From the NCBI GenBank assembly GCA_014218215.1, contig CP043652.1, forward strand, positions 186,001 to 250,000: DNA of 64,000 nt, in the 5' to 3' direction. The notes beneath the pieces were generated by a model. It worked only from the letters and a program-made list of their open reading frames with translations. It was not told where the DNA came from and did not search any database. The translations under genes were made by a program, and so were the position numbers. Shown one piece after another: positions 1 through 64,000 of this stretch. The number at the start of each line of letters is the position of its first letter. Position 1 is the first letter of the stretch. This DNA comes from Geodermatophilaceae bacterium NBWT11 (lineage in GTDB: Bacteria; Actinomycetota; Actinomycetes; Mycobacteriales; Geodermatophilaceae).

Positions 1-1
1 C

Positions 2-1153
2 ACGCACGGCATCGGCGGCAACGCCGCGTTCTACCTCTCCATCCCGCCCAGCCTGTTCCCGGTCGTGCTCAAGCAGATGGAGCGCACCGGGATGGCCGAG
101 AGCACCGACGACCGCTGGCGCCGCGTCGTGGTGGAGAAGCCCTTCGGCCACGACCTGCCCTCCAGCCGCGAGCTCAACCAGCTGGTGGACTCGGTGTTCA
201 CCGCCGACGACGTCTTCCGCATCGACCACTACCTGGGCAAGGAGACCGTCCAGAACCTGCTGGCGCTGCGGTTCGCCAACACCCTGTTCGAGCCGGTCTG
301 GAACAGCGCGCACGTCGACAGCGTCCAGATCACGATGGCCGAGGACGTCGGCATCGGCGGCCGGGCCGACTTCTACGAGCGCACGGGTGCCGCCCGCGAC
401 GTGCTGCAGAACCACCTGCTCCAGCTGCTGGCGCTCACCGCCATGGAGGAGCCGGTCGAGTTCTCCGCCGAGGAGATCCGCACCGAGAAGCTCAAGGTGC
501 TGCGGGCCATCTCGTTGCCGGCGGACAAGGAGCGCTTCGCGGTCCGCGGGCAGTACGAGCAGGGCTGGCTGGCAGGCCAGCGGGCGACCGGCTACCGCCA
601 GGAGGACGGCGTGGCCGACGACTCGGCCACGGAGACCTACGCCGCCGTCCGGCTGGGCGTGGAGACCCGCCGCTGGGCCGGGGTGCCGTTCTACCTGCGC
701 ACGGGCAAGCGGCTCCCCCGCCGGGTCACCGAGATCGCGCTGTCCTTCCGGCGGGCCCCGCACCTGCCCTTCGCCCCCACCGACACCGAGGAGCTGGGAC
801 ACAACCAGCTCGTCGTCCGGGTGCAGCCCGACGAGGGCGTGACCCTGAAGTTCGGGTCGAAGGTGCCGGGCAGCGTCATGGAGGTCCGCGACGTGTCGAT
901 GGACTTCCTCTACGGCGAGCAGTTCACCGAGTCCTCCCCCGAGGCCTACGAGCGCCTGCTCCTCGACGTCCTGCTGGGCGATGCCACCCTGTTCCCGCGC
1001 AACGCCGAGGTCGAGGCCTCCTGGGCGGTCATCGACCCGCTGGAGGAGTACTGGGCGACGACGACGCCGTTCTCCTACCGGGCGGGCGAGTGGGGCCCCC
1101 GGGCCGCCGACGAGATGCTCGCCTCCGAGGGCCGCGCGTGGCGCCGACCGTGA
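2..1153 (+). CDS. zwf: Glucose-6-phosphate dehydrogenase, 5' truncated
   Basis: NADP-dependent oxidation of glucose-6-phosphate to 6-phosphogluconolactone, the entry step of the oxidative pentose-phosphate pathway. The reading frame is open from base 2, so the N-terminal coenzyme-binding part lies outside the window; 383 residues remain of a family that is usually about 500. Visible family motifs are EKPFGHD at fragment residues 45-51 and the substrate-binding/catalytic DHYLGKE at 75-81, followed by the complete C-terminal dehydrogenase domain. The stop is 28 bases before opcA and then pgl, the usual actinobacterial operon order, so the three are probably co-transcribed. Identity is not in doubt; only the missing start is unknown. 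Confidence 0.97.
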   Translation, partial: THGIGGNAAFYLSIPPSLFPVVLKQMERTGMAESTDDRWRRVVVEKPFGHDLPSSRELNQLVDSVFTADDVFRIDHYLGKETVQNLLALRFANTLFEPVWNSAHVDSVQITMAEDVGIGGRADFYERTGAARDVLQNHLLQLLALTAMEEPVEFSAEEIRTEKLKVLRAISLPADKERFAVRGQYEQGWLAGQRATGYRQEDGVADDSATETYAAVRLGVETRRWAGVPFYLRTGKRLPRRVTEIALSFRRAPHLPFAPTDTEELGHNQLVVRVQPDEGVTLKFGSKVPGSVMEVRDVSMDFLYGEQFTESSPEAYERLLLDVLLGDATLFPRNAEVEASWAVIDPLEEYWATTTPFSYRAGEWGPRAADEMLASEGRAWRRP

Positions 1154-1181
1154 CCGCCGACCTCTCCCGGGAGAACCCCTC

Positions 1182-2303
1182 ATGAGCACCCTGTGGGACA
1201 CCAACGGCTCGGCCATCGTCAAGGAGCTCGCCGCCCAGCGACGCACCGGCGGGGCCGTGATGAGCGGGGTCGCCCTGACCCTCGTGGTCGTCGCCGACGA
1301 GGACCGCGTGCAGGAGGCCGAGGCCGCGGCCGCGGCGGCCGCGGAGGTCCACCCCTGCCGGCTGCTGATCGTCGTCCGACGACAGGTCGAGGCGCCCTCC
1401 CCCCGGTTGGACGCCGAGGTGCTCATCGGTGGGCGCCTCGGGCCCGGGGAGGCCGTGGTCATGCGGATGTACGGCCGCCTGGGGCTGCACGCCGAGTCCG
1501 TCGTGCTGCCGCTGCTGGCCGCGGACGCCCCGGTCGTCACCTGGTGGTTCGCCGCCCCGCCCGGCCGCATCGAGACCGACGCACTGGGCGTCATCGCCAA
1601 CCGCCGCATCACCGACAGCTGGATGGCCGAGGACGGCATGGCCGCCCTGCAGCTGCGGGCCGAGGACTTCGCCCCCGGCGACACCGACCTGTCCTGGACC
1701 CGCAGCACGCCCTGGCGGGCCACGCTGGCCTCCACCCTGGACGCCGTCGTCGGCCGTCGCGGTGGGCCGGTGGCGGTGCTCGGCGGCCACGTGGTCGGCG
1801 ACCCGGGCAACCCGACCGCCCAGCTCGTCGCCGGGTGGATCAGCGCCCGCTGCGGCTGCCCCGTCACCGTGGAGGCCGGCCAGCGCACCACCGGCTCCAA
1901 GGGCATCGACACCGTCGTGCTGACCCTGGACCAGGACGAGGAGGTCCGCCTCACCGACGACCGCAAGGGCGGCGCGGTGATCAGCCAGCCCTACCGACCC
2001 GACTCCACGGTGGCGCTCCCCAAGCGCTCCCTCGGCGAGCTGATCGGCGAGGAGATGAAGCGGCTGGACTCCGACGAGCCCTACCGCGAGGCGCTGGAGG
2101 CCGCCACCGGCGTGACCGGGCTGGCCGCCCGGCAGCCCGTGCGCGAGCACCGGTGGTTCGACCCGATGCGGCCGCTGCCGGCCTCGGCACCGACCGCCCC
2201 GGACGTGCCCGCCGACTCCGTCGAGGACGACGAGGTCGCCGCGACCGGCACCGACGGGGACGACGACGGTGGGGACGACTCCCCGCAGGAGGAGACGCCG
2301 TGA
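1182..2303 (+). CDS. opcA: OpcA, glucose-6-phosphate dehydrogenase assembly protein
   Basis: 373 residues. OpcA is the actinobacterial/cyanobacterial partner needed for assembly or redox activation of Zwf. It begins MSTLWDTNGSAIVKEL, a typical OpcA N-terminus, and has the conserved central part with VTWWF and a following glycine-rich stretch. The ATG at 1182 is preceded by a GGGAGA-like ribosome site; an open frame extends upstream into zwf but that part is not OpcA-like. The last 40 residues are acidic, low-complexity and probably disordered. It lies between zwf and pgl, and its stop overlaps the pgl start (GTGA), indicating translational coupling. Confidence 0.95.
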   Translation: MSTLWDTNGSAIVKELAAQRRTGGAVMSGVALTLVVVADEDRVQEAEAAAAAAAEVHPCRLLIVVRRQVEAPSPRLDAEVLIGGRLGPGEAVVMRMYGRLGLHAESVVLPLLAADAPVVTWWFAAPPGRIETDALGVIANRRITDSWMAEDGMAALQLRAEDFAPGDTDLSWTRSTPWRATLASTLDAVVGRRGGPVAVLGGHVVGDPGNPTAQLVAGWISARCGCPVTVEAGQRTTGSKGIDTVVLTLDQDEEVRLTDDRKGGAVISQPYRPDSTVALPKRSLGELIGEEMKRLDSDEPYREALEAATGVTGLAARQPVREHRWFDPMRPLPASAPTAPDVPADSVEDDEVAATGTDGDDDGGDDSPQEETP

Positions 2304-3064
2304 CCGACGCCCGACCCACCCCCGACGTGGTCGTCGAGCCCGACGCCGACCGGCTCGCCCGGTCGGTCGCCTCGGCGCTGGTCGCCCGGCTGGCCGCCGC
2401 CCAGGCGGTGCACGGCACCGCCTCGGTGGTGCTCACCGGCGGCGGCATCGGGACGGCCGTGCTGGTCGAGGCCGCCCGGCTGGCCGCCGAGCCCGAGGCC
2501 GCCGTCGTCGACTGGACGCAGGTCGACGTCTGGTGGGGTGACGAGCGGTGGGTGCCCGGCGACGACCCCGAGCGGAACGAGAAGGGCGCCCGCGACGCGC
2601 TGCTGGACGCCGTGGGCGTGCCGGTCGACCGGGTGCACGCCATCCCGGCCTCCGACGCCGGGCACGCCGAGCCCGAGGACGCCGCCGCGGCCTACGCGGC
2701 CGAACTGGCCGCAGCCGGCGACGGCGGGGTGCCGCGGATCGACGTGCTGATGCTCGGGGTCGGCCCCGAGGGGCACGTGGCCTCGATCTTCCCGGACTCC
2801 CCCGCGATCAGCGACGACCGGACGGTGTTCGCCGTCCGGGACTGCCCGAAGCCGCCGCCGACCCGGGTCAGCCTCGGGTTCGCCACCATCAACGCCGCCG
2901 AGGAGGTCTGGCTGTTGGTGTCGGGCGAGGGCAAGGCCGAGGCGGTGGCCCGTGGGCTGTCGGGTACGGAGTCTCCGGTGGACCTGCCGGCGGCCGGGGT
3001 GCACGGCACCCGGGCGACCCGCTGGCTGCTGGACGCCGCCGCCGCCTCGCAGCTGCAGCGCTGA
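2300..3064 (+). CDS. pgl: 6-phosphogluconolactonase
   Basis: 254 residues. Hydrolyses 6-phosphogluconolactone, the product of Zwf, in the cytosol. The SugarP_isomerase/NagB-like fold is visible from VVLTGGGIGTAV near the N-terminus, then WWGDERWVP, and the phosphate-binding MLGVGPEGHVASIFP, all diagnostic for the devB/pgl family. The GTG start at 2300 overlaps the opcA stop, so it is third in the zwf-opcA-pgl operon. A strong 19-bp stem follows directly after the stop. Length is normal for the family. Confidence 0.96.
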   Translation: MTDARPTPDVVVEPDADRLARSVASALVARLAAAQAVHGTASVVLTGGGIGTAVLVEAARLAAEPEAAVVDWTQVDVWWGDERWVPGDDPERNEKGARDALLDAVGVPVDRVHAIPASDAGHAEPEDAAAAYAAELAAAGDGGVPRIDVLMLGVGPEGHVASIFPDSPAISDDRTVFAVRDCPKPPPTRVSLGFATINAAEEVWLLVSGEGKAEAVARGLSGTESPVDLPAAGVHGTRATRWLLDAAAASQLQR

Positions 3065-3066
3065 CG

Positions 3067-3107
3067 CGACACCGGCCGGCACCCCCGAGGGGTGCCGGCC
3101 GGTGTCG
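3067..3107. terminator. Convergent hairpin terminator between pgl and rbpA
   Basis: A perfect 19-bp inverted repeat (arms 3067-3085 and 3089-3107) with a 3-base loop fills the gap between two convergent genes. There is no T-run, as is usual for high-GC actinobacteria. It probably stops transcription from both sides. Confidence 0.8.
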
Positions 3108-3108
3108 C

Positions 3109-3450
3109 TCACGCGCCTCGGCGGGCCCGCAGGCGGGTCAGCGCCTCCTCGAGGAGGGCGTCCCCGTCGGCGTCGGTGCGGCGTTCCCGCACGTACGCCA
3201 GGTGGGTCTTGTACGGCTCGTTGCGCGGCGCGGGCGGCGGGTTCGCCTCGTCCTGACCGGCCGGCAGACCACAGCGCGGGCAGTCCCACGTCTCCGGCAC
3301 CTCGACGTCGCTGGCGAAGGCGACGTTCGTGGCGTGCTTGTTGGCGCACCAGAACCCCACCCGGGTCCGCGGTGCGGCCTCGCCGCGTTCCCGCTCACCC
3401 ATCGGACCTGCACCGACCCGGCTGCCCCGGATCGCGTTGCCACCTGCCAC
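3109..3450 (-). CDS. rbpA: RNA polymerase-binding protein RbpA
   Basis: 113 residues. RbpA binds RNA polymerase and group 1/2 sigma factors and stabilises the open complex; it is restricted to Actinobacteria. The N-terminus AGGNAIRGSRVGAGPMGE is the family's signature, followed by the zinc-ribbon-like core with WCANKH and WDCPRCG, then a basic C-terminal sigma-interacting helix containing RNEPYKTHLAYVRERR. The GTG start at 3450 matches this conserved N-terminus and has an AGGGGG-type ribosome site. A TAGACT -10-like element lies on the reverse strand at 3486-3491, giving a short leader. The gene is monocistronic and convergent with pgl. Confidence 0.96.
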   Translation of the reverse strand: MAGGNAIRGSRVGAGPMGERERGEAAPRTRVGFWCANKHATNVAFASDVEVPETWDCPRCGLPAGQDEANPPPAPRNEPYKTHLAYVRERRTDADGDALLEEALTRLRARRGA

Positions 3451-3573
3451 GAGCGCCCCCTGCCATCGAAAGACCGGACGCCGGGAGTCTAAGCGTTCTC
3501 AGCCCGTTCCCAGGTCACGATGTCGCGACATCCGTGCAGGTCAGACGCGTGGCGCACGACCGGATGGGGTGCT

Positions 3574-3807
3574 TCAGACCTTGAGGAGGATGCCGATCGC
3601 GACGATGCAGACCGTCCACACGGCGCCGGTGAAGACGGTCAGCCGGTTCAGGTTCTTCTCCACGACCGAGGACCCCGACAGCGACGACGACGCGGCGCCA
3701 CCGAACATCGAGGACAGGCCGCCGCCCTTGCCGCGGTGCAGCAGGATGAGCACGATCAACAGCAGGCTGGTCAGCACCAGCAGCGAGTTGAGGACGATCT
3801 CGATCAC
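3574..3807 (-). CDS. secG: Preprotein translocase subunit SecG
   Basis: 77 residues, the normal size. SecG is the small auxiliary subunit of the SecYEG membrane channel. Two transmembrane helices (about residues 3-23 and 56-75) flank the conserved cytosolic loop HRGKGGGLSSMFGG, which is diagnostic. The GTG start is preceded by AGGAGA. SecG commonly closes the gap-pgk-tpiA operon in actinobacteria; here it is separated from tpiA by a lipoprotein gene, with 113 bases between that gene and secG, so it may have its own promoter. Confidence 0.95.
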   Translation of the reverse strand: MIEIVLNSLLVLTSLLLIVLILLHRGKGGGLSSMFGGAASSSLSGSSVVEKNLNRLTVFTGAVWTVCIVAIGILLKV

Positions 3808-3920
3808 GGTTGTCTCCTGTCCCGCGCACGGGGGCTCGGCTCGTCCCCTGGTCGGACGGGGCGTCGGGCCACCCGGCGGGCGGGGGCCACTCGACGCACC
3901 AGCCTAGACGACGACCCCGG

Positions 3921-5714
3921 TCAGTCCGTGCCGACTCCGGCCGTGGCGACGTCGTACCCGCCGTAGCCCTGCATGACCACCCCGTTGCGGAGCCGCTGAC
4001 CGGCCAGCAGCTGCACCCGGTTCTCCGCCAGCGGCACGTAGGCATGGGTGTCCGCGGCGGCCTGGGCGACCTGGGCCCAGGCCGCGGTCTGCGCGGCCGG
4101 GTCGGGGGCGGCGCGGGCCGCGTCGACCAGGCCGTTGACCCCGGGGTCGGCCAGCGACGCGTAGTCGGTGTTGCCCGGTGTCCGGATGCTGCGCCCGTCG
4201 ACGAGCGGCACCAGGAAGGACGCCGGCGTCGGGAAGTCCGCGGTGTAGGTGGCCAGCACCACCCCGTACCCGTTCGCGGCCACCGTCGCCGGGTCCCCGA
4301 TCTCGGTGGCGTAGAAGCTGGCGGCGTCCAGCGGGCGGACCTCGGCGGCGATGCCGACCTGGGCCAGCTGGGCGGAGACCTCGGTGGCCACGTCCACCGC
4401 CATCGGCACGTCGGCGACCGCGAGCACGGTGCTGAACCCGTCGGGCCTCCCGCAGGCGGCCAGCGAGGCGCGCGCAGCGTCCAGGTCGGGAGCGGGGTCG
4501 GTGTCCTCGGGTCCCCCGGTCAGCGCGCGCGGCCAGAGCACCGACGTCCGGACGGCGTTGCCCGCCCCGTCGAGCTGGTCCTGGACGGCGCTGCGGTCCA
4601 CCACGGCCGACACCGCGGCCCGGCAGTTCGCGTCGTCCATCGGCGCCACCGTGGTGGGCAGCGCCAGCATGCGCACCGCACCGGTGGTCACGTCGTCGAT
4701 CCGGTCCAGCAGGTCCTCGTCGCCGTCCACCCGGTTCGTGGTCGCCACCTGCACCCCGGTGCCGGACAGGTCGAGGTCGGCCGACCCGGCGAGCAGGGCC
4801 TGGTCCCGGTCCAGCCCCGACATCCCGGTGCGCACGACGACCTGGTCGGGCAGAGCCGTGCGGACGTCGTCGGTGGCCGGGTCCCAGGCCTCGTTGCGGT
4901 CCAGCACGATCCCGGTCTCGTCGTCGACCGAGGTGATCGCGTAGGGCCCGGAGGAGACCGGGTCCAGACCGTAGTCGCCACGGGTGTCGCTCTCGGCGGG
5001 CACCGGGCTGGAGGACGGCAGCGCCAGCACGTACGGGAAGTCCGGCGTCGGGGTGGTCAGCGTGAAGGTGATGGTCCGGTCGTCGGGGGTGCTGACGGAG
5101 GCCAGCCCACCGCCCTCCTGCGACTCCGCGTCGTAGGGCCCGGCGTAGGGCAGCGCCGGGTCGTCGAGCAGGTCCAGCACGTAGCGGGGGCCACCGACGA
5201 TGACCTCCGAGGCGAAGGACCGCTCGATGCCGTACCGGACGTCCTGGCTGGTGATCGGCCGGCCGCCCTCGAAGGCCACCCCCTCGCGGAGGGTGAAGGT
5301 CCAGGTGCGGCCGCCGTCGGGCGTGGTGCCCAGGTCGGTGGCCAGGTCGGGCACCAGCTGGTCGGTGCGGCCGGGCTCGCTGGAGTAGGTGACCAGCGTG
5401 CGCACGTAGAGCCGCATGAGGTTCCAGACCCCGGTCAGGTAGGACCGCTGGGGGTCCAGGCTGTCGATCTGGGAGGTCACCACGCGCAGCGTGCCGCCGG
5501 CCTCGGCCGAGGGCGCCCGCACCTCGCTGAGCCCGGCGTCGACGGTCCCGCCCTGCGTGGGCACCGCGGCGTCGGAGGCGTCCCCGCCGCTGCACCCGGC
5601 GAGCAGGGCCACCAGGAGCAGCAGGGTGACGGGCATCAGACGCCGACGGGGCGCCGCACGCCGGGTGGTCCGGGTGCGGCGCCCCGTCGGGGTGCTCGTG
5701 GTGCTGGGTGTCAC
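3921..5714 (-). CDS. ABC-type peptide/solute substrate-binding lipoprotein
   Basis: 597 residues. Family 5 extracellular solute-binding protein (peptide/nickel/opine type). A 26-residue basic n-region is followed by a hydrophobic stretch and lipobox LLAGC, so the mature protein starts at Cys41 and is lipid-anchored outside the membrane. The SBP_bac_5 domain follows (about residues 65-590), with features such as LDPQRSYLTGVWNLMRLYVRTL and TFTLREGVAFEGGRP. The start is GTG; an internal ATG 26 codons later would shorten the n-region. No permease or ATPase gene is adjacent: it sits between tpiA (46 bases) and secG, so its transporter partner is elsewhere or it works without one. Confidence 0.9.
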   Translation of the reverse strand: MTPSTTSTPTGRRTRTTRRAAPRRRLMPVTLLLLVALLAGCSGGDASDAAVPTQGGTVDAGLSEVRAPSAEAGGTLRVVTSQIDSLDPQRSYLTGVWNLMRLYVRTLVTYSSEPGRTDQLVPDLATDLGTTPDGGRTWTFTLREGVAFEGGRPITSQDVRYGIERSFASEVIVGGPRYVLDLLDDPALPYAGPYDAESQEGGGLASVSTPDDRTITFTLTTPTPDFPYVLALPSSSPVPAESDTRGDYGLDPVSSGPYAITSVDDETGIVLDRNEAWDPATDDVRTALPDQVVVRTGMSGLDRDQALLAGSADLDLSGTGVQVATTNRVDGDEDLLDRIDDVTTGAVRMLALPTTVAPMDDANCRAAVSAVVDRSAVQDQLDGAGNAVRTSVLWPRALTGGPEDTDPAPDLDAARASLAACGRPDGFSTVLAVADVPMAVDVATEVSAQLAQVGIAAEVRPLDAASFYATEIGDPATVAANGYGVVLATYTADFPTPASFLVPLVDGRSIRTPGNTDYASLADPGVNGLVDAARAAPDPAAQTAAWAQVAQAAADTHAYVPLAENRVQLLAGQRLRNGVVMQGYGGYDVATAGVGTD

Positions 5715-5760
5715 GGGAACAGCGGTCCTCCGGGTGGCTGGCCGGCCTCCCGGTGAGGGG

Positions 5761-6570
5761 TCAGCGGCTCTCGGCGGCGTGGCGGCAGATCGAGGAGAAC
5801 TCGTCGGCGTCCAGGCTCGCGCCGCCGACCAGTGCCCCGTCCACGTCCGGTCCGGCGAGGATGCCGACGGTGTTGCCCGCCTTCACCGAACCGCCGTAGA
5901 GGATACGGACCACGTCGGCGGTCTCCGGCCCGAAACGCTCGGCGAGCCGGGCCCGGATGGCCCCGCACACCTCCTGCGCGTCGTCGGGGGTGGCGACCTC
6001 GCCGGTGCCGATCGCCCACACCGGCTCGTAGGCGATCACGATGCCGGCCACCGTGGCGGCGTCGAGGCCCTCGAGGGCCGCGTCGACCTGGGCGGTGGTG
6101 TACGGGACGTGCTCGCCGGCCTTGCGGACGTCGAGCCCCTCCCCCGCGCACAGGATCGGGACCAGGCCGTGCCGCAGCGCCGCCTGGACCTTGCTCGCCA
6201 CGACCTCGTCGGTCTCGGCGTGCATCGCCCGGCGCTCGGAGTGCCCGACCACCACGTAGGTGCAGCCCAGCGCGGCCAGCTGGGAGCCGCTGACCTCACC
6301 GGTGTAGGCGCCGGAGTCCTGCGCCGACACGTCCTGCGCGCCGAAGCCGATCTCGATCTTGTCGCCCTGGACCAGGGTCTGGACGCTGCGGATCGCGGTG
6401 AACGGCGGGACGACGACGACCTCGGCCGCCTCCAGCTCGGGCTCCTTGAGGGTGAAGGCGATCTTCTGCACCAGGCCGATGGCCTCCAGGTGCGTCAGGT
6501 GCATCTTCCAGTTGCCCGCGATGAGCGGACGACGCCCCTCGTAGACCCGGCCGGCCTTGTTCCGGGCCAT
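5761..6570 (-). CDS. tpiA: Triosephosphate isomerase
   Basis: 269 residues, normal size. Interconverts dihydroxyacetone phosphate and glyceraldehyde-3-phosphate. The TIM barrel begins [11 protein letters not shown] with the catalytic Lys, contains the catalytic His in GHSERR and the catalytic Glu in [11 protein letters not shown], and ends with the phosphate-binding YGGSVK. The ATG overlaps the pgk stop by one base (TGATG), so translation is coupled to pgk in the gap-pgk-tpiA operon. Confidence 0.98.
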
Positions 6571-7789
6571 CAGGCGGCCCCGCCCGCGAGCACGGCCAGA
6601 CCCGGCAGCTCACGGCCCTCGAGGAACTCCAGGGACGCACCGCCCCCGGTGGAGATGTGGCCGTAGGCGTCCTCGTCCAGCCCGAGCTGCCGCACGGCGG
6701 CGGCGGAGTCGCCACCGCCGACGACCGACAGCCCGTCGACGGCGGCCACCGCGGTGGCCACCCCCCGGGTGCCGGCGGTGAACGGGGCGAGCTCGAACAC
6801 GCCCATCGGGCCGTTCCAGAACACCGTGTGCGCCTCGGCGAGGTGCCCGGCGAACAGCTCGACGGTGCGCGGGCCCACGTCGAGGCCCTTGAGCCCCTCC
6901 GGGATGCCCTCGACCAGGGCGACCTTGACCTGCGCGTCGGCGACCAGCGCCTCGGCGCAGACCACGTCGACCGGCAGGACGATCTTGTCCCCGGCGGTCT
7001 CGAGCAGGCGGCGGCAGGTGTCCACCTGGTCCTGCTCGAGCAGCGAGTCGCCCACCCCGTGACCCTGGGCGGCGAGGAACGTGAAGCACATGCCGCCGCC
7101 GATCAGCAGCCGGTCGACCTTGGGCAGCATCGACTCGATGACGCCCAGCTTGTCGCTGACCTTGGACCCGCCGAGCACGACCACGTAGGGCCGCTGCGGG
7201 TCCTCGGTCAGCCGGGTGAGCACCTCCAGCTCGCGGGCGACCAGTCGGCCGGCCGCGTGCGGGAGCCTCGTGGCCAGGTCGTACACCGAGGCGTGCTTGC
7301 GGTGCACCGCCCCGAAGGCGTCGTCGACGTAGACGTCGGCCAGCGCGGCGAACCGGTCGGCGAGCGCACCGCGGGCGTCGTCGTCCTTGCTGGTCTCGGC
7401 CGCCTCGAAGCGGACGTTCTCCAGCAGCACCACGTCACCGTCACCGAGTGCGGCGACCGCGGCCTGCGCGCCCTCACCGGCGGTGTCCGGGGCCAGCGGC
7501 ACCGTCACCCCCAGCAGCTCGGACAACCGGGCCGCGACCGGGGCCAGGGAGTACCGCGGGTCCGGGGCACCCTTCGGCCGACCCAGGTGCGCCGCGACGA
7601 CGACGCGGGCGCCGGCCTCCCGGAGCGCCTGCAGCGTGGGCAGGCTGGCCTGGATCCGGCCGTCGTCGGTGATGATCGCGTCGCCCGTGCTGTCGTCGAG
7701 GGGAACGTTCAGGTCGGCGCGCAGGAACACGCGCTTCCCCTGGACGCCCTCGGCGATGAGCTCGTCGACGGTCCGCATGGGAGCCGCCA

Positions 7790-7790
<1 letters not shown>
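6570..7790 (-). CDS. pgk: Phosphoglycerate kinase
   Basis: 406 residues. Transfers phosphate from 1,3-bisphosphoglycerate to ADP. The N-domain carries the substrate-binding RADLNVPLD, the middle has [13 protein letters not shown], and the C-domain has the nucleotide-binding [13 protein letters not shown]. The chosen ATG at 7790 ([11 protein letters not shown]) overlaps the gap stop as TGATG; a second ATG four codons later is also possible. The frame stays open far upstream inside gap, but that part is a shadow. The stop overlaps the tpiA start in the same way. Confidence 0.97.
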
Positions 7791-8887
<1,097 letters not shown>

Positions 8888-8989
8888 CTATCGGCCCCCA
8901 CCGACAGCGCACCCGGCACCGTCCCGGCCCAGGTCAGCGCCCCGGTGGACGTCCGAGACGTCTCGTGGTCGGCGCACTCGTGGCGAGGC

Positions 8990-9970
8990 TCAGGGCCCGA
9001 TCATGTCGTCGGTGACCACGGACTCGGTGTCCGGGATGCCGAGGTCCTTGGCCCGCTTGTCCGCCATCGCCAGCAGGCGGCGGATCCGGCCGGCGACGGC
9101 GTCCTTGGTCATCGGCGGGTCGGCGCGCTGGCCGAGCTCCTCCAGGGAGGCCTGGCCGTGCTCCAACCGCAGCCGGCCGGCGACCAGCAGGTGCTCGGGG
9201 GCGTCGTCGGCCAGGATCTCCAGGGCGCGCTCCACCCGCGCACTGGCCGCGACCGCGGCCCGGGCCGAGCGGCGCAGGTTGGCGTCGTCGAAGTTGGCCA
9301 GCCGGTTGGCGGTGGCCCGGACCTCGCGGCGCATCCGGCGGTCCTCCCAGGCGAGCACGGCCTCGTGGGCGCCCATCCGGGTGAGCAGGGCGCTGATCGC
9401 GTCGCCGTCGCGGACGACGACCCGGTCGGCACCGCGCACCTCGCGGGCCTTGGCGGCGATGCCCAGCCGGCGGGCCGCACCGACCAGGGCCATCGCGGCC
9501 TCCGGACCGGGGCAGGTGATCTCCAGCGAGGAGGACCGGCCCGGCTCGGTGAGCGAACCGTGCGCGAGGAAGGCCCCACGCCAGGCGGCCTCGGCGTCGT
9601 TGAGACCGCCGGAGACGACCGCCGGGGGCAGGCCGCGGACCGGCCGGCCCCGCTGGTCGACCAGCCCGGTCTGCCGGGCCAGGCCCTCGCCGTGCTTGGC
9701 GATGCGGACCAGGTAGCGGACCCCGCGCCGGATGTTGCCCCCGGCCAGGACGCTGACGCCGCTGGTGTAGCCGTAGACCTCGCTGATGTCGCGGCGCAGG
9801 CGGCGGGCCACCGAGCCGGTGTCCAGCTCGGCCTCGATGACCACCCGTCCGCCCACGATGTGCAGGCCGCCGGAGAACCGCAGCAGCGCGGTGACCTCGG
9901 CCTTGCGCTCGGAGGTCTTCGTGCACTCCACCCGGGAGAGCTCGTCCTTGACCATCGCCGTCATCGCCAT
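8990..9970 (-). CDS. whiA: Sporulation/cell-division regulator WhiA
   Basis: 326 residues. WhiA is a DNA-binding protein of Gram-positive bacteria that controls sporulation septation in Streptomyces and division elsewhere. The N-terminal half is a degenerate LAGLIDADG homing-endonuclease-like domain (for example [14 protein letters not shown] and the [12 protein letters not shown] region), and the C-terminal part contains the helix-turn-helix with [23 protein letters not shown]. The ATG at 9970 ([14 protein letters not shown]) is the conserved family start; a longer open frame begins at 10039. It follows yvcK at 118 bases and belongs to the conserved rapZ-yvcK-whiA set. Confidence 0.96.
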
Positions 9971-10088
9971 GTGCGACCCCTCTCCCCCTCGACCCCTGAC
10001 ACCCGGTGCTGGTGGCGCACCCGGTGCGAGGTGCCGCACCGTCCCGTCCGATCCTGCCGCACCCCGTGCCCTGACGGACCGACCGGTC

Positions 10089-11132
10089 TCACCGGGCGGC
10101 CGCCCCGGAGGCGAGCACCGAGGTGAACGCCTCCGTCAGGCGCGCCGGGTCGTGCCGGGGCGCGCCGTCCGACGCAGCGACGGAGGTGAGGACCAGATCG
10201 GCCCCGCACTCCCGCGCCGCAGACAGCAGACCACGCCGGTCAACAACCGCTTCGGCATCGGCGATGACCGTGTGCAACGGCACGCCGCGCAGATGGGCCT
10301 GCAACACCCGCAGGTGCTCCTCCGGGGAGAACCCGTCCGTCTCCCCCACCTGGGCCTCCAGGTTGAGCACGACGACCACCCGGGCCGGTGTGGCGGCCAG
10401 CGCGGCCCGCAGCCGCGGCACCAGCAGGTGCGGCAGCACGGAGGTGTACCAGGAGCCGGGGCCGAGACACACGACGTCCGCCCGGGCGATGGCGGCGAGC
10501 ACGTCGGCGTGCACCGGGGGGTCGGCCGGGCTGACCCGGATGTCACGGACCCGGCCCGGCGTGGTGGCGATGGCCACCTGCCCGCGGATCCGCCGGGTGC
10601 GCGCCGGGTCGTCGGGGTCGACGCTCTCCACGGTCGCCACGAGGTCCAGCGGGACGTCGGCCATCGGCAGCACCCGGCCGTGGGCACCGAGCAGCCCGCA
10701 GAGGGTGTCCAGGGCCCGCACGGTGTCCCCGCCGTGGATCTCGACCAGTCCGGTGAGCACCAGGTTGCCCACGGGGTGCCCGGCGAGCACGCCCGTGCCG
10801 CCGAGTCGGTGCTGCAGCAGCTCGGTCATCTCCCGGGTGCGCTCGCCGTCGCCGGCGAGCGCGGCCAGCGCCATTCGCAGGTCGCCGGGGGGCAGCACCG
10901 GCATCTCCCGCCGGATCCGGCCGGAGGAGCCGCCGTCGTCGGCGACGGTGACCACGGCGGTCAGCTCGCCGGCCAGTGGCCGCCAGGCCTCCAGCGTCAC
11001 CGCCAGCCCGTGTCCGCCCCCCAGCGCCACCACCGACGGTGCGGTGGCCCCCTCGGGTGCTGCGTGGCCGGCCGGACCGTGCCCCGGCGCGGGCTCGGCC
11101 GCCCGACCCGGGGCCTCGTGCCGCCCGCTCAC
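10089..11132 (-). CDS. yvcK: YvcK/CofD-like gluconeogenesis factor
   Basis: 347 residues from the GTG at 11132. YvcK proteins share the fold of the 2-phospho-L-lactate transferase CofD, bind UDP-sugars and are needed for growth on gluconeogenic carbon and for cell-wall homeostasis. Visible motifs are [14 protein letters not shown] and [16 protein letters not shown] in the N-terminal Rossmann part, NLVLTGL, and the late [13 protein letters not shown]. The GTG lies 7 bases after the rapZ stop; an alternative ATG at 11171 would overlap rapZ by 32 bases and add 13 residues. The first 35 residues are Pro/Ala/Gly-rich and not conserved. Confidence 0.92.
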
Positions 11133-11139
11133 CGGCGGC

Positions 11140-12066
11140 TCACTCGCGGCCCAGGTCGCGGTGCCGGGCACTGGCGGTGACGCCCTCGGCGGACAGCCGT
11201 CGGGCGAACTCCTCGGCGATGGCCACCGAGCGGTGCTTGCCGCCGGTGCAGCCCACGGCGAGGGTCAGGTACCGCTTGCCCTCGCGCCGGTAGCCTGGCA
11301 CCAGCAGCCGCAGCACCTGCAGGTAGCGCTCCAGGAACTCCCCCGCGTCTGCGGAGCCCAGCACGTGGTCGCGGACGGCGGCGTCCCGGCCGGTCTGCTC
11401 GCGCAGCTCGGGGATCCAGTGCGGGTTGGGCAGGAACCGGGCGTCGACGACGAGGTCGGCGTCCAGCGGCAGGCCGTACTTGAAGCCGAAGCTGAGCACG
11501 GTCGCGGTGAGCTCGGGGGTGGTGCCCTCGCGGACGAACGCCGACTCCAGCGTGGTGCGCAGCTGGTGCACGTTCAGGTCGGAGGTGTCGACCCACAGGT
11601 CGGCGTCCCCGGCGATGCCGGTGAGCAGGGCGCGCTCGGCGGCGATGCCGTCGGACAGCCGCCCGGACCCCTGCAGCGGGTGCTCCCGCCGGTTGGACTC
11701 GTAGCGGCGGACCAGCACCTCGTCGCGGGCGTGCACGTAGACCACCCGCGGCCGGTGCCCGGCGTCGGTGAGGCTGCGGATCGCCTCGGCGAGGTCGGAG
11801 GAGAACGCCCGGCTGCGGACGTCGACGACGGCGGCGAACCGGCGCAGGTCGCCCCGGGCGCCGAGCTCCACCATGGGGGCCAGCAGGGCCGGCGGGAGGT
11901 TGTCCACGACGTAGAAGCCCAGGTCCTCCAGGACCCGGCCGGCGCTGTTCTTGCCCGACCCGGAGAGCCCGGTGACCACGACGACCTCGAGCGGCCCCTG
12001 GTCGGGGGCCTCGTCGGCGGCGCTGCCGGTCGGGTCGGCAGGGGTGTCGAGCGGGGTGTCGGTCAC
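11140..12066 (-). CDS. rapZ: RNase adapter RapZ (P-loop nucleotide-binding protein)
   Basis: 308 residues. RapZ/YvcJ-type P-loop protein; in enterobacteria it is an adapter for RNase E, while in Gram-positives the role is less clear. Features are the Walker A region [12 protein letters not shown] (about residues 32-43), the conserved [12 protein letters not shown], the family motif FGFKYG, and the C-terminal [14 protein letters not shown]. The residue after the P-loop Lys is Asn instead of the usual Ser or Thr. The ATG overlaps the uvrC stop (ATGA), so uvrC-rapZ-yvcK-whiA probably form one transcription unit. Confidence 0.95.
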
Positions 12067-14057
12067 GAGGCGGCTCCGGCGGGCTCGGCGGTCGTCGGGG
12101 ACCCATCATCGCCGGGCAGGGGCTCGGCGTCGGCGGTCGGGTCCGCGGTCGGGTCGGTGATGGCCGCCAGCACCGCCTCCGCCGTCCGCTTGCCGATGCC
12201 CGGCACCCGGGTGAGCTCCTCGACCGACGCCGCGCGCAGCCGCTTCAGCGAGCCGAACTCCTTCATCAGCGCCTTGCGCCGGGTGTCCCCCAGGCCGGGG
12301 ACGTCGTCCAGCATCGAGACGAGCATCCCGGCCGAGCGCTTCTGCCGGTGGTAGGTGATCGCGAAGCGGTGCGCCTCGTCGCGGACCCGCTGCAGCAGGT
12401 ACAGCGCCTCGGAGGTGCGCGGCAGGATGACCGGGTCCGGGTCGTCGGGCAGCCACACCTCCTCCATCCGCTTGGCCAGCCCGCAGACGGCGACGTCGGT
12501 GATGCCCAGCTCGGACATGGAGCGGGCGGCCGCCGCGACCTGGGGCTGCCCGCCGTCGACGACGAGCAGGTTGGGCGGGTAGGCGAACCGGCGGGGCCGG
12601 CCCTCCTCGGCGGCCACGCCCTGCTCGTCGGCGCGGTCGGCCTCGTCCTTGAGGTGCCGGGCGAACCGGCGGCGCACCACCTCGGCCATGGCCGCGGTGT
12701 CGTCGGTGCCCTGGGCGACCTGGAAGCGCCGGTAGTCGGACTTCTTGGCCAGACCGTCCTCGAAGACCACCATGCTGGCCACCACGTTGGTGCCCTGCAC
12801 GTGGCTGACGTCCATGCACTCGATGCGCAACGGGGCGTCGGGCAGGTCCAGGGCCTCCTGCAGCTCGGACAACGCCATGGACCGGGCGGTGAGGTCGCCG
12901 GCGCGCTTGACCCGGTGCCGGGCGAAGGCCTCCTTGGCGTTGCGCTCGACGGTCTCCATCAGCGCGCGCTTGTCCCCGCGCTGGGGCACCCGCAGCGACA
13001 CCCGGGAGCCGCGCAGCTCGCTGAGCAGCTCGGCGTAGACGTCGGCCTCCTCGGGGAGCTCGGGCACCAGCACCTCGCGCGGCACCTGCTCGCCGGCCTC
13101 GCCGAGCCCGGTCTGGTCGTCCACCCCGCCGTAGACCTGCAGCAGGAACTGCTCGACCAGCTCCCCGGTGGACACCTCCTCGACCTTGTCGACGATCCAG
13201 CCGCGCTGGCCGCGCACCCGGCCGCCGCGCACGTGGAAGACCTGCACCGCGGCCTCGAGCTCGTCCTGGGCGAAGGCCACCACGTCGGCGTCGGTGCCGT
13301 CGGCGAGCACCACGGCCTGCTTCTCCAGCGCCCGGCGCAATGCGCCGAGGTCGTCGCGCAGCCGGGCGGCGCGCTCGTACTCCATGTCCTGGGCCGCCTG
13401 CGCCATCTGCTTCTCCAGGCGGCGGGTGATCTGCTCGGTCCGCCCGCCCATGAAGTCGCAGAAGTCGTCGACGATGTCGCGGTGCTCCTCGGCGGACACC
13501 TTGCCCACGCACGGGGCCGCGCACTTGCCGATGTAGCCCAGCAGGCAGGGCCGGCCGATCTGGCCGTGCCGCTTGAAGACGCCGGTGGAGCAGGTGCGCG
13601 CCGGGAACACCCGCGTCAGGGTGTCCAGCGTCTCGCGGATGGCCCAGGCGTGCGCGTAGGGCCCGAAGTACCGGACGCCCTTGCGCTTGGGGCCGCGCAT
13701 GACCTGCAGCCGCGGGAACTCCTCGTTCAGCGTGACCGCGAGCGAGGGGTAGCTCTTGTCGTCCCGGTAGCGGACGTTGAACCGCGGGTCGAACTCCTTG
13801 ATCCAGTTGTACTCGAGCTGGAGGGCCTCGACCTCGGTGCCCACCACGGTCCACTCGACGCTGGCCGCGGTGGTGACCATCTGGCGGGTGCGCGGGTGCA
13901 GGCCGCGGACGTCGGCGAAGTAGCTGTTCAGCCGCTGGCGGAGGCTCTTGGCCTTGCCGACGTAGACCACGCGACCGCTCGGGTCGCGGAACTTGTAGAC
14001 CCCTGGGGACTCCGGGATGCTGCCGACCGCGGGGCGGTAGGAGGAGGGGTCGGGCAT
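12063..14057 (-). CDS. uvrC: Excinuclease ABC subunit C
   Basis: 664 residues. UvrC makes both incisions in nucleotide excision repair once UvrB has bound damage. The N-terminal GIY-YIG nuclease begins with GVYKFRD and [18 protein letters not shown]; a UVR domain (about residues 205-240) binds UvrB; the RNase H-like endonuclease domain follows; two helix-hairpin-helix motifs near the end include [13 protein letters not shown] and [13 protein letters not shown]. The start is ATG with TACTGT at 14064-14069 on the reverse strand, only 6 bases upstream, which suggests leaderless transcription. It is the first gene of the uvrC-rapZ-yvcK-whiA run. Confidence 0.97.
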
Positions 14058-14063
14058 GCCTCC

Positions 14064-14069
14064 ACAGTA
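14064..14069 (-). promoter_or_regulatory. Start-proximal -10 element of uvrC
   Basis: TACTGT on the reverse strand ends 6 bases before the uvrC ATG. A transcript started there would begin at or next to the start codon. No convincing -35 element is visible. Confidence 0.45.
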
Positions 14070-14108
14070 GGTCGCGGGTCCGACAGTCCTAGGACCACCG
14101 CCGGGCCC

Positions 14109-15044
14109 TCACCCCGTGGTGCGGGCGTCCAGCCAGGTCAGCAGGTCGGCGGTCACGTCGTCCCGGTTCGTCTCGTTGAACACCTCGTGCCGGGCGTCGG
14201 GGTAGACGTGCTGCTCGACCGGGAGACCGCGGTCGGTGAGCATCCCGGCCAGAGCCGTGACCTGGGCGGCGTCCACCCCGCCGACCGGGTCGCGGGAGCC
14301 CGAGAGCAGCAGCACCGGCAGGTCTGCGGGCAGCTGCGCGACGGCGTCCGGGGTGGCCGCGGAGACGGCGGCGCCGAAGACACCGGCGGCGTAGGCGTAG
14401 GTCAGGGGCATCTCGTCCCCGGCCAGCGGGTCGGCGATGTAGGCGTCCACCTCGGCCTCGTCGCGGGACAGCCAGTCGAAAGGGGTGCGGGCCGGCTCGA
14501 AGGGCTGGTTGAAGGCCCCCAGGGCGTCCAGGGCGTGGTCGCCGATGCCTGCGGCCACGGCGCCCTCCAGGGCGGTCACCTGCTCGGCGAGCTGGGGTGC
14601 GGCCCCGATCGGGCCGGACAGCGCGAGCCCGGCCAGGCCCTCGCCGTCCCGCTCGGCCGACGCGAGCGCGACGATCGAGCCCATCGAGTGGCCCAGCAGC
14701 AGCCGGGGGACGTCGGGCTGCTCGTCGCGGGCCAGGAGGTGCAGGGCGACGACGTCGTCCAGCACCGCGGCGAACGACGGTGCCCCGAACCGGCCCACCC
14801 CGGTGGCCTCGGCGGTGTGCCCGTGGCCACGCAGGTCCATCGCGTAGACGGCGTAGCCCCGCTCGGCCAGCGCCCGACCGAGCCGGTCGTAGCGCCCGGA
14901 GTGCTCCGAGGCCCCGTGCACGACCTGCAGCACCGCCAGGACGTCACCGGCCGGCAGCCAGCGGCGGTAGCGCACCCGGGTGCCGTCGGCGGACGGCAGG
15001 TCGTGCAGCTCGCTGGGGACCGGGCCGTCGGCCGTCGTCGTCAT
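14109..15044 (-). CDS. Alpha/beta hydrolase, monoacylglycerol-lipase-like
   Basis: 311 residues, cytosolic (no signal peptide). The fold is of the serine aminopeptidase S33 / monoglyceride lipase type: oxyanion segment VVHGASEHSGRY, the MDLRGHGHT strand, nucleophile elbow GHSMGS with Ser120, and a late His in YPDARHEVFNE. It probably hydrolyses an acylglycerol or other lipid ester. It is monocistronic between uvrC and uvrA, with a hairpin separating it from uvrA. The exact substrate cannot be read from the sequence. Confidence 0.88.
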   Translation of the reverse strand: MTTTADGPVPSELHDLPSADGTRVRYRRWLPAGDVLAVLQVVHGASEHSGRYDRLGRALAERGYAVYAMDLRGHGHTAEATGVGRFGAPSFAAVLDDVVALHLLARDEQPDVPRLLLGHSMGSIVALASAERDGEGLAGLALSGPIGAAPQLAEQVTALEGAVAAGIGDHALDALGAFNQPFEPARTPFDWLSRDEAEVDAYIADPLAGDEMPLTYAYAAGVFGAAVSAATPDAVAQLPADLPVLLLSGSRDPVGGVDAAQVTALAGMLTDRGLPVEQHVYPDARHEVFNETNRDDVTADLLTWLDARTTG

Positions 15045-15059
15045 GGTGGAGGGATACCG

Positions 15060-15092
15060 GCGCGGGGACGGGGGGTCAAGCCGTCCCCGCGC
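15060..15092 (-). terminator. Hairpin terminator downstream of uvrA
   Basis: A perfect 12-bp inverted repeat (15060-15071 / 15081-15092) with a 9-base loop, 7 bases after the uvrA stop on the reverse strand. No T-run. Confidence 0.6.
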
Positions 15093-15098
15093 GGCGGG

Positions 15099-18044
<2,946 letters not shown>

Positions 18045-18115
18045 GGGAGTCCCTGTCGATGAGTGCTGCACGGGTGCGGGAGGCGGCCGGGGCACGAGCC
18101 GGGGCTCGCGCGGCC

Positions 18116-19594
18116 TCAGCCGGTGGTGCTCGGGGTGGTGCCGGCGACGACCGGGTCGGCGCCGTGGGCAGTGGGGTCGAAGACGGGGGCGTACCTGCGC
18201 CAAGGGCGCTGGCGTTCGAGCTCCGCAGCCAGCCAGAGTAGTCGGGTCTCGGCCCCTGGGGGCCCGACGAACTGGACCGCGGTGGGCAGTCCGCCGGCCC
18301 GGTGGCCGACGGGGAGGACCAACGCCGGGAGGCCCGCGGTGTTCCACGCCGAGGTCCACGGGGCCCACCGGGCGTTGGCCGTCACGTTGGCGAGGAACCC
18401 CCGCTCGTGCCAGGGGCGGGCGGCCAGCGGGGGCCCGGTGGTGACCGGGGTGAGCAGCAGGTCGACGCCCGGGTCGGCGGTGGCCGCGGACCCGGCGAAC
18501 CAGCCGGTCATCCGGGTGCGGAAACCCTCCGCGGTGCCCGGTCGGACCAGCCGGGCCCTGCGGACCAGCCGCCCCAGCCGGGCGTGCGTGCGGCTGCGCG
18601 GCTCCATCGCGTGCCGGTCGAGGCCCAGCGCCTCGGCGTCGGCGTCGGCACCGGCGAGCCAGCGGGCGACCGTGCCCAACGCCACACCCAGCGGCACCGG
18701 AGGGTCCTTCCGGACCACGGTGTGCCCGAGCTCGCGCAGCCCGGCGACGGTGGCCTCCACCGCGGCGCGTCCCTCGGCGTCCAGCCGCACCCCCGGGAGC
18801 GGCGACCGGGTGGACACCGCGATGGTCAGCGGGGTCGAGTCGCCGTCGCGTGGCTCGGCGGGCACCCCGTCGGCCAGCACGGCGTGCGCGACCGCGAGGT
18901 CGGCGACCGTGGTGGCCAGCGCACCGTTCTCCGCCATCCCGGACCAGTCGTCGGCGCCCAGGCCGGCGGGCACCACCCCGCGACCCGGCTTGAGCGAGAC
19001 CAGCCCGCAGGCGGCGGCCGGCAACCGGAGCGACCCCATGCCGTCGTTGCCGTGCGCCAGCGGCACCCCGCCGGAGGCGACCGCCGCGGCGCTGCCGCCG
19101 GAGGAACCGGCCGGGGAGCGCGCGGTGTCCCAGGGGTTGCGGCTGACCGTGCCCGGGCCGTCGGTGGCGGCGTAGAGGCAGAGCTCGGGCACCCGGGAGA
19201 TGCCGACGACCACGGCGCCGGCCGCCCGCAGCCGGGCGACGACCGGGTGGTCGACGGTCTGCGGGAGCGGGCGGTGGGCCCGGGACCCGTCGGTGAGGGT
19301 CTCCCCCGCCACCGCCACGTTGTCCTTGACCGCGACCGGGACGCCGGCCAGCGGCAGCCGAGCACGGTCGGGGTGGGCGTCCACGGCGGCCGCCTCGGCC
19401 AGCGCGGCCTCGGTGCGGACCACCCGGAAGGCACCCACCCGGGCCTCCACGGCGCCGATGTGGGCCAGGTGGGCGCGGACGACCTCGACGGCGCTCAGCT
19501 CGCCCCGCCGGACCCGCGCCGCGAGCTCCGTGGCGGGCAGGCCGACCAGCTGCGCCGAGCCGCCGACCGGGTCCGTGGCTAGGTTGGCGTCCAT
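18116..19594 (-). CDS. Amidase signature family protein
   Basis: 492 residues. The amidase signature enzyme has a Lys-cisSer-Ser triad: Lys in [14 protein letters not shown], the Gly/Ser-rich nucleophile region [15 protein letters not shown], and a cis-Ser in [15 protein letters not shown]. It hydrolyses an unknown carboxamide. The ATG at 19594 is favoured over one at 19624 because it restores the family N-terminus ([17 protein letters not shown] soon after) and has TAGGTT 7 bases upstream. It is divergent from the MBL-fold gene with 51 bases between and shares the strand of uvrA. Related glutamyl-tRNA amidotransferase A is unlikely because no gatB or gatC is nearby. Confidence 0.9.
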
Positions 19595-19601
19595 GCGGGC
19601 G

Positions 19602-19607
19602 AACCTA
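19602..19607 (-). promoter_or_regulatory. Start-proximal -10 element of the amidase gene
   Basis: TAGGTT on the reverse strand lies 7 bases before the chosen ATG at 19594, a spacing expected for a leaderless transcript. It also argues against the upstream ATG at 19624. Confidence 0.4.
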
Positions 19608-19645
19608 TCCGGGGGGTCCGACACTTCTCAGATCGGAGCGGCTCG

Positions 19646-20320
19646 ATGAGCGCGGACAGCAGCGGGTACACCGGCGACGTCGAGGTGGGCGGGCCCCCCG
19701 CGACCCGGGTCCTGCCGGGGCTGACGATCGCCAAGCTGGCGGTCAGCGAGATGGCCAACAACGCCTACCTGCTCACCGACGAGGCGACCGGCGACTCGGT
19801 GCTGGTCGACGCGGCCGCCGACCCCGCGGCGCTCCAGGCGTTCATCGGCGACGCGCGGGTCACCGCCGTCGTCACCACGCACGGGCACTGGGACCACCAC
19901 CGGGCGCTGCCCGAGGTGGTCGCGGCCAGCGGCGCCGTGACGATGGCGCACCCGGCCGACGCCGCCGACCTGCCGGTCCCGGTGACCCACCCGGTCGAGC
20001 ACGGCGACACCGTCGCCGTGGGCGACCAGGTGCTGGAGGTCGTGCACCTGCGGGGGCACACCCCCGGGTCGGTCGCCCTGGTCTGGCGGGGCGGCGAGGG
20101 TGCCGGCACGCACGTGTTCACCGGCGACAGCCTCTTCCCCGGCGGTGTGGGCAACACCCAGCAGGACCCCGAGCGCTTCGCCCAGCTCGTCGACGACGTC
20201 GAGGAGCGGCTGTTCGGCACGCTCCCCGACGACACCTGGGTCTACCCGGGGCACGGCTCGGACACCACCATCGGCGCCGAGCGCCCGCACCTCGCGGAGT
20301 GGCGCGCCCGCGGCTGGTGA
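19646..20320 (+). CDS. MBL-fold metallohydrolase
   Basis: 224 residues. Metallo-beta-lactamase-fold hydrolase of the glyoxalase II-like group. Metal ligands are in THGHWDHH, then LRGHTPGSVAL, the bridging Asp in FTGDSLFPGGVGN, and the last His in YPGHGSDTTIG. It is probably a cytosolic thioester or related hydrolase; the substrate is unknown. The ATG has GGAG about 9 bases upstream, unlike its divergent neighbour, which looks leaderless. It is convergent with pgi and shares a hairpin with it. Confidence 0.9.
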   Translation: MSADSSGYTGDVEVGGPPATRVLPGLTIAKLAVSEMANNAYLLTDEATGDSVLVDAAADPAALQAFIGDARVTAVVTTHGHWDHHRALPEVVAASGAVTMAHPADAADLPVPVTHPVEHGDTVAVGDQVLEVVHLRGHTPGSVALVWRGGEGAGTHVFTGDSLFPGGVGNTQQDPERFAQLVDDVEERLFGTLPDDTWVYPGHGSDTTIGAERPHLAEWRARGW

Positions 20321-20337
20321 GCCCGCCGCGGGCGCGC
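20302..20337. terminator. Convergent terminator between the MBL gene and pgi
   Basis: A perfect 13-bp GC stem (20302-20314 / 20325-20337) with a 10-base loop. It overlaps the last codons of the MBL gene and sits 8 bases beyond the pgi stop, so it can act on both strands. Confidence 0.6.
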
Positions 20338-20344
20338 GCCATCC

Positions 20345-22015
20345 TCAGGCCCGGTGCTGCCGGTACCAGCCGATCAGCGCCTTCGTGGAGGAGTCCTGCG
20401 CCTGCAGGGCCTCGTCGTCCCCGGTGAGCGCCGGGGCGATCTGCAGCGCGAGCTGCTTGCCCAGCTCCACGCCCCACTGGTCGAAGCTGTCGATCCCCCA
20501 GACCGCGCCCTGGGTGAAGGTGACGTGCTCGTAGAGCGCGATGAGCTGGCCCAGCACCGACGGGGTCAGCGCCGCGGCCATGATCGAGGTCGTCGGCCGG
20601 TTGCCGGAGAACACCCGGGCCGCGACGACGTCCTCGGCCGTGCCCTCGGCCCGGACCTCCTCGGCGGTCTTGCCGAAGGCCAGCGCCTTGGTCTGGGCGA
20701 AGAAGTTGGCCAGGAAGAGGGCGTGCACGTCGGCGTCGCCGTCGACCAGCGGGTGCTCGGGGGTGGCGAAGGCGATGAAGTCGGCCGGGATCAGCCGGGT
20801 GCCCTGGTGGATCAGCTGGTAGAACGCGTGCTGGCCGTTGGTGCCGGGCTCGCCCCAGAACACCTCGCCGGTGTCGGTGGTGACCGCCTCGCCGTCCCAG
20901 CGCACGGACTTGCCGTTGGACTCCATCGTCAGCTGCTGCAGGTAGGCCGGGAACCGGTGCAGGTACTGGCTGTAGGGCAGCACGGCGTGGGTCTGGGACC
21001 CCAGGAAGTTGACGTACCAGACGTTGAGCAGCCCCATGAGCAGGGGCACGTTGCGCTCCAGCGGCGTCGTCCGGACGTGCTCGTCGACGGCGTGGAAGCC
21101 GGCCAGGAACTCGGCGAACCGCTCGGGGCCGATCGCGACGACCACCGAGGTGCCGATGGCGGAGTCCACCGAGTACCGGCCGCCGACCCAGTCCCAGAAC
21201 CCGAACGCGTTGTCGGTGTCGATCCCGAAGTCGGCCACCTTCTCCAGTGCGGTGGAGACCGCGACGAAGTGCTTCGCGACGGCGGACCGGCGCTCGTCGT
21301 CGGAGTCCGGGACCGCGAGGCCGTCCCACAGCCACTGGCGCGCCAGCCGGGCGTTGGTGAGGGTCTCCAGGGTGCCGAAGGTCTTGGACGCGACGACGAA
21401 CAGCGTCGTGGCGGGGTCGAGGTCCTTGGTCGTCTCGGCCAGGTCGGTGGGGTCGATGTTGGAGACGAACCGGCACTCCAGCCCGTCCTGCACGGACGCC
21501 TTGAGCGCCTCGTAGACCATCACCGGGCCGAGGTCCGAGCCCCCGATGCCGATGTTCACCACGGTGGCGATCGGCTGCCCCGTGACCCCGGTCCACTCCC
21601 CGGAGCGGACCTTGCGGGCGAACGCGTAGACCTTGGCGAGCTCGGCGTGCACGTCGGTGTCGACGTCCTGGCCGTCGACGACCAACGGGGGCTGCATGCC
21701 CTCGGGACGGCGCAGCGCGGTGTGCAGCACCGCGCGGTCCTCGGTCACGTTCACGTGCTCACCGGCGAAGGTCGCCTGCAGCCGGTCCAGCACGCCGGTC
21801 TGCTCGGCGAGCTCACGGAGGAGGCCCAGGGTCTCGTCGATGACCAGGTTCTTGGAGAGGTCGACGTGCAGGTCGGCGACGTCCAGGGTGAGCCGCTCGG
21901 CGCGGCCCGGGTCGTCGGCGAACCAGCCGCGCAGATCGGGGCTCTGCGCGTCCCGGTGGGCCTGCAGGGCCGACCAGGCGGCGGTCGTGGTCGGGTCGTG
22001 CGAGGCGGCAGCCAC
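20345..22015 (-). CDS. pgi: Glucose-6-phosphate isomerase
   Basis: 556 residues, normal size for the large bacterial PGI. Interconverts glucose-6-phosphate and fructose-6-phosphate and so links the Zwf branch with glycolysis. Signature elements are [27 protein letters not shown] and the C-terminal [13 protein letters not shown]. The start is GTG with a GGAG site 6 bases upstream. A TAGCGT -10 at 22052-22057 (reverse strand) and a small hairpin form its leader. It is transcribed alone, converging with the MBL gene. Confidence 0.98.
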
Positions 22016-22031
22016 GTGGAGCTCCAGGGAG

Positions 22032-22057
22032 GTCGGGGATCGTCGTCCCCGACGCTA
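22032..22057 (-). promoter_or_regulatory. pgi -10 element and leader hairpin
   Basis: TAGCGT on the reverse strand at 22052-22057 is followed at once by an 8-bp inverted repeat (22032-22039 / 22046-22053) and then a GGAG ribosome site. The hairpin would be at or very near the 5' end of the pgi mRNA. Confidence 0.4.
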
Positions 22058-22070
22058 GGGCAGCCCCGGG

Positions 22071-22505
22071 TCAGCCGCGCGAGCGGCTGGAGCCGGTGGC
22101 CGTCCCGCGGGCGCCGGTGGCCGTGCGGAGGTCGCGCTGGATCTGCCGCAGCAGCCGGAGCTGCTCGTCGACGTCGGCGGCGAGCTCCTCTTGCTCCTCG
22201 TGGGTGAAGTCGTCGTGCGTGCGGATCACGACCGCGGCGATCCGGCCGACGATGACGCCGATCCCGATGATCCCGGCGAACATCGTCACCACGGCGATGA
22301 CCCGGCCCGGCACCGTGGCCGGGGAGAGGTCGCCGTACCCCACCGTCGTGGTGGTGGTGAAGGCCCACCACACCGAGTCCCCGAAGCCCCAGCCCTCCAC
22401 CCGGCTCACCCCGAGCGCGGAGGCGAGCACCGAGGTCAGGTAGACCCCGATCGCCAGCGGCGTGCGGTTGGCGCAGGCGATCAGCCCGTTCACGAACCTG
22501 CTCAT
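22071..22505 (-). CDS. Two-helix potassium channel
   Basis: 144 residues. A short ion channel with helix 1 at about residues 16-33, the selectivity filter TVGYGD at 54-59 and helix 2 at about 66-92, followed by a charged, probably coiled cytosolic tail (THEEQEELAADVDEQLRLLRQIQRDL). There is no RCK domain, so gating must come from elsewhere. It is the last gene of a six-gene reverse-strand operon, 10 bases after the spermidine-synthase-like gene. The filter makes K+ selectivity likely. Confidence 0.92.
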   Translation of the reverse strand: MSRFVNGLIACANRTPLAIGVYLTSVLASALGVSRVEGWGFGDSVWWAFTTTTTVGYGDLSPATVPGRVIAVVTMFAGIIGIGVIVGRIAAVVIRTHDDFTHEEQEELAADVDEQLRLLRQIQRDLRTATGARGTATGSSRSRG

Positions 22506-22515
22506 CTCGTCACCC

Positions 22516-24072
22516 TCATCCCTGGTAGCCCTGCCGCATGTCCTCGACGATCCGGGGTCGGTCCAGCGTGCTGGGCTCCAGTCGCTGCGGCGCCCGGTCG
22601 GCGGGGAAGACCCCGGCGGCCTCCAGCACGGCGGCGTCGAGGAAGCGGGTCGGCGGGAGCCGGTCCGACAGCGCCAGCTCCGGCGCGACGTCCCCGGCCT
22701 GGGCGAGCACGAAGCCCCAGTCGCCGAAGCTGGGGACGTCGACGTGGAACGGGGTGCCGGTCAGCCCGGCGCTGTCCACGGTGCTCACCGTCCGCCAGTA
22801 GGCCGTCGGGGTGGAGTACGGGCTGCCGGCCTGCACGGTCACCAGCGCGCCCGGGGCCAGGACGCTGCCGACCAGGCCGTAGAACTCGGTCGAGTACAGC
22901 CGCCCGAGCGCCGGGGTGTCGGGGTCGGGCATGTCGACGACGACGGCGTCGAAGGGCTCCCCCGGAGCCTCGCGCAACCAGCTGAAGGCGTCCTCGACCA
23001 CGACCTGCACCCGCGGGTCGTCCAGCGCGTGGGCGTTGAGGCCGGCCAGCCGGGTGCGGGCCAGCTCCAGGACGGCGGGGTCCAGCTCGACCTGCACGAC
23101 CTCCTCGACCGAGGGCGCCCGCAGCACCTCACGGGCGGCCAGTCCGTCCCCACCGCCCAGGACCAGCACCCGCCGCGGGTCGCGGGCCAGCACCGGGTGC
23201 ACCAGGGACTCGGTGTACCGGTGCTCGTCGACGCTGGAGAACTGCAGGTCGCCGTCCAGGTAGAGCCGGACGTCGTCGCCGCGCTGGGTGACCACGACGT
23301 CCTGGTACTGGGAGCGCTCGGCGGCGACCACCGGGTCGTCGTACAACCGCTGTCGTGCGCCGACCTCGATGTCCTCGGCCTGCCAGAGGAGCGCGCCGAG
23401 CAGGGTGGCCGCCGCGAGCAGGGCCCCGGTCGCCGTCCGGCGGGCCCGGGGGGTGAGCTGGTGGCGCAGGAGCACGGAGGCGACGACGGCGGCCGCGACG
23501 AGGTTGACCAGTCCGGTGAGCGCCGCCCCGCGCACCTGTCCGGCCAGCGGCAGCAGCAGGAACGGCCAGGCCAGGCCGCCGAGCAGCGCCCCGGCGTAGT
23601 CGGCGGCGTTGAGGTCGGCCAGCAGGCGTCCGCTGCCCTCGGCGTCCACCCCGTCGGCGTCGCGCTGGAGCAGGGTCATCAGCAGCGGCACCTCGGCGCC
23701 GACGAGCACGCCGATGACCGCGGTGCCCAGGACGAGCACCGCACCGCTGGCCCCGTAGAAGCTGAACGTCACGTAGAGGGTGACGGCGGACAGCCCGCCG
23801 ACCACGCCCAGCAGGATCTCCACGGCCACGAAGGTCGCCGCGGCGTGCCCCAGCAACGGCTTGACCAGCAGCGCACCCACCCCGAGCGCGGCCACGAACC
23901 CGGCCACGATCAGCGAGGTCTGGGTGATCCCGCCCCCGGCCAGGCTGGCCGACAGGGTGAGCAGGACGAGCTCGTAGACCAGCCCGCAGGCGGCACAGAC
24001 GGCGACGGCGGCCAGCAGCAGGGGCCGGTACCAGCGCACCGGCCGGACCGTCTCCCGCTCGAGCACCGCCAC
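22516..24072 (-). CDS. speE: Membrane spermidine-synthase-like protein
   Basis: 518 residues. The N-terminal part (about 1-225) has seven or so hydrophobic helices; the C-terminal part is a spermidine-synthase-type methyltransferase fold with the SAM/decarboxy-SAM motif VLVLGGGDGLAAREVLR, VELDPAVLELA and DAVVVDMPDPDTP. Membrane-fused versions of this type are widespread in bacteria but have not been firmly tied to spermidine production. The GTG start is 7 bases after the DUF350 gene. Its constant company with DUF350/DUF4247/DUF2617/DUF4178 suggests an envelope role instead of bulk polyamine synthesis; that is inference. Confidence 0.88.
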   Translation of the reverse strand: MAVLERETVRPVRWYRPLLLAAVAVCAACGLVYELVLLTLSASLAGGGITQTSLIVAGFVAALGVGALLVKPLLGHAAATFVAVEILLGVVGGLSAVTLYVTFSFYGASGAVLVLGTAVIGVLVGAEVPLLMTLLQRDADGVDAEGSGRLLADLNAADYAGALLGGLAWPFLLLPLAGQVRGAALTGLVNLVAAAVVASVLLRHQLTPRARRTATGALLAAATLLGALLWQAEDIEVGARQRLYDDPVVAAERSQYQDVVVTQRGDDVRLYLDGDLQFSSVDEHRYTESLVHPVLARDPRRVLVLGGGDGLAAREVLRAPSVEEVVQVELDPAVLELARTRLAGLNAHALDDPRVQVVVEDAFSWLREAPGEPFDAVVVDMPDPDTPALGRLYSTEFYGLVGSVLAPGALVTVQAGSPYSTPTAYWRTVSTVDSAGLTGTPFHVDVPSFGDWGFVLAQAGDVAPELALSDRLPPTRFLDAAVLEAAGVFPADRAPQRLEPSTLDRPRIVEDMRQGYQG

Positions 24073-24079
24073 GGTCAGC

Positions 24080-24523
24080 TCAGGAGAGCGCGGCGGCGTT
24101 GACGACGCCGATGGCGAACAGGCTGGCCGCGACCGCCCAGGCCGCGCCGCTCATCCGCTCCTCGTCGACGATGGCCCGCAGGTGTCCGGGCACGAACGCG
24201 TCGAGCACCCGCAGCGCGACGGCCTGCAGCACCACCCCGAGGACGCCGTACACCGCGGAGTCGACCAGGCCCTGGAGCAGCTCGTCGGAGCTCGTCATGA
24301 TCGAGGTGGTCACGATGACGGCCAGCGCCAGGTGGTTGGCCCCCAGCAGGATCGCCGCGTTGGGCTTGCGGTCGGTGTAGACCTGCTTGCGCAGGTTGCC
24401 CGGCGTCAGCAGGTCCAGGGCCAGGAAGCCCAGGCCGAGGACGGCGATGCCGACGACGAAGTAGAGCAGCGTGGCGACGACGCCGTCGCCGAGCTCGCTG
24501 CCGTCCAGGGATCCGAAGGTCAC
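24080..24523 (-). CDS. DUF350 family membrane protein
   Basis: 147 residues with four predicted helices in two repeated pairs (about 16-38, 53-77, 88-108, 125-145), the usual DUF350 layout with LGANHLALAVIVTTSI between. Function is unknown. It lies 34 bases after the DUF4247 gene and 7 before the speE-like gene, inside the reverse-strand operon. In other bacteria DUF350 proteins occur with polyamine-synthase-like and envelope-stress genes, which fits this context. Confidence 0.88.
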   Translation of the reverse strand: MTFGSLDGSELGDGVVATLLYFVVGIAVLGLGFLALDLLTPGNLRKQVYTDRKPNAAILLGANHLALAVIVTTSIMTSSDELLQGLVDSAVYGVLGVVLQAVALRVLDAFVPGHLRAIVDEERMSGAAWAVAASLFAIGVVNAAALS

Positions 24524-24557
24524 GGGGCGCTCCTGCTGTCGGGGGTGCGGTGGGTGG

Positions 24558-24965
24558 TCACTTGCCGTCTCCGGGGCCGCCGTCGCCGCCGCCGGAGGCC
24601 GGCGACCCCGGCCGGAAGCCCGAGCCCAGGAACGCGTAGTAGCCGCTGCTGTACCGGCCGTCGACGTCCTCGACCCGGACGGTGCTGCCGTCCGTGGCGG
24701 TGGAGACGATGACGATGTCGTCGTCGTAGCGCAGGTACTCCGCGCCGCCGTCGCTCTGTCGCGCCGCCGGTGGGGCCGCCTCGGCGATGTCGGCGGTGGT
24801 GGTGCCCACCGGGTCCGGGGAGGAGAAGCTCTCGCCGTCGGAGTCGCTGCCGGTGGACGTGTAGGTGTCCCGGATGAAGCTCTCCGGGCTGCCGCCGGAC
24901 CCGCAGCCGGCCAGCACCAGGGCCGCGGTCAGGAGGGCTGCCGGGAGGACGCGTCGGGTGCTCAT
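24558..24965 (-). CDS. DUF4247 family lipoprotein
   Basis: 135 residues. Signal peptide with lipobox LVLAGC (Cys21), so an exported lipid-anchored protein. The mature part has the DUF4247 pattern ESFIRDTY followed by YLRYDDDIVIVS and VEDVDGRYSSGYYAFLGSGF, and ends in a Gly/Ser/Pro tail. Function is unknown. The ATG overlaps the DUF2617 stop (ATGA), showing tight coupling in the operon. Confidence 0.87.
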   Translation of the reverse strand: MSTRRVLPAALLTAALVLAGCGSGGSPESFIRDTYTSTGSDSDGESFSSPDPVGTTTADIAEAAPPAARQSDGGAEYLRYDDDIVIVSTATDGSTVRVEDVDGRYSSGYYAFLGSGFRPGSPASGGGDGGPGDGK

Positions 24966-25471
24966 GCCGGGCTCCAGTCGCTGTGGGTGGTGACGACGTC
25001 GCTGGTCCCGGCGCCGGGGTACAGGTGCCAGGTCCGCCAGGTCCAGCCGGTCGCCGTCGCGGCACCGGTGAGGGCGGTGAGCGCGGCCGCGTGGCCGGGG
25101 AAGGCCGCGACCAGCCAGTCGGACCGGCCGGCCGCCCGGGTGCGGAGATCGGCCACCCGGTCGGCCAGCTCGGCGGTGGGCACCTGCTCCACGGTCGACG
25201 TGAAGCGGTACCCGCGGCGGTCGGCGCGGCCGGGCAGCGGGTCGCCGCCGTCGGCCACCGCGTCGCAGGAGACCTGCTCGGTGCGGGTGGCGCCGTCCCG
25301 GCGGGCGGTGACCACGTGCGAGGCGCCCAGCACGGTGAGCACCAGCTCCCCGCCCCGGCCGTCGGACAGCGTGGTCGACGCGAGCCCGGGCGGTGCCGGG
25401 GCGTCCAGCAGCAGCCCGAGCGCCGAAGCGGCGACGTCGCGGGTGGGGACGGCGAGGTCCAGCGCCGTCAC
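24962..25471 (-). CDS. DUF2617 family protein
   Basis: 169 residues, cytosolic, with no signal or membrane helix. The DUF2617 fold is recognised from LDLAVPTRDVAASALGLLL, the central VLGASHVVTARRDG and a C-terminal WTWRTWHLYPG. The GTG at 25471 overlaps the DUF4178 stop (GTGA) and gives the family N-terminus; the frame is open further upstream but that part reads as shadow. Function is unknown. It is second in the operon, and its stop overlaps the DUF4247 start. Confidence 0.85.
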   Translation of the reverse strand: MTALDLAVPTRDVAASALGLLLDAPAPPGLASTTLSDGRGGELVLTVLGASHVVTARRDGATRTEQVSCDAVADGGDPLPGRADRRGYRFTSTVEQVPTAELADRVADLRTRAAGRSDWLVAAFPGHAAALTALTGAATATGWTWRTWHLYPGAGTSDVVTTHSDWSPA

Positions 25472-26064
25472 GAGCCGGGCTGGGCGTGGTAGACGGTCAA
25501 CTCGGCAGGCGTGACCCGGCGGCCGGTGGAGACCTCCCACGACTGGGTCGGCGCCCAGCGCTCGAAGGCGAGCAGACCGGTCTTGTCGCGGGTGGCGTAG
25601 TCGGCGTAGTCGACCGTGCCGGTGGGCGGCGTCCCGGTGGTGCCCTCCGAGCGGAAGGCGGCCTGGCCGCGCTCGACCTGCCGGTGCACGACGTCGTTGA
25701 CGACCACGTCGCCCCCGGGCACCAGGTCGGTGCCCTCCACGCGCTGCCACAGGGTGAGCTCGAGGTCGCCCTCGTCGTCCTCCACGGTGAGCCAGCGGCG
25801 ACCGGTGGAGCCGTCGAGCAGGTGCTCGTACCAGCTCACGCCGCCCTCGGTCATGGTGATCGTGCCGCGCACGACGTGGTCGATCCCGGCGTAGGTGATC
25901 ACGTCGGCCACGCCGATCTTCATCGGGTCCCAGGTGTCGGGCTGGTCGGCCAGCGGGTCGACCCGGCCGGGCGCGGGACGACGGGTCCGCCGGCTGCGCA
26001 GCACCAGCACCGCGATGACGGCCACCGCCGCGATCAGCAGCACGACGAGCAGGAACTCGGTCAC
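25468..26064 (-). CDS. DUF4178 family membrane-anchored protein
   Basis: 198 residues. One N-terminal helix (about residues 3-22) anchors a cytosolic DUF4178 domain with the typical start WDPMKIGVADVITYAG, then GTITMTEGGVSWYEHLL and WLTVEDDEGDLELTLW. Function is unknown. It is the first gene of the operon DUF4178-DUF2617-DUF4247-DUF350-speE-K+ channel; the 93 bases upstream to the SDR gene would hold any promoter. Confidence 0.87.
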   Translation of the reverse strand: MTEFLLVVLLIAAVAVIAVLVLRSRRTRRPAPGRVDPLADQPDTWDPMKIGVADVITYAGIDHVVRGTITMTEGGVSWYEHLLDGSTGRRWLTVEDDEGDLELTLWQRVEGTDLVPGGDVVVNDVVHRQVERGQAAFRSEGTTGTPPTGTVDYADYATRDKTGLLAFERWAPTQSWEVSTGRRVTPAELTVYHAQPGS

Positions 26065-26157
26065 CGGGAGGTCCTCCAGCAGGTCGACGACGGGCCGACC
26101 GAGACCGTAGCGAACCCCAACAGCGGGCTCACAGCGGGTGCCCAGCCCGTCACCGGG

Positions 26158-26904
26158 TCAGAACTGCACCCCGCGGGTCAGGGCCCCGTCGACGACCAGG
26201 TTGGTCCCGGTGGTGAAGCTGGACACCGGGCTGGCCAGGAAGACCACGGCGGCGGCCATCTCCTGCGGGGTGCCCATCCGGCCGGTCGGGTTCAGTGCCA
26301 GGGAGCTGGCGTACAGGTCGGGCTGGCCCTCCTGGATCTGCTCCCACACGCCGCCCGGGAACCAGGTGTTGCCCGGCGAGACGGTGTTCGCCCGGATGCC
26401 CTCGCCGGCCAGCTGGAAGGCCAGGCCCTGTACGTAGTGCACGATCGCGGCCTTCATCACCCCGTAGGGCCCGGCCGTGAAGTCCACCTCGCGCCCGGAG
26501 ACGCTGGAGATCGCCACCAGCGCCGCGGACGAGGAGGCCCGCAGGTGCGGCAGCGCCGCCGTGGCCAGCCGGACCGTGCCCATCAGGTCGGTCTGGAACG
26601 AGGCCTGCCAGTTCTCCTCGGTGTCGGGGATGGCCAGCGCGCTCACGTTGGCCACCACCACGTCGATGCCGCCCAGCCGGCCCGCGGCGGCCTCGACCCA
26701 GGCGGTGAGCGCCGGGCCGTCGGCGACGTCCAGCGGGGTGCCGGTGGCGCCCAGCTCGGCCGCGGTGGCCGCGACGACGGCGGCGTCCCGGGCGCAGAAC
26801 TCCACCCGGGCCCCCTCGGCCAGGAAGGCCTCGACGACGGCGCGGCCGATGCCGCGGGTGCCGCCGGTGACGAGCACGCGGGAGCCGGTGAGCTGCAGGT
26901 CCAC
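26158..26904 (-). CDS. SDR family oxidoreductase
   Basis: 248 residues. Classical short-chain dehydrogenase: cofactor motif TGGTRGIG at 14-21, the catalytic Ser in ISSVSG, and YGVMK as the YxxxK pair. LAGEGIRANTVSPGNT and a C-terminal TTGTNLVVDGALTRG are typical of the FabG-like group. The substrate is unknown. It follows the formamidase gene by 22 bases on the same strand and may be co-transcribed with it. Confidence 0.92.
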   Translation of the reverse strand: MDLQLTGSRVLVTGGTRGIGRAVVEAFLAEGARVEFCARDAAVVAATAAELGATGTPLDVADGPALTAWVEAAAGRLGGIDVVVANVSALAIPDTEENWQASFQTDLMGTVRLATAALPHLRASSSAALVAISSVSGREVDFTAGPYGVMKAAIVHYVQGLAFQLAGEGIRANTVSPGNTWFPGGVWEQIQEGQPDLYASSLALNPTGRMGTPQEMAAAVVFLASPVSSFTTGTNLVVDGALTRGVQF

Positions 26905-26926
26905 GGTGGTTCCTCTCGGGGTGGGG

Positions 26927-27937
26927 TCAGAGCCGGACCGCGCGGGCGCGCAGGTCGGCGTGCAGTCCGTCGTAGGCGCGGGCGGGCGGCAGCAGCGCCT
27001 TGGCCGCCTTGACCACCGAGGAGTAGTTGGCGTCCACGACGTTGGCGATCGGCGCCTCGGAGATCTGGGAGAGCAGCTGGTAGGCGTCCATCACGTCCAG
27101 GCCGAACAGCTCGACGAACCAGTGCACGAGCTGGCTCTGCCCGATCCGCCAGGCGTCCTCCAGCGGGCGGGAGGAGCCGATGGTCATCCAGTGCGTGTCG
27201 TCCTCGACCCGGGGCCAGGCGGGTCCGCCGGCCGAGGCCGCGCCCTTGACCAGCTCGACGATCACCGTGGTGGTCATCGCCCCCTCGACGGCGGTGCCGC
27301 AGGCCTCGCCCTCGCCCTGGCGGTAGTGCCCGTCCCCCAGGCTGAACAGCGCACCCGGCACGTTGACCCGCAGGTAGCAGGTGGCCCCGGCGCGCATCTG
27401 GGGCGTGTCGGTGTTGCCGCCGAAGGCGTCGGGCACCAGGGAGCTGCGCACCTCGCCCCCGGCCGGGGCCACCCCGACGGTGCCGAGCATCGTGTTCACC
27501 GGCAGCTCCACCCGGAAGTCGCCGCGCTTGGCCACGAAGCCCACCGTCCCGGCCGCCCGGTCCAGCTCGTACACCCAGGTCAGGTCGGGCAGCGGCGCCT
27601 GCAGCATGGCGGTGCGCTCGGTGGAGGTGAGCCCGCCGAAGAACGGCATGACGGCGCTGACGCCGAAGTCCCGGGCCGGCTCCATGGACACGAAGTGCAG
27701 CGCCAGGGTGTCCCCCGGCTCGGCGCCCTCGACCCAGAACGGACCGGTCTGCGGGTTGACCGCGGACAGGTCGACCTTCTCGCTGGAGACGTCGGTGCCG
27801 GCCCGCAGGGCGCCGGAGAACGCGTCGTCGGACCACAGCCGCAGCACCGTGCCCGGGGCGACCCGGGCCAACGGGGCGACCCCGCCGAAGGTGAAGGCGT
27901 ACTGCTCGAACGACGGGGTGATCTCGACGACGTCCAT
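26927..27937 (-). CDS. Acetamidase/formamidase family protein
   Basis: 336 residues. FmdA/AmdA-type amidase that releases ammonia from formamide or short amides; cytosolic. Recognised from GDTLALHFVSMEPARDFG, the FFGGLTSTERTAML region, VNTMLGTVGVAP, and SLGDGHYRQGEGEACGTAVE. The ATG at 27937 gives MDVVEITPSFEQYAF and has TACGGT 6 bases upstream on the reverse strand; the frame is open to 28093 but that would overlap the S9 peptidase gene. It lies between the S9 peptidase (44 bases) and SDR genes. Confidence 0.9.
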   Translation of the reverse strand: MDVVEITPSFEQYAFTFGGVAPLARVAPGTVLRLWSDDAFSGALRAGTDVSSEKVDLSAVNPQTGPFWVEGAEPGDTLALHFVSMEPARDFGVSAVMPFFGGLTSTERTAMLQAPLPDLTWVYELDRAAGTVGFVAKRGDFRVELPVNTMLGTVGVAPAGGEVRSSLVPDAFGGNTDTPQMRAGATCYLRVNVPGALFSLGDGHYRQGEGEACGTAVEGAMTTTVIVELVKGAASAGGPAWPRVEDDTHWMTIGSSRPLEDAWRIGQSQLVHWFVELFGLDVMDAYQLLSQISEAPIANVVDANYSSVVKAAKALLPPARAYDGLHADLRARAVRL

Positions 27938-27943
27938 GCCGGC

Positions 27944-27949
27944 ACCGTA
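27944..27949 (-). promoter_or_regulatory. Start-proximal -10 element of the formamidase gene
   Basis: TACGGT on the reverse strand ends 6 bases before the ATG at 27937, consistent with a leaderless transcript and supporting that start. Confidence 0.4.
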
Positions 27950-27981
27950 GGGCCGGGGTGTGACACCCGCGTTGCGGTGCC

Positions 27982-30021
27982 TCAGCGCACCCGGGTGGCC
28001 TCGACGGCCAGCGGCTCCCCCGGGTCCCGGGTGCTCCCTGCCGGCAGGGCCGCCGCCGAGGTGTTCTGCGACGTCGGCAGCCAGCGGCCCCACCAGCGCA
28101 GCACGTGCTCCAGGCGGGCCCGGCGGTGCGAGGGCCGCCCGCTGCGGGACAGCTCGTGCCCCTCACCGGGGAACAGCAGCAGCTCGGTGGGCACCCCGCG
28201 GCGCTTGAGCTCCACGAAGAGCCGGGTGCCCTGCTCGAGCGGGCAGCGCCAGTCCTCCTCGGAGTGCACGACCATCGTCGGGGTGGTGATCCGGTGGGCC
28301 CCGGCCATCGGGGACTGCGCCGCGATCCGCTCGGGGTCGGTGCCCACGTACTGGTCGGCGAAGAAGAACCCGATGTCCGACGAGCCGACGAAGCTCACTG
28401 GGTCGTTGAACGCCCGTTCGCTGATCGCGGCGGCGAAACGCTGGGTGCGCCCGATGAGCAGCGTGGTCATGAACCCGCCGTAGGAGCCGCCCATGACCCC
28501 CACCCGGCCGTCGTCCAGGTCGGGCTCCTGCAGCGCCTCGTCGAGGAAGGCGACCACGTCGTCGGCGTCCAGCTCCCCCATCCGCTCCTTGACCGCCCGG
28601 CCGTGCTCCTGGCCGTAGCCGGAGGAGCCGCGGGGGTTGCACTGCAGCACCGCGTAGCCGGCCTCGACGTAGGCCTGCGTCTCGTCGAACAGCGTCCAGC
28701 CGTACTGGCTGAACGGCCCGCCGTGCACGGTGAGCAGCACCGGGTGGGGGCCCGGCCCGGCCGGGGTGGTGATCCAGCCGTGCACCGGGTAGCCGTCGGG
28801 CGCGGTCGCGGTCTTCTCCCGCATCCGGTGCAGCCGCCCGGTGGCCTGCAGCTGCGCACCGAACCCGGTGAGCAGCCGGCGGCGGCCGGGGGTGATGGCC
28901 AGCAGCTCCCCCGCCGAGCGGTCGTGCCCCACGGTGGCGACGACGACGCGACCGCCCACCGCCACCCCGGACACCGTGAAGGGCCCGTCGACCAGCGGCT
29001 CGGGGTCACCGCCGGCCAGCGGCACCCGCAGCAGCTCGACCGCACCCTGCTTCTGGACGGCGACGAAGGCGGCCCCGTCGGCGACCACCACGCGGCCGAA
29101 GTCGTGGCCGAGGTCGTGCCACTCGGGGTCGAGCAGCGGCTCGGGGAACCCGCCGGCGGCGCTGACCTTGCACAGCGTGGTGTTCCGGCCGACGAAGTCC
29201 AGGCCGTCGGGGCCGAGGTCGGGCTGGGCGGCCAGGTAGAGCGTGCGGCCCTCGAGGTCGCCCGGGTCGTAGGTGGGCGCGGAGACCGACGACCGGCTCT
29301 CGGTGACCCGGCGCAGGTGGCTGCCGTCGGGGCGGACCGCGTAGACGTCGGTGACCAGGTCCCGGTCGGCGCGGGCGTGCCGGGCGGAGACGAAGACCAG
29401 CTCGGTGCCCGCCGGGTGCCAGGCCACGTCGCTGTCGTCGTGGTCGCCCGAGGTCACCTGCACCGGGGGGGCCGGCTCGACCGCGTCGTCGTCACCGTCT
29501 TGCGGCAGGTCGAGGACGAAGACGTGCTGGCGGCGGTCGGTGGTGAAACCCAGGTCGTCGGCCCGGTACTTCAACGTGGTGATCAGCCGGGGCGGCTCGG
29601 CCGCGGCGTCGACGCCGTCGGCGGTGCCGTAGCGACCCGCGGCGGGCACCCGGCAGGTGTAGGCGATGTGCCGGGAGTCCGGGGACCAGACCGGCGCGCC
29701 GGCACCGAGCGGGTGGTCGGTGAGCCGACGGGCCTCGCCGCCGCCGGTGGGCAGCACGTGCAGCTGGGGTCGGCCGCCGCTCTCGGCACCGAGGAAGGCC
29801 AGCCACCGGCCGTCCGGGGAGAACCGGGGCGCGGAGTCGCGGTGGCCGTGGGTCAGCGGGCGGGCCGGCGTGCCGCCGTCGGTGGCGACGGCCCACAGCT
29901 GACTGCGGTACTCGTCGGCGTCGAGGTCCAGCCGGGTGACGGCGACGACGGCGGTGGCACCGTCCGGGGACACGGTGGCCGTGCCGGGGGTGCGGAGCAG
30001 GGCGAGGTCGGACGGCCGCAT
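27982..30021 (-). CDS. S9 family peptidase (acylaminoacyl/dipeptidyl peptidase type)
   Basis: 679 residues. Prolyl-oligopeptidase-family serine peptidase. The N-terminal two thirds is a WD40/PD40-like beta-propeller with repeats such as RFSPDGRWLAF and VWSPDSRHIAY; the C-terminal alpha/beta hydrolase domain has VHGGPFSQYG, nucleophile elbow GGSYGGF with Ser513, Asp in HSEEDWRCP, and His in PGEGHELS. There is no signal peptide, so it is probably cytosolic and degrades short peptides. The start is ATG with TAGCGT 7 bases upstream. It is divergent from the amidohydrolase gene. Confidence 0.94.
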   Translation of the reverse strand: MRPSDLALLRTPGTATVSPDGATAVVAVTRLDLDADEYRSQLWAVATDGGTPARPLTHGHRDSAPRFSPDGRWLAFLGAESGGRPQLHVLPTGGGEARRLTDHPLGAGAPVWSPDSRHIAYTCRVPAAGRYGTADGVDAAAEPPRLITTLKYRADDLGFTTDRRQHVFVLDLPQDGDDDAVEPAPPVQVTSGDHDDSDVAWHPAGTELVFVSARHARADRDLVTDVYAVRPDGSHLRRVTESRSSVSAPTYDPGDLEGRTLYLAAQPDLGPDGLDFVGRNTTLCKVSAAGGFPEPLLDPEWHDLGHDFGRVVVADGAAFVAVQKQGAVELLRVPLAGGDPEPLVDGPFTVSGVAVGGRVVVATVGHDRSAGELLAITPGRRRLLTGFGAQLQATGRLHRMREKTATAPDGYPVHGWITTPAGPGPHPVLLTVHGGPFSQYGWTLFDETQAYVEAGYAVLQCNPRGSSGYGQEHGRAVKERMGELDADDVVAFLDEALQEPDLDDGRVGVMGGSYGGFMTTLLIGRTQRFAAAISERAFNDPVSFVGSSDIGFFFADQYVGTDPERIAAQSPMAGAHRITTPTMVVHSEEDWRCPLEQGTRLFVELKRRGVPTELLLFPGEGHELSRSGRPSHRRARLEHVLRWWGRWLPTSQNTSAAALPAGSTRDPGEPLAVEATRVR

Positions 30022-30028
30022 GGCGCAG

Positions 30029-30034
30029 ACGCTA
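30029..30034 (-). promoter_or_regulatory. Start-proximal -10 element of the S9 peptidase gene
   Basis: TAGCGT on the reverse strand lies 7 bases before the ATG at 30021. It forms one half of a 61-base divergent promoter region. Confidence 0.45.
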
Positions 30035-30070
30035 ACCCAGCAGGCAGGTGCTTAGCAGGGGTCAGGGTCC

Positions 30071-30076
30071 TATGGT
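30071..30076 (+). promoter_or_regulatory. Start-proximal -10 element of the amidohydrolase gene
   Basis: TATGGT ends 6 bases before the ATG at 30083; no ribosome-binding site lies between. A leaderless transcript is likely. Confidence 0.45.
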
Positions 30077-30082
30077 CACCCC

Positions 30083-31315
30083 ATGACGCGACGGGTGTTC
30101 ACCGGTGGACTGGTCCTCGACGGCACGGGCTCCCCCGCCGCCCCCGCGGACGTCGCGGTGCAGGACGGCCGGGTGGTGGAGGTCGGCACCGGCCTGGACG
30201 GCGACGAGACCGTGGACTGCACCGGCGCGACCGTGCTGCCGGGCCTGTTCGACTGCCACGTGCACGTGCTGATGAGCGGTGTGGACACCCTGCGCCAGCT
30301 GCAGACCCCCTACAGCCAGGTGTACTTCGAGGCGGTCCGCAACCTGCGGCGCACCCTCGCGCTGGGCATCACCTCGGTGCGCGACGCCGCCGGGGCCGAC
30401 CTCGGGGTGGCCGAGGCCGTCCGCACCGGGCTGGTGCGCGGTCCGCGGATGCAGATCTCGCTGGCCATGATCAGCCAGACCGGCGGGCACGCCGACGACT
30501 GGCACGTCTGCGGCGCCGAGACGCCGCTGCTGCCGCCCACCCCCGGCCGGCCGGACGGCGTCTGCGACGGGCCCGAGGAGGTGCGCCGCACGGTGCGGCT
30601 GCTGGTCCGTGCCGGGGCCGACGTGCTCAAGGTGGCCACCAGCGGCGGTGTGCTGTCCCCGCGGGACGACCCGCGGCACGCGCACTTCCGCCCGGCCGAG
30701 CTCGCCGTGCTGGTCGAGGAGGCCACCGCCGCGGGACTGGCGGTGATGGCGCACGCCCAGGGCGCCGACGGGATCAAGAACGCCGTCCGGGCCGGGATCC
30801 GCTCGATCGAGCACGGCATCTTCCTCGACGACGAGGCCATCGAGCTCATGCTCGAGCACGGCACCTGGCTGGTGCCCACGCTGTCGGCACCCCGCGCGGT
30901 GCTGGCCGCCGTCGCCGCCGGGGCGGCGCTGCCGCAGGCCGTGATCGACAAGGCCGTCGCGGTGCAGGCCACCCACGACGAGTCGGTGGCGCGTGCCCAC
31001 GCCGCCGGGGTGCGCATCGCGATGGGCACCGACTCGGGGGTGGGTCAGCACGGGGACAACCTGGGCGAGCTGCAGCTCATGGCCGACCGCGGCATGACCA
31101 CCGAGGAGGTCTGGCACGCCACCACGCTGTCGGCGGCCCGGCTGATGCGGGTCGACGACGAGCTGGGCTCGCTCGAGCCGGGCAAGCGGGCCGACGTCGT
31201 CGTCCTGGACGGCGACGCCGCGGACCTCACCGGCCTGGCCGGCCGGGTGCGTGAGGTGTGGCAGGACGGCGAGCGGGTGGTGCACGGCGGCCGGGTCGCC
31301 GACCCGGCCGCCTGA
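30083..31315 (+). CDS. Metal-dependent amidohydrolase
   Basis: 410 residues. Amidohydrolase superfamily enzyme resembling the Xaa-Pro dipeptidase/imidazolonepropionase-like group. Metal ligands are visible: HVHV after LPGLFDC, a Lys in VLKVATSGGV, His in VMAHAQG, His in IEHGIFLDD and Asp in GTDSGVGQH. The C-terminal strand LGSLEPGKRADVVVLDGD closes the composite beta-sandwich. No signal peptide. Likely a cyclic amide or dipeptide hydrolase; together with the divergent S9 peptidase it could serve peptide turnover (inference). Confidence 0.92.
   Translation: MTRRVFTGGLVLDGTGSPAAPADVAVQDGRVVEVGTGLDGDETVDCTGATVLPGLFDCHVHVLMSGVDTLRQLQTPYSQVYFEAVRNLRRTLALGITSVRDAAGADLGVAEAVRTGLVRGPRMQISLAMISQTGGHADDWHVCGAETPLLPPTPGRPDGVCDGPEEVRRTVRLLVRAGADVLKVATSGGVLSPRDDPRHAHFRPAELAVLVEEATAAGLAVMAHAQGADGIKNAVRAGIRSIEHGIFLDDEAIELMLEHGTWLVPTLSAPRAVLAAVAAGAALPQAVIDKAVAVQATHDESVARAHAAGVRIAMGTDSGVGQHGDNLGELQLMADRGMTTEEVWHATTLSAARLMRVDDELGSLEPGKRADVVVLDGDAADLTGLAGRVREVWQDGERVVHGGRVADPAA
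31287..31311. terminator. Terminator candidate between the amidohydrolase gene and the downstream terC
   Basis: A perfect 11-bp stem with a 3-base loop (31287-31297 / 31301-31311) overlaps the last codons of the amidohydrolase gene. The convergent terC gene ends only 4 bases beyond the stop, so this hairpin may serve both. Confidence 0.45.
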
Positions 31316-31319
31316 GCCG

Positions 31320-32438
31320 TTACTGCTGGTCGCGCGCCCGGGCCGCCCGGGACTCGGCCTCGGCGCGGGCGCTGTCCTCGCCGGGCTCACCGGTGGGCTG
31401 GCCCTCGGGGTCGACCCCGGTGCCCTCGGCGGGGGGCAGCTGGCCGCGGGTCTTGAGCAGGGAGGCGACGGTGGCGATGACCAGCACGCCGAGGATGACC
31501 GCCAGCGACAGCCAGATCGGGATCTCCGGGACCGCCTCGATCGGCTCGCCGCCGTTGATGAACGGCAGCGTGTTCTCGTGCACCGCCTCGAGGACCAGCT
31601 TGACCCCGATGAAGGCCAGGATCACCGCGAGGCCGTAGGACAGGTAGACCAGCCGCTTGAGCAGCCCGCCGAGCAGGAAGTACAGCTGCCGCAGGCCCAT
31701 GAGGGCGAAGACGTTGGCGGTGAAGACGATGAACGCCTCGCGGGTCAACCCGAAGATGGCCGGGATGGAGTCCAGCGCGAAGAGCAGGTCCGTCGTCCCC
31801 AGCGCGAGGAAGACCACGATCATCGGGGTGAAGAGCTTCTTGCCGCCCTTCTCCACCCGGATCTTGTTGCCGTGGAAGTCCGCCGTCATCGGCAGGACCT
31901 TCTTCAGCCGCCGGATGAGGGCGTTCTCCTCGTAGTCCTCCTCCTCGCCGTGGTTCCGCACCAGGTTGATCGCGGTGTAGACCAGGAACGCGCCGAAGAT
32001 GTAGAAGACCCAGGTGAACCGCTCGATCACCGCGGCGCCGAGCAGGATGAAGATCCCGCGCAGCACCAGGGCGATGATGATCCCGACCATCAGGACCTCT
32101 TGCTGCAGCTTCCTGGGCACCTTGAAGCGGGCCATGATGATCACGAAGACGAAGAGGTTGTCCACCGACAGCGAGTACTCGGTGAGCCAGCCCGCGTAGA
32201 ACTGGGTCGCGAAGTCCCCGTTGGTGACCACCAGCAGCACCAGGCCGAACAGCAGGGCCAGGGCGATGTAGAACGTCACCCAGATGCTGGCCTCCCGCAC
32301 CGAGGGTTCGTGCGGACGACGGGCAACGAGGGCGAGGTCGGCCAGCAGCAGGACGGTGAGTCCCACGAACGTGCCGATCTCGAACCAGACCGGGAGCTCC
32401 ACGTCCGGGCACACTACGGCGCTCGTTGGCCGGTGCAC
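31320..32438 (-). CDS. TerC family integral membrane protein (downstream copy)
   Basis: 372 residues with about nine helices. TerC/Alx-type proteins are thought to export manganese or act in metal loading of exported proteins. Diagnostic are the intramembrane acidic motifs TEYSLSVDNLFVFV and TTDLLFALDSIPAIFG, and the polar loop RNHGEEEDYEENAL. A charged, low-complexity C-terminal tail of 50 residues follows the last helix. The GTG start at 32438 follows a GGGGGA site; a shorter GTG start 12 codons later is possible. It is 95 bases behind the upstream terC copy, past a terminator hairpin. Confidence 0.93.
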   Translation of the reverse strand: MHRPTSAVVCPDVELPVWFEIGTFVGLTVLLLADLALVARRPHEPSVREASIWVTFYIALALLFGLVLLVVTNGDFATQFYAGWLTEYSLSVDNLFVFVIIMARFKVPRKLQQEVLMVGIIIALVLRGIFILLGAAVIERFTWVFYIFGAFLVYTAINLVRNHGEEEDYEENALIRRLKKVLPMTADFHGNKIRVEKGGKKLFTPMIVVFLALGTTDLLFALDSIPAIFGLTREAFIVFTANVFALMGLRQLYFLLGGLLKRLVYLSYGLAVILAFIGVKLVLEAVHENTLPFINGGEPIEAVPEIPIWLSLAVILGVLVIATVASLLKTRGQLPPAEGTGVDPEGQPTGEPGEDSARAEAESRAARARDQQ

Positions 32439-32483
32439 CCGGTCCCCCCGTGACGTCTACGACCAGAAGTGCCCGGGACGCCG

Positions 32484-32516
32484 ACAGGCCCGCCGGACGA
32501 CGTCCGACGGGCCTGT
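32484..32516 (-). terminator. Hairpin terminator between the two terC genes
   Basis: 15-bp inverted repeat with one mismatch (32484-32498 / 32502-32516) and a 3-base loop, 17 bases after the stop of the upstream terC. It suggests the two terC genes are not simply one operon. Confidence 0.6.
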
Positions 32517-32533
32517 GCTGGGTGGTGCGGGGG

Positions 32534-33673
32534 TCAGCGCTGGCTGCCGCCCCCGGTGACGTTCGCTCCGCGGGCGGAGGGCGGACCGTCGGCCGGGGTG
32601 GCGTCCGGGCTGCCGTCGCGGTCGCCCGGGCCCTGGACCTGGAGGCCGTCCTTCGTGGCCCCGGGGTCGCCGGCCGTCGTGGCGTGGCCCTTGCCGGCGG
32701 CCTCGTCCTTCTTGTTCTTCCGCAGGCTGAGCACCGTGGTGACGATCAGCGTGAGCAGGATGACCAGCAGGGAGAGCCAGGTCGGGATCTCCGGGATCAC
32801 GGTGATGTGCTCGCCGCCGTTGATGAAGGGCAGCTCGTTGGTGTGCAGCGCGTGGATGACCAGCTTGATGCCGATGAACCCGAGGATGACGGCGAGGCCG
32901 TAGGCCAGGTACACGAGGCGGTCGAGCAGGCCGTCGATGAGGAAGAACAGCTGACGCAGGCCGAGCAGGGAGAACGCATTGGCCGCGAAGACCAGGTAGG
33001 TCTCCTGGGTCAGACCGAAGATGGCCGGGATCGAGTCGACGGCGAAGATGATGTCCGCGGTGCCGATGGCGATCAGCGCGATGAACAACGGCGTGATGTA
33101 GCGCTTGCCGTCGATCTTCGTGGTCATCCGGTCGGAGTGGTACTCCTCGGTCGTCGGCACGGCCTTGCGGACGAGCTTGAGGATCCCGTTCTCCTTGAAC
33201 TCCTCCTCCTCGTCGTGGCCGCCGCTGCGGGCCTGCACGACGGCGGTGTAGATGAGGATCGCGCCGAAGAGGTAGAAGACCCAGCTGTAGTTCTCGATGG
33301 CCGCGGCACCGATGAAGATGAAGACGGTGCGCAGGACCAGCGCGAAGGCGATGCCGAACAGCAGCACCTTCTGCTGCAGTTCCCGTGGCACGCCGAAGCT
33401 GGCCATGATCAGCACGAAGACGAACAGGTTGTCGACGCTCAGTGCCTTCTCGGTGACGTACCCGGCGAAGTACTCACCGCCGAAGGTGCCGCCGGCGAAG
33501 ACCAGGACGCCGAGACCGAACAGGATCGCGATGCCGACGTAGACGGCCGACCAGGTGGCCGACTCCTTGAGCGAGGGGGCGTGCGGGGTGCGTACGTGGC
33601 CGACGAAGTCGAAGACGATCATGCCGACGATCGCAGCGACGGTGACAGCCCACACCCAGATGGGGACGTCCAA
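32534..33673 (-). CDS. TerC family integral membrane protein, riboswitch-controlled
   Basis: 379 residues, about nine helices, clearly paralogous to the downstream terC. Motifs TEKALSVDNLFVFV and TADIIFAVDSIPAIFG carry the membrane-embedded acidic residues; the cytosolic loop GGHDEEEEFKENG is acidic and could bind cations. A 60-residue polar tail ends the protein. The start is TTG (LDVPIW...), 8 bases after GGAGG, and that GGAGG is part of the switching helix of a yybP-ykoY riboswitch just upstream. A manganese-induced exporter is the likely role, known for such gene/riboswitch pairs and inferred here. Confidence 0.94.
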   Translation of the reverse strand: MDVPIWVWAVTVAAIVGMIVFDFVGHVRTPHAPSLKESATWSAVYVGIAILFGLGVLVFAGGTFGGEYFAGYVTEKALSVDNLFVFVLIMASFGVPRELQQKVLLFGIAFALVLRTVFIFIGAAAIENYSWVFYLFGAILIYTAVVQARSGGHDEEEEFKENGILKLVRKAVPTTEEYHSDRMTTKIDGKRYITPLFIALIAIGTADIIFAVDSIPAIFGLTQETYLVFAANAFSLLGLRQLFFLIDGLLDRLVYLAYGLAVILGFIGIKLVIHALHTNELPFINGGEHITVIPEIPTWLSLLVILLTLIVTTVLSLRKNKKDEAAGKGHATTAGDPGATKDGLQVQGPGDRDGSPDATPADGPPSARGANVTGGGSQR

Positions 33674-33681
33674 CGGTGGTT

Positions 33682-33806
33682 CCTCCGGTGAGTCTCAGAA
33701 GTGCACCGGAGGTCTCTCCCGCCGACCCGGGGGTCGACCGACAGCGCCGGAGGTCGATGGCGACCTCGTGTTGACGACAGCTGCCGCGGGGGATACTCCC
33801 CTCCAC
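33682..33806 (-). ncRNA. yybP-ykoY manganese riboswitch with anti-SD switch
   Basis: Read on the reverse strand, the leader of terC carries the class hallmarks in order: GGGGAGTA (from about 33801), GTCGTCAACAC (33768-33778) and GAGAGACCTCC (to about 33708). The closing helix P1 pairs GGAGG (33800-33804) with CCTCC (33708-33712). The 3' arm CCTCCGGTG (33704-33712) is also a perfect 9-bp partner of CACCGGAGG (33682-33690), which contains the terC ribosome site. The two pairings are mutually exclusive, so metal-stabilised P1 should free the ribosome site: a translational ON switch. The class is known to sense Mn2+; the switching model is my reading of the sequence. Confidence 0.88.
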
Positions 33807-33812
33807 GTGAAC

Positions 33813-33907
33813 CCGGGTATCGGCAGCAGGTGGCGCTTGCAAACGCCAACCAGTGCCCGTGCCGGACTCGAAGACGTGAACGACCCGGCCCCGCGCGGAG
33901 TTCCGGG
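33813..33907. other. Intergenic stretch upstream of the riboswitch
   Basis: It lies between the riboswitch and the 3' end of the histidine kinase gene. On the reverse strand a TTGCAA-like sequence precedes the riboswitch, but no matching TANNNT is clear. No gene was seen. Confidence 0.4.
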
Positions 33908-35278
33908 TCAGGCGGTGGGCTGGCTCACCGGCAGGCGGAGCCGGAAGTGCGCCCCGGCGGTGGACGGCTCGCAGGTCACGTCCCCACCGTGTGCGCGGGC
34001 GTGCCCGCGGGCGATGGGGAGGCCCAGACCCGCTCCCCCGTCCCGGCTGCGCGCGGCGTCCAGCCGGACGAGCCGTTCGAACACCCGCTCGCGGTCGGCC
34101 TCGGGCACGCCCGGCCCGTCGTCGGTCACGTCGGCCACCGCGTCGGGACCCTCCCGGTGCACCGCGACCCGGACCCGCCCGTCCGGCCCGGCCGCCCGGA
34201 CGGCGTTGCGCAGCAGGTTGTCCAGCACCTGGGCCACCCGGTCGGCATCGGCGGACAGCAGCACCGGGTGACCGGTGACCTGCACCGCTCCCCCGACCCG
34301 GCCGGCGACCGCCCGGGCCACGGCGGTCAGGTCGACGTCCTGCAGCGCGAGCTCGGGCGCGGCGCCGGCGTCCAGCCGGGCGACGTCGAGCAGGTCACCG
34401 ACCAGCCGCGCGGACCGGCGCAGCTCCCGCACCGCCCCGGCCAGCAGCTCCTCCCGGCGTTCCCGGGGCGGGTCGCCGCGCAGCACGGTCTCCACCGAGG
34501 CCTGGACGGCGGCCAGCGGGGTGCGCAGCTCGTGGGCGGCGTCCCCGAGCAAGTCCCGCATGCCGGCCTCGGCCCGCCGGGCCTGCCGCTCGGCACCCTC
34601 CAGCTCGTCGAGCATGTCGTCGAAGGCGGCGGCGGTGCGGCCGAGCTCGGTGTGCGGCCGGTCCGGGCGCAGCCGACGGCCCCGGTCGCCCGAGGTGATC
34701 GACCGGGCCAGCCCGGTCATCCGCCCCAGCGGCCGCAGGCCCACCCCCACCGTGCCGCTGACCAGCGCCGCGGCCAGCAGCAGGGTCACAGCGGCGGCCA
34801 CGGCCAGGACCCAGCGCAGCTGGGTGACCGCGTCGGTGATGGGACTCTGGTCGGCGACCAGGGTGATCCGGGCGCCGTCGGGCAGCTCCTCCTGGAGCAC
34901 GTAGGCATCGCCGGTGTCCTGCACCTGGCCCGGGTCCGGGCGCGCCGCCGGTCCGCCGGGTCCCGGACCGCCGGCAGGACCGGCCGGCGGGTCGGGGATG
35001 CCGCCGACCTCCTCGCCGTCCGCGGTCTGCAGCAGGGCCTGGACGGTGTCCCCGGTGACCGCGGCGACGACCTGCTCGTCGGTGCGCCCCTGCTCGACCA
35101 GGGTGGCCGCGATCTCGGCCCGGTCGACCAGCCGGTCCCGCAGGTCGCTGCGCAGCTGGGCACCCAGCGCCAGGTCCACGGTCACCCCGAGGACGACCAG
35201 CAGCACCGCGAGCAGGGCCAGCACCAGCAGGCTCACCCGGCGGCGCAGCGACGCCGTCGCCAGTCCGTCCCCGCTCAC
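33908..35278 (-). CDS. Sensor histidine kinase (OmpR-type system)
   Basis: 456 residues. Helix 1 at about 15-38, an extracytoplasmic sensor of some 115 residues with a Gly/Pro-rich loop, helix 2 at about 156-180, then HAMP. The HisKA H-box is HELRTPL with phospho-acceptor His249; the ATPase domain has N-box NLLRNAV (Asn358), DDGPGVP and GAGLGLPIARGHARAHGG. The GTG start at 35278 overlaps the response-regulator stop (GTGA); the frame stays open to 36400 only as a shadow. The signal is unknown. Its partner is the adjacent regulator. Confidence 0.95.
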   Translation of the reverse strand: MSGDGLATASLRRRVSLLVLALLAVLLVVLGVTVDLALGAQLRSDLRDRLVDRAEIAATLVEQGRTDEQVVAAVTGDTVQALLQTADGEEVGGIPDPPAGPAGGPGPGGPAARPDPGQVQDTGDAYVLQEELPDGARITLVADQSPITDAVTQLRWVLAVAAAVTLLLAAALVSGTVGVGLRPLGRMTGLARSITSGDRGRRLRPDRPHTELGRTAAAFDDMLDELEGAERQARRAEAGMRDLLGDAAHELRTPLAAVQASVETVLRGDPPRERREELLAGAVRELRRSARLVGDLLDVARLDAGAAPELALQDVDLTAVARAVAGRVGGAVQVTGHPVLLSADADRVAQVLDNLLRNAVRAAGPDGRVRVAVHREGPDAVADVTDDGPGVPEADRERVFERLVRLDAARSRDGGAGLGLPIARGHARAHGGDVTCEPSTAGAHFRLRLPVSQPTA

Positions 35279-35955
35279 GTCCGGACCGTGTAGCCCAGGC
35301 CGCGGACGGTGTGCACCACCCGCGGGCCGTGCGCCTCGAGCTTGCGGCGCAGGGCGCTCACGTGGACCTCGACCAGGTTGGGGTCGTAGTCCTCGTAGCC
35401 CCACACCTGGGTGAGGATCTGGGTCTTGCTCACCGTGCGGCCCCGGGCCCCCACCAGGTAGCCCAGCAACCGCAGCTCGGTGGCGGTCAGCTCGAGCCGG
35501 TGCCCGGCGCGGGTCGCCGTCCCGGCGGGCTCGTCGACCACCAGGTCGCCCACCTCGACGGCGCCGGGCCAGGCACCCCGGCGGTTGAGCACCGCGCGCA
35601 CCCGGGCGACCAGCTCGGCCATCGCGAACGGCTTGACCAGGTAGTCGTCGGCTCCGGCGGCGAAGCCGGCCAGCCGGTCGGGCACCGCGTCCCGGGCGGT
35701 GAGGACGACGATGCCGGCGTCCCCCGCCGCCCGGACGTCTCCGGCCAGCGCCAGCCCGTCCCGCCCGGGCAGCATCACGTCGAGCACGACCAGGTCCGGG
35801 CGGAACCCGGCCAGGTCGGCGGCCAGCGTCGTCCCGTCGGCCCGCCCCTCGACCAGGCAGCCCTCCTCCGCCAGCGCGGTCACCACTCCCTCCCGGATCG
35901 CGGTCTCGTCCTCGACCACGAGCACCCGGGGTCGCGCTCTCTGCTCGGTCTGCAC
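35275..35955 (-). CDS. OmpR/PhoB-family response regulator
   Basis: 226 residues. The receiver domain has acidic pocket Glu15-Asp16, phospho-acceptor Asp59 (VVLDVMLPGRDG), Thr86 and Lys108 (LVKPF). The C-terminal winged helix ends VVHTVRGLGYTVRT, typical of OmpR/PhoB. It is translated first and coupled to the kinase by a GTGA overlap. Its promoter region is shared with a divergent exported-protein gene and contains two pairs of 11-bp-spaced direct repeats, the expected binding pattern for this family, suggesting autoregulation. Confidence 0.95.
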   Translation of the reverse strand: MQTEQRARPRVLVVEDETAIREGVVTALAEEGCLVEGRADGTTLAADLAGFRPDLVVLDVMLPGRDGLALAGDVRAAGDAGIVVLTARDAVPDRLAGFAAGADDYLVKPFAMAELVARVRAVLNRRGAWPGAVEVGDLVVDEPAGTATRAGHRLELTATELRLLGYLVGARGRTVSKTQILTQVWGYEDYDPNLVEVHVSALRRKLEAHGPRVVHTVRGLGYTVRT

Positions 35956-35979
35956 GGCAGCGATGGTGCCCCGCGCTCC

Positions 35980-36033
35980 CTGAAGGTGCGCTGAAGAACC
36001 GGTCCAGGGGCACTCGCTTCAGGGTGGGTTCAG
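35980..36033. promoter_or_regulatory. Two divergent direct-repeat pairs, likely OmpR-type boxes
   Basis: On the plus strand TTCAG occurs at 36018-36022 and again at 36029-36033, exactly 11 bases apart. On the minus strand the same pentamer occurs in the pair at 35980-35984 and 35991-35995 (plus-strand CTGAA), again 11 bases apart. Each pair points towards one of the two divergent genes. One-turn-spaced half-sites are the standard target form for OmpR/PhoB regulators, so these are probably operators of the adjacent regulator. Confidence 0.6.
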
Positions 36034-36096
36034 GTCCGGCGCACACGGTGGGGACCAGCGCCGCTCCTCCGAGCGGCCCCCAGCACTGGAGGAACC

Positions 36097-36864
36097 GTGA
36101 ACCGCTCCGCTCTCCCCACCACCCGCACCCGCCGCTGGACCGCCGGGGTCGTCGGCGGCGCCGTCGCCGGTGCGGTGCTGCTCGGCGGCGGGGTCGCCCT
36201 CGCCGACGGCGGCAGCTCCACCACCGAAGCCCCCACCACCGAAGCCCCCACCACCGAGGCGCCCGCCACCGACGCCCCGGCCGCCGGTGCCCCCGCTCCG
36301 GGTGACGGCCCCGTCGGCCCCGGTGCCGACGGCGAGCGACCCACCCCGCCGGCCGACGGCGAGGCCCCGACGCCCCCCGCCGACGGCGAGGCCCCCACAC
36401 CCCCGGCCGACGGCGAGGCCCCCGCGGGCGGTCCGGCCGCCGGCGGCCCGGGCGCCGAGGGCGACCGGCTGGTCGGGACCGTCACGGCGGTCTCGGACTC
36501 CGCACTCACCCTGACCGACGACACCGGCGAGACCCACGAGCTCACCCTGACCGACGACACCCGCATCGGCGGCGGCCCCGGCGAGGAGGGGTCGGTCGCC
36601 GACCTCGCCACCGGCGACCGGGTCGAGGTCCGGGCCACCGACGGCACCGCCAGCGAGGTCCGCGAGGCCCTGGCCCACGTGGACGGCGTCGTCGTCTCCG
36701 TGGACGGCACCGACCTGACCGTGGTCACCACCCCCGGCCTGCACGTCGACGTGGACGCCGCGGCGCTGTCCGAGGTGCCCGCGGTGGGTGACGACGTGCA
36801 CCTGAGCGGCACGGTCACCGACGACACCGTGGTCGCCACCGACACCGCCGTCGGGCCGCGATGA
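36097..36864 (+). CDS. Exported DUF5666-like protein
   Basis: 255 residues. An N-terminal basic/hydrophobic signal (about residues 1-37, ending GGGVALA) leads to a disordered Thr/Pro/Ala linker with tandem repeats TTEAP and PTPPADGEA, then two beta-rich DUF5666-like modules (about 124-185 and 190-255) with the pattern GTVTAVSDSALTLTDDTG and LATGDRVEVRATDG. It is probably secreted or membrane-associated by its uncleaved signal. The GTG start has GGAGG 5 bases upstream. It is the first gene of a three-gene unit divergent from the two-component system and probably its target. Confidence 0.82.
   Translation: MNRSALPTTRTRRWTAGVVGGAVAGAVLLGGGVALADGGSSTTEAPTTEAPTTEAPATDAPAAGAPAPGDGPVGPGADGERPTPPADGEAPTPPADGEAPTPPADGEAPAGGPAAGGPGAEGDRLVGTVTAVSDSALTLTDDTGETHELTLTDDTRIGGGPGEEGSVADLATGDRVEVRATDGTASEVREALAHVDGVVVSVDGTDLTVVTTPGLHVDVDAAALSEVPAVGDDVHLSGTVTDDTVVATDTAVGPR
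36220..36425 (+). repeat. Short tandem repeats in the DUF5666-like gene
   Basis: Three copies of a 15-base unit encoding TTEAP (from about 36220) and three to four copies of a unit encoding PADGEAPTP (about 36340-36425) make a flexible linker. They lie within one coding frame and are not CRISPR or IS-like. Confidence 0.75.
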
Positions 36865-37367
36865 CCGGCCCGCTCTGGGTCGACCTGGTCCTGCTGGCGC
36901 TCCTGGTCGCCGGCGCGGTCGCCGGCTGGCGGCGCGGGGGGCTGCGGCTGGCCGGGTCGGTGGCCGGGCTGGTCGTCGGCCTCGCCGTGGGGCTGGCCGT
37001 GGTGCCGGCACTCGCCGCCGACCTGACCGGCAGCACCGCCCGGCTCGTCGAGGTGGTCGGGGTCCTGCTGGTGGGCGCACTGGGCTCGGCACTGGGCCGT
37101 GGGCTCGGCGGCCTCCTGGCCACCGTGCTGGCCCGGCTCCACCTGTCGCTGCTGGACCGGGCGGCCGGCGCGGTCAGCGGGCTCGTGCTCGCCGCCGTGC
37201 TGGTGGGTGCCGGTCTGGCGCTGCTGTCCACCGGACCCGGCCCCGCCGGGGAGTGGCTGGCCACCGCCCGGGCCTCGCAGCTGGGGTCGGCGGCGACCGC
37301 GGTCGCGGACCAGGCGCTGACCCTGGTGCGGACGCAGGCACCGGGCCTCCCGGGCGGTGCCCGGTGA
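36861..37367 (+). CDS. CvpA-family membrane protein
   Basis: 168 residues, four hydrophobic helices, with the CvpA/colicin V production family start WVDLVLLALLVAGAVAGWRRGGLR and LGRGLGGLLATVLARLHLSLLDRAAGAVSG. In Mycobacterium the related MarP fuses this domain to a serine protease; here there is no protease part. The ATG overlaps the stop of the DUF5666-like gene (ATGA), so the two are translationally coupled. Function is unknown; membrane location is secure. Confidence 0.82.
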   Translation: MTGPLWVDLVLLALLVAGAVAGWRRGGLRLAGSVAGLVVGLAVGLAVVPALAADLTGSTARLVEVVGVLLVGALGSALGRGLGGLLATVLARLHLSLLDRAAGAVSGLVLAAVLVGAGLALLSTGPGPAGEWLATARASQLGSAATAVADQALTLVRTQAPGLPGGAR

Positions 37368-37903
37368 CCTGGCGGGACGGCGACACCGCCGAGTTCCCCG
37401 CGGTGCCGGCCGGCCGGGAGCCCACCCACGTGGTGGGCCCCTGGGCGCTGGGCACCCGGGGCACCGACGACGACTGGGAGTACTGGCGCGACGCCGGCCC
37501 GGACCGGGACCCGGTGCGGGAGCCTGCGGCGCCGTCGGGGCGTCGGCGGCAACTGCTCGTCGGGTCGGCGATCGGCGCGGCCGCGCTGGCCCTGGTGGTG
37601 GGGGTCGCCGTCGGCGCCGGGGCCGCGATCAGCCCCGACGTCAGCAGCGCGGACCCCACGGTGAGCGTCTCGACGACCTCCCCCTCGGAGACGGACCCCA
37701 CCGAGTCGGACCCCACCGAGTCGGACCCCACCGAGACGGACCCCACCGAGACGGACCCGGCTCCCGGGGACCCGGCGGACGACCCCGCCGCCGCGGACGA
37801 GGAGCGGCCCGGGCCGGGTGGTCCGGCCGACCCGGCGGACGGCCCTGAGGGTGGACCGCCGGCCGGCGGTCCGGCGGGTGGCCCCGCCGGTCCCGGCGGC
37901 TGA
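37364..37903 (+). CDS. Single-pass membrane protein with repetitive extracellular tail
   Basis: 179 residues. A cytosolic N-terminus (about 60 residues) with WALGTRGTDDDWEYWRD is followed by one helix (about 65-87) and an extracytoplasmic low-complexity tail with five copies of a DPTES/DPTET unit and then a Gly/Pro-rich end. No domain is recognised. The GTG start overlaps the CvpA-like stop (GTGA); a longer frame exists upstream but lies inside that gene. It is the last gene before a strong hairpin, completing the three-gene unit. Confidence 0.75.
   Translation: MTWRDGDTAEFPAVPAGREPTHVVGPWALGTRGTDDDWEYWRDAGPDRDPVREPAAPSGRRRQLLVGSAIGAAALALVVGVAVGAGAAISPDVSSADPTVSVSTTSPSETDPTESDPTESDPTETDPTETDPAPGDPADDPAAADEERPGPGGPADPADGPEGGPPAGGPAGGPAGPGG
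37684..37757 (+). repeat. 15-base tandem repeats (DPTES/T)
   Basis: About five near-identical 15-base units in one coding frame encode the acidic Thr/Asp/Pro stalk of the single-pass membrane protein. Copy number could vary by slippage. Confidence 0.75.
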
Positions 37904-37917
37904 CCCCGGACGCGACC

Positions 37918-37955
37918 GAGCCCCGGCCGGCACCCGTGGGTGCCGGCCGGGGCTC
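37918..37955. terminator. Convergent terminator before uvrB
   Basis: A perfect 18-bp inverted repeat (37918-37935 / 37938-37955) between the end of the three-gene unit and the end of uvrB. It probably acts in both directions. Confidence 0.8.
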
Positions 37956-37978
37956 GTCCGTCGGGGTGTGCCCCGGCG

Positions 37979-40102
37979 TCAGGCGTGCGCCTGGTCGAAC
38001 TGCCGCAGCTCCCGCTTCAGCTCGTTCAGCTCGTCGCGCAGGCGGGCGGCGACCTCGAACTGCAGCTCGCGGGCCGCGGAGAGCATCTGGTCGTTCATTT
38101 CGGTGATCATGTCGGCCAGCGCGGCCCGGGGCAGCCCCTCGACGTCGATCGACCCCGCCTTGGCCTTGCCCTTGGACTTCGAGGACAGCCCGGGGACCGG
38201 GGCCTTCCCCCGGGACTGCTGGCGACCGGACCCGCCGAACTGCTCGGTGGCGGCCTCGGCCTCCTCGCTGGCCTTGTAGATGCCGTCGAGGATGTCCACG
38301 ATCTTCTTCCGCAGCGGCTGCGGGTCGACGCCGTGGGCGGTGTTGTAGGCGACCTGCTTCTCCCGGCGCCGCGAGGTCTCGTCGATCGCCTGGGCCATCG
38401 ACGGGGTGATCTTGTCGGCGTACATGTGCACCTGGCCCGAGACATTGCGGGCGGCGCGGCCGATGGTCTGGATCAGCGAGGTGCCCGAGCGGAGGAAGCC
38501 CTCCTTGTCGGCGTCGAGGATCGCGACCAGGGACACCTCCGGGAGGTCGAGGCCCTCGCGGAGCAGGTTGATCCCGACCAGCACGTCGTACTCGCCCTGC
38601 CGCAGCTCGCGCAGCAGCTCGACCCGGCGCAGGGTGTCGACCTCCGAGTGCAGGTACCGCACCTTGATGCCCAGCTCGAGCAGGTAGTCGGTGAGGTCCT
38701 CGCTCATCTTCTTGGTCAGCGTGGTGACCAGGATCCGCTCGTCCTTCTCGGTGCGGGTGCGGATCTCGTGCACCAGGTCGTCGATCTGGCCCTTGGTCGG
38801 CTTGACCACGATCTCGGGGTCGACCAGGCCGGTGGGCCGGATGACCTGCTCGACGAACTCGCCCTGGGTGCGGCCCAGCTCGTACTTGCCCGGGGTGGCC
38901 GAGAGGTAGACGGCCTGACCGATGCGGTCGGTGAACTCCTCCCACTTCAGCGGGCGGTTGTCCATCGCCGAGGGCAGCCGGAAGCCGTGGTCGACCAGGG
39001 TGCGCTTGCGGCTCATGTCGCCCTCGTACATGCCGCCGATCTGCGGCACGGTCACGTGCGACTCGTCGATGACGAGCAGGAAGTCGTCCGGGAAGTAGTC
39101 GATGAGGCACGAGCCGGCGGTGCCGGCGCCACGGCCGTCGATGTGCCGGGAGTAGTTCTCGATCCCGGAGCAGAAGCCGACCTGGCGCATCATCTCGATG
39201 TCGTAGGTGGTGCGCATGCGCAGCCGCTGGGACTCCAGGAGCTTGCCCTGCTTGTCCAGCTCGGCCAGCCGCCCCTCGAGCTCGGCCTCGATGCCGCCGA
39301 TGGCGCGTTCCATGCGCTCGGGGCCGGCGACGTAGTGCGTGGCCGGGAAGACGTAGAGCTCCTGGACCTCGCGGACGACCTCGCCGGTGAGCGGGTGCAG
39401 GTAGTACAGCCGCTCGACCTCGTCGCCGAACATCTCGATCCGGACCGCGAGCTCCTCGTAGACCGGGAACACCTCGATGGTGTCGCCGCGGACCCGGAAC
39501 GTGCCGCGGGTGAAGGCCAGGTCGTTGCGGGTGTACTGCTCGGTGACCAGGGTGCGCAGCAGCTCGTCGCGGTCGCGCTCCTGGCCCAGGGAGATCTTCA
39601 GCGCCCGGTCGACGTACTCCTGCGGGGTGCCCAGGCCGTAGATGCAGGACACCGTGGAGACCACCACGACGTCGCGCCGGGTGAGCAGGCTCTGGGTGGC
39701 CGAGTGCCGCAACCGCTCCACCTCCTCGTTGATCGAGGAGTCCTTCTCGATGTAGGTGTCGGTCTGCGGGACGTACGCCTCGGGTTGGTAGTAGTCGTAG
39801 TAGGAGACGAAGTACTCCACCGCGTTGTTGGGCAGCAGTTCCTTGAACTCGTTGGCCAGCTGCGCGGCGAGGGTCTTGTTCGGCGCCATCACCAGGGTGG
39901 GCCGCTGCACCTGCTCGATCAGCCAGGCCGTGGTCGCCGACTTGCCCGTGCCGGTGGCACCCAGCAGCACGGTGTCCTTCTGGCCGGCGTTGACCGCGGT
40001 CGCCAGCTCCTTGATCGCCGTCGGCTGGTCACCCGAGGGCACGAACTCGCTGATCACCTCGAAGGTGCCCTGCGTGGGCTTCAGACCGGTCTTCGTCGTC
40101 AC
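37979..40102 (-). CDS. uvrB: Excinuclease ABC subunit B
   Basis: 707 residues. UvrB is the DNA-damage-verifying helicase-like subunit that UvrA loads and UvrC cuts next to. It has Walker [14 protein letters not shown], the beta-hairpin [21 protein letters not shown] region, helicase motifs VYLSATP and QTIGRAARN, and a C-terminal UVR domain ([28 protein letters not shown] region) for UvrC. The GTG at 40102 gives the normal N-terminus ([15 protein letters not shown]); a longer frame to 40243 lacks similarity. TACCGT lies 6 bases upstream of the GTG, suggesting leaderless transcription. The sequence shows no LexA box. Confidence 0.97.
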
Positions 40103-40108
40103 GCCCCG

Positions 40109-40114
40109 ACGGTA
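40109..40114 (-). promoter_or_regulatory. Start-proximal -10 element of uvrB
   Basis: TACCGT on the reverse strand ends 6 bases before the GTG at 40102. The spacing fits a leaderless mRNA and supports that start. Confidence 0.4.
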
Positions 40115-40235
40115 CGACGGGGGTACGACAGAAACCCGGCGACGACGTCCGGACCCCTCCCGGCACCCCTGGCCGGCACCCCGACGGGACGTCCCACCGA
40201 CCCCAGGAGTGACGTGTGGGACGTAATTACACGGT

Positions 40236-40301
40236 TGTGACACACGGGGTGTGAAGACCCCGTCACAGGGGGTTGTGGGGCCGGGTGCCCAGCCCTAGCG
40301 T
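40236..40301 (+). promoter_or_regulatory. glgX-treY promoter with upstream operator-like repeats
   Basis: TTGTGG (40273-40278), a 17-base spacer and TAGCGT (40296-40301) make a good housekeeping-type promoter, so transcription would start near 40308. Immediately upstream, an AT-richer patch carries TGTGA at 40236-40240 and again at 40250-40254, the latter facing TCACA at 40263-40267 with 8 bases between. The position suits an activator, but the 8-base gap is not the 6 of a CRP site. Confidence 0.5.
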
Positions 40302-40307
40302 CGGTGG

Positions 40308-40738
40308 TGCAGGACGACGGGGACAGCGTCAGCCGCACCGAACGGCCCGGGCACGCACCGGGTACCGCGGGGCGACGACGAGATCCGGTACCACCCGGGA
40401 CACCGGGCACGGCCGGACCCGCCCCTGCCCGACTCGAGGCCCTCCACGGACACCGTGGGGGGCCTCGTCGCGTCCCACCCGCAGACCGCCCGACCGGGCC
40501 GTGCGCGACGGCACGCACCGCACGCCCGGCGGACCGGGCCGGCTCTTGGCAGACTCCTCCCGACGACCGTGACCCGATCGTCGCGGCGGACGCGTGTCCC
40601 CCGCCTCGTCCGTGGGCACCGTCCGTGGGCACCGCAGCCCCGACCCGGTCACCGACCAGCCGCCCCCGGCGGCACCCCGCACGACCCGCAGGTCCCCGGA
40701 CGTCCGGGAACCGCCCACAGCAGGAGGAACGCCACCAC
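40308..40738 (+). other. Long structured leader of glgX
   Basis: About 430 bases lie between the predicted transcription start and the glgX ATG. The glgX frame is open through it, but the encoded residues are low-complexity and unlike GlgX. Structures seen: a 13-bp hairpin with one G-U pair (40436-40448 / 40454-40466), a perfect 13-base tandem duplication (40608-40633) and a 22-base near-palindrome (40691-40712) just before the AGGAGG ribosome site. No known riboswitch class or small gene was recognised. This is most of the 636-base gene-free stretch between uvrB and glgX. Confidence 0.4.
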
Positions 40739-42846
<2,108 letters not shown>

Positions 42847-42850
<4 letters not shown>

Positions 42851-45186
42851 CCACGGCCACGGGGGCACGGGAGCAGACCCGGGAGCACAGCCGGGGGGTG
42901 CCCTCGGGCACCTACCGGCTGCAGTTCCACGCCGACTTCACCCTGGACGCCGGCGCGGCGCTGGCCGGTTACCTGGCCGACCTCGGCGTCAGCCACGCCT
43001 ACGCCTCGCCGCTGCTGCGCTCGGCCGAGGGGTCCAACCACGGCTACGACACCACCGACCACGCGCACGTCGACGAGGCGCGCGGTGGCCGGGAGGCCCT
43101 CGACCGGTTCGTCGCCGCACTGCACGAGCACGGTCTGGGCCTGGTGCTGGACCTGGTGCCCAACCACATGGGCGTGGACGACGCCCACGCCTCCCAGTGG
43201 TGGTGGTCGCTGCTCGAGCTGGGCCAGGACAGCCCGCACGCGCACGCCTTCGACGTCGACTGGGAGTTCGGCGGCGGTCGGGTCCGGGTGCCCGTCCTGG
43301 GCAGTGCCGACGACGTGGCGCAGCTGAAGGTCGAGGACGGCGAGCTCCGCTACTACGAGCACCGCTTCCCGATCGCTCCCGGCACCGGCGAGGGCACCCC
43401 GCAGGAGGTGCACGACCGGCAGCACTACGAGTTGGTCGACTGGCGCCGGGCCGACGGCGACCTCAACTACCGCCGGTTCTTCGCCATCAACACCCTGGCC
43501 GGGCTGCGGGTGGAGGACCAGCGGGTCTTCGACGCCACCCACGAGCTGGCGGTGTCGCTGGTGTCCGAGGGCCTGGTCGACGGGCTGCGGATCGACCACC
43601 CGGACGGGCTGGCCGACCCGCAGCAGTACCTGGACCGGCTCGCCGAGGCCAGCGGCCGCCGCTGGACCGTGGTGGAGAAGATCCTGGAGCCCGGCGAGCA
43701 GCTCCCCGACGACTGGGCCACCGCGGGCACCACCGGGTACGACGCGCTGTCCGAGGTCGACGGCGTGCTCGTCGACCCGGCCGGCGAGGCCGCGTTGACC
43801 GCGCTGGACACCGAGCTGGTGGGCCACGAGGTCGACTACGCCGAGCTGGTGCACGGCACCAAGCGCGAGGTCACCGACGGCATCCTCGGCTCCGAGGTCG
43901 CCCGGCTGGCCCGGCTGGTCGGCGACCTCCCCGGGGTCCCGGCCGAGCAGGTCGTCGAGGGGCTCGCCGAGCTGCTCGCCTCCTTCCCGGTGTACCGCAC
44001 CTACCTGCCCGAGGGCCGGTCGCACCTGGACGCCACCGTCGCAGCCGTCCGGGAGCGTCGACCCGACCTCACCGCCGCGGTCGACGGGCTGCACCCGCTG
44101 CTGGCCACCCCGCACACCGAGCTGGCCACCCGCTTCGAGCAGACCTCGGGCCCGGTCATGGCCAAGGGCGTGGAGGACAGCGCCTACTACCGGTGGGCCC
44201 GGTTCGTGATGCTCAACGAGGTGGGCGGCGACCCCGCGCACTTCGGCATCTCGGTCGCGGACTTCCACGCCGCCCAGGAGCACCGGGCGGCCGAGCGGTC
44301 GGTCTCCATGACCACGCTGTCCACCCACGACACCAAGCGCAGCGAGGACGTGCGGGCCCGGCTCGCCGTGCTCGCCGAGCTGCCCGAGGAGTGGGCCGGG
44401 CTGGTGCGGGGCTGGCTGGCCCGGCACCCGCTGGCCGACCGTCCGCTGGCGCACCTGGTGTGGCAGAACCTGGTCGGGGCCTGGCCGTTGTCCCGCGAGC
44501 GGGCGCAGGCCTACGTGGAGAAGGCCGCCCGCGAGGCCGGCACGTCGACCACGTACACCGCACCCGACGAGGAGTTCGAGGCAGCCCTGCACGCGATGGT
44601 CGACGCGGCGTTCGACGACCCGACCACCCGGTCGGAGATCGACGCCTTCGTCGCGCGGATCACCCCGCCCGGCTGGTCGAACTCGCTGACCCAGAAGCTG
44701 CTGCAGCTCACCATCGCCGGGGTCCCGGACGTCTACCAGGGCACCGAGCTGTGGGACTTCAGCCTGGTCGACCCGGACAACCGCCGTCCGGTGGACTACC
44801 GGGCCCGGCGGGAGCTGCTCGCCGGTCTGGACGACGGCGCCGTCCCGGCCGTGGACGCCTCGGGCGCGGCCAAGCTGCTGGTGGTCTCCCGGGTGCTCCG
44901 GCACCGGCGCGACTCCCCCGGGTCGTTCTCCCGCTACGAGCCGGTCGGCGTGACCGGGTCGGCGGCCGACCACGCGGTGGCCTTCGACCGGGGCGGCGTC
45001 GTGACCGTCGCGACCCGGCTGCCGGTCGGCCTGGCCGCCACCGGGTGGGGCGACACCGCCCTCGAGCTGTCCCACGGCGGCTGGCGCGACCTGCTCACCG
45101 GCACCCGCGTCGTCTCCGACGCGCACGGCGTCTCGGTGGCCGAGCTGCTCACGGCCCTCCCGGTCGCGCTGCTGGTCAAGGACTGA
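42847..45186 (+). CDS. treY: Malto-oligosyltrehalose synthase TreY
   Basis: 779 residues. Rearranges the reducing-end alpha-1,4 bond of maltodextrins to alpha-1,1, giving maltooligosyltrehalose. GH13_26 features: GTYRLQFHADFTLDAGA at the start, LDLVPNHMGVDDAH, nucleophile Asp250 in LRIDHPDGL, acid Glu277 in WTVVEKIL, and STHDTKRSEDVRARL. The GTG overlaps the glgX stop, so the two enzymes are co-translated; the product goes to TreZ, which is encoded 5.3 kb further on. A hairpin follows directly. Confidence 0.96.
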
Positions 45187-45189
45187 CGA

Positions 45190-45236
45190 AGGACTTCCTC
45201 GCCCCCCTACGAGCACGTCGGGGGCGAGGAGGTCCT
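45190..45236. terminator. Convergent terminator after treY
   Basis: 17-bp inverted repeat with one mismatch (45190-45206 / 45220-45236), 13-base loop, between the stops of treY and the convergent ABC permease gene. Confidence 0.7.
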
Positions 45237-45239
45237 CGC

Positions 45240-46454
45240 TCAGAAGCGGATGGCGTCGATGACCTTGACGCGCACCGCCAGCAGCGCGGGGAGCAGGCCG
45301 GCCAGCGCTCCGACGCCGGCGGCGGCGACCAGGCCCTCGAGGGCGGCCTGCACCGGGAAGCCCGGTTCGTCGGCGATCGGCACCCCGCCGTTGAACCACT
45401 GCTCGATCGGCAGGTTCGCCACCACCACCACGGCGAGTCCCACGGCGGCCAGTCCGGCGAGCAGGGTGGCGACCACCGACTCGAGCATGATCGCGCCGAA
45501 GACCCGGGACGACGTCGCCCCGAAGCTGCGCCGGATGCCGATCTCCCGCACCCGCTGGCGGACGGCCATCATCCCGACGTTGAAGACCCCGAGCCCGCCC
45601 AGCAGCAGGACGACGGCCCCGGCCCCGCGGATGGCCAACCGCAGCACGTCCAGGCTGTCGGCGACCCCGGGTGAGTCCATCCGGTAGGCGTCGACCTGCA
45701 GGCCGGGCAGCACCAGCGACAGGTCGTTGCCCACCGCGGCGACCACTGCGTCGGCCTGCTCCGGCGGCACCCACAGCTCCAGCGTGGTGGGCCCGAACCC
45801 GTAGCTGCTGGAGACGGTCGTGTCGGCCACCCCGAGCCCCGAGCGGTCGACGCGGTACACCAGCGGGTACTCCCCGCCGTCGTTCTTCAGCACCCCCACC
45901 ACGGTCGCGGTGACCGGCCGGGCGCCGCCGAGGACGACGCTGCGGGGCCCGGTGAACTCCCCGCCGCCCATCTGGGCCAGCACGAACTCGTTGACCACGA
46001 GCGCCGGGGACAGCGAGTCCCGGTCGGCGTCGACCAGCCACCGCCCGGCGACCGGCTCGATCCGGTGCAGCTCCCCGTAGGACGGCGACACCTCCATCGT
46101 CGGCAGCTCCTGGGTGCCGGCCGGCAGCCGGAACAGCGCGCTGCTGCTGCGGAAGGTGGCGAACTCCGACACCCCGTACCGGTCCAGCAGGTCCCCGGTC
46201 GCGGCGTCCCACTCCGCGGCGGCCGGCGGCAGGCCGGTCATCGGGTCGTAGCCACTGACGGAGATGGTCGCCGGCCGGCCGCCGTACCGCTCCGCCTGCT
46301 CCTGCTGCACCTGGGCCACGATCAGCCCCAGCGCGGTCACCGCGGTCATCGCGAACACGGCGAGGAAGACCCCGACCAGGGAGAGCACCACCCGGGCCTT
46401 GTGCACCCGGACCTCGCTCCAGGCCTCCGCGAGCACCCCGAGCAGCCCGGTCAC
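45240..46454 (-). CDS. MacB/FtsX-type ABC transporter permease
   Basis: 404 residues. One N-terminal helix (about 20-43), a large extracytoplasmic MacB-PCD-like domain (about 45-275), then three C-terminal helices of the FtsX domain, with RQRVREIGIRRSFGATSSRV between them, the conserved cytosolic coupling segment of the MacB family. The GTG start at 46454 overlaps the ATPase stop (GTGA). Together with the adaptor and ATPase genes it forms a three-gene efflux or envelope-export system. The substrate is unknown. Confidence 0.9.
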   Translation of the reverse strand: MTGLLGVLAEAWSEVRVHKARVVLSLVGVFLAVFAMTAVTALGLIVAQVQQEQAERYGGRPATISVSGYDPMTGLPPAAAEWDAATGDLLDRYGVSEFATFRSSSALFRLPAGTQELPTMEVSPSYGELHRIEPVAGRWLVDADRDSLSPALVVNEFVLAQMGGGEFTGPRSVVLGGARPVTATVVGVLKNDGGEYPLVYRVDRSGLGVADTTVSSSYGFGPTTLELWVPPEQADAVVAAVGNDLSLVLPGLQVDAYRMDSPGVADSLDVLRLAIRGAGAVVLLLGGLGVFNVGMMAVRQRVREIGIRRSFGATSSRVFGAIMLESVVATLLAGLAAVGLAVVVVANLPIEQWFNGGVPIADEPGFPVQAALEGLVAAAGVGALAGLLPALLAVRVKVIDAIRF

Positions 46455-47161
46455 GAGGTCGCCGCCGCGGTCTCGGCGGCCGTCATCGGTGTCAGCCGGC
46501 CGGCCTCGAGGCGCAGCTGGCGGTCGGCCAGCGCGGCGACCGCGAGGTCGTGGGTGATCGTCACCAGGGCCGCACCCTGCTCGGCGGCGGCCTCGGCGAG
46601 CAGGGCCATCACCGCCCGGCCGGTCTCGACGTCCAGCGCGCCGGTGGGCTCGTCGGCCAGCACCACGCGGGGACGGCGGACCAGCGCCCGGGCGATGGCC
46701 ACCCGCTGCTGCTCGCCGCCGGACAGCCGCTCGGGCACCTGGTCGGCGCGGTCGCCCAGCCCGACCCGGTCGAGCACCTCCCGGGCGGTCCGGCCGCGGC
46801 GGAGGAAGTCCTTCCCGCGGGCGTAGAGCAGCGGGGCGGCGACGTTCTCCGCCGCCGTGCGCCGGGGCAGCAGGTTGAACTGCTGGAACACGAACCCGAA
46901 GCACTCCCCGCGCAGCCGGGCCCGCCGCCGGCCACGCAGCCGGGCGGTGTCCTGGCCGTCGAGCAGGTACTCCCCCGCCGTGGGGCTGTCCAGCAGCCCG
47001 AGCACGTTGAGCAGGGTCGACTTCCCCGATCCGGAGCGGCCCACGATCGAGACGTGCTCGCCGGCGGCCACGGTGAGGTCGACGCCGGTGAGGATCGGCA
47101 GCACGCCGCCGTCGGGCAGCCGGACGTCGCGGCCCACCCCGGTGAGCTGGAGCTGGCTCAC
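46451..47161 (-). CDS. ABC transporter ATP-binding protein (MacB/LolD type)
   Basis: 236 residues. Complete ATPase: Walker A GRSGSGKST, Q-loop FQQFNLLP, signature LSGGEQQR, Walker B VVLADEPTGALD and H-loop THD. The FGFVFQQFNLLPRRTAAENV stretch is typical of the MacB/LolD/FtsE group. The GTG at 47161 overlaps the adaptor stop (GTGA). The open frame upstream to 49156 is a shadow of other genes. It powers the permease encoded next. Confidence 0.93.
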   Translation of the reverse strand: MSQLQLTGVGRDVRLPDGGVLPILTGVDLTVAAGEHVSIVGRSGSGKSTLLNVLGLLDSPTAGEYLLDGQDTARLRGRRRARLRGECFGFVFQQFNLLPRRTAAENVAAPLLYARGKDFLRRGRTAREVLDRVGLGDRADQVPERLSGGEQQRVAIARALVRRPRVVLADEPTGALDVETGRAVMALLAEAAAEQGAALVTITHDLAVAALADRQLRLEAGRLTPMTAAETAAATS

Positions 47162-48195
47162 CCGCCGTACCCGAAGCCCGTCCCGGCGTCGACCGGGGTG
47201 TCGTCGGCGACGGGGACGTACTCCAGCACCAGCTGGCCCTCGGTGACGCCGCCGGTGACCTCGACCAGGAGGCCGTCGGTGAGCCCGAGGGTGACCGGGG
47301 TCGACACGGGTTCGCCGTCGGTTCCCACGACCCAGACGTTGCCGGCCTGCACCGAGCCCTGGACGGCGGTGACCGGCAGGGTGAGGACGTCGGCCGCGGT
47401 GCCGGCCTGGACCGCCACGGAGGCGGCCATCCCGGCGAACACCGGGGTCCCCGCGGGGACCGCGCACCGGGCGGTGGTCCCGGTGGTGGTGGCCCCGGTG
47501 GTCGGGTCGAACCCGCCCGTCGTCCCCGTGCCGTCGCCGGTGGACGCCGGCGGGGCACCCAGGGTCAGCCCGGAACAGGTGAACGGCGCCGGCCCGCCCT
47601 GGACGGTGACGTCGGCCGCGGCCGGCGGGGTGAGCAGCCGGAACTGGTCGTCCTGGGTGAGGGGCGCACTGATCGACAGCGTGCCGGGGCTGATCTGCCC
47701 CACGACGTCCCCGACGGCCACCACCTGCTCCACCAGGACGTCGAGCGAGGTGACCGTGCCGGCTGCGGTCGCGGTGACCGTGGAGACGGTGACCAGCGGC
47801 TCCCGCGGCGTGACCGTCTCGGTGCCCTCGGCGTCGGTCGTGGTCACCGGGTCGCGCTCGGTGGTGACGGTGATCGTGAGCAGACCGTCGCCGGCGGCGA
47901 CCACCGCGCCCGGGGCGACGAGCAGCCGACGCACCTCCCCGATCGCCGTCGCCTTGACCGGCACCGCGGGGTCGGCGACGACGGTGCCGGTGACGGTCAC
48001 GGTGTTCTGCACCGTCCCGAGGGAGACGGGCACCTGAGGGCTCTCCAGGTCCACCGCGGGTGGGGTGGTGGCACCGTCCGCGGAGGCCTCGCCGGCGCCG
48101 GAGCCCCGGAAGGCCAGCACGACCAGGGCCACCGCGATCACCGCCCACACCAGCAACCTCAGACCGGGGAAGACCAGGGTGCGCAGGACCCTCAT
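47158..48195 (-). CDS. MacA-like periplasmic adaptor (HlyD family)
   Basis: 345 residues. An N-terminal helix (about 12-30) anchors an extracytoplasmic adaptor. Biotinyl-lipoyl-like halves are visible around VPVKATAIGEVRRLLVAPGAVVAAGDGL and VTATAAGTVTSLDVLVEQVVAVGDVVG, with a barrel-like part VTLPVTAVQGSVQAGNVWVV later. The coiled-coil hairpin of Gram-negative MacA is missing or very short, as expected in a monoderm. It is the first gene of the three-gene efflux unit; TACCTT is a possible -10 in the 99 bases upstream. Confidence 0.87.
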   Translation of the reverse strand: MRVLRTLVFPGLRLLVWAVIAVALVVLAFRGSGAGEASADGATTPPAVDLESPQVPVSLGTVQNTVTVTGTVVADPAVPVKATAIGEVRRLLVAPGAVVAAGDGLLTITVTTERDPVTTTDAEGTETVTPREPLVTVSTVTATAAGTVTSLDVLVEQVVAVGDVVGQISPGTLSISAPLTQDDQFRLLTPPAAADVTVQGGPAPFTCSGLTLGAPPASTGDGTGTTGGFDPTTGATTTGTTARCAVPAGTPVFAGMAASVAVQAGTAADVLTLPVTAVQGSVQAGNVWVVGTDGEPVSTPVTLGLTDGLLVEVTGGVTEGQLVLEYVPVADDTPVDAGTGFGYGG

Positions 48196-48294
48196 GGCGG
48201 CTCGTCTCGTACGTCGGTGGGGCTGTGACCAGCAAGGTAGCGGCGCCGAGTCGGTTGCGGATCCTCCCCCGGACCGATCCGGTGCCGTGTCGTG

Positions 48295-50457
48295 TCACCC
48301 CCCGGGAGGACGCCAGACCGCGGCCAGGGCAGCCGGCCACGCCGGGTCCCGGGTGTGGTCGGTGTGCCCGCGCCGGCCGGGCCACGACCGCTCCTGCGGG
48401 TCCACCACCGCGGGGTCGGGCAGCCGCCACTCGGTACCGGACACCCGCACGCCGTCGGCACCGACGACGTCGTCGCCGTCGTCCTGGCCGTCGGCGGTCA
48501 GCCGGGTCGAGGTCAGCAGGCCCCCGTCGGGGCTGCGGTCCCACGCCAAGACCGGCCCGCCGAACGGGTCGGTCGCCCGGAACAGGCTCGACCACCGCCC
48601 GTCCAGCACCCCGAGCGTCCAGCGCAGCAGCGCCACCGGCACCGCCCGCGGGAACACCCGGGCGTAGACCAGCCGGAGCTGGGAGGCGTGGGTGACCAGC
48701 GCGACCCGGGGCCGCAGCCCGGGTGGCACCTGCAGCAGGGCGGCCAGGCAGATCAGGCTGCCCTGGCTGTAGCCGACCAGCGTCACCCGGTCGGCCCCGC
48801 CCCGGGTCAGCAGCCACCCCACCCGGGTGGCCACGTCGCCGACCGCCCGCCGCGAGTAGGGCGGCGGGACGACGGGGTGCACCTCGCGGGGCCAGAACGC
48901 GACGACGTCCCAGAGCACGTTGACCCCTCGGCGGACCGCGGGGTGCAGCACCGCGCCCCGACCCGCCAGCAGCAGCCCGACCGCGAAGCCCACCAGGGCC
49001 ACCGTGCCGACCCCGACCAGCACCCGGCCGACGGGTCCGGCGTCGGGCAGCGGCACCCCGGCCAGCCCGGCCAGCAGGACCCCGGCCGCCAGCACGGTCA
49101 GCGCCGCCAGCCCGACCAGCACGCCGGGCGCCCAGGACCGGAGCCCGGCCAGCCACAGCCCGGTCGCGGCGCTCTCGACCACCCGCCCGTCGGTTCCCGG
49201 TGGGTAGGAGGCCGCGGCCCTCGAGCGCCGGCCGGGCGCCGACCGGGCCCGGGCCACCAGCACGGCGACACCGACCGCGGCCAGACCCACGACCGCGACA
49301 CCCCAGCCGGCCGCGGTGGCCCGGTAGACCCCGGCGACCTCACCGCCCAGCACCCGCCGGGTGGCCCAGACCAGCCCGGCGGTGAACCCCAGGCCCAGGG
49401 CGGCGGCGACCACGGCCACCACCCAGGCCGACAGACCCGCCGCGAGCGGGCGGAACGGCGCCGGCACCGGCGCGGCACCGCGCCGGCCGAGGAGCACCGC
49501 GCCGAGCAGCACCACCAGGCACGCCGCCCCGGTGACGACGAGCGTGGTCAGCGCACCACCGAGCCCCACGAGCCGGTCGCCCGTGTCACCGACCAGCAGT
49601 CGACCACCGACCGTCGCCAGCACCGCGCCCGCGCCGACACCCACGGCGGCGAGGACCGCCACCGGCCGCCGGGCGACCGGGCCGGCCCGACGCCACCACC
49701 GGCCCGGCGTCCGTGGGTCGCCCAGCCCGAGCACCACCGCCCCCGTGACCGCCGCCGCCGCGGCAGGCACCCAGGCCAGCCCTGCCGCCGTCCACCCGGG
49801 CACGGCCAGGACCAGCAACCCCACCAGCACGTGCAACCGGCGGAGCACCGGCACGTCGGGGTCACCGGCGCCGAAGCCGGGGTCGGCCAGCACCGTGCGC
49901 GGCACGTCGGGGGCCACCACGGCCTGCGGACCCGGTGGCGGTGCCGGGACCCGCCCGCGGCCCAGGAGCGCGACGACGGCCAGCACCCCGACCACCACGG
50001 CGAGCCCGGTGACGACGGCCCAGGGCCGGCCCCGGCCCGGACCCTGCACCGCGACGAGGTCGACGAGCACGGTCAGCGCGCCCAGCGCGAGCGTCGCGGT
50101 CAGCGCGGCACCCAGCAGCCGGAGGGCGGCCAGCGCGACGACGCGCTCCGGGCCAGTCCGCCCGGCCGGGAGGGCGTGCGCGGCCAGGTTCGCCAGCCCC
50201 AAGGGCAGCAGCAGGAACCACAGCCCCTGCCGCCAGCTCCCGGAGGTGAACAGCGCCCAGTGGTAGCCCTCCAGCACCGTCCCGTCGGCCCGCGGGGCGA
50301 CCGGGCGGAAGAACCGGCCCAAGCCGTCGCCGGCGACCTGGGTGACGACCGGCTCGCCGAGCAGGTCCTCCGGGGAGGTGCCGCTGACCCCGTGCACCCG
50401 CAGCTCCACGGTGCGACCGGTCACCTCGACACCGGGGCGGGGTTGCGTGGGGTCCAC
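48295..50457 (-). CDS. Multi-pass membrane protein with split alpha/beta-hydrolase domain
   Basis: 720 residues. The N-terminus has a hydrolase-like strand [17 protein letters not shown] (17-33). About ten to twelve hydrophobic helices follow (80-500), and the C-terminal part (500-720) carries the nucleophile elbow GYSQGS with Ser565 and a soluble hydrolase-like domain. The HG motif at the N-terminus and the Ser elbow at the C-terminus could form one domain interrupted by the membrane block. It is possibly a lipid or cell-wall esterase; no substrate can be named. The GTG start is 56 bases from the divergent treZ. Confidence 0.75.
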
Positions 50458-50513
50458 ACGGGCATAGTCGTCCCGGCCACCGACAGTCCCACCCCCTTGG
50501 AGGATCCACTCCC

Positions 50514-52289
50514 ATGTCGTCCCCGGACCAGCCCGTCGAGTTCACCGTCTGGGCGCCGGTGCCCGAGCGGGTCCGCCTCCAACTGGGGGCCGGCCCCGAT
50601 GCCGCCGTGCACGACATGACCCGGGACGACGAGGGCTGGTGGCGGGTGACCGTGCCGGCCCCGGCCGAGGCCGACTACGGGTTCCTGCTGGACGACACCA
50701 CCCCGGCCCGGCCCGACCCGCGCTCGCGCCGTCAGCCCGACGGGGTGCACGGTCTGTCCCGCCGCTTCGACCCGGCCGCGTACCGATGGGTGGACCGCAC
50801 CTGGACCGGCCGCCCGCTGGCCGGCGGTGTGGTCTACGAGCTCCACGTGGGCACCTTCACCGAGGCCGGCACCTTCGACGCCGCGATCGCCCGGCTGGAC
50901 CACCTGGTCGAGCTGGGGGTCAGCTTCGTGGAGCTGTTGCCGGTGAACGGGTTCAACGGCACGCACAACTGGGGCTACGACGGCGTCGCCTGGTACGCCG
51001 TCCACGAAGGCTACGGCGGGCCGGCGGGCTACCAGCGTTTCGTCGACGCCTGCCACCAGCGCGGGCTGGCCGTCATCCAGGACGTCGTCTACAACCACCT
51101 GGGCCCGTCGGGGAACTACCTGCCCGAGTTCTTCCCGGTGTTCAGCGAGGGCGGGGCCAACACCTGGGGCGACTCGGTGAACCTGTCCGGCCCGGACTCC
51201 GACGAGGTGCGCCGCTACGTCATCGACAACGCGGTCATGTGGCTGCGCGACATGCACGTCGACGGGCTCCGGCTGGACGCCGTGCACGCCCTGGTCGACG
51301 AGCGGGCCACCCACGTGCTGGAGGAGATGGCCGCCGAGGTCGACGCGCTGAGCGTCGCCGAGGGCCGCCCGCTGACCCTGATCGCCGAGAGCGACCTCAA
51401 CGACCCGCGCATGGTCACCCCCCGGGTCGCCGGCGGGATCGGGCTCACCGCGCAGTGGTCCGACGACTTCCACCACTCCCTGCACGCGGTGCTGACCGGC
51501 GAGGGCCAGGGCTACTACCGGGACTTCGCCGAGGCCGGCCTGGGCGGGCTCGCCAAGGTGCTCACCGGGGCGTTCTTCCACGACGGTGCGTGGTCGTCCT
51601 TCCGCCGCCGGCACCACGGCCGGCCGGTGGACACCCAGGCGCTGCCGGGCTGGAAGTTCCTGGCCTACCTGCAGGACCACGACCAGATCGGCAACCGCGC
51701 CGTCGGTGACCGGGTCTCGGCCGACCTCTCCCCCGCGCTGCTCGCCGTCGGCGCCACCATCACGCTGACCAGCCCGTTCACCCCGATGCTGTTCATGGGC
51801 GAGGAGTGGGGCGCCAGCACCCCGTGGCAGTTCTTCACCAGCCACCCGGAGCCCGAGCTGGGCAAGGCCACCGCCGAGGGACGGATCGGGGAGTTCGCCG
51901 CGCACGGCTGGGACGCCGCGGTCGTGCCGGACCCGCAGGACGAGGAGACCTTCCTGCGCTCCAAGCTGGACTGGTCGGAGCTGGAGCAGCAGCCGCACGC
52001 CGACCTGCTGCGGGTGCACCGCGCGCTGCTCGCGCTGCGGTCCACGCACCCCGACCTGGTCGACCCGCACCTGGCCCAGGTGCAGGTGCAGTGGGACGAC
52101 GCCGACCGCTGGCTGGTCGTCCACCGCGGGTCGCTCCGGGTGGCGGTGAACCTGGCCGACGAGCCGCGCGAGGTCGACCTGGACGTCGAGGCCACCGGGG
52201 TGCTGTTCGCCACCGGGGAGCTCCCCGGGGTCGACGGGCACGCGGTCACCCTGCCGGCGCAGTCCGCGGCCGTGCTGAGCACCCGCTGA
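50514..52289 (+). CDS. treZ: Malto-oligosyltrehalose trehalohydrolase TreZ
   Basis: 591 residues. Releases free trehalose from the TreY product. GH13_10 features: N-terminal E-set module [43 protein letters not shown], nucleophile Asp255 in LRLDAVHAL, acid Glu292 in IAESDLND, and [11 protein letters not shown]. The ATG follows GGAGG by 10 bases. It is separated from glgX-treY by four reverse-strand genes, unlike the usual adjacent treX-treY-treZ set. The next gene overlaps its stop (TGATG). Confidence 0.96.
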
Positions 52290-53023
52290 TGCGGGCCCTG
52301 CTGCCACCGGCGGCAGGGCTGCTGGACGCTGCCACGCTCGCCGAGACCTACCGCCCCCCGCCCGGCCGACACGTCCGGGCGGGGTTCGTGGCGGCCCTGG
52401 ACGGCGCCACGAGCGTCGACGGGCTCAGCAGCGGGCTGGGCTCGGCCGCGGACAAGGCGGTCTTCCGGGTGCTGCGGGCCTGGGCGGACGCCGTCCTGGT
52501 CGGCCGGGGCACCGCGGCCGCCGAGGGCTACCGGCCGCTCACCCCCGACTCCCCGGTCGGCCGCATCCGCGCCGAGCTGGGCCGGTCGGCGACGGCCCCC
52601 GTGGTCGTGGTGTCGAGGCACGCCTCGCTGCTGCCGACCGACCGGCTGGTGACCGACGCCGTCTCCCCCACCCACCTGGTCACCTGCGCCGCGAGCGACC
52701 CCGGCCGACGGGCCGTGCTGACGGCGGCCGGGGTGCAGGTGCTGGTCTGCGGCGACGACGACGTCGACCTGCCCGCCGCCCTGGACGCCCTCGCCGAACG
52801 CGGCCTCACCCACGTGCTCTGCGAGGGCGGCCCCACGCTGTTCGGTTCCGCCGTGGCCGCCGGCGTGGTCGACGAGCTGTGCCTGACGATCGCCCCCCTG
52901 TTGGTCGGCGGCGCCCCTGGGCTGCTGGGCGGGCACGGGCTGCCCGACCCGGCCCGAGCCCAGCTGATCCACCTCCTGGAGGAGGACGGCGCCGTCTTCG
53001 GGCGGTACGTGTTGAACAGCTGA
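52289..53023 (+). CDS. RibD C-terminal-like pyrimidine reductase
   Basis: 244 residues. Dihydrofolate-reductase-fold protein related to the RibD reductase domain. AGFVAALDGATSVDG at the start, ADAVLVGRGTAAAEGYRPL in the middle and VLCEGGPTLFGSAVAAGVVDEL near the end are the family pattern for NADPH and substrate binding. There is no deaminase domain and no other riboflavin gene nearby, so the substrate is uncertain. The ATG overlaps the treZ stop, so it is co-expressed with trehalose synthesis; the reason is unclear. Confidence 0.87.
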   Translation: MRALLPPAAGLLDAATLAETYRPPPGRHVRAGFVAALDGATSVDGLSSGLGSAADKAVFRVLRAWADAVLVGRGTAAAEGYRPLTPDSPVGRIRAELGRSATAPVVVVSRHASLLPTDRLVTDAVSPTHLVTCAASDPGRRAVLTAAGVQVLVCGDDDVDLPAALDALAERGLTHVLCEGGPTLFGSAVAAGVVDELCLTIAPLLVGGAPGLLGGHGLPDPARAQLIHLLEEDGAVFGRYVLNS

Positions 53024-53027
53024 GATG

Positions 53028-53066
53028 GTCAACGGGCGGCCATACGAGCCCCGGCCGCCCGTTGAC
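53028..53066. terminator. Convergent terminator after the RibD-like gene
   Basis: A perfect 14-bp inverted repeat (53028-53041 / 53053-53066) with an 11-base loop, between the RibD-like gene and the convergent TasA-like gene. Confidence 0.75.
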
Positions 53067-53071
53067 GTTCC

Positions 53072-53695
53072 TCAGACGCTGGTGTCCTGCGTGAGCTCGA
53101 AGTCGAAACGAAGCTGGATCGAGTCGCTCTGCACCAGGTTGTTCGTCGCTCCCAGTTCGGGGAGGGTCACGGTGATGACTGAGCAGACCGTCGTTCCCGC
53201 TGCGATGGGAGCAAGGCCAGAGCCGGCACTCACCAGCTGCAGGAGGGTCCCCCTGAAGGTGGTGTCGATGGTGGGGGTGTCCTCGTCACACGTCTCGCCG
53301 GCCGCGAGGACGCGGTAACCGCTGGTTGCCTGCAGCTGTCCAGCCAGCTCCCCTGCTCCGGTACCCGCGCACGAGGTGTCGGCACCGATCTCCGGCCCGA
53401 CGCAGCTGTTTTCCTCGTTGCCCTGGAGAACGAGGGTCCCCTTGAGGATGCCGTCGAGATTGCCTGCGTTCTGCACGGGCGTGGCGAACGTGACCGTCTG
53501 GGTCGGGACGATCTGGGACACGTCACCATCTGACGACGCGGACTGTCCGGCGGCGTTCAGGTAAAGCGTGCCGGCTGAAGCCTCGGGGAGCACGGACGAC
53601 TCCTGGTCCGAAAATGCGGCGAACGTGCCGCTGGCGCCGAATGCGACCAGCGCAGCGCCGCCCATGGCGGCCGAGGCGAGAACGATCTTCTTCAC
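53072..53695 (-). CDS. TasA/camelysin-like secreted protein with SipW-class signal peptide
   Basis: 207 residues. The start VKKIVLASAAMGGAALVAFGA continues into GTFAAFSDQESS, the pattern of SipW-dependent signal peptides (as in TasA, TapA and camelysin), and is followed by AGTLYLN as in that family. The mature domain is beta-rich with four cysteines (98, 109, 136, 171), probably two disulphides. A matching SipW-like signal peptidase lies 4 kb away. It may form a surface layer or fibre, which is inference. The GTG at 53695 has AGGAGA 6 bases upstream; the frame is open to 53902 but only as shadow. Confidence 0.8.
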   Translation of the reverse strand: MKKIVLASAAMGGAALVAFGASGTFAAFSDQESSVLPEASAGTLYLNAAGQSASSDGDVSQIVPTQTVTFATPVQNAGNLDGILKGTLVLQGNEENSCVGPEIGADTSCAGTGAGELAGQLQATSGYRVLAAGETCDEDTPTIDTTFRGTLLQLVSAGSGLAPIAAGTTVCSVITVTLPELGATNNLVQSDSIQLRFDFELTQDTSV

Positions 53696-53925
53696 GGTGT
53701 GTCTCCTGACGTGTTCGTCGCTCCGCGACGCCTTCTCGCCGGCCCCTGCCTGGCGAACACGAGGAGGCTCTCCGAAGGCGGAGGGGCCCCACATCGTCAC
53801 TTCTGTTGATCTGCGACAGACGTGGCCGCGTGTCGTGACGGAACCGTTCAGTTTCGTGACTCTCAGGTCATGGACTGACACCCGTTCGTGTGATGTCGTC
53901 ACTGGCGACCACGGGGGGTCACTCG
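53696..53925. promoter_or_regulatory. Divergent regulatory region with TCGTGAC repeats
   Basis: The 230 bases between the TasA-like gene and the kinase are less GC-rich than the genes around them. TCGTGAC occurs at 53833-53839 and 53854-53860, 21 bases (about two helical turns) apart, and TCGTCAC occurs at about 53794-53800 and 53896-53902. They may be operator sites of the adjacent NarL-type regulator; no clear -35/-10 pair was assigned. Confidence 0.35.
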
Positions 53926-55449
53926 ATGCACGTACGTCAGGGGTCGGTCGTCGGCTCCCAGCAGTCCACGCGACACCAGGTCCTCGACCGGTTCGGCCGG
54001 GTCCTGTCCAGCCCCGCCACTGGGTTCGTGGCTCTCGGCGTCGTCGTCGTGGTCGTCTCGCCGGGGACCGACCGCCACCAGCTGCTCGAGGTCGCTGCCG
54101 CGCTGGCCTTCCTGGCCGCTGGCGCCGGCCACCTCCTTCGCGGTCGGGTCACCGGGAACCTGACCAGCACGCGGCTCGGCCTGGCGCTGGCGACGCTCGG
54201 GCTGCAGCTGCCTGCCTCGTTCGCGGTGCTCGTCCTGCTCGACGCACAGGGTGCCGTCCTGGCACGAGGTGTGCACGCTGCCGCCTACGCCACGGCCGCC
54301 GTCCTCGCCCTGCGCGCCGCCGTCCCCCACGTCCGGCGCTGGCTGGCCCGGACACTGGTGGGCTCGGTGGTGGCGGCGGGGACCGTCCTCACCGGACTGC
54401 TGGCTGCCCCGGACCCGGCCACGGTGCGCGCGGCTCTCGCCCTCGGCTTCCTGGGCGCCTCGGGGCTGTGGGCCGGTGTGGCTGTGGTCGCCGCGAGGGT
54501 CGACCCGCTCGGCGACCGGGGCCGCGCGTCATCGAGGGCCATCGCCGCCATGGCCGCCCTCGTCGCTGCGTCCACGACCGGCGCGGCGGTCGCACAGCTC
54601 GGGGACGGCGGTGGGGCGGTGCCCGCCGGTCTCGTGGACGGCGCTCTCCTGACTGCCGGCGTCATCGCAGCTGTCGGCGCTGCCCGCCGCATCACCGACT
54701 CCCTGGACGGACAGGAGCGGTACGTCGCCGCGCTCATCGAGCAGCTGGCCCACCACGAGCTGCAGCTGCAGCAGACGCGGGGTTGCCTGCACGACGCCCG
54801 AGCGGCCCTCGCCGGGATCCAGGCGGGGGCCTCGGCCGCCCACCACCCCAGCGTGCGGGCGGACCCGGTCCGGCGCGAGCAGTTGGAGCGTGCGACGACG
54901 GCCGAGATGGCCCGACTGCAACGCCTGCTGCGCATGCCCGAGCGGACGCCGGTCATCGCCGACGTCGATCTCGACGTCCTCTTGGACAGCCTCGTGGCCG
55001 TCCACCGGGAACGCGGCCTCCGCATCCGGTGGAGTGGGACCGGCCAGACGCCCGTCCGCGCCGACGGGGACGCGCTCGCCGTCATCGTGGGCAACCTGCT
55101 GGGCAACGCCCTCGTCCACGCCGCGGACAGCGTCGTCGACCTCGAGGTCACCGTCGGAAACGAGCTGACCGTCTCGGTCACCGACGACGGCCCCGGGTTG
55201 AGCGACCTGCAGCGGCACAGTGTCTTCGAGGCCGGGGCACGCCGGGACGGGAGCCCGGGTGAGGGCATCGGCCTCGCTCTCTCCCGCGACCTGGCCCGGC
55301 GACACGGCGGGGACCTCGTCGCCCGACCCGCGGCGGAGGGTGCCCACTTCCGTCTGACCCTGCCGGTCACGCCCGTCGCACCGTGCGACGTCCGGTCTCC
55401 CGGCTCCGAGGGCTCCTCACCGCTGCACGGTCTCCGGCTCGCCGGGTGA
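53926..55449 (+). CDS. Membrane histidine kinase (NarL-type system)
   Basis: 507 residues. The N-terminal half has about seven or eight hydrophobic helices (30-250) and no large outer domain, so it probably senses within the membrane. A short coiled region and an atypical H-box LHDARAALAG (His289) come next, then a HATPase domain with GNLLGNALVHAA (N-box), VTDDGPGLS and GEGIGLALSRDLARRHGG. The ATG at 53926 has a GGGGGG site 7 bases upstream; in-frame starts at 53890 and 53893 lack one. The response-regulator gene overlaps its stop. Confidence 0.85.
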   Translation: MHVRQGSVVGSQQSTRHQVLDRFGRVLSSPATGFVALGVVVVVVSPGTDRHQLLEVAAALAFLAAGAGHLLRGRVTGNLTSTRLGLALATLGLQLPASFAVLVLLDAQGAVLARGVHAAAYATAAVLALRAAVPHVRRWLARTLVGSVVAAGTVLTGLLAAPDPATVRAALALGFLGASGLWAGVAVVAARVDPLGDRGRASSRAIAAMAALVAASTTGAAVAQLGDGGGAVPAGLVDGALLTAGVIAAVGAARRITDSLDGQERYVAALIEQLAHHELQLQQTRGCLHDARAALAGIQAGASAAHHPSVRADPVRREQLERATTAEMARLQRLLRMPERTPVIADVDLDVLLDSLVAVHRERGLRIRWSGTGQTPVRADGDALAVIVGNLLGNALVHAADSVVDLEVTVGNELTVSVTDDGPGLSDLQRHSVFEAGARRDGSPGEGIGLALSRDLARRHGGDLVARPAAEGAHFRLTLPVTPVAPCDVRSPGSEGSSPLHGLRLAG

Positions 55450-56120
55450 ACGGTGCGGTCCTCGTGGTGGACGACCACGTCCTCTTCGCGCAGGCCGTGG
55501 CCCTGGCACTCGAGTCCCGCGGGTCCTCTCCGGTGCTCGTGTCGCCGCGGTCCGCCGCGCAGGTGGTGGACGCCTGCGGTCGAGCAGCCCCGGCCGTCGT
55601 CCTGTTGGACCTGCGCTTGGGCACGGGTGAGGACGGCGAGCACCTGGACGGTCTGGACCTGGTCGCAGAGGTGGCGTCCACCGGGTGTCGGGTGATCGTC
55701 CTGACCGGTGAGCAGGGGGACCACGTCTGGGGCACGGCCCTCGAACGAGGGGCGGTCGCCGTCCTGCCCAAGGACGTCGACCTCGACGTCCTCGCCGCGA
55801 CCGTCGAAATGGTTCAGCGGGGCGACGTCGTCACCGACCCCGGTCGACGACACCAGCTCATCGCGGCCGCCCGACGGGTGAGGGGTGATCGGGCCGCTCA
55901 GCTGGCCGCGTTCAGCCAGCTGAGCCCGAGGGAGGCCCAGGTGCTCCGGTTGCTCGCCGCCGGCCAGGCCGCCGGCTCGATAGCGAGGACGGCGCACGTC
56001 AGCGAGGCGACGGTCCGCACGCAGATCCGGGCAGTGCTCACCAAGCTGGGCGTGCAGTCCCAGTTGCAGGCGGTGGCCGTGGCTCGTCGCGCAGGTTGGC
56101 TGGAGGACACGGGTCCCTGA
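55446..56120 (+). CDS. NarL/LuxR-family response regulator
   Basis: 224 residues. The receiver has Asp9-Asp10, phospho-acceptor Asp55 (VVLLDLRLG), Thr87 and Lys109 (VLPKD). The C-terminal LuxR-type HTH is at about 157-218 with LSPREAQVLRLLAAGQAAGSIA and VSEATVRTQIRAVLTKLGV. The GTG at 55446 overlaps the kinase stop (GTGA) and gives the proper receiver start VNGAVLVVDDH; an earlier in-frame start at 55383 would add 21 unrelated residues. It is the probable regulator of the surrounding SipW/TasA-like genes (inference from position). Confidence 0.93.
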   Translation: MNGAVLVVDDHVLFAQAVALALESRGSSPVLVSPRSAAQVVDACGRAAPAVVLLDLRLGTGEDGEHLDGLDLVAEVASTGCRVIVLTGEQGDHVWGTALERGAVAVLPKDVDLDVLAATVEMVQRGDVVTDPGRRHQLIAAARRVRGDRAAQLAAFSQLSPREAQVLRLLAAGQAAGSIARTAHVSEATVRTQIRAVLTKLGVQSQLQAVAVARRAGWLEDTGP

Positions 56121-56123
56121 CCA

Positions 56124-56990
56124 TCAGCCGCCGGCCGGGAGCGTGGTGGCTCCGGACTCCGTGCTGATCGGCGCGTCCGTGGGGGGTCCGTCGGACGACG
56201 GCGCCTCGGCGGGGACCGGTGTCGAGGCCGCCGGGGCCGCGGGCGCCACGGTGGGTGGAGCAGGTGTGCTCGTCGTGGCCGACGGGCTGCTGGCGGTGGG
56301 TGAGGCGGTGGCGGGCGCCTCCGCCACAGGCTCCGCAGGCTCCTGGGTCGAGGGGTCCTCGTCCTCCACGACGGACGTGGGCGGCAGCTCGGTCTGCGGC
56401 AGCACCACCGGACCCCCGGCCGGAGGCGGGAGGAGTGCCGGGGGGAGCACCCCGACGGGGACGTCCAAGCGGCCGGAGAAGCCCCCGCCCTCCTGGGTCA
56501 CCACCAGCTGGACCCGGCCCTCCCAGGCGGCTCCGTCAGAGGCTCCGGCCCACCGCACCACGACGGTCGACACCGCCGCGCCGGTGCCCCGCGCGATCGG
56601 GGCCTCGGAACCGCACGCCGCCACCGTGCGGGATGCAGCCCCGCTGGCCTCGATGGAGAGGCTGTTCCCGGCCAGGGGCCCGCAGTCGGCATCCGTGTCC
56701 CCGACCGGGAGCACCCGGGCAGTCAGCACCCACGACGTCTCGCGTGAGGTCGAGATGCTCACCAGCACCTCGGCACCGGCGTCGGGCCCGACGAGGGCCA
56801 CCGGGTCCTGCGACTCCCCCGGGGGGAGGACCCTCGTCAACCACAGGGTCCCCGCCCCCGCATCGGCGGTGACGGCCGCACTGTCACTGAGCAGGGCGAA
56901 CGTACCCAGATGACCGGAACCAGCCCCGGCCCAACCACCACACAGCGCGCACGCCAGGACGGCCACCAGCACGGAGCGACGCCTGGTCAT
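56124..56990 (-). CDS. Secreted Pro/Thr-rich protein with SipW-class signal peptide
   Basis: 288 residues. The N-terminus (SVLVAVLACALCGGWAGAGSG) ends in GTFALLSDSAAV and continues AGAGTLWL, mirroring the TasA-like protein upstream. A beta-rich domain of about 130 residues with two cysteines (103, 126) follows, then a long disordered Pro/Ala/Thr/Ser tail (about 185-288) ending TTLPAGG with no hydrophobic segment or basic tail. Probably exported by the SipW-like peptidase and associated with the surface. The ATG overlaps the stop of the next upstream gene (ATGA), so the two are co-translated. Confidence 0.75.
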   Translation of the reverse strand: MTRRRSVLVAVLACALCGGWAGAGSGHLGTFALLSDSAAVTADAGAGTLWLTRVLPPGESQDPVALVGPDAGAEVLVSISTSRETSWVLTARVLPVGDTDADCGPLAGNSLSIEASGAASRTVAACGSEAPIARGTGAAVSTVVVRWAGASDGAAWEGRVQLVVTQEGGGFSGRLDVPVGVLPPALLPPPAGGPVVLPQTELPPTSVVEDEDPSTQEPAEPVAEAPATASPTASSPSATTSTPAPPTVAPAAPAASTPVPAEAPSSDGPPTDAPISTESGATTLPAGG

Positions 56991-57892
56991 CGGACCTGGT
57001 CCTGACGCCGGCGCCGGACCAGGACGAACAAGGCCCAGAACAGGACAGATGCGCCCACGAAGATTGCTCCCAGGGCGAGTGGGGCGTCGAACACCGATCC
57101 GGCCGCCGTGGCCCGCACAACACCGTCATCGCCGCCGACAGCCACGTCGACCGTCGCGGTCCCCACGGTGTCCGGCCCCGGGGCCACCAGCGCGGCGGCG
57201 TCGGCAGGGCGCGCCGTCGACGAGCCGCGGTCCACCCCCTGGGTGCCGGCTGCCACCGGAGCGGCACCCAGGTCGACCTGCGAGGTGGTCCCGCCGGCCC
57301 CGGCTGCCACGTCCGGTCGGTCGCTCTCCGCCGGCAGCGACTCCCCACCCAGCGCGCCACCGGGGCCCGAGGCGACCAGCCCGAGGCTGAGAGCCAACGT
57401 GTCCGACTGCGCGAGGTCGTCGTCCTCGCCGTCGGGGAAGGCGAACGTGAGGACGAGACACTCGGGACCGGCGACATCGACGCGCGCGACCCGTCCGCCA
57501 CCGAGGTCCAGGGCGGCGGGATCGGACAGGGCCCGGCACGAGCCTGCCTCGTACCGCCCCGCCTCCGCGGTGACCTCCACCTGGGCGGCCAGCTCGCCGC
57601 CGTCCGCGGTGCACGTGGTGTCGCCGGCGGCCACCTCCGGCGCCAGACAGCCGTTCTCGCCCTGGTCCAGGGCGAGCACGGTCACCCCCAGGCGGTCGGC
57701 CTGCCCGGCCCACGACGCGGGCAGTGACACCGTGGTCGACCAGCTGCCCCCGGGTGCGAGCCCGTCCTCGGCATGCGCGACTCCCACCGGGAGACCCGCG
57801 ACTGCAGCGGCGAGCGCCAGGCCACCCAGGGCACGGCTCACGGGGGGTCGGCGCACCCCGTCATCGTGCGGGCGCCCGAGGGGGCCGGGCAT
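56987..57892 (-). CDS. Membrane-anchored surface protein related to the TasA-like protein
   Basis: 301 residues. A conventional signal peptide (ends GVAHA) replaces the SipW type. The outer domain repeats landmarks of the TasA-like protein at 53072: GENGCLAPEVAAGDTTC versus EENSCVGPEIGADTSC, GELAAQV versus GELAGQL, and DDLAQSDTLALSL versus NNLVQSDSIQLRF, with four cysteines at 82, 94, 119 and 145. A Ser/Ala-rich linker leads to one helix (about 268-292) and RRRR, so the C-terminus is anchored. The start is ATG at 57892; a GTG 12 codons later is possible. It is coupled to the gene downstream. Confidence 0.72.
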   Translation of the reverse strand: MPGPLGRPHDDGVRRPPVSRALGGLALAAAVAGLPVGVAHAEDGLAPGGSWSTTVSLPASWAGQADRLGVTVLALDQGENGCLAPEVAAGDTTCTADGGELAAQVEVTAEAGRYEAGSCRALSDPAALDLGGGRVARVDVAGPECLVLTFAFPDGEDDDLAQSDTLALSLGLVASGPGGALGGESLPAESDRPDVAAGAGGTTSQVDLGAAPVAAGTQGVDRGSSTARPADAAALVAPGPDTVGTATVDVAVGGDDGVVRATAAGSVFDAPLALGAIFVGASVLFWALFVLVRRRRQDQVR

Positions 57893-57942
57893 CGTCTGTT
57901 CTGATGATGCCGCGGGGGTGACGGCGTCCCCAGGATGGGCGG

Positions 57943-58542
57943 GTGCCCACTCTCGTGCGCAGGATCCGCCAGTTCACCGCCTGGTCGTTGGGGCTCGTCC
58001 TCCTCGGCACCACGGCCGTGGCTCTGACGGTCGCGCTGTTCCCGCGGGTCACCGACGGTCAGGCTCTCGCCGTGTTGAGCGGGAGCATGACCCCGGCCAT
58101 GCCGGTGGGGGCCATGGTCTTCACCCAGCCGGTCGACACCGATGACGTGTCCGTGGGGGACGTGCTCACGTTCGTACGACCGGGCGGCTCGGGTGAGCTG
58201 GTCACCCACCGGGTCATCGCCGTGGACACGTCGGGTCGCGAACCGCTCTTCAGCACGCAGGGCGACGCGAACGACGTCGCCGATCTGGACCCGGTGCCGG
58301 CGGCAGCCGTGGTGGGGGAACCACGGTGGGTCGTCCCCGAGTTGGGCCGTTGGGCAGCCGTCCTGCACAGTCCTCGTGGCCTGGGGGCCCTCGTCCTCAT
58401 GGTCTGCGCCGTCGTGGCGACGGCACCTTCCTCACGAGTGGATGCGCGAGGGCCGGAAGCACGGGGAGACGTGGACCCACCCTCCGGTGTCGAGCCCGTC
58501 GAGGCTGATGCGGGCGGATCCCGCACCCTGCGCCCTGTCTGA
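57943..58542 (+). CDS. sipW: SipW-like (ER-type) signal peptidase I
   Basis: 199 residues. The N-terminal helix is at about 12-35. The catalytic Ser48 lies in LSGSMTPAM; the base is His89 in THRVIAVD instead of Lys, and Asp108 lies in TQGDAN, the Ser-His-Asp arrangement of SipW and eukaryotic/archaeal signal peptidases. A C-terminal helix is at about 142-162. It presumably cleaves the two SipW-class precursors encoded nearby. The GTG start follows an AGGATGGG site. It is divergent from the surface-protein pair by 50 bases. Confidence 0.9.
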   Translation: MPTLVRRIRQFTAWSLGLVLLGTTAVALTVALFPRVTDGQALAVLSGSMTPAMPVGAMVFTQPVDTDDVSVGDVLTFVRPGGSGELVTHRVIAVDTSGREPLFSTQGDANDVADLDPVPAAAVVGEPRWVVPELGRWAAVLHSPRGLGALVLMVCAVVATAPSSRVDARGPEARGDVDPPSGVEPVEADAGGSRTLRPV

Positions 58543-58771
58543 GCTCCGCCACCTCTGACCACGGCGGTCCTCGTGTCCCACGGGAACCGGGCACCGGTGC
58601 TGGCTGGACCTGCGGCGGCCAGCGAGCTGTGCGACCCAACACGGCGCTGCTCGACGGCCTCGCCGTCGGCCGGCCTACCGCCCGACCTGAACCGGACTCA
58701 TCGCCACGCCCCCGGGGCCGACATCAGGCCCACCGGAGTCCCCACCCCAGCAGGTCGCCGAGCACACCGCG
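58543..58771. other. Non-coding stretch between two convergent genes
   Basis: 229 bases between the end of the signal peptidase gene and the end of the membrane protein gene on the other strand. No convincing gene, strong hairpin or repeat was seen. Confidence 0.4.
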
Positions 58772-59827
58772 TCAGGGGCCCTCCACCGGGTCGAGGTCCA
58801 CCGGAGCCGATGTCTCCGCGGGTGGGGGTGTCGTCGGCGGCGTCTCCGTCTCGGTGGGCGGCTCGGACGACGACGGAGGGGACGTCGCCGGGGGCGATGT
58901 CGGGGGTCGCGTCGTGGGCGCGGGGCTGGACGGGACGCCGGTCGAGCCCCCGGTCGACGACCCCCCTGCCGTCGGCCCACCGCCGGTCGGAGACGACGGC
59001 CGCTGGGTCGAACCGGTCGGGACGGGACCCCCGCCGGACGGGCGCGCCGTCGTCGCCGGGGAGTCCGTGGTTCCGGACGAAGGCGGCCGGGACGTGGTGG
59101 TCGTGCGGTCAGCCGACGGTGCGGTCGCGGTCACGGCACTCGAGGGCGGCAGCAGCACGGTCGGGTCCTCCACCACGACGCTCCCCTCGCCGGTCAGCGA
59201 CATCGCCACGTCCTGCGCCACGGCGCCGGCACCCGCGCCGAGCGTCAGGACCATGCGGCCGGTCCACTGCGCGGGCCCGGTCTGACCCGCGGCCGGGACC
59301 GCGCTGAGGGTGAAGGAGGCGACGGGCTCGTCGGGGCTGAGCTCGGCCACCTCCCAGTCGTCGGTCGCCGCGGCGCAGGCCGACGCGCTGCGGGGCACGG
59401 CGCCGGCCGAGCCGGTGGTGACGACCAGGTCCACCGCGGGCAGCTCCGCGCAGGGTGCCTCCAGGCCGATGGAGAGCACGCCGGCTGCCTCACCCTCCAG
59501 CCGGACGACGAAGGGGGCACCGGTCTGCGCGCTGCCGACCGCTGCCACGCCCGCGCCGCTGAGCGCGGTGGACGTCACGACCAGGCGAGGTGCGTCGGTG
59601 GAGTCGGAGGAGGGCGCGGTGACGAGGAAGAGGACACCGACGGCACCGACGACGACGGCCGGGACGATGAGCACGGGGATGGTCCGGCGGAAGCCGAGGC
59701 CCCGGATGCCGTCCACGACGCGACCGGGGAGGCTGCGGCTGCGGTCCACCGGTCGGGGTCCGACGAGCGGGCGCCGCGCCGGCTCGGCGGCCGAGGGGTC
59801 CCAGGCAGCCCAGTGTTCGTCTGTCAT
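58772..59827 (-). CDS. Single-pass surface protein with Thr/Pro/Ser-rich tail
   Basis: 351 residues. A cytosolic N-terminus (about 48 residues), one helix (about 49-69), an outer beta-rich domain with cysteines 126 and 151, then a long Thr/Pro/Ser/Gly tail from about 220. The outer domain resembles that of the secreted protein at 56124 in Cys spacing and in the strand pattern ending QWTGRMVLTLG versus AWEGRVQLVVTQ. The ATG at 59827 (MTDEHWAAWDP) is chosen; the frame extends to 59896. Type II topology. It is probably part of the SipW/TasA-like locus; no known domain was recognised. Confidence 0.65.
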   Translation of the reverse strand: MTDEHWAAWDPSAAEPARRPLVGPRPVDRSRSLPGRVVDGIRGLGFRRTIPVLIVPAVVVGAVGVLFLVTAPSSDSTDAPRLVVTSTALSGAGVAAVGSAQTGAPFVVRLEGEAAGVLSIGLEAPCAELPAVDLVVTTGSAGAVPRSASACAAATDDWEVAELSPDEPVASFTLSAVPAAGQTGPAQWTGRMVLTLGAGAGAVAQDVAMSLTGEGSVVVEDPTVLLPPSSAVTATAPSADRTTTTSRPPSSGTTDSPATTARPSGGGPVPTGSTQRPSSPTGGGPTAGGSSTGGSTGVPSSPAPTTRPPTSPPATSPPSSSEPPTETETPPTTPPPAETSAPVDLDPVEGP

Positions 59828-60026
59828 CGTCGTGTCCCCGTCCGCACCGGCTGTTCGTCTGCTACGCCGTACGGGCGTCCCTCCCGAGAGTGACACGCCG
59901 CAGCCCTCTGGTGGTGGTCAGGGCTCCTCCCACCTGTGGACGGGCACGCACAGACGGCAGGCCGCCACCCAGGGTGAGATTCCCGGTGACCCCCCGTGCC
60001 GACCGGCGCACTGCCAGACTGGGCCG

Positions 60027-61112
60027 GTGGACCTGCCCGTCGCTCCCCCGGTCAAGCCGATGCTCGCCAAGGCCGCGAAGACCATCCCCACCGGGGAGGG
60101 CTGGTTCTACGAGCCCAAGTGGGACGGGTTCCGCTGCATCGTGTTCAAGGACGGCGACGAGGTCGAGCTGGGCAGCCGCAACGAGAAGCCGCTGACCCGG
60201 TACTTCCCCGACGTCGTCGAGGCCGCCCGCGCCCAGCTGCCGGACAAGTGCGTGGTGGACGGGGAGATCGTCGTGCCCCGCGGCGACCGGCTGCACTTCG
60301 AGTCCCTGCTGCAGCGCATCCACCCCGCCGCGTCCCGGGTGACGAAGCTGGCCGCGGAGACCCCGGCGTCCTTCGTGGCCTTCGACCTGCTCGCCCTGGG
60401 CGAGGAGTCGCTGCTGGCCACCCCGTTCGCCGACCGGCAGGCCCGCCTCCGCGAGGCACTGGCCGAGACCCAGGCGCCGGTCTACGTCTCCACGATCACC
60501 TCCGACGCCGAGGTCGCCCAGCGTTGGTTCGAGGAGTTCGAGGGCGCCGGCCTCGACGGCGTCGTCGCCAAGCGCGGGGACCAGGCCTACGAACCCGACC
60601 AGCGGCTGATGACCAAGGTCAAGCACGTCCGGACGGCGGACTGCGTGGTGGCCGGGTTCCGCTGGCACAAGACGACCACGCCCGAGCACCCGCTGGTCGG
60701 CTCGCTGCTGCTGGGGCTGTACGACGGCGACGGCCGGCTGCAGCACATCGGAGTGGCCGCCTCCTTCACCACCAAGCGCCGTGGCGAGCTGGTCGCCGAG
60801 CTCGACCCGTACCGCGCCGACGCACTCTCCGGGCACCCCTGGCAGGACTGGGCGAACGCCCAGGTGGAGGCCGACGGCGAGCGCCGGATGCCGGGGGCCA
60901 CCAGCCGCTGGAACAGCGGGAAGGACCTGTCCTGGGTGCCGCTGCGCCCGGAGCTCGTGGTGGAGATCCGCTACGACCAGCTCGAGGGCAGCCGACTGCG
61001 GCACACCGGTCAGTTCCAGCGCTGGCGGCCGGACAAGGACGCCGCCGACTGCACCTACGACCAGCTCGACACCCCGGTCCGGTACGACCTGGGCGAGGTC
61101 CTCGGGGGCTGA
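60027..61112 (+). CDS. ligC: ATP-dependent DNA ligase LigC
   Basis: 361 residues. The adenylation domain has nucleophile Lys31 in EPKWDGFRC, RNEKPLTRYFP, DGEIVV and LDGVVAKR; a C-terminal OB domain runs from about 225 and ends DTPVRYDLGEVLGG. Size and layout match mycobacterial-type LigC, a stand-alone repair ligase that can act in end joining or base-excision gap repair. The GTG at 60027 gives the normal N-terminus; CAGACT 6 bases upstream is a weak -10. A LigD-type polymerase gene lies 1.6 kb downstream. Confidence 0.92.
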   Translation: MDLPVAPPVKPMLAKAAKTIPTGEGWFYEPKWDGFRCIVFKDGDEVELGSRNEKPLTRYFPDVVEAARAQLPDKCVVDGEIVVPRGDRLHFESLLQRIHPAASRVTKLAAETPASFVAFDLLALGEESLLATPFADRQARLREALAETQAPVYVSTITSDAEVAQRWFEEFEGAGLDGVVAKRGDQAYEPDQRLMTKVKHVRTADCVVAGFRWHKTTTPEHPLVGSLLLGLYDGDGRLQHIGVAASFTTKRRGELVAELDPYRADALSGHPWQDWANAQVEADGERRMPGATSRWNSGKDLSWVPLRPELVVEIRYDQLEGSRLRHTGQFQRWRPDKDAADCTYDQLDTPVRYDLGEVLGG

Positions 61113-61162
61113 ACCGCAGGCCTCTGGGGCGGGTGTGACGGGCGGGACACAGGTGACCCTCC

Positions 61163-61168
61163 TACGCT
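61163..61168 (+). promoter_or_regulatory. Start-proximal -10 element of the TAP-like hydrolase gene
   Basis: TACGCT lies 8 bases before the GTG at 61177. No ribosome site is present, so a leaderless or very short-leader mRNA is likely. Confidence 0.4.
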
Positions 61169-61176
61169 GGACGACC

Positions 61177-62742
61177 GTGACTGCTCCCGCGCGCCGCCCC
61201 GCCGTCCTCCTGGCGGTGCTCGCCGCCGCCCTCATGGTGCTGTCGGCCTGCACCTCCGGCGAGGAGACCGACGCCGCCGCGACCGCCACCAGCACCTCCG
61301 CGACACCCACCGAGGCCCCGGTCGAGCCGGTCGCGTGGGAGGACTGCACCAGCCAGATCGCCCCGATCATCGCCGGGCGACCCGGTGCCGACCGGCCGCT
61401 GACCTTCTCCTGCGGGCAGATCGCGGTCCCGCTCAGCTACGACGACCCGACCGGCCCGAGCCTGTCGCTGTTCGCCGTCCGCGCGGTGTCGGGCACCCAG
61501 GCCGACCGGATCGGCTCGCTGGTGGTCAACCCCGGCGGCCCCGGCCTCTCGGCCACCGACGCCGCCGTCCAGTCGGCGCTGACGCTGCCCGACGCGGTGC
61601 TCGGCCGCTTCGACGTCGTCGGCGTGGACCCGCGCGGGGTCGGGCTCTCCCAGCCCGTGGAGTGCATCTCCGACGAGACCAAGGACGAGCTCACCGCGTC
61701 CGAACCGCGGCCGACCACCGCGGCCCAGCTCGACGACGCCTTCGCCCTGGCCGACGACGTCGCCGCCGGCTGCGCCGAGGAGTACGGCGAGGGCCTGGGC
61801 GCCTTCTCCACCGTGGACTCCGCCCGCGACCTCGACGTCGTCCGGCAGGCCGTCGGCGACGAGCAGCTGACCTACCTGGGCTACAGCTACGGCACCACGC
61901 TGGGCTCCACCTACGCCGAGCTGTTCCCCGAGGACGTCCGGGCCATGGTGCTCGACGGCGCGGTCGACCCCGACGCCGACCGCGAGGAGGCCGCCGAGGC
62001 CCAGGCCGCCGGCTTCGAGACCGCATTCGACGCCTTCGCCGCCAACTGCGTGGCCCTGGTGAGCGGCTGCCCGGTGGGCGCCGACCCGCGCACGTTCGTC
62101 AACGACCTGCTGACCCAGGCCGGTACGACGCCGATCGCGAGCAGCCGGGAGGGCGAGACCCGTCAGGCCACCCCGGGGCTGGTGCTGGCCGCCGTCCGCT
62201 CGGCGCTGTACACCCCGGCCGCGTGGCCGCAGCTGGCCCAGTCGCTGGCCGCCGCGCAGGCCGGGGACGCCGCCGGCGTGCTGACCCTGGCCGACACCTT
62301 CACCGGTCGCGGCGAGGACGGCACGTACACCAACACCATCGACGCGAACCTCACCGTGAGCTGCTCGGACACCGAGGAGAGCCACGATGCCGACGAGGTG
62401 CGGGCCCTGGTCGCGGAGTGGAACACCACCTACCCGCTGTTCGGCGCCGACGCCGCCCTGGGCCTCTACACCTGCACGCCGTGGGAGGCCCCGCGCACCC
62501 CGCTGCCCGACCGCACCGCCGAGGGCGCCGCCCCGATCCTGGTGGTCGGCACCCAGGGCGACCCGGTGACCCCGCTGCCCGGCGCCGTCGACATGGCCGA
62601 GGACCTCACCTCCGGGGTGCTGCTGACCTGGCAGGGGTCCGGGCACACCGCCTACCCGCAGACCCAGTGCGTGACCGACGCGGTGAACAGCTACCTCGTC
62701 GACCTGGTCGCCCCGCTCGACGGGCTGACCTGCCCCGCCTGA
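61177..62742 (+). CDS. TAP-like alpha/beta-hydrolase lipoprotein
   Basis: 521 residues. The signal peptide has lipobox LSAC (Cys25), then a Thr/Ala linker. The hydrolase domain has oxyanion region VVNPGGPGLS, DPRGVGLS, nucleophile elbow GYSYGT with Ser237, Asp in GTQGDPVTP and His in GSGHTAYP. The last part is the TAP C-terminal domain, as in Streptomyces tripeptidyl aminopeptidase and mycobacterial homologues. Probably a surface-anchored aminopeptidase or esterase. The GTG at 61177 is preceded at 8 bases by TACGCT; another GTG lies at 61153. It is unrelated in function to its DNA-repair neighbours. Confidence 0.9.
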   Translation: MTAPARRPAVLLAVLAAALMVLSACTSGEETDAAATATSTSATPTEAPVEPVAWEDCTSQIAPIIAGRPGADRPLTFSCGQIAVPLSYDDPTGPSLSLFAVRAVSGTQADRIGSLVVNPGGPGLSATDAAVQSALTLPDAVLGRFDVVGVDPRGVGLSQPVECISDETKDELTASEPRPTTAAQLDDAFALADDVAAGCAEEYGEGLGAFSTVDSARDLDVVRQAVGDEQLTYLGYSYGTTLGSTYAELFPEDVRAMVLDGAVDPDADREEAAEAQAAGFETAFDAFAANCVALVSGCPVGADPRTFVNDLLTQAGTTPIASSREGETRQATPGLVLAAVRSALYTPAAWPQLAQSLAAAQAGDAAGVLTLADTFTGRGEDGTYTNTIDANLTVSCSDTEESHDADEVRALVAEWNTTYPLFGADAALGLYTCTPWEAPRTPLPDRTAEGAAPILVVGTQGDPVTPLPGAVDMAEDLTSGVLLTWQGSGHTAYPQTQCVTDAVNSYLVDLVAPLDGLTCPA

Positions 62743-62747
62743 CCGCC

Positions 62748-62753
62748 TAGGGT
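62748..62753 (+). promoter_or_regulatory. Start-proximal -10 element of the LigD-type polymerase gene
   Basis: TAGGGT lies 8 bases before the GTG at 62762. It would give a leaderless transcript separate from the upstream hydrolase gene. Confidence 0.4.
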
Positions 62754-62761
62754 CTCCGGTC

Positions 62762-63817
62762 GTGGCCAGCAGCAAGGACGCCGTCGTCCTGACCGTCGAC
62801 GGGCACGAGGTCCGGGTGTCCAGCCCGGGCCGGGTGGTCTACGACGCCACCGACAGCACCCCGGCGGTCACCAAGCTGGCCGTCTGCGAGTACCTGGTCG
62901 CCGTCGGCGAGCCGATGCTGCGCGCGCTGGGCGACCGCCCGACGGCCATGGAGCGCTGGCCCGACGGCTGGCACGAGGGCATGCGCCTGGCCACCGGACC
63001 CCGGGACCCCGATGCCGACGGCTTCTACCAGAAGCGGCTGCCCAAGGGCGCCCCCGACTGGATCGAGACCGCGCGCATCACCTTCCCCAGCGGCCGGACG
63101 GCGGACGAGCTCTGCCCCACCTCGACCGCCCACCTGGTGTGGGCCGCCCAGATGGGCACCCTGACCTTCCACCCGTGGCCGGTGCGCCGGCCCGACGTCG
63201 ACCACCCCGACGAGCTGCGCATCGACCTGGACCCCCAGCCGGGCTGCACCTTCGCCGACGTCCGCCGGGTCGCCGAGACCACCCGGGAGCTGCTCGCCGA
63301 GCTCGGGATGCGCGGGTACGCCAAGACCAGCGGCAACCGGGGCGTGCACGTCTACGTCCGGATCCGCCCCGAGCACCCCTTCGAGGACGTCCGGCACGCC
63401 GCCATCGGGCTGGGCCGTGAACTCGAGCGCCGGGACGACGGCGTGACCACCGCGTGGTGGAAGGAGGAGCGCGGCGAGCGGGTGTTCGTGGACTTCAACC
63501 AGAACAACCGGGACCGCACCATCGCCGGGGCCTGGAGCCTGCGGGCCCGCCCCGGCGCCCCGGTCAGCACGCCGCTGACCTGGGCCGACCTGGCCGAGCT
63601 GTCCGACCCGGCGACGCTGAACCTGACGACGGTGCCCGACCGGCTGGCCGACGGCGACCCCTGGGCCGATGTGGACGAGGTGGCCCACGACCTGGCCCCG
63701 CTGCTGGAGCTGTGGGAGACCCTGCCCGGCGGTGAGCTGCCCTTCCCGCCGGACTACCCGAAGATGCCCGGCGAGCCGATGCGGGTGCAGCCCTCGCGGG
63801 CCAAGAAGCAGGAGTGA
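62762..63817 (+). CDS. ligD: Stand-alone LigD-type polymerase/primase domain protein
   Basis: 351 residues. Archaeo-eukaryotic primase-like polymerase of the end-joining pathway. It has the metal-binding Asp155 and Asp157 in LRIDLDPQ, KTSGNRGVHVYVRI, and the third acidic residue Asp244 in VFVDFNQN. Such domains add ribonucleotides and fill gaps during Ku-dependent end joining. There is no ligase or phosphoesterase module, so it presumably works with a separate ligase, possibly LigC next door. The GTG has TAGGGT 8 bases upstream. A GTGA overlap links it to the following gene. Confidence 0.92.
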   Translation: MASSKDAVVLTVDGHEVRVSSPGRVVYDATDSTPAVTKLAVCEYLVAVGEPMLRALGDRPTAMERWPDGWHEGMRLATGPRDPDADGFYQKRLPKGAPDWIETARITFPSGRTADELCPTSTAHLVWAAQMGTLTFHPWPVRRPDVDHPDELRIDLDPQPGCTFADVRRVAETTRELLAELGMRGYAKTSGNRGVHVYVRIRPEHPFEDVRHAAIGLGRELERRDDGVTTAWWKEERGERVFVDFNQNNRDRTIAGAWSLRARPGAPVSTPLTWADLAELSDPATLNLTTVPDRLADGDPWADVDEVAHDLAPLLELWETLPGGELPFPPDYPKMPGEPMRVQPSRAKKQE

Positions 63818-64000
63818 CCCGCCGGTTCCTCCCGCTGGCCCTCACGTCGGTCGCCCTGCTGGTCTGGGGCGTGCTGGTGGTGCCGCGGCTGCCCCCGGCG
63901 CCGGGCGTGCGGACGACGGCGAACCTGCTGGCCGTCGCCGTGCTGCTCGCGGTGACCCGGCTCTCCCGCACCGAGCTGGGGCTGCGCCGGGAGCGGGCCG
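63814..64000 (+). CDS. Membrane protein, possibly CPBP family, 3' truncated
   Basis: The first 62 codons run from a GTG that overlaps the LigD-type stop (GTGA) to the window end. The translated part has two hydrophobic helices (about 5-23 and 35-50) separated by LPPAPGVRT and followed by RLSRTELGLRRERA. The last stretch resembles the start of CPBP-type intramembrane proteases, but the catalytic motifs lie beyond the window, so the call is tentative. Confidence 0.5.
   Translation, partial: MTRRFLPLALTSVALLVWGVLVVPRLPPAPGVRTTANLLAVAVLLAVTRLSRTELGLRRERA

Follow-up and report, generated by a model that had tools for sequence, protein, structure and literature searches.

The window, i.e., the whole stretch of DNA analysed here, covers 64,000 nucleotides of Geodermatophilaceae bacterium NBWT11 (CP043652.1), a soil actinobacterium of the Geodermatophilaceae near Klenkia. 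All coordinates are positions in this window. The locus at 53072-59827 contains a core of six genes, T1, a histidine kinase (HK), a response regulator (RR), T2, T3 and a signal peptidase (SP), as well as the additional gene T4, see Table 1. The parts named by the original prediction, a peptidase, proteins with SipW-type signals, a kinase and a regulator, are all present there. No Rfam family matched in 53000-60000.

Table 1. Features of the locus, with their positions and strands in the window.
Feature	Position	Strand	Basis or remark
T1, predicted TasA-type fibre subunit, 207 aa	53072..53695	-	TIGR04088 and PF12389 over cut-off; model matches TasA
-10-like hexamer, T1 promoter, GAGCCT (xAxxxT)	53765..53770	-	offset 21 from operator, 11/11 loci
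Candidate operator 1, CATCGTCACTTCTGTTGATC	53792..53811	.	between T1 and kinase; recovered by profiles trained on operator 2
HK, histidine kinase, about seven hydrophobic segments	53926..55449	+	HATPase_c; hydropathy
RR, response regulator, receiver and GerE/LuxR DNA-binding domain	55446..56120	+	PF00072 and PF00196 over cut-off
T2, SipW-type signal, T1-like N-terminal segment, small domain, Pro-rich tail	56124..56990	-	hhalign to T1
T3, T1-like domain without N-terminal donor segment, linker, C-terminal strand, TM, RRRR tail	56987..57856	-	hhalign, model
-10-like hexamer, T3-T2 promoter	57863..57868	-	xAxxxT at offset 21 in 10/11 loci; offset 20 in L043
Candidate operator 2, CATCGTCTGTTCTGATGATG, inverted repeat midway between T3 and SP	57890..57909	.	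perfect CATCGTC-N6-GATGATG
-10-like hexamer, peptidase promoter, CAGGAT	57931..57936	+	xAxxxT at offset 20 (7 loci) or 21 (4 loci), 11/11
SP, SipW/SEC11-type signal peptidase, 199 aa	57943..58542	+	TIGR02228 over cut-off
T4, T2-like, N-terminal TM, Pro-rich tail	58772..59749	-	BLASTP; TM by hydropathy

T1 carries the SipW-type signal GTFAAFSD (TIGR04088 20.2 bits, cut-off 19), with a predicted cut between GTFA and AFSD, and T2 carries GTFALLSD; the two GTFAxxSD signals of the SipW class that had been predicted are both found. T1 also scores above the cut-off of PF12389 (TasA/camelysin, 23.5 bits vs 22.5), in a match that spans only about the first 75 residues, and below that of the Bacillus TasA equivalog NF046066 (21.9 bits, cut-off 450). 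The direct sequence match to TasA is weak (E 0.05). Judged by sequence, T1 is TasA-like and not Bacillus TasA.

Structurally, the T1 model (mean pLDDT 71.8) resembles TasA. The top three VIA matches are all B. subtilis TasA, i.e., 5of1 (Z 10.8, 2.5 A across 136 residues), 5of2 (Z 10.3) and the fibre form 8aur (Z 8.0), and the next entries are at 7.5, while Foldseek finds 5of2 with E 2.3e-4. The predicted donor segment lies within residues 1-40, whose pLDDT is below 50 in this monomer model; this is compatible with an N-terminal donor strand. Across the 11 loci known (window counted), the first 30 residues of T1 are on average 84% identical, the remainder about 30% and residues 31-60 28%. F28 is invariant in 7 sequences. 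Of the nine pairs in the T1 leader hairpin, one covaries.

The peptidase had been predicted to be a His-type, SipW-like enzyme, and this is borne out. SP has Ser-His-Asp instead of Ser-Lys, scores 87.6 bits against TIGR02228 (cut-off 51.85) and matches SEC11C/A with E about 1e-10, its Ser, His and Asp blocks being aligned in the SEC11 arrangement. The motifs SGSM, THR and GDAN are invariant in 7 sequences. SP falls below the Bacillus SipW equivalog NF046067 (64.7 bits, cut-off 190). Most likely, SP starts at 57943 and T3 at 57856 (GTG, 33 bp from operator 2), both being corrected starts.

T3 and T2 are related to different parts of T1. T3 aligns to residues 61-199 of T1 (hhalign E 4.8e-12) and has the body in common with it; the T2 profile aligns to residues 19-93, i.e., the signal and the first strand (hhalign E 3e-6), and only the signal and the donor-like start are common to T1 and T2. 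By eye, the signal peptide of T3 looks ordinary and not SipW-type. The model of T3 (284-aa form) gives Z 5.6 against TasA, which is within the noise (level 8), and Foldseek finds nothing that reaches E 0.001; against self-complemented pilins all Z are at most 6.6, with unrelated proteins intermixed. When the C-terminal strand of T3 is taken as a displaced first strand of T1, it ranks 5 of 2616 windows, tied with the T3 linker. A PDB sequence search with T3 gave no meaningful match. The sortase trait LPXTG, searched as LPxT[GA], is found in none of ten T3 proteins, the Goekera row having been dropped as a mis-assigned T1.

T2, whose gene overlaps that of T3 by 4 bp, has no NCBIfam or Pfam match, and its PDB sequence search gave no meaningful match and no TapA chain. 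BLASTP with the T2 of the window finds it in 5 of the 10 other loci, and in the remaining loci T2 was identified from its position and its SipW-type start. T2 has no recognised fold, and its sequence does not identify it as TapA, a protein of the V-set Ig fold. The profile comparison with T1 reveals the TapA trait of a donor-like N-terminus after a SipW-class signal, and we propose that T2 works like TapA, claiming no TapA membership for it. T4 matches the T2 of two relatives (BLASTP E 1.1e-6 and 3.2e-5). It is not found in the other 10 loci and was therefore rejected as a member of the conserved set; no operator precedes it, and the nearest operator-like match (3 mismatches) falls within the T4 gene. 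The two further surface proteins of the original prediction are thus both related as expected, T3 being a paralogue of T1 and T4 resembling T2, but T4 stands outside the conserved set.

The kinase contains HATPase_c (1.7e-17), the sole Pfam domain reported up to E 1, and a CLHDAR box that is invariant in 7 sequences. The regulator gene overlaps it by 4 bp, and its product is of the NarL/FixJ type by its domains (PF00072 1.9e-13, PF00196 3.6e-14). Of the NarL-type two-component system predicted to belong to the locus, the regulator, with its receiver and GerE domains, agrees with this description, and synteny and the common operator described below support the pair being dedicated, but the kinase has no HisKA_3 match.

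The six-gene core has the same order and chromosomal place in 10/11 loci, so the neighbourhood conservation by which the original prediction was to be judged is found. The exception is Goekera, which keeps the module without T3; T3 is therefore not strictly required. T1, kinase, regulator and peptidase are present in 11/11 loci. Among 112 genomes of the family, T1 (E<1e-40) and the kinase (E<1e-100) are found in the same nine, adjacent every time, and T3 in eight of these; the module is absent from the other 103. Because seven of the nine had supplied the search alignments, what counts is that both genes are missing from the other genomes and that they occur jointly in the two further ones, G074 and G093. 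A chance gene cluster can be rejected from the synteny in 11 loci and this joint presence. The scan of genome contigs used signal-peptide patterns, which relatives such as the distant G462 (below) would escape.

In 11/11 loci the module sits between the side of two genes and a third that we take to be TreZ/RibD and LIG, respectively. RibD is missing beside the module in K. marina, and additional genes occur at one module edge in L043, L044, L057, L061, L066 and L067. Trees of the module and of the flanks (the latter from 10 loci, leaving out K. marina, where RibD was not found, and with only a 91-residue fragment of Trujillonella TreZ) have three splits in common: the Klenkia group, Klenkia with Goekera, and the Blastococcus/Trujillonella four. 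They disagree within the Klenkia and Blastococcus groups and on where the G074 and G093 loci belong. Transfer to random sites as the cause of the patchy spread is rejected from the single chromosomal place in 11/11 loci and the three common splits.

Both divergent promoter regions contain a candidate operator of about 20 bp, and in 11/11 loci each of the T1, T3 and peptidase sides has a -10-like hexamer 20-21 bp past the operator; on the kinase side of operator 1 there is no such hexamer. This operator with its fixed -10-like spacing is new here, and its distance to the GTG starts is fixed as well. Operator 2 is the sole perfect CATCGTC-N6-GATGATG in the 4.59 Mb genome, and with two mismatches allowed there are 58 matches in the same genome, operator 1 being one of them. 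Comparing the two promoters genome by genome is weak in several genomes alone: of 60 shuffles, 0, 2, 38, 34, 24, 1, 27, 4, 1, 1 and 5 equalled the observed score in the 11 loci, and the best match was not the operator in three loci. Therefore cross-trained profiles were used. These recover the site of the other promoter at rank 1-3 in 11/11 loci, and profiles trained only on the operator-2 sites of other loci place operator 1 at rank 2-3 in 11/11. The derived consensus has 12 exact matches in the 18 genomes searched, nine with and nine without the module, all within the locus and none in the module-free genomes. With one mismatch it occurs elsewhere too, in 7/9 module-bearing and 8/9 module-free genomes, often as one recurring sequence.

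A rearranged version of the gene set is found in the distant actinobacterium G462, whose family is represented by one genome in the set searched. Here HK-RR-T1-SP-T3-T2 stand in one row. This T1 is over the PF12389 cut-off (24.1 bits) and has no match in the PDB sequence search, LPRTG is seen by eye at the end of the T3 homologue, without a Pfam match there, and the presumed T2 carries RTX repeats. The best match to the operator profile precedes T1, with a -10-like hexamer at offset 20; its score, 15.3 bits, is only just over the best match of one of seven control loci (L052, 14.2).

We suggest that the locus is a self-contained module, and think it likely that the regulator switches on a donor-strand fibre of the TasA type, in which T1 would both donate and accept, T3 only accept and T2 only donate. 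The gene set probably builds, anchors and caps a surface protein fibre, akin to those in the biofilm matrix of Bacillus, under its own sensor-regulator pair. A signal would be received by the polytopic kinase, and the phosphorylated regulator would bind CATCGTC-N6-GATGATG in the two divergent regions and activate, rather than repress, the T1, T3-T2 and peptidase promoters. The operator would be centred at about -43.5, i.e., the class II position known for activators of the NarL/FixJ type. The T3 and peptidase mRNAs are probably leaderless with GTG starts, and leaderless starts occur in actinobacteria. The SEC11-type peptidase would cut the SipW-type signals of T1 and T2 directly before the hydrophobic N-terminus (A-F in T1). 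Mature T1 is then predicted to polymerise by donor-strand exchange like TasA, its N-terminal strand filling the groove of the next T1. T3, with the T1 fold but without the donor segment, could accept and not donate, and its C-terminal membrane segment (LPRTG in the distant relative) would anchor the fibre to the cell. T2 joins a donor-like N-terminus to a different domain that carries a variable tail, and may start or cap the fibre like TapA. A role of the fibre in biofilms can be speculated. Fold, synteny and the common operator support both the SipW/TasA identity and the assembled surface structure of the original prediction, the fibre itself being predicted.

The same homology is also compatible with proteins that form no polymer. 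T1 and T3 would then be camelysin-like surface or matrix proteins (coat, adhesin or binding) that need a SipW-type peptidase, which we consider unlikely. A function does not follow from a common jellyroll fold, identity among relatives is only about 30% in mature T1, and the tails of T2 and T4 (25% Pro) look like stalks spanning the cell wall. However, the best-conserved part of T1 is the signal with the donor-like start, which recurs in T2 and is exactly missing in T3, as would be expected for strand exchange. Much of the 84% identity may come from the signal and not from the donor strand, given the low value for residues 31-60.

For the promoters, the 20-bp element could be read as the -35-like region of an alternative sigma factor, with operator 2 as two such elements facing each other. 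It is true that GAYGATG lies at a fixed distance from the -10-like hexamer on all three sides and that the hexamer-free kinase side carries the degenerate half. This is nevertheless rather improbable, as 20-21 bp is long compared with the usual, shorter -35/-10 spacing, TG and GA are conserved in the distal half of operator 1 in 11/11 sites, unlike the flank, and each of the 11 loci has a regulator gene alongside. It is very doubtful that the two-component pair is a retained neighbour of the fibre genes that responds to another input or controls other targets. Such a reading could draw on the hexamer-free kinase side of operator 1 and on G694, where a related kinase lies beside a polysaccharide-type gene cluster and no SipW-type peptidase was found in the surrounding 18 kb, but it does not fit the joint presence in 9/9 genomes, seen again in G462 with another gene order, or the consensus operator having its exact matches only in this locus.

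The TasA fibres of Bacillus form by donor-strand exchange (PMC9674648, PMC10151520). As in the B. subtilis tapA-sipW-tasA operon, a TasA-fold subunit with a SipW-type signal comes with a dedicated SipW-type peptidase, and T2, like TapA, is a second SipW-type protein with a donor-like N-terminus. The parts of these accounts available to us describe no counterpart of T3, a membrane-anchored paralogue without the donor segment. They discuss only TapA as a possible anchor, thought to help anchoring. Unlike B. subtilis, where SinR is the regulator named, the present locus has its own kinase, regulator and candidate operator. In Bacillus cereus, TasA/CalY with CapP also comprise several TasA-type subunits, with an added assembly helper and no sortase; a membrane-anchored paralogue and a neighbouring two-component system do not appear in the abstract (PMC13082335). 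Archaeal bundling pili, as cited in PMC9674648, are TasA-like donor-strand fibres of an archaeal host, and their likeness to the present locus is the donor-strand fibre only.

The published precedent for a SipW/TasA-like locus with its own two-component system is, from the text available to us, sipW-bsaABCRSD of Clostridium perfringens, with SipW, the polymer-forming TasA-like BsaA and BsaR/BsaS, of which BsaR is reported to bind the sipW promoter (PMC7395162). C. perfringens belongs to another phylum, the likeness of BsaR/BsaS to HK/RR is one of role and not of sequence comparison, and its genes form one operon with a readthrough transcript, whereas three promoters in a divergent layout are predicted here. 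The 2022 survey of Geodermatophilaceae names Tad pili as adhesion structures and, in its accessible text, has zero mentions of SipW or TasA (PMC9686282). Our literature search found no account of such a SipW/TasA-type locus in this lineage. The idea that the equivalent is undescribed in the lineage is thus not contradicted, but a similar locus with a two-component system has been published.

The locus offers a conserved candidate anchor with its own membrane segment and a candidate initiator, and in the 18 genomes searched all exact matches to the consensus site of the putative regulator lie at the fibre genes. It is possible, and we put this forward tentatively, that the three proteins form a complete Gram-positive donor-strand grammar, in which T1 would have both roles, T3 would be accept-only, fixed to the envelope and self-closed at rest by its juxtamembrane strand, and T2 would be donate-only with a variable tail. 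If this is true, the ratio of the three proteins would set the start, length and anchoring of the fibre, and the promoters of the three subunits and the peptidase share one candidate operator and one geometry.

The genome containing the window is a single contig of 4.59 Mb (window bases 186001-250000). According to a codon-usage gene finder, the TasA-type protein T1, which has a SipW-type signal, is encoded on the minus strand, while the histidine kinase HK and the LuxR-type regulator RR, overlapping by 4 bp, are on the plus strand. The Pro-rich surface protein T2 and the membrane-anchored T1 paralogue T3 are both on the minus strand (T3 first, 4-bp overlap), the SipW/SEC11-type signal peptidase SP is on the plus strand and a further Pro-rich protein, T4, is on the minus strand. 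The locus is flanked on one side by what we take to be TreZ and RibD and on the other by LIG, presumably ligase-like.

SP scores 87.6 bits against TIGR02228 (cut-off 51.85), and its Ser, His and Asp blocks are in register with those of human SEC11C/A. T1 is above the cut-offs of TIGR04088 and PF12389. A seven-sequence T1 profile matches TasA in the PDB weakly (8aur, E 0.05); profile position 27 pairs with the first residue of the 8aur fibre chain, and a further piece, collinear and close to the C-terminus (NLVQSD against NKYQGN), is not significant alone. The T1 model, built on the seven-sequence alignment (mean pLDDT 71.8), has TasA as its best matches, both by Foldseek (5of2 E 2.3e-4, 5of1 9.2e-4) and by VIA Z (5of1 10.8, 5of2 10.3, fibre 8aur 8.0; next entries 7.5). 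We suggest that the locus is probably a TasA-type fibre system with a dedicated peptidase and regulator.

Mean identity among 11 T1 sequences is 84% for residues 1-30, 28% for 31-60 and 32% for 61-207; in T3 the signal (50%) and the domain (46%) are about equally conserved. Judged from sequence, the T1 signal peptide is under unusual constraint. If cleavage falls between GTFA and AF, as in TasA, the P2' residue is Phe; one study reports that E. coli LepB cleaves poorly with an aromatic P2' (PMC10269814). Synonymous sites are also conserved in the first 30 codons (four-fold sites with the same residue, 75% vs 51% later). The T1 leader, about 60-70 bases long, contains a conserved stem-loop ahead of the ribosome site.

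T3 aligns to residues 61-199 of T1 (hhalign E 4.8e-12) and shares its cysteines, three of four invariant in both alignments, and its QSD signature, while the first ~34 mature residues of T1 are missing. Its parts are a signal peptide of ordinary appearance, a linker of low complexity, a C-terminal strand (predicted at 225-236 in the modelled form of 284 residues), then a membrane helix and RRRR. The alignment of T2 to T1 is limited to the SipW-type signal and the first strand (E 3e-6), beyond which T2 continues with a small domain of its own and then a tail with 25% proline. In B. subtilis, as two papers describe, the N-terminal strand 28-38 of TasA complements the following subunit, taking the place of a self-complementing strand there; the TapA N-terminus is similar to this donor strand (PMC9674648, PMC10151520). 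Under this scheme T1 would be both donor and acceptor, T3 an acceptor only and T2 a donor only. The role of T3 as anchor is slightly favoured, and T2 as a donor-only initiator or cap is a tentative assignment. Some of the T3-model matches that extend over the C-terminal strand are pilins, either self-complemented or donor-strand-complemented (CfaE 6.6, EcpA 6.0, MyfA 5.9, FimA 5.7), interspersed with unrelated proteins and with TasA at 5.6; as all are below the noise level of 8, the likeness of the model to self-complemented pilins is a lead only.

In a set of 112 Geodermatophilaceae genomes (96 with completeness of 90% or more and contamination of 5% or less), T1 (E<1e-40) is found in nine, and HK (E<1e-100) adjoins it in the same nine; seven of these supplied the alignments (not G074 and G093). 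A named collection gave nine loci, of which two, from Blastococcus, are new, making 11 overall. Hosts include Klenkia taihuensis, K. marina and Modestobacter sp. Leaf380, all three from the genus of the window host, as well as Blastococcus, Trujillonella and Goekera; these named relatives identify the window host as a Geodermatophilaceae actinobacterium. The order T1-HK-RR-T2-T3-SP is kept across the 11 loci, except that T3, found in eight of the nine module genomes, is absent in Goekera. One T1 (L057), missed by the gene finder, was taken from other searches; T2 was located by BLASTP in 5 of the 10 other loci and otherwise assigned by place and SipW-type start. HK has a polytopic membrane domain, with about seven hydrophobic segments, as its sensor. 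This part of the kinase is also absent in Goekera deserti, where T1, RR and SP are kept; the module there is either in decay or simplified.

The TreZ/RibD side and LIG bracket the module in all 11 loci. The LIG region was read in 12 module-free genomes: in one (G001, from the genus of the window host) just 8 bp separate RibD from LIG, and the other 11 have different genes there or lack RibD at this place. The RibD-LIG region is a variable spot, empty in one relative and holding toxin-antitoxin-like pairs, by appearance, in others. Three main splits are common to the module tree and the flank tree. At E<1e-40 the kinase is found in 7 of 397 genomes of the order, all from this family (G074 and G093 not among them), and a search of 394 class genomes gave three matches, the own genome and two distant ones, G462 and G694.

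CATCGTC-N6-GATGATG or a near form is present in both divergent intergenic regions, T1/HK (operator 1) and T3/SP (operator 2). The perfect form occurs once in the window's genome; 58 further matches at two mismatches include operator 1, so this pattern by itself does not distinguish that site. Using a profile from the T3/SP sites of the other ten loci, ranked over all positions in 16.6-64 kb, the T1/HK site ranks 2 or 3 in 11/11 loci, outscored by the T3/SP site only and 4.1 to 15.3 bits above the best unrelated position. With the roles of the two sites swapped, the rank is 1 or 2 in 11/11. A search of 18 genomes with the consensus of these sites, CATCGTCNNWWYYGNNGAT, gave 12 exact matches. All 12 lie within the locus: they occur in seven of nine module genomes (G005 has one mismatch in the locus, Goekera no match) and in none of nine module-free genomes. 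One-mismatch matches exist elsewhere in both groups.

Counted from the operator, the hexamer xAxxxT (chance per site 0.017 at this GC content) is at offset 21 on the T1 side in 11/11 loci, at 21 on the T3 side in 10/11 (20 in L043; in Goekera the gene here is a short T2-like one), and at 20 in seven and 21 in four on the SP side; on the HK side no offset is common to at least four of the 11. The distance from the operator to an open-frame GTG start is 32-33 bp towards SP (11/11) and 32-34 bp towards T3 (10/11), with alternative starts possible in most loci. If GTG is +1, the operator spans -34 to -53, centred at -43.5, and the hexamer -12 to -7. This geometry is consistent with a class II activator and with leaderless transcripts. 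From the GTG spacing, the T3 and SP starts are likely shifted to the positions in the table.

In G462, which belongs to a different family of the class, a single same-strand row holds HK, RR, T1, SP, T3 and a presumed T2. Five of the six match Geodermatophilaceae counterparts (best BLASTP E: HK 1e-28, RR 2e-42, T1 2e-19, SP 1e-38, T3 2e-15); the presumed T2 has no BLASTP match to Geodermatophilaceae T2. T1 is over the TIGR04088 and PF12389 cut-offs, and SP over that of TIGR02228. In the presumed T2, a SipW-like start, which at 15.3 bits falls short of the TIGR04088 cut-off of 19, is followed by calcium-binding RTX repeats (PF00353, E 5e-21). By eye, the C-terminus of T3 carries LPRTG followed by a hydrophobic segment and then a basic tail, a region with no Pfam match. 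Therefore, T3 may be anchored either through a membrane helix or through a wall-sorting signal, and the tail of T2 seems to be exchangeable. The top hit of all three operator profiles in 18 kb is 111 bp ahead of T1 (15.3, 14.7 and 17.9 bits; runners-up 10.5, 11.0 and 11.4), and the xAxxxT hexamer GAGTGT starts at offset 20. The best hits in seven control loci reach 14.2 (L052) and 13.0 (L092), so what marks this candidate operator out is its position and spacing, not its score by itself. In G694 the kinase and regulators are present, and the 18 kb read contain no SipW-type peptidase. In L092, a kinase relative with the 13.0-bit operator-like site upstream and two LuxR-type regulators lie beside a sugar-transferase/glycosyltransferase-looking cluster.

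Two other SipW-type peptidases were seen. One, accompanied by a TasA-like protein of its own and by a small secreted protein, adjoins a kinase and an OmpR-looking regulator; similar TasA-like genes are in L047, L054 and L056. The other is fused to a long C-terminal part that resembles a LamG-type domain by appearance, and a small exported protein precedes it.

Coordinates of the features discussed
Feature	Location	Other coordinates
T1 conserved synonymous sites and leader stem-loop	window 53606-53761	
Likely T3 start	window 57856	
Perfect operator	window 57890-57909	
Likely SP start	window 57943	
Presumed T2 of G462	L091:3892-5370	
Kinase relative and regulators	L092:6962-10181	
RibD-LIG variable spot	L078:767-1501, L083:760-1391, L067:6557-7173	
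Goekera deserti module	L045:5734-9220	
Second SipW-type peptidase	L038:8449-10196	G000:C1:1934448-1936195
Third SipW-type peptidase, fused	L037:8383-10486	G000:C1:24382-26485

Among known systems, B. subtilis tapA-sipW-tasA and C. perfringens sipW-bsaABCRSD come closest; the second likewise has its own two-component system, whose regulator is reported to bind the sipW promoter (PMC7395162). No description in Geodermatophilaceae was found in the literature searched, whose coverage leaves out most subscription journals; a passage of a 2022 survey of the family names Tad pili. What is new is the host group, the anchored paralogue without a donor segment and one operator type controlling three promoters, with anchoring and control as predictions.
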